Source of the DNA: Thiobacillus sp.
GTDB lineage: Bacteria; Pseudomonadota; Gammaproteobacteria; Burkholderiales; Thiobacillaceae
Direction of reading: 5' to 3'
DNA length: 48,899 bases
NCBI GenBank assembly: GCA_019459705.1
Contig: JAIBFE010000259.1
Span: forward strand, 1-48,899
The notes under the pieces: generated by a model
Seen by the model: the letters and a program-made list of their open reading frames with translations, nothing else
Database searches by the model: none
What the model was told of the DNA's origin: nothing
Shown here: positions 1-48,899 of the stretch, piece after piece
Layout of the letters: each line of letters starts with the position of its first letter
Numbering within the stretch: position 1 is the stretch's first letter
Position numbers and translations under genes: made by a program

Positions 1-47
1 AGATGAAGAAGGTGGACTGGATGGAAGGTCCGCTGGTCGAGCGCTGA
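1..47 (+). CDS. narG: Nitrate reductase alpha subunit NarG, 3' end only
   Basis: Only the last 14 codons and the TGA stop at 45-47 are inside the window; they encode MKKVDWMEGPLVER. The identification rests mainly on position: the next three genes are narH, narJ and narI, and narG precedes them in the standard operon. NarG is the molybdenum-cofactor catalytic subunit that reduces nitrate on the cytoplasmic face of the membrane. Nothing more can be said about its integrity from this fragment. Confidence 0.75.
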   Translation, partial: MKKVDWMEGPLVER

Positions 48-60
48 TCGACAGGGTTTT

Positions 61-118
61 GAGGGCGGTGTCTCCCGCTGCCCTCGCCCGCGTCACCTCT
101 CTCCGACGCGGGTTTTTT
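61..118 (+). terminator. Hairpin plus T-run between narG and narH
   Basis: CCCGCGTC at 87-94 pairs perfectly with GACGCGGG at 105-112 around a 10-base loop. It is followed at once by six Ts at 113-118, the form of a rho-independent terminator. A smaller upstream stem, GAGGGC at 61-66 with GCCCTC at 80-85, sits directly in front of it. The structure lies 46 bases before the narH start, inside what is normally one transcript, so it may partly terminate after narG or mark a processing site. Confidence 0.75.
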
Positions 119-164
119 ATACAACGATCAGGGGCATCTGCCCCGGTCAGGCAAGGAGTCAAAA

Positions 165-1709
165 ATGAAAGTGCGTGCGCAAATTGCCATGGTGCTGAAC
201 CTGGACAAGTGTATCGGCTGCCATACCTGCTCGATCACCTGCAAGAACGTGTGGACCTCGCGTGAGGGCATGGAATACGTGTGGTTCAACAACGTCGAAT
301 CGAAGCCCGGCATCGGCTATCCCAAGCAGTGGGAGAACCAGGACGTGTGGAATGGCGGCTGGAAGCTGAAGGGCGACGGCAAGCTGGTGCCGCGCCAGGG
401 CAGCAAGCTGAAAATCCTCGCCAACATCTTCAGCAACCCCAACCTGCCGGAGATCGACGACTACTACGAGCCGTTCACCTACGATTACCAGCATCTGCAA
501 AAAGCGCCGCTGTCCGAGACGCCGCCGACCGCGCGGCCGATCTCCGCCATCACCGGCGAGAAGATGGAGAAGATCAACTGGGGCCCCAACTGGGAAGACG
601 ACCTCGGCGGCGAGTTCTCCTCGCGCGGGCGCGACAAGAATTTCGACAACGTGCAGAAGGAAATGCACTCGACCTTCGAGAACACCTTCCTGATGTATCT
701 GCCGCGGCTGTGCGAGCACTGCCTCAACACGACCTGCGTCGCCTCCTGCCCGTCGGGTTCGATCTACAAGCGCGAGGAAGACGGCATCGTGCTGGTCGAC
801 CAGGACAAGTGCCGCGGCTGGCGCATGTGCATCTCCGGCTGCCCCTACAAGAAGATCTACTTCAACTGGAAGAGCGGCAAGGCCGAGAAGTGCATCTTCT
901 GCTACCCGCGCATCGAGGCGGGCCAGCCCACCGTATGCTCGGAATCCTGCGTCGGCCGCATCCGCTACCTCGGCGTGATCCTGTACGACGCCGACCGCAT
1001 CGAGGAAGCCGCCAGCGTCACCGACGAGAAGGAACTCTACGAAGCGCAGCTGAAGATCTTCCTCGACCCCAACGACCCGGAAGTCATCGCCGCCGCGCGC
1101 GCCGAAGGCATCCCCGAAGCCTGGCTCGAATCTGCGGTGAAGTCGCCGGTCTACAAGATGGCGATCGACTGGAAGATTGCCTTCCCGCTGCACCCGGAAT
1201 ACCGCACGCTGCCGATGGTGTGGTACGTGCCGCCGCTGTCGCCGATCCAGGCTGCCGCCGAATCCGGAAAAATGGGCATGAACGGCATCATTCCCGACAC
1301 CAAGTCGCTGCGCATCCCGATCACCTATCTCGCCAACCTGCTCACCGGCGGCAAGGAAAAACCGGTGATCACCGCGCTCGACCGCCTGCTGGCAATGCGC
1401 GCCTACATGCGCGGCAAGTCGGTGGAAGGCATCCCCAATACCGCCGCCCTTGACCAGGTGGGGCTGACTTCGGCGCAGGCCGACGAGATGTACCGCTACC
1501 TGGCGATCGCCAACTACGAGGACCGTTTCGTCATTCCGTCCGGACACCGCGAAGAAGCCCTCAATACTTTCGAGGAAAAATCGAGCTGCGGCTTCACCTT
1601 CGGAAACGGCTGTTCGGACGGTGTTTCCAAGACCACGCTGTTCGGCAACCGCAAAAACTCGGTCCCGGTCGACCTGTCGCAACTGCATGCCAAGAAGAAA
1701 ACCGGTTAA
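165..1709 (+). CDS. narH: Nitrate reductase beta subunit NarH
   Basis: This is the iron-sulfur electron-transfer subunit of the membrane-bound respiratory nitrate reductase. It passes electrons from the cytochrome b subunit NarI to NarG. The 514-residue length is normal for the family. The first cluster motif has Cys16, 19, 22 and 26 at the same places as in E. coli. Further Cys-rich motifs start at Cys183 and Cys216. The CRGWRMC segment keeps the Trp (219) that replaces a Cys and makes that centre a 3Fe-4S cluster. The ATG at 165 has AAGGAG at 153-158. narJ follows after 11 bases with its ribosome site over the narH stop. The narG-narH gap of 117 bases is unusually long and contains a terminator-like hairpin. 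Confidence 0.97.
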   Translation: MKVRAQIAMVLNLDKCIGCHTCSITCKNVWTSREGMEYVWFNNVESKPGIGYPKQWENQDVWNGGWKLKGDGKLVPRQGSKLKILANIFSNPNLPEIDDYYEPFTYDYQHLQKAPLSETPPTARPISAITGEKMEKINWGPNWEDDLGGEFSSRGRDKNFDNVQKEMHSTFENTFLMYLPRLCEHCLNTTCVASCPSGSIYKREEDGIVLVDQDKCRGWRMCISGCPYKKIYFNWKSGKAEKCIFCYPRIEAGQPTVCSESCVGRIRYLGVILYDADRIEEAASVTDEKELYEAQLKIFLDPNDPEVIAAARAEGIPEAWLESAVKSPVYKMAIDWKIAFPLHPEYRTLPMVWYVPPLSPIQAAAESGKMGMNGIIPDTKSLRIPITYLANLLTGGKEKPVITALDRLLAMRAYMRGKSVEGIPNTAALDQVGLTSAQADEMYRYLAIANYEDRFVIPSGHREEALNTFEEKSSCGFTFGNGCSDGVSKTTLFGNRKNSVPVDLSQLHAKKKTG

Positions 1710-1720
1710 GGAGCTACACG

Positions 1721-2389
1721 ATGAAAACCTTCAAAGTCATTTCACTGCTGTTGATGTACCTGGAATCCGACTGGCTGGCGGCGCTGCCCGAAATGGAATC
1801 CGCGCTGGCATCCGAGGCCGATTTCAACGGCGATGCGCACACCCGCATGGCGCCGCTGTTTGCGCAGCTGCGCGAAACGGAATTGATCGCACTGCAGGAA
1901 AACTACGTCGCCACCTTCGACCGCAATCCCTCGCATTCGCTGCACCTGTTCGAGCACATTCACGGCGAATCGCGCGACCGCGGCTCGGCGATGATCGATC
2001 TGCTGAACGAATACTGGAAGCACGACTTCGACGCCAGCGCCTCGGAATTGCCCGATTACGTTCCGCTGTTCCTCGAATTCCTGTCGCTGCTGCCGGCCGA
2101 TGAGGCCCTCGCCCTGCTCGGCGACGCCGTGCACGTGCTCGCCACCATCGGCCGCAAGCTCGACGCCAACGGCAGCCCCTACGCCACGGCTTTCCAGGTA
2201 CTGGAAGCGCTGTCGCCGGTGGCGGCGCAGGAACTGGCCGAGCCCCCGGTGCGCGACATGGACGAGGCGATGGAGATGTTCGGCCCGACCATGGATGGCG
2301 TCGAACCGCTGCTGAAGCCCGTCCCGCAGGTGTCGGTGGTGCAGATGCCGGCTTCCCACCGGCAGGCCGCCGCATCCAGAACGCATTGA
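1721..2389 (+). CDS. narJ: Nitrate reductase assembly chaperone NarJ
   Basis: NarJ is a cytoplasmic chaperone of the TorD family. It binds apo-NarG, holds it for molybdenum-cofactor insertion and keeps it from membrane attachment until mature; it is not part of the final enzyme. The 222-residue all-helical sequence has the typical start (MKTFKVISLLLMYLESDWL) and the conserved acidic and aromatic segment SLHLFEHIHGESRDRG in the first half. The C-terminal 30 residues or so are low in complexity, as in other NarJ proteins. AAGGAG at 1708-1713 overlaps the narH stop, so translation is probably coupled. narI follows after 18 bases. Confidence 0.95.
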   Translation: MKTFKVISLLLMYLESDWLAALPEMESALASEADFNGDAHTRMAPLFAQLRETELIALQENYVATFDRNPSHSLHLFEHIHGESRDRGSAMIDLLNEYWKHDFDASASELPDYVPLFLEFLSLLPADEALALLGDAVHVLATIGRKLDANGSPYATAFQVLEALSPVAAQELAEPPVRDMDEAMEMFGPTMDGVEPLLKPVPQVSVVQMPASHRQAAASRTH

Positions 2390-2407
2390 CCCAAGGAGGA
2401 TCGAATC

Positions 2408-3091
2408 ATGTCCTACTCGCAAACCTTTCTGTTCGGGATCTACCCCTACATCGCGCTGTCGGTGTTTTTTCTCGGCAGCCTGATCCGCTTCGACCGCGAG
2501 CAGTACACGTGGAAGAGCGATTCGTCGCAGCTGCTCAAGCGCGGCCAGCTGCGGCTGGGCAGCAACCTGTTCCACATCGGCGTGCTGTTCCTGTTCTTCG
2601 GCCATTTCTTCGGCATGCTGACGCCGCACTTCGTCTACGAGCCCTTCATCAGCGCTGGCGCCAAGCAGATCCTTGCCATGGTGTCGGGCGGTACCGCGGG
2701 CGTGCTGGCCTTCATCGGATTGTCCCTGCTGCTGCACCGCCGGCTGACCGAGCCGCGCATCCGCGCCACCTCGAAGCCCAGCGACATCCTGATCCTGCTG
2801 CTGCTGTGGCTGCAGCTGCTGCTCGGACTGGCGACCATTCCGCTGTCGGCGCAGCACCTGGACGGCAGCATGATGATCCGCCTAGCCGAGTGGGGGCAGC
2901 GCATCGTCACCTTCCGCGGCGGCGCGGTCGAACTGCTCGAGGGCGCAGGCTGGATATTCAAGACGCACCTGTTCCTCGGCATGACGATTTTCCTCGTCTT
3001 CCCGTTCACGCGCCTGGTGCATGTGTGGAGCGGATTTGCTGCAACGACCTACGTGGTGCGCGCCTGGCAGCTGGTGCGTCCGCGCGGCTGA
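2408..3091 (+). CDS. narI: Nitrate reductase gamma subunit NarI (cytochrome b)
   Basis: NarI anchors the NarGH complex to the membrane and oxidises quinol through two b hemes. The 227-residue protein has five hydrophobic segments. The heme ligands are His56 and His66 in the second segment and His187 and His205 in the fifth, the same positions as in E. coli NarI. The start at 2408 is supported by AAGGAGG at about 2393-2399. The gene closes the classical narGHJI set. The next gene starts only 24 bases after the stop with its own good ribosome site, so the transcript very likely continues into the sulfur-related genes downstream. Confidence 0.96.
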   Translation: MSYSQTFLFGIYPYIALSVFFLGSLIRFDREQYTWKSDSSQLLKRGQLRLGSNLFHIGVLFLFFGHFFGMLTPHFVYEPFISAGAKQILAMVSGGTAGVLAFIGLSLLLHRRLTEPRIRATSKPSDILILLLLWLQLLLGLATIPLSAQHLDGSMMIRLAEWGQRIVTFRGGAVELLEGAGWIFKTHLFLGMTIFLVFPFTRLVHVWSGFAATTYVVRAWQLVRPRG

Positions 3092-3115
3092 GCCTAATCG
3101 ATCAAGGAGACTGAA

Positions 3116-4672
3116 ATGACTCATGTTGTCATCCTGGGGGCCGGCATCGCAGGGGTGTCTGCGGCCTATGCCCTGAAATCCAAGCTGGGGCCGCGCGACG
3201 AAGTGACGGTGGTGTCGGACAAGCCCTACTTCCACTTCGTGCCGTCGAATCCATGGATCGCCATGGGCTGGCGCGAGCGCGCCGACATCGCCTTCCCGAT
3301 CGGCCCCTATCTCGAATCGCGCGGCATCAAGTTCATCCACAGCGGCGTCAAGCGCATCCAGCCCGAAGTCATCCAGGTCGATCTGGAAAACGGCGACGTG
3401 CTGTTCTACGACACGCTGCTGATCGCCACCGGTGCGGCCGGCATGAACGACGACGTCCCCGGCATGGCCGAGCACACCCAGTCGGTGATCCATGTCGACC
3501 AGGCTGAGAAGGCGCTGGCCGCCTACCGCGAATTCGTGCGCCATCCCGGTCCCATCGTGATCGGCGCGGCGGCGGGCGCCAGCGTGCTGGGGCCGCTCTA
3601 CGAGTACGCCTTCCTGATCGACGCCGATCTCAAGCGCCGCAACATCCGCGAGCGGGTGACCATCACCCTGGTGACGCCCGAGCCCTGGCCCGGCCACCTC
3701 GGCCTTGGCGGAGAAGGCGCCAGCCGCGGCGCAGTGACGGCCGCACTGGTCGACACCCGGATCAGCGTGATCTGCAACGCCCGCACGCAGCGCATCGACA
3801 AGGACACCATTCATGTGGTCGAACTCGACGCCAACGGCAATGAAAAACAGACCCATGCCCTGCCCTATGCCTATTCGGTTTACTGGCCGGCCTTCGGCGG
3901 CGTGCCCGGCGTCCGCTCCGCAACCGGCCTGGTGAATGAACGTGGCCTCGTCGTGGTGGACGAGTACCTGCGCAACCCCGACTACCCCAACGTGTTCGCC
4001 CTCGGTGCCTGCGTCGCGCAGCCGGCGGTGGACAAGACCCCGGTGCCGGTGGGTGCGCCGGATTCGGTGTACTCGATCTCGAAAGCCGGCGAGATCGTGG
4101 TGCAAAACATCCTCGCCCAGGCCGGCGACGCGCCGCTGGTGAGCTACGTGCCTCAACGCGCCAAGTGGCTGACCGACATGGGCACCACGGGGGCCACCTA
4201 TCTGTCGGAGCCGCAGGTGCCCTTGCGCGACATCAACTGGATGCGCCAGGGACGGTGGGTACACCAGGCCAAGGTCGATTTTGAAAAGTATTTCGTCAAC
4301 AAGATAAAACTGCAGAGCACGGGCCAGGCACCGTCGGCCGCCTCCCGGATTGCCGACGTGATGAGCCGCGCGCTGGCCGCAAAAGGCGGTGGGCAGTCGC
4401 CCGTGGCCGTGACTGCGCCGCCGGGCAGCGGCAAGCCGCTGGAAATTCGCCTGCCGCAGGATCCCTGCGTCGAACTCAGGGCACTGGCCCGATCGATAGG
4501 ACGCGAACCCGATGCGCTGGCCGCCGAACTGCTGGCCGCTGCCGTGTCCGATGCCAAGTCCTACCTGAACGAGGCAGGGGTCGAAGCGATGGCCTTGTCC
4601 CGGCGGGAGCTGCTGGTGGAGTCCCTGCCGGAACGGCAGCCGGGCGTCGAGTTCCACGGCGGAGGAACCTGA
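3116..4672 (+). CDS. Sulfide:quinone oxidoreductase-like FAD protein with C-terminal extension
   Basis: The first 400 residues or so read as a two-dinucleotide-domain flavoprotein of the SQR/flavocytochrome c sulfide dehydrogenase group. The N-terminal FAD motif is GAGIAGVSAAYAL. YDTLLIATGA lies near residue 100, and NVFALGAC near 293-299 is the second FAD-contact motif. True SQRs carry a redox cysteine in a GASCFGPxYE-type motif; here the same motif reads GASVLGPLYE with Val157. The only cysteines are 220, 299 and 451, so classical sulfide oxidation chemistry is doubtful. Residues about 440-518 form an extra tail that is not part of SQR. Its LEIRLPQ strand followed by two predicted helices looks like a ribbon-helix-helix pattern. 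The gene follows narI closely and precedes a DsrC-like gene. Substrate unknown; a quinone- or protein-linked sulfur or NAD(P)H role is possible. Confidence 0.8.
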   Translation: MTHVVILGAGIAGVSAAYALKSKLGPRDEVTVVSDKPYFHFVPSNPWIAMGWRERADIAFPIGPYLESRGIKFIHSGVKRIQPEVIQVDLENGDVLFYDTLLIATGAAGMNDDVPGMAEHTQSVIHVDQAEKALAAYREFVRHPGPIVIGAAAGASVLGPLYEYAFLIDADLKRRNIRERVTITLVTPEPWPGHLGLGGEGASRGAVTAALVDTRISVICNARTQRIDKDTIHVVELDANGNEKQTHALPYAYSVYWPAFGGVPGVRSATGLVNERGLVVVDEYLRNPDYPNVFALGACVAQPAVDKTPVPVGAPDSVYSISKAGEIVVQNILAQAGDAPLVSYVPQRAKWLTDMGTTGATYLSEPQVPLRDINWMRQGRWVHQAKVDFEKYFVNKIKLQSTGQAPSAASRIADVMSRALAAKGGGQSPVAVTAPPGSGKPLEIRLPQDPCVELRALARSIGREPDALAAELLAAAVSDAKSYLNEAGVEAMALSRRELLVESLPERQPGVEFHGGGT

Positions 4673-4732
4673 TCGAGCCGCAATTCAGCTCATATGCCGA
4701 ATCAACCGAGCCCACCCGAAAGGAGAACCGAG

Positions 4733-5053
4733 ATGGATGGCACCATGCCCGAACGTGATGCAGAGGGCTACCTGACCGATCCAGAAGACTGGAACGATGA
4801 GGTGGCCATTGCCCTAGCCCAGGAAGAAAACATCCCGCTCACGGATGATCACTGGGACACGATACGCTTCATGCGCGACTACTTCGACGAACACCAGGTC
4901 ATCGCCGATGCCCGTTTCGTCATCAAGCATCTGGCCGAGCGCATGGGGAAGGATGCGCAGAAAAAACTGTTCGAACTGTATCCCTACGGCTACGTGAAGC
5001 AGGCCTGCAAGATTGCCGGCATGCGGCGTCCACGCGCCTGGAGCACGGGTTGA
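4733..5053 (+). CDS. DsrC/TusE-family sulfur-carrier-like protein with a single C-terminal-arm Cys
   Basis: A 106-residue protein of the DsrC/TusE family. It has the typical N-terminal EGYLTDPEDWNDEVA and the C-terminal arm YGYVKQACKIAGM. DsrC uses two arm cysteines, the penultimate residue and one about 11 residues before it; TusE keeps only the penultimate one. Here only the upstream cysteine (Cys92) is present. The position of the last one is Trp103 and the protein ends RPRAWSTG, so the intramolecular trisulfide chemistry of true DsrC is not possible. ATG 4733 is preferred because AAGGAG at 4719-4724 sits eight bases before it. An upstream ATG at 4694 would add 13 unconserved residues and has no such site. 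Its place directly after nar and the SQR-like gene suggests a sulfur-relay or regulatory role tied to nitrate respiration (inference). Confidence 0.9.
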   Translation: MDGTMPERDAEGYLTDPEDWNDEVAIALAQEENIPLTDDHWDTIRFMRDYFDEHQVIADARFVIKHLAERMGKDAQKKLFELYPYGYVKQACKIAGMRRPRAWSTG

Positions 5054-5087
5054 CCGCCCGCGCCCGGATGTACTGAGCGCGTACATC

Positions 5088-6296
5088 ATGGCCCTGCTCC
5101 CCATCGAAGATCTGCAGAAGCGCCCGCCGCTCATCGGCTGGGCGCCGTTCGCCCTCGGCTTTCGCCCCTTTTTCCTGGCTGCCGGCGTGTATGCCGTCGT
5201 GCTGATGGCACTCTGGCTGCTGGTGCTGCGCGGCAGTCTGGAACCCGGCATGCTGTCGCCGCTCGTCTGGCACGGCCACGAGATGCTGTTCGGCTTCACC
5301 GTGGCGGTGATCGCCGGCTTTCTGCTCACCGCCGCACAGAACTGGACCGGCATCCGAACGCCATCCGGCACGCCGCTCGCCGCGCTGTTCCTGGTATGGC
5401 TGGCGGGCCGGCTGGCCTTCCTGGTTCCGGGACTGCCGGCGGGGCTGGTCGCGCTGGTCGACCTGGCTTTCCTGCCTGCGGTTGCACTGACGCTTGCGGT
5501 GCCCATCCTCAAGGCAAGGCAGCTGCATAACGCTCCCTTCCCCCTCATGTTGCTGGTGCTGACGGCGGCAAATGCGCTGGTGCATCTTGAAGCGCTCGGC
5601 TGGACCACCGGCTGGGCCTTCTCCAGCGCCAGCCTGGGACTGCATCTCGCCACGTACGTGGTGGTGACGATGGTGGTGGTGATGGGGGGGCGGGTGATTC
5701 CGAGCTTCACCGACAACAAGCTGCGCACCCGCGCCCGGCGCTGGAAAACCATCGAAATACTGGTGCCGGTCACCACCCTGGGCGCCTTGCTGGCGGCACT
5801 GATCGCCTCCGATTCGTACATCACCGCGCTGCTCGCAGCCACCGCGGCGACCGTGCACGTCATCCGGCTGGCAGGCTGGTACACCCCACAATACTGGTCG
5901 GTGCCGCTGCTGTGGATCCTGCATCTGGGGTATGCCTGGATCGCGCTCGGCTTCGCGTTGCTGGCCTTGTCGGCAGCGGGATTCAGCACGGCGGCCGTGA
6001 GTTCGCTGCATGCCTTTACCGCCGGTGGCATCGGTGTGCTGACCCTGGGCATGATGGCGCGGGTTTCGCTTGGCCACACCGGGCGGATGCTGGAACCGGC
6101 GCCGGTGATGACGCGGGCCTTCGTCGCCATCAATCTCGCGGCCCTGCTCCGCGTCGCACTGCCGCTGCTTTTTCCGGGCGTGTACATGCAGAGCATGATG
6201 GCGGCCGGGCTGGCGTGGGTGATCGCGTTTGCCCTGTTCGTCGTGATCTATGCCCCCATGCTGCTGCGTCCGCGGGTCGACGGCAAACCCGGCTGA
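5088..6296 (+). CDS. nnrS: NnrS family membrane protein
   Basis: NnrS proteins are heme- and copper-containing membrane proteins found in denitrifiers and linked to nitric oxide tolerance. This 402-residue sequence has about twelve hydrophobic segments and the family signatures GFRPFFLAAG near the N terminus, WHGHEMLFGF near residue 60 and ARVSLGHTGR in the C-terminal third. ATG 5088 was chosen because the hydrophilic lead MALLPIEDL and first conserved segment begin there. Upstream in-frame TTG codons overlap the previous gene and encode unconserved sequence, although no strong ribosome site precedes 5088. The next gene starts at the base after its stop. Its place in the nar neighbourhood fits protection from NO made during nitrate and nitrite reduction. 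Confidence 0.93.
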   Translation: MALLPIEDLQKRPPLIGWAPFALGFRPFFLAAGVYAVVLMALWLLVLRGSLEPGMLSPLVWHGHEMLFGFTVAVIAGFLLTAAQNWTGIRTPSGTPLAALFLVWLAGRLAFLVPGLPAGLVALVDLAFLPAVALTLAVPILKARQLHNAPFPLMLLVLTAANALVHLEALGWTTGWAFSSASLGLHLATYVVVTMVVVMGGRVIPSFTDNKLRTRARRWKTIEILVPVTTLGALLAALIASDSYITALLAATAATVHVIRLAGWYTPQYWSVPLLWILHLGYAWIALGFALLALSAAGFSTAAVSSLHAFTAGGIGVLTLGMMARVSLGHTGRMLEPAPVMTRAFVAINLAALLRVALPLLFPGVYMQSMMAAGLAWVIAFALFVVIYAPMLLRPRVDGKPG

Positions 6297-7253
6297 ATGT
6301 CCCGCCTGTCGGAACGCGTCCACACCTTCGGCCGCGCCATGCTGGAACGGCACGGCGAGCGGGTGCACAAGATCGCGCTCGACGCCGGCTTCACCTGCCC
6401 CAACCGCGACGGCAGCAAGGGCATCGGCGGCTGCACCTTCTGCAACAACAAATCCTTTTCGCCGGGCGCACGCGACCCGGTTCCGCTGACCGCGCAGTTC
6501 GACCGCGCGCGCGGCCGCATCGCACAGGGCACCGGCGCGCGCCGCTTCATCGCCTATTTCCAGGCCTACACCAACACCTATGCCCACGTGGACGAACTGC
6601 GCGCGCTGTACGACGCCGCGCTGGACGCGCCCGACGTGATCGGTCTGTCGATCGGCACGCGGCCCGACTGCGTGCCGCCGCCGGTGCTCGACCTGCTTGC
6701 CGAGTATCAGCAACGCGGCCACGAGGTGTGGCTGGAACTCGGCCTGCAGTCTGCATTCGATGCCACGCTCGCCCGCGTCAACCGCGGCCACGGCTTCGCC
6801 GAATACGAGGCCGCGACCCGGGCCGCACGGGCGCGCGGCATTCCGGTGTGCTGCCACCTGATCGTCGGCCTGCCGGGCGAGGACGCCTCGCACAGCCACG
6901 CCAGCCTCGACCGCGTGCTCGACGTTGGCATCGATGGCCTCAAGCTGCATCCGCTGCATGTGGTGAAGCACACCCGGCTCGCCATCGACTGGAAGCGCGG
7001 CGGCTACGCACCGCTGGCCGAGGCCGATTACGTGCGCATCGCCGCCGACCTGATCGAGCGCACGCCGTGGGACATCGTGTATCACCGCGTCACCGGCACC
7101 GCCTCGCCCGACATCCTGCTGGCACCCGCCTGGTGCGCGAAGAAGTGGGACATCCTGAACGGCATCGCCGACGAACTGGAGCGGTGCGATAGCCGCCAGG
7201 GTGCGCGTGCCGGGAAAGCGCACACCCCTGACGCTTCGGCTTGCCTATACTGA
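6297..7253 (+). CDS. Radical SAM protein, YhcC/TIGR01212 family
   Basis: A 318-residue radical SAM protein of the YhcC type. The conserved N-terminal RVHKIALDAGFTCPNRDG holds Cys34. GGCTFCNN supplies Cys46 and Cys49, giving the widely spaced C-x11-C-x2-C cluster motif of this family. SIGTRPDC and ELGLQSAFD in the middle are also typical. The in vivo function of the family is not settled; tRNA or small-molecule modification has been suggested, and I infer nothing more specific. The ATG directly follows the nnrS TGA, so the two are translationally coupled. An 81-base gap then separates it from the lut operon. Confidence 0.88.
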   Translation: MSRLSERVHTFGRAMLERHGERVHKIALDAGFTCPNRDGSKGIGGCTFCNNKSFSPGARDPVPLTAQFDRARGRIAQGTGARRFIAYFQAYTNTYAHVDELRALYDAALDAPDVIGLSIGTRPDCVPPPVLDLLAEYQQRGHEVWLELGLQSAFDATLARVNRGHGFAEYEAATRAARARGIPVCCHLIVGLPGEDASHSHASLDRVLDVGIDGLKLHPLHVVKHTRLAIDWKRGGYAPLAEADYVRIAADLIERTPWDIVYHRVTGTASPDILLAPAWCAKKWDILNGIADELERCDSRQGARAGKAHTPDASACLY

Positions 7254-7334
7254 AGCCGTCCCCGCTGGCCGAACAGAACATCGGGCACGCCCTGTTAACC
7301 GCTCACATAGGCGCACCGACTCCCCCGAACCCCC

Positions 7335-8090
7335 ATGCGCGTCGCCCTGTTCGTCACCTGTCTCGTCGACCTGTTCCGTCCCAGCGTCGGCTTCGCTACG
7401 GTTCGCCTGCTGGAGCGCCTGGGCGCCGAGGTGGTGGTGCCGCCCGAGCAGACCTGCTGCGGCCAGCCCGCCTACAACAACGGCGACTTCGAGACCGCGC
7501 GTGCGATCGCGCGCCAGGTCATCGCGGCCTTCGACGGTTTCGATCATGTCGTCGTGCCTTCCGGCTCCTGCGCCGGCATGCTGGTCAGACACTATCCCGA
7601 GCTGTTCCGCGACGAGCCGGAAACGCTGGCCCGATCGCAGACCCTGGCAGCGCGCACGCGCGAGCTGTCTGCCTTCCTCGCCGAATCCGGCGGCGACCCT
7701 GTCGTCGACGCGCCGTTCAGCGGCAAGGTCGCCATACACGATTCCTGCTCGGCGCGGCGCGAGCTGGGCATCCATGCGGCGCCGCGCGCGCTGCTGGGCA
7801 AGCTGGCGGGCGTCGAATCTGTGGAATTGAAGGAGGCGGAAACCTGCTGCGGCTTCGGCGGCACCTTCTGCGTGAAGTATCCGGACATCTCGGCGCGCAT
7901 GGTGACCGACAAGGCCGACGCGGTGATCGCCAGCGGCGCCGACGTGCTGGTTTCCGGCGACCTTGGCTGCCTGATGAACATCGCCGGCCGCCTCAAGCGC
8001 ATGGACAGCACGGTGCGGGTCTATCACCTGGCCGAACTGCTCGCCGGCATGACCGACGCGCCCGGAATCGCAGACCCCGACAAGACATGA
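7335..8090 (+). CDS. lutA: Lactate utilization Fe-S protein LutA (LldE-like)
   Basis: LutA, LutB and LutC form a cytoplasmic iron-sulfur L-lactate dehydrogenase complex that makes pyruvate. The 251-residue protein is built from two CCG domains: the N-terminal QTCCGQPAYNNGD and the C-terminal ETCCGFGGTFCVKYP, the usual cysteine-rich motifs binding Fe-S clusters. PSGSCAGML lies between them. It starts at ATG 7335 and ends in a 4-base ATGA overlap with lutB, so the two are coupled. The order lutA-lutB-lutC is the standard one. No lactate permease or LutR regulator is seen next to it. Confidence 0.92.
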   Translation: MRVALFVTCLVDLFRPSVGFATVRLLERLGAEVVVPPEQTCCGQPAYNNGDFETARAIARQVIAAFDGFDHVVVPSGSCAGMLVRHYPELFRDEPETLARSQTLAARTRELSAFLAESGGDPVVDAPFSGKVAIHDSCSARRELGIHAAPRALLGKLAGVESVELKEAETCCGFGGTFCVKYPDISARMVTDKADAVIASGADVLVSGDLGCLMNIAGRLKRMDSTVRVYHLAELLAGMTDAPGIADPDKT

Positions 8091-9508
8091 AGCCGACCTC
8101 CGCCGCCTTCTCCGACAACGCCCATCGGGCCCTGCACGACGTCACCTTGCAGCAGGCCCTGGCCAAGGCCGGCGTGGGCTTCGTCGAAAAGCGCCGCGCC
8201 GCCGTCTCCGACCTGCCCGAGTTTGCTGCGCTGCGCGAGGCCGGGCGGGCGATCAAGGACCACGCCCTGGCCCACCTTGACCACTACCTGCTGCGCTTCG
8301 AACAGCAGGTGCAGGCGTCCGGCGGCGAGGTGCACTGGGCGGAAACGCCTGCCGAAGCCTGCGCAGCCGTGCTCGACATCTGCACGCGCGCCGGGGCGAC
8401 TCTGGTCGCCAAGGGCAAGTCCATGGTCGGCGAGGAGATCGCCATCAACGACGCGCTCGAAACCGCCGGCTTCGAGGTGGTCGAGACCGACCTCGGCGAA
8501 TACATCATCCAGATCGCGCACGAGCCGCCCAGCCACATCATTGCGCCTGCGGTGCACAAGACCCGCAAGCAGATCGCCGACCTGTTCGAAAGCCTGCACC
8601 ACCAGCCGGGCCTGACCCGGCCGCTGGAGACGGTGCCGCAGATCGTCGACGAGGCGCGGCAGATCCTGCGCGACACCTTCCTGGCGGCGGACGTCGGCAT
8701 CACCGGCGCCAACTTCCTCATCGCCGAGACCGGCTCCACCGTCATCGTCACCAACGAGGGCAACGGCGATCTGTCCGCCACGCTGCCGCGCGTGCACATC
8801 GTGCTCGCCAGCATCGAGAAGGTGGTGCCGACACTGGAGGACGCTTCGGTGCTGCTGCGGCTGCTGGCGCGCAGCGCCACCGGCCAGGAGATCACCTCCT
8901 ACACCACGTTTTTCACCGGCCCGCGCCGCGCGGACGATCCCGACGGCCCCGAGCAGTTCCACGTGGTGCTGGTCGACAACGGCCGCAGCCGCATGCTCGG
9001 CGGCGCCTATCACGAGATGCTGCGCTGCATCCGCTGCGGCGCCTGCCTCAACCACTGTCCCGTCTACAGCGCGGTCGGCGGGCACGCCTACGGCTGGGTC
9101 TATCCGGGGCCGATGGGCGCGGTGCTGACGCCCCTGATGGTCGGGCTGGACGAAGGCCGACCGCTGCCCAATGCATCGACCCTGTGCGGCCGCTGCGAGG
9201 AAGTCTGCCCGATGTCGATTCCGCTGCCGCAGCTGCTGCGCGAACATCGCCGGCAGGAATTCGAACGCAGGCTCGCCCCGCCGCGCAGCCGCTGGGCGCT
9301 GGCCACCTGGGCGTTCTTCGCGCAGCGGCCCAGGCTCTATCGCTGGGCGAGCCGCCTGGGCAGCCTGCTGCTGAACAAGTCGAGCGGCGGCCGCGGCCGT
9401 TTCCGCAGCCTGCCCTTCGCCGAAGGCTGGACGGCCGCGCGCGACCTGCCGGCCCCGCAGGGCGACACCTTCATGGCGCAATGGCAGCGGAGAAAACCGC
9501 ATGACTGA
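8087..9508 (+). CDS. lutB: Lactate utilization Fe-S protein LutB (LldF-like)
   Basis: A 473-residue LutB. The N-terminal two thirds is a LUD domain with LVAKGKSMVGEEIAIN near residue 105 and an ITGANFLIAETG segment near 205. The C-terminal third carries two 4Fe-4S motifs, CIRCGACLNHCPVY and CGRCEEVCPMSIPLP. A DUF3390-like tail follows. The start at ATG 8087 overlaps the lutA stop. The C terminus overlaps lutC by eight bases. The protein is the electron-transfer partner within the LutABC lactate oxidation complex; length and motif order are as expected. Confidence 0.93.
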   Translation: MKPTSAAFSDNAHRALHDVTLQQALAKAGVGFVEKRRAAVSDLPEFAALREAGRAIKDHALAHLDHYLLRFEQQVQASGGEVHWAETPAEACAAVLDICTRAGATLVAKGKSMVGEEIAINDALETAGFEVVETDLGEYIIQIAHEPPSHIIAPAVHKTRKQIADLFESLHHQPGLTRPLETVPQIVDEARQILRDTFLAADVGITGANFLIAETGSTVIVTNEGNGDLSATLPRVHIVLASIEKVVPTLEDASVLLRLLARSATGQEITSYTTFFTGPRRADDPDGPEQFHVVLVDNGRSRMLGGAYHEMLRCIRCGACLNHCPVYSAVGGHAYGWVYPGPMGAVLTPLMVGLDEGRPLPNASTLCGRCEEVCPMSIPLPQLLREHRRQEFERRLAPPRSRWALATWAFFAQRPRLYRWASRLGSLLLNKSSGGRGRFRSLPFAEGWTAARDLPAPQGDTFMAQWQRRKPHD

Positions 9509-10157
9509 CCGCCGCGCGGCCATCCTCGGCCGCATATCGCAGGCCCTGGGCCATGCAGCCGCGGCCGACGCGCCGGCCGTCCTGCAGCGCGTGAACGACC
9601 ATACGCGCGGGCCGCAGCCGCAATGGAATGAAACCCCGCGCGAACGTTTCTTGGCCAAACTCGCCAAGGTGGCCGGAACCCATGCCGAGCTCACCTCGGA
9701 TGCGGAAATCGTCCAGACGGTGGCGGATTACCTGGCGGCGCAGAGCCTGCCGCAGCGATTGTGCGTCGCCCCGCATCCACTGCTGTCCGCCGTCGTCTGG
9801 CCGCAAGGCTGGCAAGCGGAGCGACGACGCGCCCAGGGCGACGACCGCATCGGCCTCGCCGTGGCGTTCTGCGGCATCGCCGAAACCGGCAGCCTGATGC
9901 TGCTGTCGGGACCGGACAGCCCGACCACGCTGAATTTCCTGCCCGACGATTTCCTCTGCCTGCTGCCGGAAGACAGAATCGTGCCGCGCATGGAAGACGC
10001 CTGGGCCTTGCTGCGCGCCGAACGCGGCAGCCTGCCACGGGCAACCAACATCATCACCGGCCCGTCGCGCACCGCCGATGTCGAACAGACCATCCAGCTC
10101 GGTGCGCACGGTCCGCGACGACTTCATGTTTTGCTGAAAGGAGGACGACATGCTTGA
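9501..10157 (+). CDS. lutC: Lactate utilization protein LutC (LldG-like)
   Basis: A 218-residue LUD-domain protein. The second half holds the family hallmarks: FCGIAETGSLMLLSG near residue 120, then GPSRTADVEQTIQLGAHGPRRLH close to the C terminus. LutC is required for L-lactate oxidation by the LutABC complex, though its catalytic share is not well defined. It starts inside the end of lutB. It shares its last eight bases with a small unrelated gene, and the base composition becomes visibly AT-richer from that point. The end of lutC is therefore the left edge of the accessory block. Confidence 0.93.
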   Translation: MTDRRAAILGRISQALGHAAAADAPAVLQRVNDHTRGPQPQWNETPRERFLAKLAKVAGTHAELTSDAEIVQTVADYLAAQSLPQRLCVAPHPLLSAVVWPQGWQAERRRAQGDDRIGLAVAFCGIAETGSLMLLSGPDSPTTLNFLPDDFLCLLPEDRIVPRMEDAWALLRAERGSLPRATNIITGPSRTADVEQTIQLGAHGPRRLHVLLKGGRHA

Positions 10158-10572
10158 AGCAGCTATGGCGTTGTATGCAGGGATAAGTGCCTTGATGGCA
10201 TCCATCCAGGTGCTGCAGAAGGAACGAGATTACCGGCTGGCTGAAAGAAGATTCGAGGAAGAATATGAAAGGCTGCTGACGTCAGAGGAAACCCAGCGAG
10301 CAGCCCAAGCGCTAGAGGAAGTATCCGCACCTGAAGAAATCGAAATACTTCTCGAGAACGCACAGAGGTGCTGGGAATACTGGAGAGAAGTTGCCAGGGG
10401 GCGAGACAAGTATTTGCCAGGCGAACAAAGAGAAGCGGATGCAGCTATCAAGAACTGTGTTTGCAGAGAACTCAATCGAATTGACGATCTCTTCGGGGAA
10501 CATGCGATACCTGAAGAATGGCGCAAGCAAAGAGACAGGTATGACTGTTTGTCCATGCTGGCACCGGCCTGA
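10150..10572 (+). CDS. Small helical protein of unknown function
   Basis: A 140-residue protein that I do not recognise. Residues 5-20 form a weakly hydrophobic segment (AMALYAGISALMASIQ). The rest is highly charged and looks helical throughout, with heptad-like stretches rich in Glu, Arg and Leu between about 25 and 75. The only cysteines are in the second half (QRCWEYW, KNCVCRE, YDCLSM). The ATG at 10150 follows GGAGGA at 10140-10145 and overlaps the end of lutC by eight bases, so it may be translated from the lut transcript. Codon use is clearly less G+C-rich than lutABC, which suggests recent acquisition. A role in lactate metabolism is not implied. Confidence 0.65.
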   Translation: MLEAAMALYAGISALMASIQVLQKERDYRLAERRFEEEYERLLTSEETQRAAQALEEVSAPEEIEILLENAQRCWEYWREVARGRDKYLPGEQREADAAIKNCVCRELNRIDDLFGEHAIPEEWRKQRDRYDCLSMLAPA

Positions 10573-10939
10573 CAGGTCGTTCCTGAGGACGCCACGAAGC
10601 GACCGCAGCAACCCTCTGACACAGAAATCGATGCTGACCCCTTTAGTTGAAGGGGGTCAGACAGATGAAATGCTTCACGGAAATGTATTCGTGTGACTGA
10701 AATCGGCCAGAAGTGGAAGTTCAGGTTGGGAAGCCCGACAGTCTCTTGTTCGGCCAGAGCCGCCGCTGGAGATCCGAACCGACTACTTCCGCTATGTACT
10801 CATTACCGGACGTAGGCAGGAAATTTCACAAAACAACAGCTTTCTGATTTCCTCTGCAATGGGACCAGACTGGTTGCGAACAATTACTCCGTTAAAGCGT
10901 TGGGATATGGAAATTTTCTTACTTCAGATTTAAAAGTAT
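10573..10939. other. AT-richer intergenic stretch between convergent genes
   Basis: 367 bases without a convincing gene. The short open frames here overlap the preceding gene out of frame and look non-coding. The only structure seen is the hairpin at 10634-10660. The stretch lies between the plus-strand small gene and the minus-strand SGNH hydrolase gene, so it must carry the ends of both transcripts. Confidence 0.6.
10634..10660. repeat. Perfect 8-bp inverted repeat (possible bidirectional terminator)
   Basis: CTGACCCC at 10634-10641 pairs with GGGGTCAG at 10653-10660 across an 11-base loop. It lies between two converging genes, as expected of a shared terminator, but has no T-run on either side. 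It could equally be the remnant of a mobile element end. Confidence 0.45.
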
Positions 10940-11761
10940 TCAAATGAAAACTGCTATTTTTTTTGCCAACTTGTCATATCCCTTCATGCTCGGATGGATT
11001 TCGTCCGCCCAATCACCACTGAATAAAGTAGAACCCATTTTTGCACGTAAAAGTGTGCCTTGAGTCTTGGCAACCTTAAAGCTGGGCATACTATTTCCCA
11101 AATTCAGAATTGTTTCACCAAGGCGACCTAATAAATATTCAGAGACAGCAACCCACATCGCTTCGGGAACCTGTGCCTGAACAAGTGCTTTGTATAGCCA
11201 GGGGCCTTTCAATTTAAGTCCAAAGAAACGGGATGGGGCATTTCGAGGGGTGGCCCAATCATAAGTGTGGGCAATAATAGGGCACCCGGGGCAACTACTA
11301 CCCTTTCGGTCGCGCCATTTAACAATCTGCTCGAAAGCGTTACTTACATCGGTCAGTGTCTGCTGCAGTATTGTTTCGTCACAATAGGCGGCCGGGTCAG
11401 TCGAGTCACCTGGGACTCGTTTGATGATTCTTTTGACATCGTCAATCAGATCATTGCCACCTCCGCTCAAAAGTATGGCATCCCACTTGTAACCAAACTT
11501 TGTGCTTGTCATTGTTTTAAAGCCTTGGTTTTTTAGCATGACGCTCATTCTGCGAATTGTGTCGCCTGGCTGGGCGCAGCTTACGACAAGCGTTTGAACA
11601 TCGAAATCCATAGTGATCAATAGATTGGACGTGGGAATGCCGCGCAGCGAAAACCATGAATCCCCCTCAGCCAGTATTTTTAGCTTGAACTGTTGATCAT
11701 CTGGATCATAGCCAGGGTTATTGGTTTCGACATCCATCCAGCTTATAACTTGCGGATTCAT
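10940..11761 (-). CDS. SGNH/GDSL-type hydrolase
   Basis: A 273-residue serine esterase or lipase of the SGNH superfamily. Block I is AEGDSWF with nucleophile Ser35. The block III GGND motif is at 101-104 with Asn103. The catalytic Asp253 and His256 are in DEIHPS near the C terminus, so all catalytic residues are present. There is no signal peptide or membrane segment, which points to a cytoplasmic enzyme. The substrate is unknown: acyl ester, phospholipid or acyl-protein. AAGGAGG at 11768-11774 on the complementary strand gives an excellent ribosome site for ATG 11761. It lies 118 bases downstream of the patatin-like gene on the same strand. Its codon use is markedly AT-richer than the chromosome around it. 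Confidence 0.85.
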   Translation of the reverse strand: MNPQVISWMDVETNNPGYDPDDQQFKLKILAEGDSWFSLRGIPTSNLLITMDFDVQTLVVSCAQPGDTIRRMSVMLKNQGFKTMTSTKFGYKWDAILLSGGGNDLIDDVKRIIKRVPGDSTDPAAYCDETILQQTLTDVSNAFEQIVKWRDRKGSSCPGCPIIAHTYDWATPRNAPSRFFGLKLKGPWLYKALVQAQVPEAMWVAVSEYLLGRLGETILNLGNSMPSFKVAKTQGTLLRAKMGSTLFSGDWADEIHPSMKGYDKLAKKIAVFI

Positions 11762-11879
11762 TTGACACCTCCTTGGTGTGTTTCAAGTGTCGGAGTGCAC
11801 TGTGCTGTGCAGGGTCATTACCGACTAAGGCGAAACAAGTAGACCAATACGTCAAGGCAGTGGCATGCCGCCACTGCAC

Positions 11880-14633
11880 TTACGAACGATCTTTAGGGAG
11901 CCCCCTTGGATCGCGAGTCGCCCGCTGAAAAAGTTTCGCGAAGCCATAACTCACCCAAGCCACCGGCGCCACCACCAAGGCAACGACAGGCAACGCCTTG
12001 AACGCCCATAGCAGGTTACCCTTTGCGCCTTTCAAGTTCTTCCAGAACCCGAGTAGCTTGCGCCAGAAAGCAGCCTTTTCTCTCCCCCAATCCAGCACCC
12101 GTGGGTCGAGGCATTCCTTGATAAACCACCACACAAGTGGCGTAAGAATCGCGATCGGCAATGCCCACCTCAGCTGAATTTTCTGAAAGCAATCCCACAC
12201 CAGCAACTTGACCAGCAACTTGGTGACAATCCAGTCGATCGCGGCATAAACGTCTGCCCATTTCCAGTCGTAATGCCATGTGGCACCTACGACCCCGGCC
12301 ACCACGACGATGGCAACTACGCTTGACCAGCCTTCCCCTAAACGCAAAGCCCGGAAGAGGCGATGCTTGCCAACGTTGAGGATTTTCTCTAATTCGTCTT
12401 TCCGGTCTATTGGCAGCAATTCAGCTTTGGCGGGCGGCCAGCTTACCATTCCATTTGTTCCGGTTCGATGACCAAACGGACTGTCCTTGAGGGCTTCTTG
12501 TAGATGATGATCTGCAACGAGATAGCCCCGATTGATCAGGGCCTTGATCTCGACATCGCCAAACAAATCGAGGTCGGTGCGAATACGCGCCAACAGCCCA
12601 GGCTCGGCGGAATGCGGTAGGTCAGCGGTGAGTCTGGTTGACCCGATGTCGAACGACGCCAGGCCCTTCAGCGCCCGCGGGGCAGCAAATTGCGCAACAA
12701 TTGGAGGCACGGTGGCAATCACGCGATCGTCAAATGCACTCCCTAGACGACGACGTTCCCTGAGATCATGCCGGTAAAGTTGCGCCGGGCGGTTCATCAG
12801 CAAACTCGACAGCCGTCCCATCAAGCCGATTCGCCCGACTGCGGCCTTGCTCTGTCGCGTATCGAAGGGCGCACCCGTGTCGCTTGCAATGACGTAGTTG
12901 CAATGTTCATCCAGGAGGGCCGTCACCCCGATATTGTCGAAGGGACCGCCATCGGTGAGCGATAGAACCTGCACGTGCATGTCATCGTAGAGGTCATACA
13001 GCTGATACGGTGGGAACACGGGCGGGAACGCAGCCGAGGCCGCAACGGCATCCGCCAAAGGGAGTGCATTCCATTCATCGCGGATATTCGGAGAGATGGC
13101 GGCGGCGGTCTTGCAGTAGTAAACGTTCAATACGCTGTCGAGGAGTTGCTTGCACCATTCTGGATATCTGTGTGGGCGAGCCAATCCTTGTTGCTTGGTG
13201 AAATGTTTTTTGAATTCCTCTTCCAAACGTCTTGCGCGAGTCTCGTCAATCGATTTCAGTGCATCGCAGAAGAGCACCCAAAGGGTTGAGGATTTCATGC
13301 CGGCGTCAACACGGGGTTTGCGGTGGCGGCCATGGGCCAGGTACCAGGCATAGTTCTTGACTTCACGCAGCCGCCCGGCATCCGTATCCAATAAGGCCGT
13401 CACCAATGCGCGGAATTCACTTGCATCGAGAGGGCCATGCCAGGGCAATGGGATCTCGCCGTCATCATCCTGTCCTTCGGGCTCAATGGCCTTTCCTCTC
13501 TTTGAACATCGCTTGGGTGTGGATACGTCGGCACGTTCGCGATCAACCTGCGCCTGCCAGCGCACAAATTCGCATTCCATCTTGCGCGTCGGACACTTGC
13601 CCCACTCTTTGAGACCTTCGATTCGGTCAAGATCCCATTTTCTATCGTAGCGTTTGGCGAAGCACTTGAGCATCGGCACACGCATCCACATATCGCCGAA
13701 CCATCTATTGCGGTAGGGCTTGGCAAACGAATCGACTACCTTATTCCACTGCACGTTCTCTCGTCGCCCTGCGTCGTCCGGCCACGCGCCAATCAACTGC
13801 TTGCGCGCATCAGGGGGAAGGTCACGTAGTATCTTGCGGGGAAGAATCTCGGTATCGATCTCGTCGTAGCGGGCGTGCCCGAGATACCAGTCACCAAGCT
13901 CGGTGGATGAAAACCAGAATCGCGCGCCGGAATTGAGCGATGTCGTATTCAAGATCAGCCGCGTCGCCGCGGCACGCCGCTTTTCGGGATCAGGAACCCA
14001 CCCCTGCCCGATCGCACGATGGTTGTACTGCTCCGTACCACCCGCATCTCCGACCTGTTTCTTCCGCATTCGGATGGCCATCAAAGGGACTCGATCGCAA
14101 ATATCGAGAACGTTTAGGTCAATCCCTTTCAGTTTCCCTTTGGCAGTTGCGAAGATGTGCTTTTCGTAGAGTCGGCCCATCTCCCCGGCCAAGCTCGTTT
14201 TCCAGAGCATCACCTTGATCAGCGTCCAGGGATTCGCAAAGAGCCGAGTGCGCAGGTTCTTTCTTATTCCGACGACCAAAGCATCTTGCAATTCCTTGAC
14301 AATGGCCTCGAATACTTCCTGTTTGATGTGGAACTCTTCTGGTCCCAGTTCCTTGCGTTCTGGGTTTTCAAGCTCGCGCTTCAGAAGCAGGATATAGAGC
14401 GCACCCACGATCGAGCCGCCCGACACCGTGGAGAGAACTTGCACATAGCGCAAGATATCCATTTCGGCCATGCGGCGCAGTACACCCACATGAAACAGTG
14501 AGGCGCGAAATCCACCTCCAGCCAGTGCCAAGCCCAATTTTGCTCTGGTCATACGCTTCCCTCTTTCTTTATTCCACTCCCTTGCCGCGCCGGATGTCCT
14601 GTCTTGCGCGATCAGGTCGCGGATCCAAGTCAT
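11880..14633 (-). CDS. Large patatin-like phospholipase with C-terminal membrane segments
   Basis: A 917-residue protein with a complete patatin catalytic set. The oxyanion loop GGGFR is at 39-43, the nucleophile Ser71 in TVSGGS, AASAAFPPVFPP at 531-542, and the catalytic Asp561 in DGG. Patatin domains normally span some 200-300 residues between these motifs. Here Ser and Asp are 490 residues apart, so about 200-500 is a large insertion rich in Trp, Arg and Lys. The last 150 residues contain hydrophobic segments near 770, 830 and 890, suggesting the enzyme is held at the inner membrane with the lipase domain in the cytoplasm. ATG 14633 gives the longest frame. ATG 14552 (28 codons in) has a GAGGG-like site and starts just before the conserved domain. 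The likely activity is phospholipid or lysophospholipid hydrolysis; the biological role is unknown. Confidence 0.85.
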   Translation of the reverse strand: MTWIRDLIAQDRTSGAAREWNKERGKRMTRAKLGLALAGGGFRASLFHVGVLRRMAEMDILRYVQVLSTVSGGSIVGALYILLLKRELENPERKELGPEEFHIKQEVFEAIVKELQDALVVGIRKNLRTRLFANPWTLIKVMLWKTSLAGEMGRLYEKHIFATAKGKLKGIDLNVLDICDRVPLMAIRMRKKQVGDAGGTEQYNHRAIGQGWVPDPEKRRAAATRLILNTTSLNSGARFWFSSTELGDWYLGHARYDEIDTEILPRKILRDLPPDARKQLIGAWPDDAGRRENVQWNKVVDSFAKPYRNRWFGDMWMRVPMLKCFAKRYDRKWDLDRIEGLKEWGKCPTRKMECEFVRWQAQVDRERADVSTPKRCSKRGKAIEPEGQDDDGEIPLPWHGPLDASEFRALVTALLDTDAGRLREVKNYAWYLAHGRHRKPRVDAGMKSSTLWVLFCDALKSIDETRARRLEEEFKKHFTKQQGLARPHRYPEWCKQLLDSVLNVYYCKTAAAISPNIRDEWNALPLADAVAASAAFPPVFPPYQLYDLYDDMHVQVLSLTDGGPFDNIGVTALLDEHCNYVIASDTGAPFDTRQSKAAVGRIGLMGRLSSLLMNRPAQLYRHDLRERRRLGSAFDDRVIATVPPIVAQFAAPRALKGLASFDIGSTRLTADLPHSAEPGLLARIRTDLDLFGDVEIKALINRGYLVADHHLQEALKDSPFGHRTGTNGMVSWPPAKAELLPIDRKDELEKILNVGKHRLFRALRLGEGWSSVVAIVVVAGVVGATWHYDWKWADVYAAIDWIVTKLLVKLLVWDCFQKIQLRWALPIAILTPLVWWFIKECLDPRVLDWGREKAAFWRKLLGFWKNLKGAKGNLLWAFKALPVVALVVAPVAWVSYGFAKLFQRATRDPRGLPKDRS

Positions 14634-14939
14634 CCTGAATCATGGCTCGCTTCGCACTGGTCGGAAGGCATTAGGCAAAGCCAGCTTGAGCCTAGGCCAA
14701 GAGTTTGGAGATGCATATACAACTTTAGTTGTAGGCGGCGTGTGCTGGACACTTTGCTCGAGGAACCGCAGCCAGCCATGACGCATCTTTGGAGCAGCGC
14801 AAGCAGGAGCGGTTTTTTTAAAAGGCCCGGGAGTTTGAGGGGAAGGCGTTTTCGGCTGCTATCCCGACGTTCAAACGATAAGTGGCTAACGACCGAAATG
14901 GGTCGGAAAGGGCCACTCGTACATTGCAGCGCGGAAGAT
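14634..14939. other. Intergenic stretch at the right edge of the accessory block
   Basis: About 306 bases between the start of the patatin-like gene and the end of the small membrane protein gene. I see no gene, no clear terminator and no direct repeats or integrase remnant that would mark an attachment site. It should hold the promoter for the leftward patatin-SGNH pair. Confidence 0.5.
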
Positions 14940-15371
14940 CTAGGCAATCTCACCGCCATGACCAGCAAACCGCCGCACCGCTGACCACAAATTCCCCCAC
15001 AGCAGCAACGCCGACCCCGCCAGCACACCCCCCGCCGCAATGCCCAGCTGCGGCCAGAACGGCACGCCGACGAGCAGCACGCATGCGATCAGGTGAAGCC
15101 GGAACTGCCGGCGCATCCAGCGTTCGGCGACCATGTCCTTCATGGTGGGGATGCTGCCCGCCCTGGCCTGCAGCTGCGACTGCAGATGAAACCAGGTGAG
15201 GAAGGGCACGATCTTGTAGAGCATGCCGCTCACCACGCTGACTGCGAAGCCGCCGATGAAAAGAATCCCCAGCAGCAGCGGATAGGCATCGCTGTCGGCC
15301 CAGGCCGGGCTGAACCGGGCATCGTCGCAGTTGCAGTGGTCGCTTCCCTGAAAATCCAGAATCGTGCTCAT
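14940..15371 (-). CDS. Short multi-spanning membrane protein, possibly the remnant of a longer one
   Basis: A 143-residue protein starting at ATG 15371, with AGGA seven bases before it. A TTG five codons upstream is less likely. The first 30 residues are hydrophilic and contain HCNC. Four hydrophobic segments follow. The stretch SGMLYKIVPFLTWFHLQ and the following PTMKDM resemble, from memory, the C-terminal part of longer heme- or copper-type membrane proteins found in denitrifiers. If that is right the N-terminal half is missing. It is transcribed away from the nrd locus, with 142 bases between the two starts. No function is assigned. Confidence 0.55.
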   Translation of the reverse strand: MSTILDFQGSDHCNCDDARFSPAWADSDAYPLLLGILFIGGFAVSVVSGMLYKIVPFLTWFHLQSQLQARAGSIPTMKDMVAERWMRRQFRLHLIACVLLVGVPFWPQLGIAAGGVLAGSALLLWGNLWSAVRRFAGHGGEIA

Positions 15372-15442
15372 GCCATGTCCTGCCAAGTGGATGAAAAAAT
15401 GCGTTTTTAACTGTATAAGGACTTTCTAACCTTAAATTCTCC

Positions 15443-15470
15443 TTGACTGCATCACAAGATGTCGTATGTT
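15443..15470 (+). promoter_or_regulatory. Candidate sigma-70 promoter of nrdD
   Basis: TTGACT at 15443-15448 and TATGTT at 15465-15470 are spaced 16 bases apart in front of nrdD. The proposed -10 element overlaps the first NrdR-like box, so repressor binding there would block polymerase. This is a pattern-based call only. Confidence 0.45.
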
Positions 15471-15499
15471 TCATCAAACAACGACACAAGATGTTGTCC
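15452..15499 (+). promoter_or_regulatory. Pair of NrdR-like boxes upstream of nrdD
   Basis: Two similar 16-base near-palindromes, 15452-15467 and 15484-15499, share the core CACAAGATGTYGT. The second matches the NrdR consensus (acaCWATATATWGtgt) at 12 of 16 positions. Their starts are exactly 32 bases apart, three helical turns, the spacing known for paired NrdR boxes in front of ribonucleotide reductase genes. NrdR represses nrd operons when dATP is high. The nrdR gene itself is not in the window. Confidence 0.65.
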
Positions 15500-15513
15500 A
15501 CAAGGAGGATGGA

Positions 15514-17529
15514 ATGAGTTCTGTGATCACAAGCTTTCCCCGCGAAGTCATCAAGCGCGACGGGCGCCGCACTCCGTTCGATGCTGCGAAGATCCGTTCG
15601 GCGATTGTGCGGGCCGGACAGGCCAGCGGCGAGTTCGGCGAGTCCGAAGCCGAGTTGATCACCGCCCAGGTGACGAAGGTGCTGATCCACAGCCTGCGCG
15701 GCGCGCCGCCCGACATCGAGCGCATCCAGGACATCGTCGAGCAGAGCCTGATCGCCGCCAACCATCTGGCCACCGCGCGCGCCTACATCGCCTATCGCGA
15801 GTCGCACAAGAAGCTGCGCGAAGACCGCAAGACGCTGGTCGACGTCGAGGCCTCGGTCAACGAATACCTCTCGCAGCAGGACTGGCGCGTCAACGCCAAC
15901 GCCAATCAGGGCTATTCGCTGGGCGGGCTGATCCTCAACGTGTCGGGCAAGGTGGTGGCCAACTATTGGCTCAACCACGTCTATCCGCCCGAGCTCGGCG
16001 AAGCGCATCGCGACGGCTCGATCCACGTCCACGACCTCGACATGCTGGCGGGCTACTGCGCCGGCTGGTCGCTGCGCACGCTGCTGCACGAGGGCCTCAA
16101 CGGCGTGCCGGGCAAGGTCGAGGCGGGGCCGCCCAAGCACATGTCCTCTGCGGTCGGCCAGATCGTGAACTTCCTCGGCACCTTGCAGAACGAATGGGCC
16201 GGCGCCCAGGCCTTCTCCTCGTTCGACACCTACATGGCGCCCTTCATCCGCACCGACGGCATGAGCTACGAAGCGGTGAAGCAGTGCATCCAGGAACTGA
16301 TCTACAACCTCAACGTGCCGTCGCGCTGGGGCACCCAGACGCCGTTCACCAACCTCACCTTCGACTGGACCTGCCCGGAGGATCTGCGCGAACAGGTGCC
16401 GGTGATCGGCGGCGAGGAAATGCCTTTCACCTACGGCGAGCTGCAGGTCGAGATGGACATGATCAACCGCGCGTATATAGAAGTCATGACCACCGGCGAC
16501 GCCAAGGGCCGCGTGTTCACCTTCCCCATCCCCACCTACAACATGACGCCGGACTTCCCGTGGGAATCGGAAAACGCCGAGCGCCTGTTCGCGATGACCG
16601 CGCGCTACGGCCTGCCCTACTTCCAGAATTTCATCAATTCGGAGATGAAGCCGAACCACATCCGCTCGATGTGCTGCCGCCTGCAGCTCGACCTCAGAGA
16701 ATTATTGAAGCGCGGCAACGGCCTGTTCGGCTCGGCCGAGCAGACCGGATCGGTCGGCGTGGTGACGGTCAACTGCGCGCGCCTGGGCTACGAATACCAG
16801 AGCGACGAGGCCGGCCTGCTGCGCCGCCTCGATGCGCTGCTCGACATGGCGAGGAATGGCCTCGAAATCAAGCGCAAGGAAATCCAGCGTCTGATGGACA
16901 ACGGCCTCTTCCCCTACACCAAGCGCTATCTCGGCACGCTGCGCAATCACTTCTCGACCATCGGCGTCAACGGCGTCAACGAGATGATCCGCAACTTCAC
17001 GGGCGACCAGCACGACATCACGACCGAATGGGGCCACGATTTCGCGGTGCGCCTGCTCGACCACATCCGCGGGCGGATTGCAGCCTTCCAGGAAGAGACC
17101 GGCCACATGTACAACCTCGAAGCGACGCCGGCCGAGGGCACGACATATCGCTTCGCCAAGGAAGACGCCAAGCGCTACCCGGGCATCCTGCAGGCCGGCA
17201 CGCCGGATGCGCCCTACTACACCAACTCGTCGCAGCTGCCGGTGGGCTTCACCGACGATGCATTCGAGGCGCTGGAGCGGCAGGACGACCTGCAGCGCAA
17301 GTACACCGGCGGCACCGTGCTGCATCTGTACATGTCGGAGCACATCTCGTCGGCGGCAGCCTGCAGGAACCTGGTGCGCCGCGCACTGGAACGCTTCCGC
17401 CTGCCCTACATCACCATCACGCCGACTTTTTCGATTTGTCCGAAACACGGCTACCTCGCCGGCGAGCACGAGTTCTGCCCCACGTGCGACGAGGAAGCCC
17501 TGTCCCGCAAGCGCGCTGTTGCCGCATAA
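15514..17529 (+). CDS. nrdD: Anaerobic ribonucleoside-triphosphate reductase NrdD, catalytic part without glycyl-radical tail
   Basis: Class III ribonucleotide reductase large chain, which makes dNTPs from NTPs without oxygen. ATG 15514 is preferred to 15466 because AAGGAGG lies just before it and the ATP-cone domain (IKRDGRRTPFDAAKIRSAI) starts about ten residues in. The 671-residue product continues through the ten-stranded barrel (SQQDWRVNANANQGYS near 130) to a C-terminal zinc-type segment with CPKHG and CPTC. It then stops, ending in RKRAVAA. A one-piece NrdD would continue for about 50 residues to the RVxGY glycyl-radical loop, which is absent here. That domain is supplied by the next small gene, in the same frame, one TAA and five codons downstream. 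The enzyme must therefore work as a two-chain complex. Confidence 0.93.
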   Translation: MSSVITSFPREVIKRDGRRTPFDAAKIRSAIVRAGQASGEFGESEAELITAQVTKVLIHSLRGAPPDIERIQDIVEQSLIAANHLATARAYIAYRESHKKLREDRKTLVDVEASVNEYLSQQDWRVNANANQGYSLGGLILNVSGKVVANYWLNHVYPPELGEAHRDGSIHVHDLDMLAGYCAGWSLRTLLHEGLNGVPGKVEAGPPKHMSSAVGQIVNFLGTLQNEWAGAQAFSSFDTYMAPFIRTDGMSYEAVKQCIQELIYNLNVPSRWGTQTPFTNLTFDWTCPEDLREQVPVIGGEEMPFTYGELQVEMDMINRAYIEVMTTGDAKGRVFTFPIPTYNMTPDFPWESENAERLFAMTARYGLPYFQNFINSEMKPNHIRSMCCRLQLDLRELLKRGNGLFGSAEQTGSVGVVTVNCARLGYEYQSDEAGLLRRLDALLDMARNGLEIKRKEIQRLMDNGLFPYTKRYLGTLRNHFSTIGVNGVNEMIRNFTGDQHDITTEWGHDFAVRLLDHIRGRIAAFQEETGHMYNLEATPAEGTTYRFAKEDAKRYPGILQAGTPDAPYYTNSSQLPVGFTDDAFEALERQDDLQRKYTGGTVLHLYMSEHISSAAACRNLVRRALERFRLPYITITPTFSICPKHGYLAGEHEFCPTCDEEALSRKRAVAA

Positions 17530-17544
17530 CCCAAGGAGACCGAG

Positions 17545-17724
17545 ATGAACGACATGACCGACCCGACCCAGGCCCCGCTCACGCTGAAAGAAGAGGAGCG
17601 CACCCGCTGCGAAGTGTGGACCCGCGTGATGGGCTATCACCGCCCGGTGACGAGCTTCAACAAGGGCAAGAAAAGCGAGCACCGCGAGCGGCGCTTTTTC
17701 GTCGAAGGGCGTTGCTCGAATTGA
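17545..17724 (+). CDS. Separate glycyl-radical domain of class III ribonucleotide reductase
   Basis: A 59-residue protein beginning at ATG 17545, with AAGGAG at 17533-17538, 15 bases after the nrdD stop. Residues 22-34 read CEVWTRVMGYHRP. R27-V-M-G30-Y31 is the RVxGY glycyl-radical motif that sits at the C terminus of ordinary NrdD, so Gly30 is the expected radical site. The remaining tail is basic (FNKGKKSEHRERR). The first 18 residues are polar and unstructured and may be the old linker. It is in the same frame as nrdD, which fits gene fission by a stop codon plus a new ribosome site. Without it the upstream NrdD chain cannot carry the radical. Short proteins of this type are, as I recall, labelled NrdD in databases. 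Confidence 0.9.
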   Translation: MNDMTDPTQAPLTLKEEERTRCEVWTRVMGYHRPVTSFNKGKKSEHRERRFFVEGRCSN

Positions 17725-17745
17725 CCCTGTGATGCACTTCAACAC

Positions 17746-17824
17746 GTCATTCCGGGCTGCGACCCGGAATCCAGTGATCAGACTGGATGCCGGCGCTTAT
17801 GCCCTTCAGGTTATTCACCGGCAT
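17746..17824. repeat. REP-like double hairpin between the split nrdD and nrdG
   Basis: ATTCCGGG at 17749-17756 pairs with CCCGGAAT at 17763-17770. ATCCAGT at 17769-17775 pairs with ACTGGAT at 17782-17788. ATGCCGG at 17787-17793 pairs with CCGGCAT at 17818-17824. The arrangement (CATTCC...GGAATCCAGT...ACTGGAT) is that of the dispersed intergenic palindromes common in proteobacterial genomes. It may stabilise or terminate the upstream mRNA. Confidence 0.7.
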
Positions 17825-17859
17825 GACGACGATGTGTTGTTCGCGCACGGTGAAAGACC

Positions 17860-18552
17860 ATGCTGCGCGTCGGCGGCCTGACCCCGCTGTCCACCACCGA
17901 CTGGCCCGGCATGCTGGCCGCAGTGGTGTTCTGCCAGGGGTGCCCGTGGCGCTGCGGCTATTGCCACAACCCCGGCCTGATTCCCGCGCGCGGCGAGAGC
18001 GAAATCCCCTGGGACGACGTGATGGCCTTCCTGCGGCGGCGTCAGGGCCTGCTCGACGGCGTGGTGTTTTCCGGCGGCTAGCCGACGCTGCAGCCCGGGC
18101 TGGCGGACGCGATGCGCGAAGTGCGCGCGCTCGGCTTCAGGGTCGGCCTGCACACCGGCGGCGCCTATCCGCGCCGGCTCGCCGAAGTGCTGCCGCTGGT
18201 GGACTGGGTGGGACTGGACGCGAAAGCGCCGTTCTCCGAGTACCCGCGCATCACCGGCGTCGCCGGCAGCGGCGTTCCGGCGCTGGCCAGCCTCGAAGCC
18301 GTGCTGGCATCGGGCGTCGCCCACGAAATCCGCACCACCGTTCATCCGGCCCTGCTGACCGACGCCGACGTCGCGGGACTGGCAGAGGAGCTGTCGGCAC
18401 GCGGCGTGAAGCGCTACGTGATCCAGGCATTCCGCAGCCAGGGCTGCGCGGATGCAACGCTGGTCCAGGCCGCAGGACGCGAGCGCCCGCTGGCCAGCCT
18501 GGTGGAGGACGTGGCCGGGCTGTTTGAGGATGGGCACTCAACGGCCTCATAG
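17860..18552 (+). pseudogene. nrdG: Anaerobic RNR activating protein NrdG with an in-frame amber codon
   Basis: NrdG is the radical SAM activase that makes the glycyl radical on NrdD. The frame opens at ATG 17860, with [12 protein letters not shown] and the CxxxCxxC cluster motif (Cys28, 32, 35 in [14 protein letters not shown]). At codon 74 (18079-18081) it meets TAG exactly where radical SAM enzymes have the Glu of the GGE motif: the sequence reads VVFSGG, stop, PTLQ. The reading frame then continues unbroken for about 157 codons with recognisable NrdG features (GFRVGLHTGGAYP, DWVGLDAKAPF, FRSQGC). One G-to-T change of GAG would explain it. An ATG at 18112 could restart translation, but neither half would be active alone. 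It could be a true null allele, a sequencing error or a suppressed stop. The whole frame would be 230 residues, a normal length. Confidence 0.85.
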
Positions 18553-18623
18553 ACGGCCTGCGCATTGACGCGCGCAGCCAAACCGGGGCAGGCTTGGGGC
18601 TTGTCCATCACGCGCTGACTCCC

Positions 18624-20441
18624 ATGCCTCTCCGTTTGCCCTGCACGCGCTGGCTCGCGCTCTACCTGTTCTCTTCTTCGGTGCTGGCCGCCTCGCCCGA
18701 CGGCGTGGTGGCGGTTTCGCATCCGGCCGCGGCCGCAGCCGGCGCACGCATGCTGGCAGCGGGCGGCAACGCCATCGATGCCGCCGCCGCGGTGCAGTTC
18801 GCGTTAAATGTGGTCGAGCCGCAGTCGTCCGGCATCGGCGGCGGCGGCTTCATGCTGATCCATCTGGCCAAGACCAATGAGACCTTCATCGTCGATTCGC
18901 GCGAGCGCGCGCCGGCCCGGGCCCGCGCCGACATGTTTGCGCCCGAGGGGCTGCCGATGGAGTTTCCGCTCGCCTCGACCAGCGGGCTGGCAGTCGGCGT
19001 GCCGGGCACGGTACGCGGCGTCGACACCGCGCTGCGCCGCTGGGGCATCAAGAAACTGGCCGACACGCTGGCGCCGGCGATCGAACTCGCCGAGCACGGC
19101 TTTCGCGTCAACCGCTTCCTCGCGGCCGACATCGTCAACGACGGCGGCCGCACGCAGCTTCATCCCGAGACAGCCGCGATCTTCCGCCCCGGCGGCGTGC
19201 CGCTCGCCGAAGGCGACTGGCTGGTGCAGCCCGACCTCGCCAGGACCTTCAGGCTTCTCGCCGCGAAGGGCCCGGATGCCTTCTATCGCGGCCAGCTCGC
19301 GCGCGCGATCGTCGAGGCGCAGCAGCGCTCGCGCAGCGAACTCGGCGCAGCTGGCCAGGGCCGCATGACGCTGGCCGACCTTCAGCACTATCAGGTGGCG
19401 ATCCGCGAACCGCTGGTCGGCCATTACCGCGGCTGGACGCTGGCCGGCATGCCGCCGCCCTCGTCCGGCGGCTTGACGGTGCTGCAGATGCTGGGCCTGC
19501 TGGAGCGCTTTCCGCTCGGCGACGCCACGCAGGGCTATGGCTTCGGCAGCCCGAAGACGCTGCACGTGATGATCGAGGCGATGCGCTTGGCATTCGCCGA
19601 CCGCGCCGTGTGGATCGGCGACGACGACGCCGTGGCGGTTCCACGCCAGGGACTGCTGCATCCCGACTATCTGGCGACGCGTGCGGCCTTGATCAAAACC
19701 GACCGCCGCATGGACACGCCGCAGGCCGGCGACCCCGCGCCCTGGGACAAGACCGCCGGGCAGCCGAAGCCTTCGCGTATCAAGGAGGAAAGCCCCCACA
19801 CCACCCACTTCTCCATCGTCGACCGCTGGGGCAACGTGGTCAGCTACACCAGCACCATCGAATTCACCTGGGGCTCGGGCATCACCGTGCCGGGCTACGG
19901 CTTTTTGCTCAACAACGAGCTGACCGATTTCAACTTCGTGCCCAGCGCCGACGCCGCCGAAGGCAACCCCGGCGCCAACGACGTCGCCCCGGGCAAGCGC
20001 CCGCGCTCCAGCATGGCGCCGACCTTGCTGTTCAGGAACGGCAAGCCCGTCGCCGCCTACGGCTCACCCGGCGGCGCCACCATCATCAACTCGGTGCTCA
20101 ACGTCACCCTCAACCTCATCGACCACGGCATGACGATGCAGCAGGCGATCGATGCGCCGCGCCTGTCGGTCACCCACGCCACGGGCAAGGCCAGCTGCGA
20201 AGGGGGACAGACTTTCATGCAGCCGCCTATCAGCACCGCCACGCTGGATGCCTTGCGCAAGCTGGGGCACGCGGGACTGGGCGAAGCAGGGATGGAGGGA
20301 TGCAGGGAAACGATCGGATCGGTGCAAGGCATCGTCATCGATCCCTCGAACGGCGCGCATCGCGGTGCAGCGGATGCGCGACGCGAAGGAGCAGTCACCA
20401 GGCTTCGGGCAGAGACAGCATCAACCGCGACGCGGCACTGA
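18624..20441 (+). CDS. ggt: Gamma-glutamyltransferase (glutathione hydrolase) precursor
   Basis: A 605-residue Ggt. It is a periplasmic N-terminal-nucleophile enzyme that cleaves the gamma-glutamyl bond of glutathione and related compounds. Residues 1-23 are a signal peptide ending in VLAA. SSGIGGGGFMLI follows near 70. The self-cleavage site precedes Thr393, the first Thr of TTHFSIVD, which becomes the new N terminus of the small subunit. GSPGGATIINSVLNV, the loop contacting the gamma-glutamyl group, follows. ATG 18624 is chosen because it begins the signal peptide; an earlier TTG at 18594 adds ten unneeded residues. It ends two bases before the convergent GGDEF/EAL gene, so the two transcripts must overlap. 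Confidence 0.93.
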   Translation: MPLRLPCTRWLALYLFSSSVLAASPDGVVAVSHPAAAAAGARMLAAGGNAIDAAAAVQFALNVVEPQSSGIGGGGFMLIHLAKTNETFIVDSRERAPARARADMFAPEGLPMEFPLASTSGLAVGVPGTVRGVDTALRRWGIKKLADTLAPAIELAEHGFRVNRFLAADIVNDGGRTQLHPETAAIFRPGGVPLAEGDWLVQPDLARTFRLLAAKGPDAFYRGQLARAIVEAQQRSRSELGAAGQGRMTLADLQHYQVAIREPLVGHYRGWTLAGMPPPSSGGLTVLQMLGLLERFPLGDATQGYGFGSPKTLHVMIEAMRLAFADRAVWIGDDDAVAVPRQGLLHPDYLATRAALIKTDRRMDTPQAGDPAPWDKTAGQPKPSRIKEESPHTTHFSIVDRWGNVVSYTSTIEFTWGSGITVPGYGFLLNNELTDFNFVPSADAAEGNPGANDVAPGKRPRSSMAPTLLFRNGKPVAAYGSPGGATIINSVLNVTLNLIDHGMTMQQAIDAPRLSVTHATGKASCEGGQTFMQPPISTATLDALRKLGHAGLGEAGMEGCRETIGSVQGIVIDPSNGAHRGAADARREGAVTRLRAETASTATRH

Positions 20442-20443
20442 GG

Positions 20444-22324
20444 TCAGCCTGGCCGCGCAGCCTGCAGCCCAGGCTTCCGGTTGCGGTAGAAATGCTCGAA
20501 CCCCTCCTTTGGCAGGGGCTCCGAATAAAAGTAACCCTGGAAAATCCTGCAGTCATGGCGCAGAAGAAAATCGAGCTGCTCAGCCGTCTCCACGCCCTCG
20601 GCAACGATGTTCAGTTTGAGGATGCTGGCCATGTTCAGAATGGTGACCACCATCGCCCTGTCCCCCTCATTCAGGGCAAGCGCATTGACGAAGGAACGGT
20701 CGATCTTGACCTCATCGAGCGGAAGCTTGTTCAGATTGCTCAATGACGAGTAGCCGGTGCCGAAGTCGTCCATCGAAAAGCGGATGCCATAGGCTTTCAG
20801 CTGATTCATCACCAGAATCACGCGATTGATGTCCTCGGCAACGATCGATTCGGTGATCTCGAATATCAGCTTGTGGATCAAGTCAGCGCCCAGATAACGC
20901 TGCACCAGTTTTTCCACCTGGACCACGAAGGTGTGATGGGTGAACTGCCGCATGCTGATGTTGATCGAGAACTGGTCGAGTTCGATGCCTTCGTCATGCC
21001 AGGCACGCAGTGTCTTGAATCCGGTTTCGAGAATATGGTTGCCCAGTTCGATGATCAATCCGGTCTGCTCTGCGATGGGAATGAACTGGGTCGGTGAAAT
21101 CGGTCCGAGCTCCGGATTGTTCCAGCGCACCAGCGATTCAGCGCCGATGACGCGCCCCTCGCGGTCCAGTTGCGGCTGGTAATGCAGCGTGATTTCCTGG
21201 TTGGCCAGGGCGAAGTGGAGCAGGCGCTCGATTTCGAGATGCTTGTCCACCCGGTCGGACATTTCTTCATTGAACATGAAAACGCCGTCGCGACCTTTCG
21301 CCTTCACTTCATACATGGCGATGTCCGCTTCCTTGATGAAGCTGTTGGCGTTGATGCTGAGGCCACTGATGATGCTCACGCCGATGCTCGCGCTGATGTA
21401 CAGGTGATGCTGGTCGATGACGTAGGGCTCCTTCAGCCTGGCAATAAGCTGTTCGGATACCTCCAGCGCATCGCGTTCACAAACTTTCCGCTCAGCGAAG
21501 TTTCTGCCGGTAATGATGAATTCATCTCCGCCCAGACGTGCGATCACACAGCCGTCTGGAACGCGTTGTCGAAGGCGCAAGACGACGTTTTGCAGCAATT
21601 GGTCGCCGACATCGTGTCCGAGGGAATCGTTGACCGTCTTGAAATGGTCGAGATCGATGAGCAACAGGAAGGAAAACTGGCCGCTCTCGGCCAGCGTATT
21701 CATCCGTTTCTGCAAGTGCTCGATGAAGAATTGCCGGTTATGCAGACCGGTGAGCGCGTCGTGCGTGGCCTGATGGGTCGCCTGCATCAGCAGCTGGTGG
21801 CTGCTGTTGGCGGCATACAGCAGCACCCAGGTCAGGGTGCAGGCAAAGAGGGCCAGAACATAGCCATACCATTCGCCGATCAGGAAGAAATAGACGATCA
21901 GCGGCACCATCAAAATGAAAATGGTGGGCCGGTAAAGCCGGCGGTCGGACGACAGCAGCGAGGAAGCAACCACCGATGCACCGATCTCGGTAAAGATGGC
22001 GATGTAGTGAAGCTTGGCGGCATCCTGTCCGACATACACCAGAAAAATGAGCGCCCACAGCAGGAAAAACGTATAGAAGAACCAGGTGCAGTGTCGATAC
22101 CAGCGATTGCGCCGATAGTCGCTCATGGTGTCGAAATCGAAATCGCGATACAGGTATGTGCCCCAGATCGACCCGGCGATGACCAGCAGATACCAGACGA
22201 AGGCCGGGGTGAAGATATCGTTGAGCCAGCCGAGGAAGAGATAGCCCAGACCCGGGAACAGCGAGAGCGTGATGAACACCGGAATCTGGCGGTGCACGAA
22301 ATCGTAGAAGCGCTTGTCTCTCAT
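20444..22324 (-). CDS. Membrane GGDEF/EAL cyclic-di-GMP enzyme
   Basis: A 626-residue protein with about six membrane helices in residues 1-180, then GGDEF (about 190-350, RLGGDEF intact) and EAL (about 360-615). The EAL signature reads ESL, a tolerated variant. The other phosphodiesterase residues are present: Asn in NISMRQF, Glu in FEITES, both Asp in MDDFGTGYSSL, Lys in VKIDRSF, Glu in AEGVET and Gln in FQGYF. Both activities are therefore possible, with cyclic-di-GMP breakdown the more likely net output. There is no recognisable ligand domain; the membrane helices are presumably the sensor. It appears to be a single-gene unit on the minus strand, converging on ggt. Confidence 0.9.
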   Translation of the reverse strand: MRDKRFYDFVHRQIPVFITLSLFPGLGYLFLGWLNDIFTPAFVWYLLVIAGSIWGTYLYRDFDFDTMSDYRRNRWYRHCTWFFYTFFLLWALIFLVYVGQDAAKLHYIAIFTEIGASVVASSLLSSDRRLYRPTIFILMVPLIVYFFLIGEWYGYVLALFACTLTWVLLYAANSSHQLLMQATHQATHDALTGLHNRQFFIEHLQKRMNTLAESGQFSFLLLIDLDHFKTVNDSLGHDVGDQLLQNVVLRLRQRVPDGCVIARLGGDEFIITGRNFAERKVCERDALEVSEQLIARLKEPYVIDQHHLYISASIGVSIISGLSINANSFIKEADIAMYEVKAKGRDGVFMFNEEMSDRVDKHLEIERLLHFALANQEITLHYQPQLDREGRVIGAESLVRWNNPELGPISPTQFIPIAEQTGLIIELGNHILETGFKTLRAWHDEGIELDQFSINISMRQFTHHTFVVQVEKLVQRYLGADLIHKLIFEITESIVAEDINRVILVMNQLKAYGIRFSMDDFGTGYSSLSNLNKLPLDEVKIDRSFVNALALNEGDRAMVVTILNMASILKLNIVAEGVETAEQLDFLLRHDCRIFQGYFYSEPLPKEGFEHFYRNRKPGLQAARPG

Positions 22325-22447
22325 GACATGAGATATCGGCTTTTCCGCTCATTTATGAAGCGAACAACGGCAATCCGGCGGCAGTCCGGCCGGGGGCACG
22401 CGAAATAAAGCCCGCCCGGCGGCTGGCCTGATATCCGGACAGGAATG

Positions 22448-23278
22448 TCAGGTTGCCGCCAGCGCCTGCTTGCGGTACTTGTTGAGGTCGCGCACGTTCT
22501 CGAAGGTCTGCCCCAGGAGGTTCGACAGGTTGCGCAGGATGCCGCCGACGACGCGGTTTTCCCAGACGTCGTCGAAATGGATCTGCTCGTCGAGCCAGTG
22601 TTCCAGCCATTCGGGATCGGGCAGGCGCGACTGGATGGTGTCCCTGGGGAACAGCGCCTCGTTGACGTGCAGGTTGGTGGGGTGCAGTGCCTTGTCGGAG
22701 CGCTTGCTGGAGGCCATCAGGAAGCCGATCTTGGCGAAGGCGGCGGCGACGCCCTGCCCGCCCTGCTTCAGCGCGCGCTTCATGTATTGCAGATAGGCGC
22801 CGCCGTGGCGGCCCTCGTCGCGCGAGATGGTTTCGTAGATGTGCTTGATCACCGGTTCGGTGTGCCATTCGGACGCGCACTTGTACCACTGGGTGAGGCG
22901 CACTTCGCCGCAGAAATGCAGCATCAGGGTTTCCATCGGCGGCGCCGGGTCGAACGGAAAGCGGATCGCGTGCAGTTCTTCCTCCGTCGGCGCCAATTCG
23001 GGCTTGAAGCGGCGCAGGTATTCCATCAGCACCAGCGCGTGCTTCTGTTCCTCGTAGAACCAGATCGACATGAAGGCGGAAAAGTCGCTGTCGTGCACGA
23101 AGTCGCGCAGGAACATCTCAGTGGCCGGCAGCGCTGCCCACTCGGTGATGGCGTTCATCTTGATGGTAAGCGCCTGTTCGTCGGTGAGCCTGCTGGCGTC
23201 GAACTGGTCCCACGGAATGTCGGTTTCCATGTTCCAGCGGGCGCGCTCGAGGGACTTGAATAGGTCGATGTAAAGCAT
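22448..23278 (-). CDS. Ferritin-like di-iron protein, acyl-desaturase-like
   Basis: A 276-residue helical protein with a ferritin-like di-iron site: Glu in ITEWAA near residue 46, EEQKH near 76-80, Glu in HFCGEVRL near 124, and RDEGRH near 153-158. The spacing of the two E-x-x-H elements is closest to the acyl-ACP desaturase branch, but the protein is shorter than plant-type desaturases. It may be an oxygen-using oxidase or desaturase, or a relative with another job. It sits on the same strand just downstream of the B12-binding MerR regulator (72 bases) and near the lipid-modification operon. A fatty-acid substrate is therefore plausible, but that is inference. No strong ribosome site precedes the ATG. 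Confidence 0.75.
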   Translation of the reverse strand: MLYIDLFKSLERARWNMETDIPWDQFDASRLTDEQALTIKMNAITEWAALPATEMFLRDFVHDSDFSAFMSIWFYEEQKHALVLMEYLRRFKPELAPTEEELHAIRFPFDPAPPMETLMLHFCGEVRLTQWYKCASEWHTEPVIKHIYETISRDEGRHGGAYLQYMKRALKQGGQGVAAAFAKIGFLMASSKRSDKALHPTNLHVNEALFPRDTIQSRLPDPEWLEHWLDEQIHFDDVWENRVVGGILRNLSNLLGQTFENVRDLNKYRKQALAAT

Positions 23279-23350
23279 GTGGGTGGGGCGGGGGCGCTCT
23301 GAAACGTTTCCCCATCTGTCATGGTTGACGAAGCGGACGTTATTTTAGTG

Positions 23351-24268
23351 TCAATTCACCGTTTTTCCGCCCGGTTCGCTGCGCCAGCGCGCCAGGCAGT
23401 CGAACAGGTCCTGGAATTCGGGCACCAGGCATACGCCGTCGATCGCCTTGCGGATGGGCTTGACGCCATAGCCGCCCGCCCACAGTTGAGTGTCTGCCGG
23501 TAGCCTCTGCCGCAGGTCGCGTAGGCCTTGCGCGGCAAGCGCCGGCGAATAGGCGGTGCTGAATGACAGGCACACCGCGTCGACCGCCTTGATCTGCGCG
23601 GCCCGCACGATTTCGTCGATCGGCGTTTGCGGCCCCAGCAGCACCGGGTAGGCATCCTCCACCACCAGCAGGGCTTCCACCATCAGGAGGCCCAGCGTGT
23701 GTTCCTCGCCCGAAAGCGTAGTAAGCAGCACGCGCGGATGGCCGGTCTGCGGGGCCATGTTGGCGAGCGTGGTGCGAAACAGCTTTTCCAGATGCTGCGA
23801 AAACAGGTGCTCCTCGAAAATGCCGAGTTCGTTGCGCGACCAGGCTTCGCCGACGCGGGCGATCAGCGGCGCAACGATGTCCTGGACAAAACGGGCCATG
23901 CCGCGCTTCGCCATCTCGCGATAGAAGGCCTGCTGCAGCGCTTCGCTGTCATGCGTCTTGACCAGGTTCAGCCAGGCGTCGAGCTGCAGGTCGTCAGGCG
24001 AGGCCCATGCGGTGCTGCGTGCTTCATCGAGCGCCAGCAGCGCCGCCTCATCCAGCGTCATCAGTTTGCCGGGGCGGTGTCCGCGGTCCATCAGGCGCTT
24101 GATTTGCGCGAGCCGGCGAACCTGCGCCGACGCGTACACGCGCTCCCCGTTGGCATCGCGCTCGGGCGTCGGAAAGCCGTAGCGGCGCTCCCACACGCGC
24201 AGCGTGTCCTTGGATAAGCCGGTTTCACGCTCGACTGAGGCAATAGGCATTCCCGGCGTTGTATTCAT
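23351..24268 (-). CDS. MerR-family regulator with cobalamin-binding domain (CarH/LitR-like)
   Basis: The N-terminal winged helix (SVERETGLSKDTLRVWERRYG) is MerR type. The rest matches the B12-dependent light regulators CarH and LitR. The lid domain keeps the W-x9-EH motif (Trp143, Glu153-His154), where adenosylcobalamin is shielded. The Rossmann-like domain keeps GEEHTLG with His190, the lower cobalt ligand motif (E/D)xHxxG. Such proteins repress genes in the dark and release DNA when light breaks the Co-C bond. ATG 24268 gives 305 residues; ATG 24283 and an early TTG at 24298 are alternatives, and none has a good ribosome site. It faces the gpx-to-NTF2 operon across a shared promoter region with a long inverted repeat, which it probably binds. 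Confidence 0.88.
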   Translation of the reverse strand: MNTTPGMPIASVERETGLSKDTLRVWERRYGFPTPERDANGERVYASAQVRRLAQIKRLMDRGHRPGKLMTLDEAALLALDEARSTAWASPDDLQLDAWLNLVKTHDSEALQQAFYREMAKRGMARFVQDIVAPLIARVGEAWSRNELGIFEEHLFSQHLEKLFRTTLANMAPQTGHPRVLLTTLSGEEHTLGLLMVEALLVVEDAYPVLLGPQTPIDEIVRAAQIKAVDAVCLSFSTAYSPALAAQGLRDLRQRLPADTQLWAGGYGVKPIRKAIDGVCLVPEFQDLFDCLARWRSEPGGKTVN

Positions 24269-24287
24269 GGTATGGCTCGTCATTATT

Positions 24288-24359
24288 GTCTTGGACAAAT
24301 AGTTGACAACGGCAAAATGTTAGCCTAATTTAAGCACATGTTCATCATTTGACCAAGAC
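24288..24359. promoter_or_regulatory. 13-bp inverted repeat over divergent promoters (candidate CarH-like operator)
   Basis: GTCTTGGACAAAT at 24288-24300 and ATTTGACCAAGAC at 24347-24359 are inverted repeats with a single mismatch. The leftward promoter of the regulator could be TTGGTC (24356-24351) and TTAAAT (24333-24328), spaced 17 bases. The rightward one has TTGACA at 24303-24308 and a weak -10 near 24326. Each half-site covers or abuts one -35 element, as expected of an operator controlling both directions. The regulator's binding site has not been established. Confidence 0.6.
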
Positions 24360-24606
24360 AAATGGCCACCACATCCCAATCCGTGTTCGCCGCCGCTGGC
24401 TTTGCTGCCTTGCTCGGACTACCCACGTCCCCTGTGGCGGCCAAACCCCGGCCTGTGGCGGCGTGTGCCCCTGCCACGACAGCGTCTGTGCCGGCCGACT
24501 ACTTTCTCTATCACGCGCTGGTCGCACCCAACCCGGTATTGCCCTCCAGGCAGGCCGGCACGCGAAGCCTCCACGCATCCTGCACGCCGCACAAGGTGAT
24601 CCGCAC

Positions 24607-25173
24607 ATGAAAACCGCCCTCCTCCTGTCCACGCTGATGCTGGCTGCCACCGCCCAGGCTGCGCCCGCATGCCCGTCCCTGCTCAATCACACGCTCAAGG
24701 ACATCGACGGCTCGATGCAGTCCCTGTGCGCCTACGCCGGCAAGGTGGTGCTGGTGGTCAACACTGCCAGCCAGTGTGGCTACACCGGCCAGTACAAGGG
24801 CCTGCAGGCGCTGCATGAGAAGTACGGCAAGCAGGGTCTGGTGGTGCTGGGCTTCCCGGCCAACGACTTCGGCGGCCAGGAGCCGGGCAGCAACGCCACC
24901 ATCAAGGACTTCTGCGAGAGCCATTACCAGGTCGACTTCCCGCTGTTTTCCAAGGTCGGCGTCACTGCCGCCAACGCCAACCCGCTGCACGAAGGCCTGG
25001 CCAAGGCCACCGGCGAGCGGCCGCGCTGGAACTTCCACAAGTACCTGATCGACCGCAGCGGCACGCGCGCGCTGTCCTTCGCCAGCCGGGTCGACCCCGA
25101 ATCGAAGGAAATCGTGCAGGCCCTCGAATCCATGCTCAATGCTTCCCCCACCCTGACCAAGGCGGGCCAATAA
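24607..25173 (+). CDS. Exported glutathione peroxidase family protein
   Basis: A 188-residue cysteine-type glutathione peroxidase that reduces hydroperoxides, often with thioredoxin as donor in bacteria. Residues 1-19 are a signal peptide (MKTALLLSTLMLAATAQAA), so it acts in the periplasm. The peroxidatic Cys57 is in NTASQCGYTGQY. GFPANDFGGQEPG and RWNFHKYLID are the other two family signatures, giving the Gln and Trp of the active site. It starts a tightly packed rightward run: the next start is one base after its stop. The 24269-24606 stretch before it holds the operator and promoters. It also holds an 82-codon open frame (24362-24610) without a ribosome site that I do not treat as a gene. 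A lipid-peroxide substrate would fit the operon. Confidence 0.9.
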   Translation: MKTALLLSTLMLAATAQAAPACPSLLNHTLKDIDGSMQSLCAYAGKVVLVVNTASQCGYTGQYKGLQALHEKYGKQGLVVLGFPANDFGGQEPGSNATIKDFCESHYQVDFPLFSKVGVTAANANPLHEGLAKATGERPRWNFHKYLIDRSGTRALSFASRVDPESKEIVQALESMLNASPTLTKAGQ

Positions 25174-25174
25174 C

Positions 25175-26443
25175 ATGCGCATCGCTGTCGTCGGATCGGG
25201 CATAGCAGGCCTGTCGGCCGCCTGGCTCTTGAGCCGCCGCCATGAGGTCACGCTATACGAGTCGGACACTCGCCTGGGCGGCCACGCGAATACGGTGGAC
25301 GTGTCGCTCGACGGCCAGACATTCCCGGTCGATACCGGCTTCCTGGTGTTCAACCACCGCACCTATCCCGAGCTCACCCGGCTGTTCGACACGCTGGGGG
25401 TCGAGACCGTCGCCAGCGACATGTCGTTCAGCGTGAAGCTCGACGAACCCGACCTCGAATGGGCCGGAACCCACCTCGGCACCGTGTTCGGCCAGCGCAG
25501 GAATCTGGCGCGGCCAGCGTTCTGGTCCATGCTGCGTGACATCCTGCGCTTCAACCGCGAGGCGGTGCGCGAACCTGCGCTCGCCAGCAGCATGGCGCTG
25601 GGCGACTACCTCAAGGCACGCGGCTACGGCACGCCATTCATCGAGTGGTATCTGCTGCCGATGGCCGCCGCGATCTGGTCGTGCCCGGCGTCGCAGATGC
25701 TGGAGTTCCCCCTGGCGTCGTTCGTCACCTTCTGCCACAACCATGGCCTGCTGCAGGTGGTCGACCGCCCGCAGTGGCGCACGGTCAAGGGCGGCAGCCG
25801 CGAATACGTGAAACGACTGGCCGCCGCCATCGGCGAGATTCATCTCGGCCAGCCGGTCGAATCGCTGCGCCCGCGCGGGGGAAAAATCGAACTTGCCAGC
25901 GGCAGCCTGTCGGGCGTGTACGACCAGGTCGTGCTGGCTTGCCATAGCGACCAGTCCGAGACCATCCTCGGCGCACACTACCCGTCGCGGGCGCGGCTGC
26001 TGCAGCAGATGCCGTATCAGTCCAACCGCGCGGTGCTGCACAGCGATGCAAGCATGCTGCCGCGCCGCCAGAGCCTGTGGTCGGCGTGGAACTACCAGTC
26101 GGGGCACGGCGGGCTCAGCGATCGCCCGGTGGCGGTGCATTACCTGATCAACCGCTTGCAGCCGCTGCCGACCGACACGCCGGTGATCGTCTCGCTCAAT
26201 CCGCTGCAGCCGCCCGATCCGTCCAGGGTGCATGGAGAATTCCGCTACAGCCATCCGGTATTTACCCGCCATGCGGCCGCCGTCCAGCGCCAGATCAATG
26301 CCAGAAATGGACGCGACGGCATCTGGCTGGCGGGCGCCTGGCTCGGCTACGGCTTCCACGAGGACGGCCTGGCCTCGGCACTGCGGGTGGCGCGTCAGCT
26401 GAATGCCGTCGCACCATGGAAGGCGCTCGCCGATGCGGCCTGA
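25175..26443 (+). CDS. FAD-dependent amine-oxidase-fold protein, probable lipid desaturase
   Basis: A 422-residue flavoprotein with the dinucleotide motif VGSGIAGLSAAW at 6-17, the following ESDTRLGGHANTV, and VFNHRTYPELTRLF near 60. The C-terminal FAD motif is GIWLAGAWLGYGFHEDGL. Proteins of this kind are repeatedly found next to DUF1365 and a cyclopropane-synthase-like methyltransferase. In Rhodobacter sphaeroides a homologous set makes furan-containing fatty acids, the flavoprotein acting as a fatty-acyl desaturase. Assignment to that reaction here is by gene context, not by active-site evidence. The gene starts one base after gpx and overlaps the next one by 11 bases. Confidence 0.85.
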   Translation: MRIAVVGSGIAGLSAAWLLSRRHEVTLYESDTRLGGHANTVDVSLDGQTFPVDTGFLVFNHRTYPELTRLFDTLGVETVASDMSFSVKLDEPDLEWAGTHLGTVFGQRRNLARPAFWSMLRDILRFNREAVREPALASSMALGDYLKARGYGTPFIEWYLLPMAAAIWSCPASQMLEFPLASFVTFCHNHGLLQVVDRPQWRTVKGGSREYVKRLAAAIGEIHLGQPVESLRPRGGKIELASGSLSGVYDQVVLACHSDQSETILGAHYPSRARLLQQMPYQSNRAVLHSDASMLPRRQSLWSAWNYQSGHGGLSDRPVAVHYLINRLQPLPTDTPVIVSLNPLQPPDPSRVHGEFRYSHPVFTRHAAAVQRQINARNGRDGIWLAGAWLGYGFHEDGLASALRVARQLNAVAPWKALADAA

Positions 26444-27185
26444 ACCCGCCGTCTCTGCGCAGATCGGCTTCGGCCGCGTGATGCACGCGCGGCTGCACCC
26501 GGCGTTGCACCGCTTCGATTACCCGGTGTATTTCGTTCGCCTGCCGATGCACGATCTGGCGCGCGCCGAATCGCGCTGGTTTTCGCTCAACCGCTTCAAC
26601 CTGCTGAGTTTTCACGAAGCCGATCACGGCGACGGCGGCAACTGCCTGGACTGGGTGCAGGATCTGCTGGCCCAGCACGGCCTGGTCGCTGACGGCGACA
26701 TCTGGCTGACGACGTTTCCGCGCGTGTTCGGCTACGCCTTCAAGCCGGTCAGCTTCTGGCATTGCCATCGTGCCGACGGCCGCCTGCTCGCGGTGCTGGC
26801 CGAGGTCAACAACACCTTCGGCGAACGCCATGTCTACCTGCTGCGCACCAACGATCCCAATGCCACCCTCCATGCGGACAAGGTGTTCCATGTCTCGCCG
26901 TTCTTTCCGGTGCGCGGGCGTTACACCTTCGGCTTTCAAGCCACTCAGGATTTTTTTCGCGCCCGCATCGATTACGACGACGGCAGCGGCGAGGCCTTGC
27001 GCACCGCCTGGTGGGGCCATCTTGAACCGCTCACCGCACGAGCCTGCCTGCGTGCGTTTTTCGCCTATCCCCTGATGACCTGGGGCGTGATCGTGCGCAT
27101 CCATCTCCACGCACTGCGCCTGTTCGCCAAGCGCGTGCCCTTCTTCCGCAAACCCCCTACGCCACTCAACGAGGTGACTGAATGA
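26433..27185 (+). CDS. DUF1365 family protein
   Basis: A 250-residue DUF1365 protein with the family pattern GRVMHARLHPALHRFDYPVYF near the N terminus, RFNLLSFHEADHG near 60, TFPRVFGYAFKPVSFWHC near 95-112 and EVNNTFGERH near 125. Its biochemical role is not known. It is almost always found with the flavoprotein and methyltransferase on either side here, so it probably helps in the same lipid modification. ATG 26433 lies inside the previous gene; a further upstream start at 26403 would give unconserved sequence. The stop overlaps the next ATG by four bases. Confidence 0.88.
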   Translation: MRPEPAVSAQIGFGRVMHARLHPALHRFDYPVYFVRLPMHDLARAESRWFSLNRFNLLSFHEADHGDGGNCLDWVQDLLAQHGLVADGDIWLTTFPRVFGYAFKPVSFWHCHRADGRLLAVLAEVNNTFGERHVYLLRTNDPNATLHADKVFHVSPFFPVRGRYTFGFQATQDFFRARIDYDDGSGEALRTAWWGHLEPLTARACLRAFFAYPLMTWGVIVRIHLHALRLFAKRVPFFRKPPTPLNEVTE

Positions 27186-28396
27186 ACACTGCGAGCCTCA
27201 GCACCACCCTGCTGCGCAACAACACCCCATGGTATGCCCGCCAGGTGATCCACCTGCTGCAGGAAATCGAGCACGGCTGCCTGCACCTGGAACTGCCCAA
27301 CGGCATGGAACTCACGGTCGGCCACGGCACGCCGGATGCCCACCTCACGTTCAACACCTGGAGCGCGTTTCGCGACGTGCTGGCCAAGGGCGACATCGGC
27401 TTTGCCGAAGGCTATATCGCCGGCGCCTGGCACACCGCCGACCTGACCGGCGTGCTGACCTTGCTGGCCAACAACCGCGGTGCGCTCGACCAGGCCATCT
27501 ACGGCCGCTGGTGGGGACGGCTGTATAGCCGCCTGCGCCACCTGATGAATGCCAACACGCCCGAAGGTTCGCGTCGCAACATCGCCAGCCACTACGACCT
27601 CGGCAACGATTTCTACGCGCTGTGGCTCGACCCCACGATGACCTATTCGAGCGCACGCTTCGACGGCGACACCACGCTGTCGCTGCAGGATGCGCAAACC
27701 CGCAAGTATCAGCGCATGCTCGGCCTGCTCGAACTGCCTGCCGGCCAGTCGCTGCTGGAAATCGGCTGCGGCTGGGGCGGCTTTGCCGAGCACGCCGCGC
27801 GCACCGCGCAGCATCAGGTGCGCGGCATCACCCTGTCGCGCGAACAACTCGACTACGCCCGCGCCCGCATCCGCCAGTCGAAGCTGCAGGACCTCTGTCG
27901 CTTCGATCTTCAGGACTACCGCGAGGAAGCGCGGCAGTACGATGGCATCGTCTCGATCGAGATGTTCGAGGCAGTGGGTGAAGCCTACTGGCCGGCCTAC
28001 TTCGACACCCTGAAGCGCAGCCTCAAGGCCGGCGGCCGCGCGGTGGTGCAGACCATCCTCATCGACGACGCGCTGTTCGATCGCTATCGCACTGGCTCCG
28101 ACTTCATCCAGCAGTATGTCTTCCCCGGCGGCATGCTGCCGTCCAGCCGCCGCTTCAGCGAGGAGGCGGCACGCGCCGGCCTCGCCGTCACGGCCGAGGA
28201 GCATTTCGGCCTCGACTATGCCGAAACCCTCAAGCGCTGGCGGCTCGCCTTCCACGCTGAGGCCGAGGCGGTGCGCAGGATCGGCTTCGACGAGCGTTTC
28301 ATGCGCATCTGGCACTTCTATCTGGCGTATTGCGAGGCCGGTTTCCGCGCCGGTTCGATCAATGTGGCGCAGTTCCGCCTTGAACATGCGGCTTGA
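27182..28396 (+). CDS. Cyclopropane-fatty-acyl-phospholipid synthase-like methyltransferase
   Basis: A 404-residue SAM-dependent methyltransferase of the CFA-synthase family. It methylates carbon atoms of unsaturated acyl chains in membrane phospholipid. The N-terminal domain ends near 120. The conserved segment HYDLGNDFYALWLDPTMTYS lies at 137-156 and the SAM-binding LLEIGCGWGGF at 191-201. IEMFEAVGEAYWPAYF near 260 is the family signature containing the active-site Glu. Standard CFA synthases and the furan-fatty-acid methylases share these motifs. The sequence cannot tell which product is made; the linked flavin desaturase favours a methylated or furan fatty acid. It is coupled by ATGA to DUF1365 and overlaps the next gene by 11 bases. 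Confidence 0.92.
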   Translation: MNTASLSTTLLRNNTPWYARQVIHLLQEIEHGCLHLELPNGMELTVGHGTPDAHLTFNTWSAFRDVLAKGDIGFAEGYIAGAWHTADLTGVLTLLANNRGALDQAIYGRWWGRLYSRLRHLMNANTPEGSRRNIASHYDLGNDFYALWLDPTMTYSSARFDGDTTLSLQDAQTRKYQRMLGLLELPAGQSLLEIGCGWGGFAEHAARTAQHQVRGITLSREQLDYARARIRQSKLQDLCRFDLQDYREEARQYDGIVSIEMFEAVGEAYWPAYFDTLKRSLKAGGRAVVQTILIDDALFDRYRTGSDFIQQYVFPGGMLPSSRRFSEEAARAGLAVTAEEHFGLDYAETLKRWRLAFHAEAEAVRRIGFDERFMRIWHFYLAYCEAGFRAGSINVAQFRLEHAA

Positions 28397-28895
28397 GCGC
28401 TGCCTCGCCGCGGCTTGCCTGTGGTCGGCGCTGACGGCGCACGCCAGCCCGCTGCCGCACCTCACGGATTACGCAGCGGTCGGCAGCGGCACGCTCCGCG
28501 TTTTCGGCCTGCGCATCTACGACGCCACCCTGTGGTCGCCAAGGGGCGGCTGGGCACCCGGTCAGCCGTTCGCGCTGGAATTGCGTTATGCGCGCAGCTT
28601 CGATGGCGCCGCGATCGCGCGCCGCTCGGTTGAGGAGATGCGCGCCCAGCGCCCCTATCCCGCCGCCACGCTGGCACGCTGGGAGGCGCAGATGCGCGGC
28701 CTGTTCCCGGACGTGCAGGCCGGCGACCGCCTCACCGGCGTGCGCATCCCCGGCGAAGGCGCTGCGTTCTACAGCGGCACGCGCAAGCTCGGCCAGATCG
28801 ACGACGAGGCCTTTGCCGATGCCTTCTTCGGTATCTGGCTTGCGCCGACCACCCGCGCGCCCGACCTGCGCGCGCGCCTGCTGAAGTCGCCATGA
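28386..28895 (+). CDS. Exported chalcone-isomerase-like protein
   Basis: A 169-residue protein with a signal peptide (MRLERCLAAACLWSALTAHAS). The mature part resembles the bacterial chalcone-isomerase-like domain: VGSGTLRVFGLRIYDATLW, LELRYARSFDGAAIARRSVEEM and a C-terminal FFGIWLAP. In plants this fold includes true chalcone isomerases and fatty-acid-binding proteins. The bacterial members are uncharacterised and more probably bind fatty acids, which would suit the operon. ATG 28386 overlaps the methyltransferase end. The stop overlaps the MFS gene start by four bases. Confidence 0.82.
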   Translation: MRLERCLAAACLWSALTAHASPLPHLTDYAAVGSGTLRVFGLRIYDATLWSPRGGWAPGQPFALELRYARSFDGAAIARRSVEEMRAQRPYPAATLARWEAQMRGLFPDVQAGDRLTGVRIPGEGAAFYSGTRKLGQIDDEAFADAFFGIWLAPTTRAPDLRARLLKSP

Positions 28896-30133
28896 CGCCG
28901 TTGCCGCGCGCGACGTTGTTCGCCTACGGCGGTCTCGGCCTGCCGCTGGCGTTTGCCGCGCTGCCGCTCTATGTCCATCTCGCGCCGTTCTATAGCGGCG
29001 TCCTGTCGCTCACCGCGCTGGGCGTCATCCTGCTCATGCTGCGTTTTCTCGACGCCGCGATCGATCCCCTGCTCGGCGCGCTGTTCGACCGTTTTCCCCA
29101 TCCGCGCACTCTGGTGGCGCTCTCCCTTCCGTTGCTGGGGCTGGGCTGGATGGGGGTTTTTACGCTGCCGGAGACGCTGCCCGTTGCGCCCTGGCTGATC
29201 GCGATGCTGGCGCTGACCACGGTCGGCTACAGCCTCGCCACGGTGGTCCACACCACCTGGGGCGCGCGCCTGTCGAGCGTGCCGCACGAGCGCACCCGGC
29301 TGTTCGCCGCACGCGAGGGATTCGGGCTGGTCGGTGTCGTGCTGGCCGCGGCGCTGCCGCTGATGTTGGCGGCGACGCTCGCCGACGGTCTGGCGCGGAT
29401 GGGCTGGATCTTCCTGGCACTGCTCGCGGGATTTGCCGCGATCACGCTGGTCGCCACCCCCGCGATGCGACATGGTCCGCACGCGCCCGGCTTGCGGCAG
29501 CTGCTGCGCCCGCTCGCCAATCCGGCATTCGCGCGCTTCGCCCCCGGCTATCTGCTGAACGGCGTCGCCGCCTCGCTGCCGGCGACGCTGGTCATTTTCT
29601 TCATCGACGACGTGCTGCAACTCGCTGCCTACAGCGGGCTGTTTCTCGCCATCTATTTCCTGAGCGGCGCGCTCGGCCTGCCGCTGTGGGTGCGGTTGGC
29701 CAAACGCATCGGCACGCTCGACGCCTGGCTGGTGTCAATGGGGATCGCGATCGCCGCCTTCGTCGGCGCGTTCTGGCTGGAAGCGGGACACCTTGCCGGC
29801 TACGCGCTGGTGTGCGCGGCGTCCGGCCTCGCGCTCGGCGCCGATCTCGCGCTGCCGCCCGCGCTGGTCGCCGACATGATCGACGCCGACCCCGCCCCGC
29901 AGCCCGGCGCCTATTACGGGCTGATGAGCTTTTTCGCCAAGCTCACGCTGGCGCTCGCCGCCGGCCTCGCGCTGCCGCTGCTTGCCGCATGGGGCTACGT
30001 GCCCGGCGGCACGGGCAACCTGTTCGCGCTATCGGCCACCTATGCCCTGCTGCCCTGCGTCATGAAGCTCGGCGCGCTGGCCTGGTTCTGGCGGCTGCGC
30101 CGCATTCCCCACTCCGGAGTCGTCCCATGCTGA
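28892..30133 (+). CDS. MFS transporter, glycoside-pentoside-hexuronide (MelB-like) type
   Basis: A 413-residue integral membrane protein with twelve predicted helices. The N-terminal YGGLGLPLAFAALPLYVHL and the loop RFLDAAIDPLLGALFDRFPHPR are characteristic of the MelB-like (GPH) branch of the major facilitator superfamily. In this operon type the carrier is conserved although no sugar genes are present. Its substrate is therefore probably not a sugar; lipid or lysolipid movement is possible but unproven. Start and end both overlap neighbours (4 and 7 bases), showing strong translational coupling. Confidence 0.87.
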   Translation: MTPLPRATLFAYGGLGLPLAFAALPLYVHLAPFYSGVLSLTALGVILLMLRFLDAAIDPLLGALFDRFPHPRTLVALSLPLLGLGWMGVFTLPETLPVAPWLIAMLALTTVGYSLATVVHTTWGARLSSVPHERTRLFAAREGFGLVGVVLAAALPLMLAATLADGLARMGWIFLALLAGFAAITLVATPAMRHGPHAPGLRQLLRPLANPAFARFAPGYLLNGVAASLPATLVIFFIDDVLQLAAYSGLFLAIYFLSGALGLPLWVRLAKRIGTLDAWLVSMGIAIAAFVGAFWLEAGHLAGYALVCAASGLALGADLALPPALVADMIDADPAPQPGAYYGLMSFFAKLTLALAAGLALPLLAAWGYVPGGTGNLFALSATYALLPCVMKLGALAWFWRLRRIPHSGVVPC

Positions 30134-30657
30134 AAAAACCGCTCGCCATCCTCTGTACCGTGCTCGGCCTGACCGGCTGCGCCGGCGTGTCGCCCGAGGT
30201 CTACCGCGACCAGACACCCGTGCTCGACATCGCCACCTACTTCAACGGCCCGCTCACCGCCTGGGGCTATTTCGCCGACCGCTCGGGCGAGGTGAAGCGA
30301 CGCTTCACCGTGAACATGACCGGCACCTGGCAGGGCAACGAAGGGGTACTCACCGAAAACTTCACGTGGTCCGACGGCAGCACAAGCCAGCGCATCTGGC
30401 GCATCACCAAGATCGACGCACACCGTTATGTCGGCCGCGCCGACGACGTGAAAGGCGAAGCGGGTGGCGTCGCCTACGGCAACGCACTGCAGTGGAAATA
30501 CACCCTGCTGCTGCCGGTCGACGGCAAGACCTACGAGGTCCAGTTCGACGACTGGATGTATTTGATTAACGACGCGGTGATGCTGAACAAGTCGGAGATG
30601 CGCAAGTTCGGCTTCAAGCTGGGCGAAGTCGTGATCGCGTTCAGGAAGGGGCCATGA
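30127..30657 (+). CDS. DUF3833 lipoprotein
   Basis: A 176-residue protein with a lipoprotein signal: hydrophobic residues 5-15, then the lipobox LTGC with Cys18. It would be exported and lipid-anchored. The mature part matches DUF3833 (FNGPLTAWGYFADRSGEVKR, FTVNMTGTWQGNEGVLTENF, QFDDWMYLINDAVMLNKSEM), a lipocalin-like beta-rich domain of unknown function usually found in this same operon. Binding of a modified lipid at the membrane surface is a reasonable guess. It overlaps the preceding MFS gene and, by four bases, the following SDR gene. Confidence 0.87.
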   Translation: MLKKPLAILCTVLGLTGCAGVSPEVYRDQTPVLDIATYFNGPLTAWGYFADRSGEVKRRFTVNMTGTWQGNEGVLTENFTWSDGSTSQRIWRITKIDAHRYVGRADDVKGEAGGVAYGNALQWKYTLLLPVDGKTYEVQFDDWMYLINDAVMLNKSEMRKFGFKLGEVVIAFRKGP

Positions 30658-31421
30658 GCCTGAATCCCAAGCTGACCGACTGGCACGGACAGCGCGTGTG
30701 GCTGATCGGCGCCAGTTCCGGGATCGGCGAAGCCACAGCGAAATTGCTGATGCAGCGCGGCGCGCGGGTGGCGCTCACCAGCCGCAATCGCGATGCGCTC
30801 ACGGCGCTCGCCGGCGGCAACGCACAGGTTGCAGTGGCCGACGTCACCGACCGCGCCAGCCTCAGGGGCGCATTCGACGAAGTCCGCGCCGCCCTCGGTG
30901 AAATCGACGTGGCGATCATCAACGCCGGCACCCACCACCCGGTGCGCGCCTGGGAACTCGATGCCCAGGCGGCCGAAAAGCTGGTGCAGGTCAATCTGGT
31001 CGGCGCGATCAATGCCGCTGCGCTGCTGGCGCCCTGCTTCGCACGGCGTGGCGGCGGAAGGATCGCCATCACCGCCAGCGTGGCCGGCTACGGCGGCCTG
31101 CCGAGCGGGCTGGTGTACGGCGCCACCAAGGCCGCCCTGATCAACTTCGCCGAGACGCTTTATCTCGACCTTGCGCCCAGGGGGGTCGCCGTACACCTCA
31201 TCAATCCCGGCTTCGTCAAAACGCCGCTCACCAATCTGAACGACTTCAGGATGCCGGCGCTGATCGAAGCGGACGAAGCGGCGCGCGAGATTCTTGCCGG
31301 CATCGAGCGCGGTGAATTCGAGATTCATTTTCCCAAGCGCTTCACCCGCGCCTTGAAGTGGCTGAACCTGCTGCCGTATCGTGCCTACTTTCCCCTCGTC
31401 CACCGCATCACCGGCTTATGA
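30654..31421 (+). CDS. Short-chain dehydrogenase/reductase
   Basis: A 255-residue SDR with the nucleotide-binding GASSGIG at 19-25, the NAG motif at 90-92 and the catalytic Ser142, Tyr155 and Lys159 (YGATK). The cofactor is probably NADP(H), because Arg44 follows the second strand (LTSRNRD). The substrate is unknown; a lipid aldehyde or ketone would fit the context. It is coupled by ATGA to the DUF3833 gene in front and to the NTF2-like gene behind. Confidence 0.9.
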   Translation: MSLNPKLTDWHGQRVWLIGASSGIGEATAKLLMQRGARVALTSRNRDALTALAGGNAQVAVADVTDRASLRGAFDEVRAALGEIDVAIINAGTHHPVRAWELDAQAAEKLVQVNLVGAINAAALLAPCFARRGGGRIAITASVAGYGGLPSGLVYGATKAALINFAETLYLDLAPRGVAVHLINPGFVKTPLTNLNDFRMPALIEADEAAREILAGIERGEFEIHFPKRFTRALKWLNLLPYRAYFPLVHRITGL

Positions 31422-31846
31422 ACGCCCTCGACGCCCTGTGCGACTACTTCGAACGGCTTGACGCCGGCAACCTGGCCGAACTCGATGCGCATTACGCACG
31501 GGATGCCTGGTTCAAGGACCCCTTCCACGAGGTGAGCGGCGTCGAGGCCATCCGCACCATCCTCAAGCACACCTTCGCCAAGCTGCCGGGCGCGCGCTTT
31601 CGCGTCACCCGGCGCTTCCCCGGCGCCAGCCAGGACGCGGTCATCCTGTGGGAAATGGATTTCGTCATGCCCGTCACGCGCCAGCCCACCACCATCCGCG
31701 GCGCCACCCACCTTGAATTCGATGTTGGAGGCAGGGTGACCCGCCACCGCGACTACTGGGACGCTGCCGAGGAACTCTATGCACGCCTGCCGGTGCTGAA
31801 ATGGCTGATGCGCGGGCTCGCGCGACAGGCTGCTGCGCCGCTGTGA
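31418..31846 (+). CDS. NTF2-like (SnoaL-type) protein
   Basis: A 142-residue single-domain protein of the NTF2-like fold. The opening helix (LCDYFERLDAGNLAELDAHYARDAWFKDPFHEVSGVEAI) and the final DYWDAAEELYARLPVLKWLMRG are typical of the versions encoded at the end of this lipid-modification operon. Members may bind or isomerise small hydrophobic molecules, but this one has no assigned function. Its ATG overlaps the SDR stop. A 67-base gap follows, so it is the last gene of the run that starts with gpx. Confidence 0.85.
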   Translation: MNALDALCDYFERLDAGNLAELDAHYARDAWFKDPFHEVSGVEAIRTILKHTFAKLPGARFRVTRRFPGASQDAVILWEMDFVMPVTRQPTTIRGATHLEFDVGGRVTRHRDYWDAAEELYARLPVLKWLMRGLARQAAAPL

Positions 31847-31913
31847 GCGCCGTATTCTCTGGACAGGGGTAGTGGCATAATCAAAACTCCTTACACGGAG
31901 GAGTCCAATAACG

Positions 31914-32780
31914 ATGAATGCCGAACACACCCCCATCGACTCGCCCAATACGTTTACCCTGAGCGAGGGCGAGTTGATCGCCCTGCAGGCCGAGGCTGCC
32001 CGGGCAGCAGGCTTGCAGGATGTCCGTTTTCGCGATCGTTTGCACGATGGCTCCGATGCGCCCGAGCTTGCCGTCATTCCGGCGGGGACGTTCGAATACG
32101 GCGCAGCGCCTGAGGAATCGGCGCCGGACCAGGACCGCCCACGCCGCTCTGCACTGATCGAACGCAGCTTTGCGATCGGGGTGAACCCGGTCACCACCGA
32201 GGAATTCGAGGCCTTTGCCCGCGCGACCGGCTGGAAGCCGCGCGAGGAACTGCTGTGGCTGTCGGGCCACATGCCGGTGATCGACGTGCGGCAGACCGAT
32301 GCGCTCGACTACTGCGCCTGGCTGTCGCGCGAGACGGGCCAGCGCTATCGTCTTCCCACCGAACTGGAATGGGAATATGCCTGCCGCGCCGGCGCTGCCA
32401 CGACCTACCCGCACGGCGACAGCATCGGCCCGGACCATGCGGTCTACAACGTAGACAAGGACCTGAGCCACCCCAAAACCCCGCGTTCGCTGGCAAGCCG
32501 GCTTTCGCGCTGCGGCGCCAAGGAAGTCGGCGGGCTGCGCCCCAATCGCTGGGGTCTGTGCGACATGCCGGGCAATGTGTGGGAATTCACCACCAGCCCC
32601 TGGACGCTCGATCACGCCAGCCTGCCCGAGCGCCCCCAGCCCGGCAATCCGCAGGCTGTCGTCACCAAGGGCGGCTCCTGGTTCGACGGCCCCGAATGCT
32701 GCCGTCCCGCTTCCCGCTGCCGTCGGCTGGAAAACGAGCTGGACATCAACCTGGGATTTCGCGTCGTACGCGAGGTTTAA
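31914..32780 (+). CDS. Formylglycine-generating-enzyme-like (SUMF1 domain) protein
   Basis: A 288-residue protein whose residues 45-285 or so match the FGE/sulfatase-modifying-factor fold: VIPAGTFEYG, LPTELEWEYACRAG, NRWGLCDMPGNVWEF and KGGSWFDG, closing with LGFRVV. True FGE oxidises a cysteine of sulfatases to formylglycine using a Cys pair in a CNRYRxxAR-like motif. Here the equivalent stretch ECCRPASRCRR is shorter and differently spaced, so genuine FGE activity is doubtful and no sulfatase gene is near. GGAGGAG at 31897-31903 supports the ATG. Possible roles are as an oxidase or binding module of the wider C-type-lectin-like FGE superfamily. Confidence 0.82.
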   Translation: MNAEHTPIDSPNTFTLSEGELIALQAEAARAAGLQDVRFRDRLHDGSDAPELAVIPAGTFEYGAAPEESAPDQDRPRRSALIERSFAIGVNPVTTEEFEAFARATGWKPREELLWLSGHMPVIDVRQTDALDYCAWLSRETGQRYRLPTELEWEYACRAGAATTYPHGDSIGPDHAVYNVDKDLSHPKTPRSLASRLSRCGAKEVGGLRPNRWGLCDMPGNVWEFTTSPWTLDHASLPERPQPGNPQAVVTKGGSWFDGPECCRPASRCRRLENELDINLGFRVVREV

Positions 32781-32817
32781 AACTGCAGGCACGCGCGATA
32801 AGGCACGACAAGCAGGC

Positions 32818-32837
32818 GGGCTGCAGAACTGCAGCCC
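32818..32837. terminator. Strong 9-bp palindromic hairpin after the FGE-like gene
   Basis: GGGCTGCAG at 32818-32826 and CTGCAGCCC at 32829-32837 are perfect inverted copies separated by two bases. Only a short T-containing stretch (CGATTCTTT) follows, so it is a moderate candidate terminator between the FGE-like gene and the diguanylate cyclase gene. Confidence 0.5.
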
Positions 32838-32906
32838 CGATTCTTTCGATGCAACAATCAAGATTGCAGGTTAACTGTACGTCAATAGCAGGTTAGGAAC
32901 ATAACC

Positions 32907-33791
32907 ATGTCTGACCTGTCTGCCGAAACCGATACCTTGATCGCCGAGCTCGATACGGCTGTCGAGGCGCATATGAACTGGACCCGACGGATTCTCCGTT
33001 GCGCCATCCTGCGCTCGACGCCCGGCGAGGATGTGCTCGATCCCATGGCGCACACCCTGTGCCGTTTCGGCGCCTGGTTCATGGAAAACCGGTGCCATTT
33101 CGAGGCGCTGGATGCGGCCGCCGCCCACCGCGTTGAAACGGTACACCAGACCATGCATGACACCATACGCTCGCTGTGCGTCCGCGTCATGGCCGGCGCA
33201 GCCGGGCATCCCGGTGACCTGGACCGTTTTGAGCAGTCGCAATCCGAACTGATCAGCCTGCTGGCCAGCTTCAAGACGCTGATCCTGTCGAAGGCAGTGC
33301 GCCGCGACCCGCTGACCGACCTGCCCCTGCGCTACAACATCGATAGCGATTTCGGGCTGTATCAGAAGGAGGCCCGGCGCAATCGCACCCTGCTGTATGT
33401 GGGGATGATCGACGTCGACCATTTCAAACCGATCAACGACACATACGGCCATCTTGCGGGCGACAAGGTACTGCGCCAGCTTGCTGAAACCCTGAAGCGC
33501 ACGCTGCGCAGCGACGAACCCCTGTATCGCTATGGCGGGGAGGAATTTCTCTGGCTGCTGAAGTGCAAGTCCCCGGAGGAAGCCAGGCAGTCAGCGCGCC
33601 GTGTGCTCGCGACTGTCGGCACGACCCCCGTTCCGATCGATGACGAAGAGACGCTGAGAATAACCATCACGCTGGGCCTCGCCCAGGTCGGCGAACTGGA
33701 AGATCTGTCGAGCGCCATCAAGCGGGCCGATCAGGCGCTATACGAAGGCAAGAATCTCGGACGCAATCGCTACGTCTTCGCCGCAACCTGA
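32907..33791 (+). CDS. Diguanylate cyclase with N-terminal zinc-binding (CZB) domain, DgcZ-like
   Basis: A 294-residue cytoplasmic GGDEF protein. The N-terminal domain carries the CZB zinc ligands His22 (EAHMNW), Cys52 (CRFGAWF), His80 and His84 (VHQTMH). These are nearly the same positions as in E. coli DgcZ, whose activity zinc inhibits. The C-terminal GGDEF domain starts near residue 130. It has DPLTDLPLRYN, the metal-binding IDVDHFKPIND and an intact YRYGGEEF site, so it should make cyclic-di-GMP. It ends six bases before a convergent flavoprotein gene. Zinc control is predicted from the ligands only. Confidence 0.9.
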   Translation: MSDLSAETDTLIAELDTAVEAHMNWTRRILRCAILRSTPGEDVLDPMAHTLCRFGAWFMENRCHFEALDAAAAHRVETVHQTMHDTIRSLCVRVMAGAAGHPGDLDRFEQSQSELISLLASFKTLILSKAVRRDPLTDLPLRYNIDSDFGLYQKEARRNRTLLYVGMIDVDHFKPINDTYGHLAGDKVLRQLAETLKRTLRSDEPLYRYGGEEFLWLLKCKSPEEARQSARRVLATVGTTPVPIDDEETLRITITLGLAQVGELEDLSSAIKRADQALYEGKNLGRNRYVFAAT

Positions 33792-33797
33792 CGACCC

Positions 33798-34763
33798 CTA
33801 CAACGCCAGCTCTTCCTTCGACTGCAGGATGGCCTGCGCCAGTCGCGTGCCACTTTCCCATGCGCGTTCGACGCCCACCCCGGCAATGCCGTCGCCGATC
33901 AGGGCAACCCGGTTTTCGCGATCGCCCACCCAGAAGCCTTCTGCCGAGGTTTCCGGTCGCGCATAACGCCACAGGTGCGAGGCCTCGATCTCGACCGGCC
34001 ACGGCAGTCCCAGCAGGCCCATCAGCGCCGAGGCTGCGCGGTTGCTGGCTTCCATCTCGGAGGCTTCGAGATAGGTTTCGGCGAATTCGTGACTGCTGTG
34101 TACCGCCCACAGTCCGGGGCCGCCGGAGGTCTGGCGCGCCGCCAGATTCAGCAGATGGTCGTCGAACTTGATGACGTCCGCTGCGGGCCCCCCCTCCCAG
34201 CGCATCAGGAAGGACCAGATCGGGCGATAGCGCACCTCGCCCAGGCGCTCGCGCAGCAGGGGCAGTGCATCGAGCAGGGGAATGGCCTGCGGCGTGGGCA
34301 CGCTGCAGATCACGCAGTCGTAGTCACCGCGAACCTCGCCGTTTTCCAGGACAAGGGTGCGCGGCTGCAGGGCGACGACCCGCGACCCGGTATGCAGATG
34401 CGCATTACCGAGCAGGTGTCGAACCAGCTGCGACGGCTCGATGGTGGGACGGTAATGATTCTGCATCTGCGCCTGCGCCCACGAGAGGTTTGCACGCCCC
34501 TGCCAGACGTTGCCGCGCACCGGGGCCACCCAGCCCTGGCGCACCCAGTCGCGCAGCTGGCTGCGGAAGGGTTCGCGCTTGGCCGAAATGAACGGGGTGC
34601 CAAGCGTGGCCCAGCCCTGTTCCAGGCGCCTGGTCGACAGGCGACCCCCTGCCCCGCGCGCCTTGTCGAACACATCCACTTCCCAGCCCGCTGCGGCCAG
34701 TGTGCCTGCGCAACTGGCGCCGGCGATGCCTGCCCCTACTATGCCTGCCTTCATTTTTGCCAT
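33798..34763 (-). CDS. Renalase-like FAD-dependent oxidoreductase
   Basis: A 321-residue flavoprotein with the N-terminal FAD motif IVGAGIAGASCAGTLAAAG, the following DKARGAGGRLSTRR and a C-terminal ALIGDGIAGVGVERAWESG that contacts the flavin. The length and this Arg-rich GGRLSTRR loop match the bacterial renalase-like subgroup of the amine-oxidase superfamily. Bacterial renalases can oxidise wrongly reduced isomers of NAD(P)H; whether this one does is not known. It is a separate minus-strand gene with 133 bases to the next. A restart at the fourth codon (Met4) would also give a full domain. Confidence 0.85.
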   Translation of the reverse strand: MAKMKAGIVGAGIAGASCAGTLAAAGWEVDVFDKARGAGGRLSTRRLEQGWATLGTPFISAKREPFRSQLRDWVRQGWVAPVRGNVWQGRANLSWAQAQMQNHYRPTIEPSQLVRHLLGNAHLHTGSRVVALQPRTLVLENGEVRGDYDCVICSVPTPQAIPLLDALPLLRERLGEVRYRPIWSFLMRWEGGPAADVIKFDDHLLNLAARQTSGGPGLWAVHSSHEFAETYLEASEMEASNRAASALMGLLGLPWPVEIEASHLWRYARPETSAEGFWVGDRENRVALIGDGIAGVGVERAWESGTRLAQAILQSKEELAL

Positions 34764-34896
34764 TCCTGTCTACTCGAGTACGTGCCCATGAGGTGACGCG
34801 GATACCCTGCACGGCATCACCCGACCCCAAGCCGAACTCTATCAGTAAATTCTTAAGTTCCAATACAACAACCCTGCGCCGCCTGATGACGTTGGC

Positions 34897-35325
34897 TCAG
34901 CTCAGGTCCTTCTGCATGGCCACGTGCGGAATGCCGGCTTCTTCATATTCCGCGCCCACGGTGATGAAGCCGGCACGTGCGTAAAAACCGGCTGCATGCG
35001 TCTGGGCGCTGAGCTGCAGCATCGCATGGCCGCGCATCCGTGCCGTCGCCACAGCCGTTTCCAGCAAGGCACGGCCAATGCCGAGCCCGCGCCAGGGCGA
35101 CAGCACAGCCATGCGGCCGAGGTGGCCGTCAGGCAGCAGGCGGGCACAGCCGATGGACGTCGCATCGTCCGCAATCGCAAGGAAATGGACCGAGGCGGCG
35201 TCGTGCTCGTCCCATTCCAGGTCCTCGGGTACGCCCTGCTCGTCGATGAACACGGTGCGGCGGATCGCGGCAAGGCGGCCTGCATCGTGCACCCAGTCGG
35301 TTTCAATGATCGTGAACGCTGTCAT
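34897..35325 (-). CDS. GNAT family N-acetyltransferase
   Basis: A 142-residue single GNAT domain. The acetyl-CoA pyrophosphate loop is RMAVLSPWRGLGIGRALLE at about 71-89, the Q/RxxGxG/A motif of the family. RRTVFIDEQGVPEDLEWDEHD near the N terminus and FYARAGF near the C terminus complete it. The acceptor is unknown; the closest general type is the ElaA/YjcF-like group acting on small amines. The gene lies three bases downstream of the MFS gene on the same strand and may be cotranscribed with it. Confidence 0.87.
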   Translation of the reverse strand: MTAFTIIETDWVHDAGRLAAIRRTVFIDEQGVPEDLEWDEHDAASVHFLAIADDATSIGCARLLPDGHLGRMAVLSPWRGLGIGRALLETAVATARMRGHAMLQLSAQTHAAGFYARAGFITVGAEYEEAGIPHVAMQKDLS

Positions 35326-35328
35326 TAT

Positions 35329-36612
35329 TCACACGTGTGCAAAGCGCCGCGCGGCGCGGTGACCGCGTGGCGCCTGCACCCCGCGCAAGGCCCACAGGCC
35401 GGCGACGAAATAGCTGCCGGTGATGAGCAAGGACTGGCGATGGTCGCCGTGGGTAATCCAGCTTGCCGCACCATAGGTCAGCGGTCCGAGGATGGATGCG
35501 AGCTTCACCGCCAATCCCCACAGACCGAAGAATTCGGCCTGCTGCGCCGGCGGCGCCAACAACCCGACCATGGCGCGTCCCGCTGATTGCGACGCGCCCA
35601 TGCACAGTCCGGCCAGGTTGGCGGCGACCCAGAACATGCGCTCGTCGGGCGCGGCCCAGGCCAGCAGCACCATCGCGATCCAGCCGACGAGCGTCAGCGC
35701 GATCGACCGCACGTGGCCGATGCGGTCCTGCACATGGCCGAACGCGAATGCGCCGAGCGCAGCCGTGATGTTTACCACCAGCACCAGCTGAATGGTCTGC
35801 TGCGTGTCGAACCGGAACACCTGGCTGGCATAGATCGCCGCGAGCGTGATGACGGCCTGGATGCCGGCCTGATACAGCACGGTGCAGATGAGGAAGCGCC
35901 GGAGGTCGGGCAGACGTTCGAGATGGCCGAGGGTGTGGCGCACCTGCGCCCAGGCACTGCGCGCTGTGCGCTCAGGCTGCGGGGTGGCACGCTCGCGCAG
36001 CATCAGTAGCGTGGGCATGCTCGCCAGCAGGAAGATCGCCGCGGTGATCAGCATGGTCACCGGCACGAAGTTGGCGGCGCCCTGCCCGTGTGCCTGCGCC
36101 TGGCTGATGTACGCCAGGCTGGCACCGAGCGACACCAGGCCACCGACGTAGCCGAGCGACCAGCCCCAGCCGGAGACGCGGCCGAGCGCGCGCGGACGCG
36201 CGAGTTCAGGCAGAAAGGCGGCAATCAGGTTTTCGCCGGTGCCGAAAAAATAGTTGGAGAGAATCAGCGCCGCGATCGCCAGCACCAGCGCGCCCGGCGC
36301 CGCGAAATACAGCGCCGCGGTGAAGCCGACACAACCCAGCGTGGTCAGCCACAGCAGGCGTTTCTTGCTGGCGTGGGCGTCGGCCCAGGCGCCGACCAGC
36401 GGCGCGGCCAGCATCACCAGCGCGTAGGACACCGAGAGCGCAAGCGTCCAGGCGAAGGTCGCCCACGCCGCGTTGCCGGCGACGACCGCGACGAAGTACG
36501 CACTGAATACCGCAGTGATGACGACCGTGGTGTAGCCCGAATTGGCGAAGTCGTACATTGCCCATGCCCCGACTTCGCACCGGCGCACACCGGGTTGCAG
36601 CAGCCTCGCCAT
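35329..36612 (-). CDS. MFS transporter of the UMF1 family
   Basis: A 427-residue membrane protein with twelve predicted helices. WAMYDFANSGYTTVVITAVFSAYF near the N terminus is the hallmark of the UMF1 family, relatives of yeast Atg22. The substrate is not established for bacterial members. ATG 36612 was chosen because it overlaps the stop of the ABC exporter in an ATGA, giving coupling. Extending to 36651 adds 13 residues that overlap that gene. It is the middle gene of a leftward run: ABC exporter, this carrier, GNAT. Confidence 0.88.
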   Translation of the reverse strand: MARLLQPGVRRCEVGAWAMYDFANSGYTTVVITAVFSAYFVAVVAGNAAWATFAWTLALSVSYALVMLAAPLVGAWADAHASKKRLLWLTTLGCVGFTAALYFAAPGALVLAIAALILSNYFFGTGENLIAAFLPELARPRALGRVSGWGWSLGYVGGLVSLGASLAYISQAQAHGQGAANFVPVTMLITAAIFLLASMPTLLMLRERATPQPERTARSAWAQVRHTLGHLERLPDLRRFLICTVLYQAGIQAVITLAAIYASQVFRFDTQQTIQLVLVVNITAALGAFAFGHVQDRIGHVRSIALTLVGWIAMVLLAWAAPDERMFWVAANLAGLCMGASQSAGRAMVGLLAPPAQQAEFFGLWGLAVKLASILGPLTYGAASWITHGDHRQSLLITGSYFVAGLWALRGVQAPRGHRAARRFAHV

Positions 36613-38408
36613 CAGGTGGTCTCGTCCTCGGCCTGCTGCTGCAGCGCCCACATGTGGGCATACACGCCGTTCTGCGCCAGCAGGTCGGGGTGGCGTCCGC
36701 GCTCGACGATGCGACCGCCTTCCATCACCAGGATTTCGTCGGCCTCGACCACGGTGGACAGGCGATGCGCGATGATGAGGCTGGTGCGGCTGCGGGCGAT
36801 TTCCAGCAGCTCGGCCTGGATGGCCTTTTCGGTCTTGGTGTCGAGTGCCGAGGTGGCCTCGTCGAGAATGAGGATGGCCGGGTTCTTCAGCAGCGTGCGC
36901 GCGATCGCCACGCGCTGTTTTTCGCCGCCCGACAGTTTCAACCCGCGTTCGCCCACCACCGTATCCCAGCCCTGCGGCAGGCTTTCGATGAAGTGCAGGA
37001 TGTGCGCAGCGCGTGCAGCCTCGATCACTTCGTCGCGGCTGGCCTCAGGGCGGCCATAGGCGATGTTGTAGTAGATGCTGTCGTTGAACAGCACGGTGTC
37101 CTGCGGCACCACGCCGATTGCGGCGCGCAGGGAATCCTGGGTGACGTGGCGGATGTCCTGACCGTCGATGGCGATGCTGCCTGCACCGACATCGTAGAAG
37201 CGGAACAGCAGGCGGGCGAGCGTCGACTTGCCGGCGCCGCTTGAGCCCACCGCCGCCACCGTCTTGCCGGCGGGGATGGTAAAGCTGACGTCGTGCAGAA
37301 TGGGGCGATCGGCGTTGTAGGCGAAGCTGACATGATCGAACCTCACCGCGCCGGCCATGACGTCAAGCTCGCGCGCGTCGGGCTTGTCCTCGACCTCGCG
37401 CGGCCGCTGCATCAGCGCGAACATGCGCTCGACGTCGGTGATCGACTCCTTGATCTGGCGGTACATCACGCCGAGAAAGCTGAGCGGCTGGAACATCTGC
37501 AGCAGGAAGGCGTTGACCATCACCAGGTCGCCCAGCGTCAGCGTGCCCTCGACCACGCCGGCGGCGGCGCGCAGCACCATCAGCGTCACGCCGATGGCGA
37601 TGACGCCGGCCTGCGCGGCGTTCAGCATGCCCAGCGAGCGCTGCGACTTCAGCGCCATCTCTTCCCACTCGATCAGGCTCGTGTCGTAGCGCCTGGCCTC
37701 GTATTTCTCGTTGCCGAAATACTTCACCGTCTCGTAGTTCAGCAGGCTGTCGATGGCGCGCCCGTAGGCCTCGGAATCGAGCGTGTTGGCGCGCCGCACG
37801 AACTGGGTGCGCCATTCGGTGATGGTGACGGTGAAGCCGATGTAGGCGGCGAGCGTGACCAGCGTCAGCACGCCGAACACCCAGTCGAGCTTGACGAACA
37901 GGATGCCGGCGACCATCAGGATTTCCAGCACCGTGGGCGTGATGCGGAACAGCAGGTAGCCGACCAGGCTGGACAGCGCCTTGGAGCCGCGCTCGATGTC
38001 GCGGGTGATGCCGCCGGTCTGGCGCTCGAGGTGGAAGCGCAGCGACAGCGCGTGCAGATGCTTGAACACCGCCATGCTGATGCGGCGCATCGCGCGCTGC
38101 GTGACCTTGGCGAAGATCACGTCACGCAGGTCGGCAAAAGTGGTGCTGGCGAAGCGCAGCACGCCATAGGTGAGGATCAGCGCCAGCGGCAGCACCAGTT
38201 CGGGGCGCGGCTGGTCGAGTGCGTCGAAGATTTCCTTCAGCACCAGCGGCACCGCCACCGATGCCAGCTTGGCACCGACCAGCAGCGCCAGCGCCAGCAG
38301 CACGCGGCCACGGAATTCCCACAGATAGGGAAACAGACGGCCCAGGGAGCGCAGGCTGGCTTCGCCAGGCGGCGGGGGCGCAGCATGGGAATGAACGGCT
38401 GGATGCAT
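36612..38408 (-). CDS. Atm1-type ABC exporter (half-transporter)
   Basis: A 598-residue ABC exporter with the membrane domain first and the ATPase second. It belongs to the Atm1/HMT1 group, judged from FHLERQTGGITRDIERG near 125-141 and SLLNYETVKYFGNEKYE near 221-236. Walker A is at 388-396 (GSSGAGKST), the signature LSGGEKQ at 492-498, Walker B ILILDE at 512-517 and the H-loop in IIAHRLST, all intact. It would work as a homodimer. Bacterial members export glutathione-derived compounds, sometimes loaded with heavy metals. This is consistent with a sulfur- and metal-exposed lifestyle but is not proven here. Confidence 0.92.
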   Translation of the reverse strand: MHPAVHSHAAPPPPGEASLRSLGRLFPYLWEFRGRVLLALALLVGAKLASVAVPLVLKEIFDALDQPRPELVLPLALILTYGVLRFASTTFADLRDVIFAKVTQRAMRRISMAVFKHLHALSLRFHLERQTGGITRDIERGSKALSSLVGYLLFRITPTVLEILMVAGILFVKLDWVFGVLTLVTLAAYIGFTVTITEWRTQFVRRANTLDSEAYGRAIDSLLNYETVKYFGNEKYEARRYDTSLIEWEEMALKSQRSLGMLNAAQAGVIAIGVTLMVLRAAAGVVEGTLTLGDLVMVNAFLLQMFQPLSFLGVMYRQIKESITDVERMFALMQRPREVEDKPDARELDVMAGAVRFDHVSFAYNADRPILHDVSFTIPAGKTVAAVGSSGAGKSTLARLLFRFYDVGAGSIAIDGQDIRHVTQDSLRAAIGVVPQDTVLFNDSIYYNIAYGRPEASRDEVIEAARAAHILHFIESLPQGWDTVVGERGLKLSGGEKQRVAIARTLLKNPAILILDEATSALDTKTEKAIQAELLEIARSRTSLIIAHRLSTVVEADEILVMEGGRIVERGRHPDLLAQNGVYAHMWALQQQAEDETT

Positions 38409-38505
38409 TAGCTTGGGGTGGCCATCAGGTCAGGTAGAATCTCGTCTTTGTTTTTCCCGATTTTACGTCCATGCGCGGCCGATGCCGACGCGGACGACTT
38501 ATTTA

Positions 38506-38853
38506 ATGAAGCTCTACGGCATTCCCAACTGCACCACCGTCAAGAAAACGCGCGCCTGGCTCGCCGATCACGGCCACGACGTGCCCTTCCACGACTTCAA
38601 GAAACAGGGCGTTGACACAGCGTGGCTGAAGCAGGTCTGCAAGCAAACCGGCTGGCAGGCACTGCTCAACACGCGCGGCACCACCTGGCGCAAGCTGACG
38701 GACGCGGAAAAATCTGCGGTCAACGACGAAGGCAGCGCGATTGCCCTGATGCTGGCCCAGCCCAGCGTGATCAAGCGACCCGTGCTGGATCACGACGGGA
38801 AATATCATCTGGGTTTCGCCGAAGACCAGTACCAAACCCTATTTGGAGCATGA
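38506..38853 (+). CDS. yffB: ArsC/Spx-family thioredoxin-fold protein, YffB-like
   Basis: A 115-residue protein of the ArsC/Spx superfamily with the redox Cys9 in YGIPNCTTVKKTRAWL, the later FNTRG-like LLNTRGTTWRKL and VIKRPVLD. It matches YffB, a glutathione-linked relative of arsenate reductase of unclear function. Real arsenate reduction is unlikely because the further cysteines or arginine triad of ArsC enzymes are not evident. As in E. coli it sits directly in front of dapE, here by six bases. The start at 38506 begins the conserved fold. Confidence 0.9.
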   Translation: MKLYGIPNCTTVKKTRAWLADHGHDVPFHDFKKQGVDTAWLKQVCKQTGWQALLNTRGTTWRKLTDAEKSAVNDEGSAIALMLAQPSVIKRPVLDHDGKYHLGFAEDQYQTLFGA

Positions 38854-40020
<1,167 letters not shown>

Positions 40021-40032
40021 AAACCTTGTTTG

Positions 40033-40161
40033 ATCCGCGAAGGACGCGAAGGGACGCGAAGAAAACCAATGAAAGGCCCAGCGTTTTAATTCACTTGCCA
40101 ACCGCTCGAATGCCGAGTTTGTCAGGTTTTTACTTCGCGTTCCTTCGCGTCCTTCGCGGAT
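40033..40161. repeat. 129-bp element with 29-bp inverted arms between dapE and prmB
   Basis: The arm at 40033-40061 (starting ATCCGCGAAGGACGCGAAGG) is the reverse complement of 40133-40161 with one mismatch in 29. Each arm is built from repeats of about 10 bases with the core ACGCGAAGG. The 71 bases between the arms are AT-richer and non-coding. The transcript would fold into a very stable hairpin that could end the dapE message. No clear target-site duplication flanks it. Confidence 0.75.
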
Positions 40162-40179
40162 AAATATTTCGAGATTGAA

Positions 40180-41076
40180 ATGAAACACTTCGACGACACC
40201 GAATCCCTCATCACTGTGCGCGACTGGCTGCGCTTCGCGGTATCGCGCTTCAACGAGGCTGAGCTGTTCTTCGGCCACGGTTCGGACAATGCCTTCGACG
40301 AGGCCGCCTACCTCATCCTGCACACCCTGCACCTGCCACTCGACCGCCTGGAGCCCTTTCTCGACGCCAGCCTGACGCACGGCGAATCAGAAGAAGTGCA
40401 GGCAGTCATCGAACGTCGGGTGAAGGAACGCATCCCCGCTGCCTATCTCACCCACGAAGCCTGGCTGGGCGCGCACCGTTTCTATGTCGACGAGCGGGTG
40501 ATCGTGCCGCGCTCCTTCATCGCCGAACTGCTGCAGGAGCAGCTGGCACCGTGGGTGGAAGAACCGCATGAAGTGACCCGCGCGCTCGACCTGTGTACCG
40601 GCTCCGGCTGTCTCGCCATCCTGGCGGCGCTGGCTTTCCCGAATGCCCAGGTCGATGCAGTGGATTTATCCAGGGATGCGCTGGATGTGGCTGAAAGAAA
40701 CGTCGCCGACTACAGTCTCACCGATCGCATCGAGCTGATCGAGTCGGACCTGTTCACGGCGCTGGGCGGCCGCACCTACGATGTCATCCTCAGCAACCCG
40801 CCCTACGTGAATGCCGAATCGGTGGCTGCGCTGCCGCCCGAATATCAGGCCGAACCGGAATTGGCACTGGGATCGGGCGAGGACGGCCTGGATGCCACAC
40901 GGCAAATTCTCGCGGCGGCAAAGGCTCATCTCAATCCTGGCGGCCTGCTGGTGGTGGAGATCGGCCACAATCGCGATGCGCTCGAAGCCGCCTACCCCAC
41001 CCTGCCTTTCACCTGGCTCGACACCGAAAGTGGCGACCAGTTCGTCTTCATGCTGCGGCGCGAGGACCTGCCGTAA
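40180..41076 (+). CDS. prmB: Ribosomal protein L3 glutamine methyltransferase PrmB
   Basis: PrmB methylates a glutamine side chain of ribosomal protein L3. The 298-residue protein has an N-terminal helical domain. It then has the PrmB-specific stretch RIPAAYLTHEAWLGAHRFYVDERVIVPRS near 85-111. The SAM site is DLCTGSGCLAI at 137-147, and NPPY at 206-209 is the motif that binds the target glutamine. The start at 40180 is 18 bases after the inverted-repeat element. It ends 33 bases before the convergent GGDEF/EAL gene. Confidence 0.94.
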   Translation: MKHFDDTESLITVRDWLRFAVSRFNEAELFFGHGSDNAFDEAAYLILHTLHLPLDRLEPFLDASLTHGESEEVQAVIERRVKERIPAAYLTHEAWLGAHRFYVDERVIVPRSFIAELLQEQLAPWVEEPHEVTRALDLCTGSGCLAILAALAFPNAQVDAVDLSRDALDVAERNVADYSLTDRIELIESDLFTALGGRTYDVILSNPPYVNAESVAALPPEYQAEPELALGSGEDGLDATRQILAAAKAHLNPGGLLVVEIGHNRDALEAAYPTLPFTWLDTESGDQFVFMLRREDLP

Positions 41077-41109
41077 TTCACAAAGGCGACAGCTGACAGC
41101 CGCGATGGC

Positions 41110-43356
41110 CTAGCTTTTCCCTTCAAGTACAGGTTGTTCCAGCATGGCAACCAGACGGTCGGCTGCAACTGGCCGACTCATCAGATAGCCCTGGCCGAAT
41201 TCGCAGCCATGCTCGCGCAGAAAATCGTACTGCGCCTGGGTTTCGATTCCCTCGGCTACCACCTCCAGACCCAGACCTTTTGCCAGCGCCAGAATCGTGG
41301 TGACGATCTGGGTGTCGCCCGCCTGCCCCGGAATCTTGCTAACGAACGACTGGTCGATCTTGAGCGTATGAAACGGTAGCTGCTTGAGATAACTCAGGCT
41401 GGAGTATCCGGTGCCGAAGTCGTCGAGCGACAATCGCACGCCCATCTCGCGCAGGCTGTCGAGGCTGCTGCGGACATCCTCGTTCATGATCAGCATCACG
41501 TTCTCGGTAATTTCCAGTTCGAGAAATTCCGGTGCCAGACCCGTGCGCGACAGTGCCTGCTCGACCGATTTCACGAGGCGTCGCCCTTCGAACTGCCGGG
41601 TGGATACGTTCACCGCCAGCGTCACCCCGTCTGCCTTGCCCCCCCTCTGCCAGTCGCGCAGCTGGGCGCACCCTGCTTCCAGCACCCACTCTCCGAGCGG
41701 AACGATCAGGCCGGTGTCCTCGGCGGCGGAAATGAACGCGCCCGGCATCACCAGGCCGCGATCCGGATCCTCCCAGCGCAACAATGCCTCGACCCCGATG
41801 ATGCGCCGGCTGTCCAATTCCACAATCGGCTGGTAATGCAGCAGCAGTTCGTCGCGCTCCAGCGCCTGGCGCAGGCGGGTATCGAGCGTCAATCGTTCGA
41901 CCACGCGCGCAGTCTGCTGAGCGTGATAGAACAGGAAGCGGTTGCCGCCGAGTTCCTTTGCCTGATACATGGCGGTGTCGGCATGCTTGAGCAGCGATTC
42001 CTCCGTGATGGCATCGTCCGGATACAGCGCAATGCCGATGCTGGCACTACTGTATATCTGGGTGGAACCGATATCGATCGGCATGGACAGGCTTTGCAGC
42101 AAGCGGGTCGCCACCAGTTCGGCATCCGACGATTCGCCGATCTCGGACACGATGACCACGAACTCATCGCCGCCGAAGCGGCTCAGATGATCGTGAGCAC
42201 GCAGCACCGACTGCAGGCGAATGGCGATCTGCTGTAGCAGCAGATCGCCTGCGCCGTGTCCCAGCCCGTCGTTGATGTTTTTCAGACGGTCGACATCGAT
42301 GAACAGGAGGGCCAGGCGTTCGTCGGTATGCATGGCTGCCAGCGTCTGGTTCAGCACGGTGCGGAACCCCTCGCGATTCGGCAGGCGAGTCAGCCCATCG
42401 AAATAGGCAAGCTGGTTCAGGTGTTCCTGGGCCTGCTCGCGCTGCTCGATCTCGGACTGCAGTTGATCGGCGCGTCGCTGCAGTTCGCCGGTCTGACGCT
42501 GCACCTGGTGACGCAGAAATCCGGCAATGACCAGCGCCAGTGCGAGCACCCCCCCGGCAACGACGGCAGTCCACGGCAGCCAGCGGGGAACGCGTTCGGC
42601 TGGCGCCGCTTCGAGCCATTTCCGCAGGGAATCGTAGTAGGCCGACTCGGGGTCCGCCTTGAGTGCGGCCAGATGCCGGTCGAGGACTGCCAGCAGGGCC
42701 GGGCTGGCATCCTTCGGTGCAGCGTAGTGAACGAAAATGGGATTGAATACGATGCTGGTTACAACCACGTCGGGCTGATGCGCATGTAGAGCGGCAAACA
42801 CCCGGTTCACCACGCCCGCATCGGCACGCCGCTCGGCGATCGCTTCCAGCACCTGCGGGTAACTGTCCACGTAGACCGGGGTGAAAGGCGCATCGAACTG
42901 CGCCAGCAGTTCGACCAGGGCCTGGCTGTGCGTGCTGCCGCGCATGAGCGCGATGCGCTTGCCCTTGAGATCGGGCAGCGAATGGATATCGGTCTTTGCA
43001 TGACGGAACACCATTCCCCAATTGCCGATCAGGCTTTCCCGGCCGAACTGGAAACGCCTGGCGCGCTCGTCGCTGTAGGCAATGCCTACGAGCAGATCGA
43101 TATCGCCCTTGTGCAGGCGCGAAACGAGGCTGTCAAAGGAGTCGGGCACATAGGTGACCTGCCAGCCTTCCTGTTCGGCCACCCAGCGAATCATGTCGAT
43201 CGAAATTCCTTCGGGACGTGCGCCGGGTGTTGCGGTGACGATGGGCGGATTCTCGAATACGCCGACCCGGACCGGAATGCGGTCCTGCGCGGCCCATGTC
43301 AGGGAGCACGACAGTAACCAGAGCAGGCAGGTCTGCAAAAAAATACGGTGAACCAC
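41110..43356 (-). CDS. Periplasmic solute-binding sensor with GGDEF and EAL domains
   Basis: A 748-residue membrane sensor. A signal peptide (1-22) and one SBP_bac_3-type periplasmic domain (about 28-250; VRVGVFENPPIV, GDIDLLVGIAYSDERA) are followed by one membrane helix near 265-285, a short coiled coil (about 290-320), GGDEF (RFGGDEF intact) and EAL (GVEALLRW). The EAL site is complete: NVSTRQF, EITENV, LDDFGTGYSSL, LKIDQSF, AEGIET and GQGYL. It probably links binding of an amino-acid-like ligand outside to cyclic-di-GMP turnover inside. Translation seems to start at GTG 43356, since no ATG precedes the signal peptide. Confidence 0.9.
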   Translation of the reverse strand: MVHRIFLQTCLLWLLSCSLTWAAQDRIPVRVGVFENPPIVTATPGARPEGISIDMIRWVAEQEGWQVTYVPDSFDSLVSRLHKGDIDLLVGIAYSDERARRFQFGRESLIGNWGMVFRHAKTDIHSLPDLKGKRIALMRGSTHSQALVELLAQFDAPFTPVYVDSYPQVLEAIAERRADAGVVNRVFAALHAHQPDVVVTSIVFNPIFVHYAAPKDASPALLAVLDRHLAALKADPESAYYDSLRKWLEAAPAERVPRWLPWTAVVAGGVLALALVIAGFLRHQVQRQTGELQRRADQLQSEIEQREQAQEHLNQLAYFDGLTRLPNREGFRTVLNQTLAAMHTDERLALLFIDVDRLKNINDGLGHGAGDLLLQQIAIRLQSVLRAHDHLSRFGGDEFVVIVSEIGESSDAELVATRLLQSLSMPIDIGSTQIYSSASIGIALYPDDAITEESLLKHADTAMYQAKELGGNRFLFYHAQQTARVVERLTLDTRLRQALERDELLLHYQPIVELDSRRIIGVEALLRWEDPDRGLVMPGAFISAAEDTGLIVPLGEWVLEAGCAQLRDWQRGGKADGVTLAVNVSTRQFEGRRLVKSVEQALSRTGLAPEFLELEITENVMLIMNEDVRSSLDSLREMGVRLSLDDFGTGYSSLSYLKQLPFHTLKIDQSFVSKIPGQAGDTQIVTTILALAKGLGLEVVAEGIETQAQYDFLREHGCEFGQGYLMSRPVAADRLVAMLEQPVLEGKS

Positions 43357-43510
43357 GCGATTGTCTGACCTTGTAGATTGAGCCTTCCGGGCATTGCGCT
43401 AGCCGTGAAGACATACCCTATGTTGAAGCGAAGTATAGGTGTTCAATCCGGCATAGGCCATTGCATAAACATGTCGGGTGACGAACAAATAACCATGAGA
43501 AATGTATGGC

Positions 43511-43540
43511 GAATGCCCCGGCATTCAGGGGTGTGCCCTG
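43511..43540. terminator. Two tandem short hairpins after the hydrogenase operon
   Basis: GAATGC at 43511-43516 pairs with GCATTC at 43521-43526. CAGGG at 43526-43530 pairs with CCCTG at 43536-43540, immediately after the stop of the last hydrogenase gene on the minus strand. No T-run follows in the direction of transcription, so the terminator call is tentative. Confidence 0.4.
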
Positions 43541-43541
43541 A

Positions 43542-44012
43542 TCAGGCTTGCCGCCGAATCACGCCTGCCAGGTCGGCGGCAATGTGTCGGGCGAGCTGCT
43601 CGGCGGCGGTTTGAATTGCAGTCCCTGCCGGTTCGCCCGGGCTGGCCGAAGCAATTTCGATTCCGTACAAATCAAGTCGGGACGGCAGACCGCCGAGCTC
43701 GCGCGCCAGCGTCAAGGCATCGATCACGCCGAATCCATGGCTGGAGAGTCCATGGCTGTAAGCGGGCCAGTCCTCCACATCAAAGCGGCGTATGCAGCCG
43801 ATCGGGCCGTTGCCTTGCATGGCATCGATCAGGATGACCCAGGCAGCATCGCCCAGCAGGGAAATCAGGTTGGCGCCGGGCCGGTCGAGCTTTGCCGTGG
43901 CAAGGTTACCGTCCGTTTGCACGCCACTGGCCAGCAAGGCATCGACGGTCAGCCAGCCGGCCTGATCGTCGCCCGATGGCGAGCCGATGCCGAGGATGCG
44001 CACCACACTCAC
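43542..44012 (-). CDS. NiFe hydrogenase maturation protease
   Basis: A 156-residue HyaD/HoxW-type endopeptidase that removes the C-terminal peptide of the hydrogenase large subunit after nickel insertion. The N-terminal ILGIGSPSGDDQAGW carries one metal-sensing acidic residue, IDAMQG near residue 63 the second, and SSHGFG near 90 the histidine, as in the HybD structure. Translation starts at GTG 44012, forming a GTGA overlap with the stop of hydA, its expected substrate. It is the last gene of the operon. Confidence 0.9.
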   Translation of the reverse strand: MSVVRILGIGSPSGDDQAGWLTVDALLASGVQTDGNLATAKLDRPGANLISLLGDAAWVILIDAMQGNGPIGCIRRFDVEDWPAYSHGLSSHGFGVIDALTLARELGGLPSRLDLYGIEIASASPGEPAGTAIQTAAEQLARHIAADLAGVIRRQA

Positions 44013-45310
44013 GTCCGTTCGACGTTCATGCGCAGAAAGTGAGTCGCGCAGGAAATGCAGGGATCGTAGTTGCGGATGACTTTTTCGCAGTGCAGGCGCA
44101 ACGCATCGTCCGGATGATCGAGCCCGAAGTTGAGCAGCGACAGCCGCAGGTCTTCCTCGATGCGTCTCTGGTTCTGGCTGGTCGGCGGCACGATGCGCGC
44201 GTTGACCACGCGGCCCTCGTCGTCCATTTCATAGCGATGCCACAGCAGACCGCGCGGCGCTTCGGTGCAGCCGGTGGCCACGCCGGCACGCGGGGTGAAC
44301 GGCACCCAGGGGGAATCGGGTACGCGGTAGCCGTCGAGCAGTCGCAGCGCTTCGTGCAGCGCGAGCAGGATTTCCACCGCGCGTGCCAGCAAGCTGTGAA
44401 ACAGGTTGCGGCTGGGCAGTGCCAGGCCGCTTTCGGTCAGCAGGGCCTTGACCGGTTCGGGCAGGCGCTCGTGGTTGAGATTCAGACGCGCGAGCGGACC
44501 GACCAGATACGGTTGATCATGATAGGTACTGAACAGCGCCGTGGAATGCGGCACGTGCTGCTCGGCGAAATGCGCGTCAAAGGCATCCGTCCCGATGTTG
44601 AGCCCATCGCTGACCGCGATGGACCCCGTCTCGATGGCGTAATCGATCGGGTGTTGCGTTGCCACAGAAACGAAATCCTGATCGTCCTGCGGTACCGGAA
44701 TGGTGGCGGCCCAGCGAATCAGCGCTTCGGCTTCCGGCAATGCAGCGCGCAGCTTTTCGCGTATCGCCTGGATGCGCACCAGCGATGGCGCGCCGTGGAA
44801 GCCGCCCACCCGCACCCCGACCGGATGCACCGAACGGGCGCCAAACAGGTCCATCAATTCGTTGCCCAGCGTCTGGATGCGCAGGCCGCGGCGCACTTCG
44901 TCCGGCGCGATGCGGGCCAGTTCGATGGCATTGCTGCAGCCGAAAAAATCCGGCGCCGCCAGCAAGTGGATGTGCAGGCTGTGGCTTTGGATCCACTCGC
45001 CACAGTAGAACACCCGGCGCATGGCGTGTGCCCACGGGCTGAGTTCGACGCCGAAAAGCTTTTCCAGCGCCTGCGCCGCGGTGACCTGATAGGCCACCGG
45101 GCAGATGCCGCAGATGCGCGCCACCAGGTCGGGAATTTCGGTGTAGTGGCGGCCTTCCAGAAATTTCTCGAAGAAGCGCGGCGGCTCGAAGATGCGCAGG
45201 CGCAACTGGGTGATGTCGCCGTCCTCGACGCGCAGGTCGAGCGCGCCCTCGCCCTCCACCCGGGCGAGCACCGGCACGTGTATCGCGACGCTGCGCAGCT
45301 GTTCAGTCAT
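44009..45310 (-). CDS. hydA: Group 3b NiFe hydrogenase large (alpha) subunit
   Basis: The catalytic subunit of a cytoplasmic bidirectional hydrogenase. The nickel-iron centre is bound by Cys67 and Cys70 in RICGICPVAYQ and by Cys418 and Cys421 in DPCISCATHFL. The nine residues after His424 (FLRMNVERT) are the tail removed by the protease encoded next. The 433-residue size and the gene order with NAD(P)-binding and ferredoxin-like subunits match group 3b (sulfhydrogenase) enzymes, not the membrane-bound uptake type. Those enzymes exchange electrons between H2 and NADP(H), and some also reduce sulfur to H2S in vitro. Confidence 0.92.
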   Translation of the reverse strand: MTEQLRSVAIHVPVLARVEGEGALDLRVEDGDITQLRLRIFEPPRFFEKFLEGRHYTEIPDLVARICGICPVAYQVTAAQALEKLFGVELSPWAHAMRRVFYCGEWIQSHSLHIHLLAAPDFFGCSNAIELARIAPDEVRRGLRIQTLGNELMDLFGARSVHPVGVRVGGFHGAPSLVRIQAIREKLRAALPEAEALIRWAATIPVPQDDQDFVSVATQHPIDYAIETGSIAVSDGLNIGTDAFDAHFAEQHVPHSTALFSTYHDQPYLVGPLARLNLNHERLPEPVKALLTESGLALPSRNLFHSLLARAVEILLALHEALRLLDGYRVPDSPWVPFTPRAGVATGCTEAPRGLLWHRYEMDDEGRVVNARIVPPTSQNQRRIEEDLRLSLLNFGLDHPDDALRLHCEKVIRNYDPCISCATHFLRMNVERT

Positions 45311-46106
45311 GGTTTTGGATCCTGATCTTGTCGGCGGCAGCGAGAAACACCGGCGCCTGGCTGTTGATCGACTGGAAGCGCTGCACGACGGCCTGCGGGC
45401 TCAGCCCCTGGCGTGCAAACTGTGCTGCCAGCGCGCCGGTGTTGGCATTTTCCGCCGGGCCGTAACAGCCATAGCAGTCGCGGCCGAGGCTGGGGCACAG
45501 CGCACCGCAGCCGGCTCGCGTCACCGGCCCCATGCAGGCGATGCCGCGCGTGACCATGACGCAGGGATAGCCCTGACGCTTGCATTCGGTGCACACCTTG
45601 TCGGCGTTGTCGCGCGGTGCCACGCCGAGCAGCAGCGAATTCACCACCGCCAGCATCTGCGGGCCGCTGACCGGGCAGCCCCACAGTTCGAAATCCACTT
45701 TCACGTGGCTGGCGATGGGTGTGGAACGTTCCAGGCTGGCAATCGCTTCGGGATGACTGTAGATCTGTGTCACCCATTGCGCGTCAAAAACGCCGTTGCG
45801 CAAACCCTGGATACCGCCCGAGGTGGCGCACGCGCCGATGGCGATCAGCAGGCGGCTGTGGGCGCGAACATGCCGGATCCGTTCGAGATCTTCCGGTGTC
45901 GACACACTGCCTTCGACGAACGCCACGTCCACGTCAGTAACCGGATCGAGCGGCCCGGCCTCGGCGAAGTGCACCAGATCGACCCGCCCGGCCAGCGTGA
46001 GCAGGTCCTCGCCGAGATTGAGGAAGGCCAGCTGGCAGCCGTCGCAGGAGCTGAATTTATGCACCGCGACACGGGGCTTGCCGGAGTGTTCGATTGGCGC
46101 GTTCAT
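45303..46106 (-). CDS. hydD: Group 3b NiFe hydrogenase small (delta) subunit
   Basis: A 267-residue small subunit that carries electrons from the NiFe site. The proximal cluster ligands begin with Cys21 and Cys24 (SSCDGCQLA), followed by GACATSGGIQ and ELWGCPVSGPQ. The C-terminal part holds the other clusters, with VCTECKRQGYPC, ACMGPVTRAGCGALCP and DCYGCYGP. There is no twin-arginine signal, in line with a cytoplasmic enzyme. ATG 46106 overlaps the hydG stop in ATGA, and it overlaps hydA by eight bases. Confidence 0.92.
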   Translation of the reverse strand: MNAPIEHSGKPRVAVHKFSSCDGCQLAFLNLGEDLLTLAGRVDLVHFAEAGPLDPVTDVDVAFVEGSVSTPEDLERIRHVRAHSRLLIAIGACATSGGIQGLRNGVFDAQWVTQIYSHPEAIASLERSTPIASHVKVDFELWGCPVSGPQMLAVVNSLLLGVAPRDNADKVCTECKRQGYPCVMVTRGIACMGPVTRAGCGALCPSLGRDCYGCYGPAENANTGALAAQFARQGLSPQAVVQRFQSINSQAPVFLAAADKIRIQNHD

Positions 46107-46954
46107 CAAAATCCCCTGTGTGCCAGCAAGGACTTGACCTCGCCCCAGTTGAACACCGGACCATTGCGGCAAACGAAGGCCCCGCCGAACTGGCAATGGC
46201 CGCAACGACCCACCGCGCACTGCATGTTGCGCTCCATGCTGAGATACAGGCGCGACTCGGGCAGGCTGCGTGCCAGCAGGCTGTCGGCCGCTGCACGCAT
46301 CATGCCTTCCGGCCCGCACATCATCGCCACGGCGCATTCCGGGTCGAAGTTGGCGAGGCCGAACAGTTCGGTCACGCGGCCGACATGCCAGGGCCAGAAC
46401 GCCGCGCCTTCGCTCGCCGCCACCAGCACCTGGGTATCCGGCAGTGTCGCCCAGCGGTCGTACTGTTCGCGCCAGATAAGATCCTCGGCATGCCTCACGC
46501 CCTGGATGATGACCAGCTTGCCGAAGCGTTCGCGCCGCCGCAGGATGTAGTGAATGACCGATACCACCGGTGCGCATCCGAGCCCGCCGGTCACCAGCAC
46601 GACATCGCATCCGCTCACTTCCTGCAGCGGCCAGCCGCGACCGAACGGCCCGCGCAGGCCCACCTTGTGGCCCGGTTGAAGCTTGGCCAGCCCTAGGGTC
46701 ACGCGCCCCTGCGCGCGGATGGTGTGGCCGATGACATCGCGCTCTTCCGGGTCGGACATGATGGAAATCGGCACCTCGCCGACCCCATAGAGATACAGCA
46801 TGTTGAACTGTCCGGGGGCGAAGCGGTAGGCCGTCTGTGCCGCCGCATCGTCGAGACGCAGCTGCAGGGTGAAGATGCCCGGCGATTCCTGGGTGCGCGC
46901 CACCACGGTGGCGGCATGCGGCGCGCCGGCATCGATCCGATTCGGCGAACTCAT
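46106..46954 (-). CDS. hydG: Group 3b NiFe hydrogenase diaphorase (gamma) subunit
   Basis: A 282-residue ferredoxin-NADP-reductase-type subunit. YRFAPGQFNMLYLYGVGEVPISIMS near 43-67 binds FAD. VTGGLGCAPVVSVIHY near 120 and MMCGPEGMM near 220 bind the nicotinamide nucleotide. A C-terminal Cys set (MQCAVGRCGHCQFGGAFVC) holds a 2Fe-2S cluster, the same plan as dihydroorotate dehydrogenase PyrK and HydG of Pyrococcus. It transfers electrons between NAD(P)H and the hydrogenase. ATG 46954 overlaps the hydB stop by four bases; a longer upstream frame runs into hydB and is not used. Confidence 0.92.
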   Translation of the reverse strand: MSSPNRIDAGAPHAATVVARTQESPGIFTLQLRLDDAAAQTAYRFAPGQFNMLYLYGVGEVPISIMSDPEERDVIGHTIRAQGRVTLGLAKLQPGHKVGLRGPFGRGWPLQEVSGCDVVLVTGGLGCAPVVSVIHYILRRRERFGKLVIIQGVRHAEDLIWREQYDRWATLPDTQVLVAASEGAAFWPWHVGRVTELFGLANFDPECAVAMMCGPEGMMRAAADSLLARSLPESRLYLSMERNMQCAVGRCGHCQFGGAFVCRNGPVFNWGEVKSLLAHRGF

Positions 46955-48072
46955 GGCTTCACCTCGCCGGCCGTCAGGGCGGCAACTTCCTCGGTCAGAT
47001 CGATGCCCACCGGGCACCAGGCGATGCAGCGGCCGCAGCCGACGCAGCCGCTGCGGCCGAACTGGTCGTGCCAGGTGGCGAGCTTGTGCGTCAACCATTG
47101 ACGGTAGCGGCTGCGGATGTCGGGCCGTACATTGAATCCATGTAGATGGCCGTGACTCTCGCCGAAGCAGGAATCCCAGATGCGCTCGTGCTGACTGGAG
47201 TGACCATCGAGCGCAGGCGCATCGACTTCGGCATGGCAGAAACAGGTCGGGCACACCGCGGTGCAGTTGCCGCAGGCGAGGCAGCGTGACGCCACCTCGT
47301 CCCAGCGCGGATGTTCCAGCCGGTTCATCAGCGCGTCACGCAGATTGTGGGCGGGCAGACTGCGCGTCTGGACAGCGGCGGCAGCCTGCCCCTGCTGACG
47401 GGCGTCGTCGATCTGCTGCTGCGTGGCTGCAGACAAGTGCAGTGCGTCGAGCACGGATGCGCCCTTGTCGCTGCCCGCCTCGATCACGAAACCTTCCGTC
47501 AGTTCTGACAGCGTCAGATCGTAACCCATGGTCGGGATCGGCCCGTCGCCGGTGGAGGCGCAAAAACAGGTTGCCGCCGGCACCGCACATTGCACCGCGA
47601 CCAGAAACAGCTGCTCGCGGCGCCGGGCGTAGTGCGGGTCGCGCCGTCCATCGCGCAGGAAATGCGCATCCTGCAAGGCCAGCGCCGCCAGATCGCAGGC
47701 ACGCACGCCGATGATGGCTTGCGCGGGCACATCCGAAACCACGGCTTCGAATTGCAGCATGCCCGTCTCGTCCCGCTCAACGCGCCACAGCGATTCCTTC
47801 GATGCAAATGTCTGCGGCTTGATGGCTTGTGGCCCATTGGCCCAGGCGAAATAGCGGTGTTGGGGGTCCTGCGTCAGTCCGTAGCGACCCGCTGCCTGCT
47901 CGGCCTGCAAACCGCGCGGCAGGCCATCGGGCGCATCGAGTTCGCGCATTACGATGGCCCCGTTTTCCACAGCAGGTCCCAGACACTGATAGCCCAGTTG
48001 CATGAGCCTGGCCACCAGCCTGTGCAACTGGTCAAGCGGGAGAAAACCCGTATGGTCTGATCTGGAAAACAT
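46951..48072 (-). CDS. hydB: Group 3b NiFe hydrogenase iron-sulfur (beta) subunit
   Basis: A 373-residue subunit with an N-terminal domain of the anaerobic sulfite reductase A/HydB type (FLPLDQLHRLVARL, VGVRACDLAALALQD, FCASTGDGP). Two 4Fe-4S motifs lie in the last third: CLACGNCTAVCPTCFC and CVGCGRCIAWCPVGID. It forms the electron wire and may be the site for sulfur-linked activity. It is the first gene of the leftward operon hydBGDA-protease, each junction overlapping by 4-8 bases. About 150 bases separate it from the divergent MscS-like gene. No Hyp maturation genes lie in the window. Confidence 0.92.
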   Translation of the reverse strand: MFSRSDHTGFLPLDQLHRLVARLMQLGYQCLGPAVENGAIVMRELDAPDGLPRGLQAEQAAGRYGLTQDPQHRYFAWANGPQAIKPQTFASKESLWRVERDETGMLQFEAVVSDVPAQAIIGVRACDLAALALQDAHFLRDGRRDPHYARRREQLFLVAVQCAVPAATCFCASTGDGPIPTMGYDLTLSELTEGFVIEAGSDKGASVLDALHLSAATQQQIDDARQQGQAAAAVQTRSLPAHNLRDALMNRLEHPRWDEVASRCLACGNCTAVCPTCFCHAEVDAPALDGHSSQHERIWDSCFGESHGHLHGFNVRPDIRSRYRQWLTHKLATWHDQFGRSGCVGCGRCIAWCPVGIDLTEEVAALTAGEVKP

Positions 48073-48185
48073 GGCCGAAAGCGCTCCCTTTTTTTAGTCT
48101 AGACACAAAATCCAGCGGAAAACAGGTCTTACCTTATCGCTCTTCAAGTTTCACATTCATGAAAAAACCCTCTGTACGCGTTCGC

Positions 48186-48191
48186 TATAAT
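48186..48191 (+). promoter_or_regulatory. Candidate -10 element (TATAAT) before the MscS-like gene
   Basis: A perfect TATAAT is found 31 bases before the start codon of the next gene. No convincing -35 hexamer lies at the proper distance, so the promoter may depend on an activator or an extended element. The call is tentative. Confidence 0.4.
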
Positions 48192-48222
48192 GCGCCTTTC
48201 CGCCGCAATGAAGGAGTGTGCC

Positions 48223-48888
48223 ATGCAGCAACAGCTCGACGTGTTCGTCGCCTCCCTGACGTCTTTCTGGACCCAGCTGGCCGGCTTTGTGCCCCAGTTG
48301 CTGGCAGCCCTTTTGCTGCTGTTCGTGGGCTGGCTGCTCGCCAACCTGGTGCGTACCGGCGTCATGAAACTGCTCGATCTGTTGCGCTTCGACAGCCTGG
48401 CCGAAAAGACCGGCATCGAAGCCTTCCTCAAGCAGGGCAATCTGGACCTGTCGTTGTCGCGGCTGCTCGCCAAACTGGCCTACTGGATTGTGATCTTTGT
48501 CGTCGTCGTCACGGTGGCCAACAGTCTGGGCCTGCACATGGTGGCCGAGTTGTTCAACAAGGTGGTGCTCTACATCCCCAACATCATCGTCGCCATTCTG
48601 GTGCTGGTATTCGGTGTGCTGGTGGCGCGTTTCATCAACCGCATGGTATTCGCCTATCTCAACAACATGGGCGTGCAGGGCGCGCTCACCATCAGCACGC
48701 TGTCTGAATACGGAGTCATCATCTTTGTGGTGTTCGTCGCGCTGGAACAGCTGGCAATCGGCACCACGCTGCTGACCGCAGCCTTCCAGATCGGCTTCGG
48801 CGCGATTGGTCTGGCGTTTGCCCTGGCGTTCGGTCTGGGCGGCCGCGAATGGGCAGCGGGCGTGATCAAGAAACTGACGGAAAAGTAA
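48223..48888 (+). CDS. Small membrane protein related to MscS-type channels (TM-helix repeat)
   Basis: A 221-residue integral membrane protein with five or so hydrophobic segments. Two internal repeats of the conserved TM-helix type (FVPQLLAALLLLFVGWLLANLV and YIPNIIVAILVLVFGVLVARFI) are followed by a glycine- and alanine-rich FGAIGLAFALAFGLGGREWAAG resembling the pore-lining helix of MscS. The cytoplasmic beta and alpha-beta domains of full MscS are absent, so gating or channel activity is not certain. AAGGAG at 48211-48216 fixes ATG 48223. The gene is divergent from the hydrogenase operon. Confidence 0.87.
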   Translation: MQQQLDVFVASLTSFWTQLAGFVPQLLAALLLLFVGWLLANLVRTGVMKLLDLLRFDSLAEKTGIEAFLKQGNLDLSLSRLLAKLAYWIVIFVVVVTVANSLGLHMVAELFNKVVLYIPNIIVAILVLVFGVLVARFINRMVFAYLNNMGVQGALTISTLSEYGVIIFVVFVALEQLAIGTTLLTAAFQIGFGAIGLAFALAFGLGGREWAAGVIKKLTEK

Positions 48889-48899
48889 ACGGCGCCGGC

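Follow-up and report, generated by a model that had tools for sequence, protein, structure and literature searches.

A small, separately encoded glycyl-radical protein predicted to complete a two-chain class III ribonucleotide reductase in many bacteria

Published descriptions of class III ribonucleotide reductases (RNRs) place the radical on a C-terminal domain within one and the same polypeptide (PMC9669993, PMC11226230), and oxygen cleaves the chain at this radical domain (PMC5704485, PMC3019208). Small autonomous proteins with a radical glycine are known as spare parts of pyruvate formate-lyase (PFL), namely YfiD/GrcA and Y06I of phage T4, and it has been suggested that other glycyl-radical enzymes may have spare parts as well (PMC8683613). 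In NrdJa/NrdJb, the split class II RNR of Pseudomonas aeruginosa, a C-terminal functional domain forms a gene of its own (PMC5704485), and phage nrdD genes are found in pieces as a result of introns, inteins, and unexplained fragmentation (PMC3653736). The spare-part idea and split RNR genes are already known (PMC8683613, PMC5704485). In the literature that we searched, which leaves out most subscription journals, we found no bacterial NrdD described as having its glycyl radical on a protein of its own.

Here we analyzed a window, that is, the whole stretch of 48,899 nucleotides of contig JAIBFE010000259.1 from a Thiobacillus sp. (GCA_019459705.1), and compared its class III RNR genes (Table 1) with those of other genomes, plasmids, and viral contigs. 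From the sequences, it is very probable that the class III RNR of the window consists of two chains, the small one being an obligate radical subunit acting in trans. In many bacteria, a separate protein some 60 residues long appears to bear the oxygen-sensitive glycine radical, and the best reading includes stand-alone copies of the putative radical subunit that are borne by phages. Like NrdJa/NrdJb and the phage genes, the window's RNR is encoded in pieces; NrdJb, however, is a cysteine-rich reducing domain and no radical carrier (PMC5704485), and, unlike the phage nrdD breaks (PMC3653736), the break in the window is a fission at the radical domain, presumably a functional one.

Table 1. Features of the class III RNR genes in the window
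Feature	Position	Strand	Basis
nrdD large (catalytic) chain, 671 aa, without glycyl-radical loop	15514..17529	+	ORF and family profiles
ATP-cone regulatory domain, large-chain residues 11-100	15544..15813	+	PF03477, E 2.4e-23
Finger-loop motif SMCCR, residues 385-389, with expected thiyl-radical cysteine	16666..16680	+	alignment and motif classes
Zinc-knuckle motif C642-x2-H645...C655-x2-C658	17437..17487	+	sequence and alignment; metal binding inferred from family
TAA stop of large chain	17527..17529	+	sequence reading
AAGGAG, ribosome-binding-like site of small gene	17533..17538	+	sequence reading
Small glycyl-radical subunit (predicted), 59 aa	17545..17724	+	ORF; PF13597 positions 532-562; homologues
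Cys22 codon, 8 residues N-terminal to predicted radical glycine	17608..17610	+	C in 107/110 type-A small proteins, partly by construction (many loci retrieved with patterns including Cys22)
Gly30 codon, predicted radical glycine in RVMGYHRP	17632..17634	+	role inferred from family
nrdG2-type activase gene with in-frame TAG	17860..18552	+	both halves match TIGR02495
In-frame TAG in SGG-x-P motif of nrdG	18079..18081	+	uninterrupted in relatives' copies

In profile searches, the large chain matched NF006126/PRK08270 with 1138 bits (cut-off 548) and TIGR02487 with 453 bits, and its match to PF13597 (582 bits, E 1.6e-174) covered positions 2-530 of the 562 profile positions. The motif classes of PMC9669993 were used for the assignment of SMCCR, and MCCR was kept in 167/167 aligned NrdD rows, fused rows included. 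The chain ended in ...CPKHGYLAGEHEFCPTCDEEALSRKRAVAA, followed by TAA, 13 residues past C642-x2-H645...C655-x2-C658. The glycyl-radical motif was absent from it and present on the separate small protein: the ATG at 17545 opens an ORF containing RTRCEVWTRVMGYHRP, with the glycyl-radical-type motif WTRVMGYHRP. The small protein matched PF13597 with E 4e-8, above the Pfam cut-off, so that this profile divides cleanly into 2-530 on the large ORF and 532-562 on the small one; TIGR02487 was matched with E 4e-7, under that family's whole-protein cut-off. PF13597 was the sole Pfam family for the small protein at E<=1, and no PFL-type glycine radical domain was among its Pfam matches at that threshold. 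The two ORFs are in the same frame, with TAA and five sense codons between them, and the AAGGAG of the small gene sits inside these five codons. Read-through of the TAA would give 736 residues.

These observations bear out the original prediction as to the nrdD that ends after its zinc segment without the radical loop, the separate small gene with AAGGAG and RVMGYHRP, and the common frame with its 736 read-through residues. The prediction had also likened the small protein to YfiD/GrcA. What stands of this likeness, shared by Y06I, is a small autonomous protein with a radical glycine, here a predicted one that would act in trans, and phage versions exist in both cases (PMC8683613). The small protein matched the NrdD family and not the PFL one, and the likeness does not extend to the role of a spare, since the large chain is without its own glycine; the small protein is predicted to be obligatory rather than a repair part. 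The window's genes resemble those of the one-piece class III NrdDs of T4, T. maritima, P. copri, and S. thermophilus in barrel, zinc knuckle, glycyl-radical loop, and a partner nrdG, here with its in-frame TAG, but the radical loop is on a separate gene product. Structures of these one-piece enzymes were the best PDB hits (class III NrdDs 8p23, 9d3x, and 9dca) of an AlphaFold2 model of the read-through chain. Its mean pLDDT was 88.5 and its pTM 0.85, values that are no test of chain binding because a single read-through chain presupposes contact. In the blocks of residues 691-736 pLDDT was 77-94, and in those of the linker it was 71 and 75; the finger-loop region 381-410 was poorly modeled (block pLDDT 68, 71, and 50).

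Two break points were found among the split genes. In type A, that of the window, the break is past the complete C-x2-H...C-x2-C motif, and in type B it is inside the second knuckle, where the large chain ends with CP.HGY..G.H.ECP and a few residues. We collected 113 non-redundant type-A rows besides the window, and 110 of them had the small gene just downstream.

The original prediction had offered read-through of the stop codon as an alternative. Read-through or frameshifting would yield a one-piece NrdD with the small ORF as its tail only, as the arrangement in the window would allow, and 34 of the 110 other type-A pairs share a frame in the same way. However, the relative frames 0/1/2 in these 110 pairs were about equal (34/42/34), and the gaps between nrdD and the small gene ranged from -89 to 549 nt, with 21/110 pairs overlapping (approximate lengths, as the first Met was taken as the small-gene start). 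The window's small gene, moreover, has its own AAGGAG and ATG. The three type-A rows outside the 110 were G216, G658, and G724. In G216, a 9-kb stretch with unrelated genes separates nrdD from the small gene and nrdG. In G658, contig C41 carries nrdD and C16 the only small gene that was found; G724 has a variant of the small-gene motif, which was missed in the frame count and seen in a separate reading. We rejected read-through as a general mechanism on the basis of the frames and of the genes apart in G216 and G658, and for the window we regard such a one-piece product as extremely unlikely. The shared frame in the window is, judged by these counts, a one-in-three coincidence. In another locus, L124, the small gene and, in a reading by eye, nrdG were found without an adjoining nrdD.

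The NRDD matches in the genome of the window, a metagenome-assembled genome (MAG) of 394 contigs that is 86% complete, were just the two split pieces, and no fused NrdD was found there. Matches to the class I or II catalytic domain (PF02867) were present on two other contigs. A class-level sample of 185 genomes gave 17 NRDD matches: 13 split, three fused (G013, G054, and G095), and one weak partial (G167). The split form was thus present in 13/16 genomes with a full NrdD. All 13 genomes with a tail-less NrdD had the small gene, and a fused NrdD was found in none of them. The small-protein search of the same 185 genomes gave 16 matches, comprising the 13 split genomes, two of the fused ones, and G147, in which the small gene is at a contig end without an NRDD match. 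In a phylum-level sample of 349 genomes, which overlaps the class sample, 13 matches were above the PRK08270 cut-off (11 split and 2 fused). Among 240 genomes from the class of G392, 26 matches (E<=1e-100) comprised 19 split, 6 fused, and one partial (G612), and the small gene was present in 19/19 split genomes, on another contig in the case of G658.

A pattern scan of the genome collection gave at least 580 matched stretches, at least 575 of which encode a relative. Among the named loci, which are the best 80 of these at least 575 relatives, a tail-less NrdD was upstream in 78, including two flawed loci (L061, interrupted, and L077, masked); no NrdD was found beside the small gene in L120 and L124. 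Invariance of the motif among the named loci is partly by construction because they were retrieved by motif patterns. The organisms include Thiobacillus, Thauera, Ralstonia, Rhodoferax, Stutzerimonas, Pseudomonas, Pseudoxanthomonas, Chromatiaceae, Brevundimonas, an Opitutaceae MAG, and an Omnitrophica MAG. Plasmid records carried the split form in C. necator, C. metallidurans, Paracoccus, Bradyrhizobium, and Sulfuricurvum, and the fused form in Acidiphilium, Actinomyces oris, and Geoalkalibacter. In the annotated plasmid rows, the separate small gene was mostly annotated as nrdD and in one row as a hypothetical protein.

Since the large chain is without a radical glycine, the small protein should be obligatory. 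Alternatively, it could be a YfiD-like repair part in cells whose nucleotide reduction is carried out by a different, intact NrdD; its small size would fit such a role, as would the stand-alone copies in viral contigs and the extra copies in one MAG described below. The large chains of the split genomes, however, stop before the glycyl motif and have no radical loop of their own, unlike the partner enzyme of GrcA/YfiD, and neither the 86% complete genome of the window nor any of the 13 split genomes in the 185-genome sample showed a fused NrdD. A spare of this kind is therefore, in our judgment, unlikely. The two findings that could have overturned the original prediction, a fused NrdD elsewhere in the genome and a TAA due to sequencing error, did not materialize: the former was absent from the contigs available, and we rejected the latter as relatives have the same split. 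The central proposal of that prediction, a radical in trans, gains genomic support from the co-occurrence, the independent frames, the genes that are sometimes apart, and at least one apparent re-fusion (see below).

The nrdG gene of the window is the sole match in its genome above the NrdG2 cut-off, with two weaker matches below, and it contains the in-frame TAG. When we compared the motif in 20 loci, one of which (L152) yielded no motif, 18/19 copies read uninterrupted and that of the window was the one exception; nrdG matches over the cut-off in 18/24 other genomes of the same genus had no internal stop. Either the window strain lost its activase or the assembled TAG base is wrong, and the two-chain system may be decaying in this strain. 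One could go further and regard the split itself as gene decay, with nrdD and nrdG as pseudogenes in the window's lineage, in view of the TAG in the sole strong NrdG match. The split is, however, as widespread as the pattern scan indicates, and the other 18 nrdG copies with the motif are uninterrupted. The small gene is also conserved: in the window, same-genus relatives, and one same-order relative (190 pairs, 20 distinct cores), the pooled pN/pS of its 38-codon core was 0.19, and this core is under purifying selection. Further, nrdDG was reported to be essential for complete denitrification in Cupriavidus necator H16 (PMC2864759). Decay of the split system as a whole is thus hardly credible, and decay of nrdG alone in the window strain is possible. 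The family-level conclusion is independent of the state of this nrdG.

Type B was seen only among genomes from the phylum of the Opitutaceae genome G559. In this phylum, 91/240 sampled genomes matched, and 51 of the 91, a non-random choice, were examined: 25 loci were all fused, and the 26 others were 8 type A, 10 type B, and 8 fused. The type-B small chain has M[AS][KRT]CG.KTE[VI][YF]SRVCGY in 8/9 rows (L279 differs), and rows L260, L262, and L264 have an additional Met upstream. Because this break is inside the knuckle, the last zinc cysteine would be a residue of the small chain.

We drew 64 of 166 rows for a tree made by a quick method with a midpoint root; it contained 34 hand-chosen type-A rows, all 9 type-B rows, and 21/43 fused rows (without L229-L250), and the N-masked L077, which the larger tree described below had counted as type B, had been removed beforehand. 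Type B formed one clade (support 100, starred), and a clade A (99, starred) contained the 34 split type-A rows and 8 fused rows, with the other 13 fused rows outside. Changes between fused and split numbered 6 in both the 64-row tree and a 167-row FastTree. Re-fusion is the best reading of the fused rows that nest within clade A; given the midpoint root and the starred branches of the 64-row tree, which make just three type-A label changes necessary, repeated splitting rather than re-fusion is possible. The clearest case of re-fusion is G706, whose fused NrdD has a long linker keeping a type-A-like small N-terminus (IELPEERRRKCEVWTRVMGY), and this gene looks re-fused, which would make at least one natural re-fusion. 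The fused rows L220-L224 from the alphaproteobacterial sample had no remnant of the small protein. We had considered Cys22 as a mark of former splitting and dropped it, as the fused rows L272, L275, and L276 outside clade A have it.

In a scan of viral contigs, we found 128 relatives and retained 80 of them. With the window NrdD and the H16 NrdG as tblastn queries, neither NrdD nor NrdG was found beside the small protein in any of the 80 viral loci (up to 4 kb on each side, less at contig ends). Likewise, when 50 long viral records containing the small protein were searched whole (12.9-108 kb; a set close to, but not exactly, the 50 longest among the 80), none showed the NrdD catalytic domain, an absence short of proof because the records were taken as fragments and none was classed as at least 90% complete. 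These 50 records matched PF13597 only within positions 513-562, which is the small protein. The 80 viral small proteins had 62 distinct cores with the glycine kept in all, an invariance by construction because both the scan and the count required the motif. Neighboring genes included tape measure (L302), terminase, portal, and neck (L329), tail fiber (L333), endolysin (L316), replication and helicase (L342), and HNH (L369) genes. For L336 and L307, the neighbors that were tested matched no PHROG. The window's small protein matched phrog_4132, a family of 'unknown function' in PHROGs, with E 9e-9, and three viral proteins matched it with E 2e-10, 3e-5, and 7e-11, in all cases within positions 117-162 of 179.

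One MAG (G563) contained three copies of the small gene: one in the operon L060, one (L120) beside a phage neck gene, and one (L251) in a stretch that, by eye, is integrative-element-like. Contamination is possible for the extra copies. Searches of 50,697 cultured-phage records with the window's small protein and with one of the viral proteins revealed no stand-alone copy; weak hits numbered one for the former and three for the latter, one of these three in an unannotated record. The viral loci suggest that some phages bear the small protein alone, as would suit a replaceable radical part.

The same three genes are present in C. necator H16: an NrdD of 676 aa (76,191 Da), a small protein of 66 aa with WTRVMGYHRP (H16_RS32675), and NrdG. 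Siedow et al. in 1999 reportedly described a 76.2-kDa NrdD in which G650A abolished function, and are said to have named G650 as the radical site. Residue 650 of the H16 NrdD is the glycine of CPTHG650YL, within the zinc motif, and the equivalent residue is Asn in 1/167 rows (L109). If G650 was indeed named as that site, the radical glycine of H16 would have been assigned to the wrong chain, and the published assignment is worth re-examining. In C. metallidurans, nrdDG is Rmet_5137 and Rmet_5139 (PMC2864759); Rmet_5138 is presumably the small gene, since a small ORF lies just downstream of nrdD in this species.

In the mechanism that we propose, the large chain holds the ATP-cone, the barrel, the substrate site, the MCCR finger loop, and the zinc knuckle, and the small chain would supply the glycyl-radical loop by docking at the zinc-knuckle end of NrdD. 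NrdG, the product of the adjoining gene, would use SAM to abstract a hydrogen at the small chain's Gly30; the loop, placed in the barrel, would hand the radical to a finger-loop cysteine, and NTP would be reduced. After cleavage by oxygen, the small chain could be exchanged. Reuse after oxygen damage and supply by phages are putative and plausible. It could equally well prove right or wrong that, more broadly, the radical of class III RNR is an exchangeable part: NrdD would have been cut at least twice independently, once through the zinc knuckle, and phages, perhaps with other mobile DNA, would carry only the small chain, giving the host NrdD a fresh radical for DNA precursors in oxygen-stressed or anaerobic hosts.

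With a two-chain form in many bacteria, radical installation, docking, and oxygen repair could each be tested separately. Such a form offers a candidate function for phrog_4132, a phage family so far without one, and is relevant to the proposal in PMC8683613 that further spare-part proteins may exist.

The table gives the positions of further features of the small glycyl-radical gene, NrdD and nrdG. In G147, a 99% complete genome, the small ORF lies directly 3' of putative class I nrdA-nrdB genes, which were identified by eye, and no NrdD family profile match was found in this genome. The MAG G563 holds a complete split operon besides its two extra small-gene copies.

Features located in the window and in the loci compared
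Feature	Locus	Coordinates	Strand	Context
Small glycyl-radical ORF	L189 (G147 C142)	7386-7498		Contig end
Extra small-gene copy	L251 (MAG G563)	about 5120-5575	-	Adjoins mobile-element-like genes
Extra small-gene copy	L120 (MAG G563)	4917-5156		Adjoins phage neck gene
In-frame TAG	Window	18079-18081		Within nrdG SGG-x-P motif
NrdD, single 992-aa ORF	L190 (G134)	921-3899
Fused NrdDs	L226-L250			Opitutaceae-phylum sample

Three small proteins (L205, L206, and L209) have the Cys at -6, not at the usual -8, from the glycine (VECWTRVMGY), a shift of two residues along the chain. By eye, some viral small proteins (L320, L329, L297, L319, and L363) have a Cys-rich N-terminal addition, which is perhaps a metal site of their own.

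Unlike the window copy of the activase gene nrdG with its TAG, the copies compared from relatives are uninterrupted. In the L190 NrdD, about 300 aa are inserted in frame into the catalytic domain, possibly as an intein.

In those fused NrdDs of L226-L250 whose C-termini were read (e.g., L226, L228, and L231), an extra thioredoxin/glutaredoxin-like domain (CPNC) was observed by eye C-terminal to the radical domain; this domain may serve as a built-in reductant.
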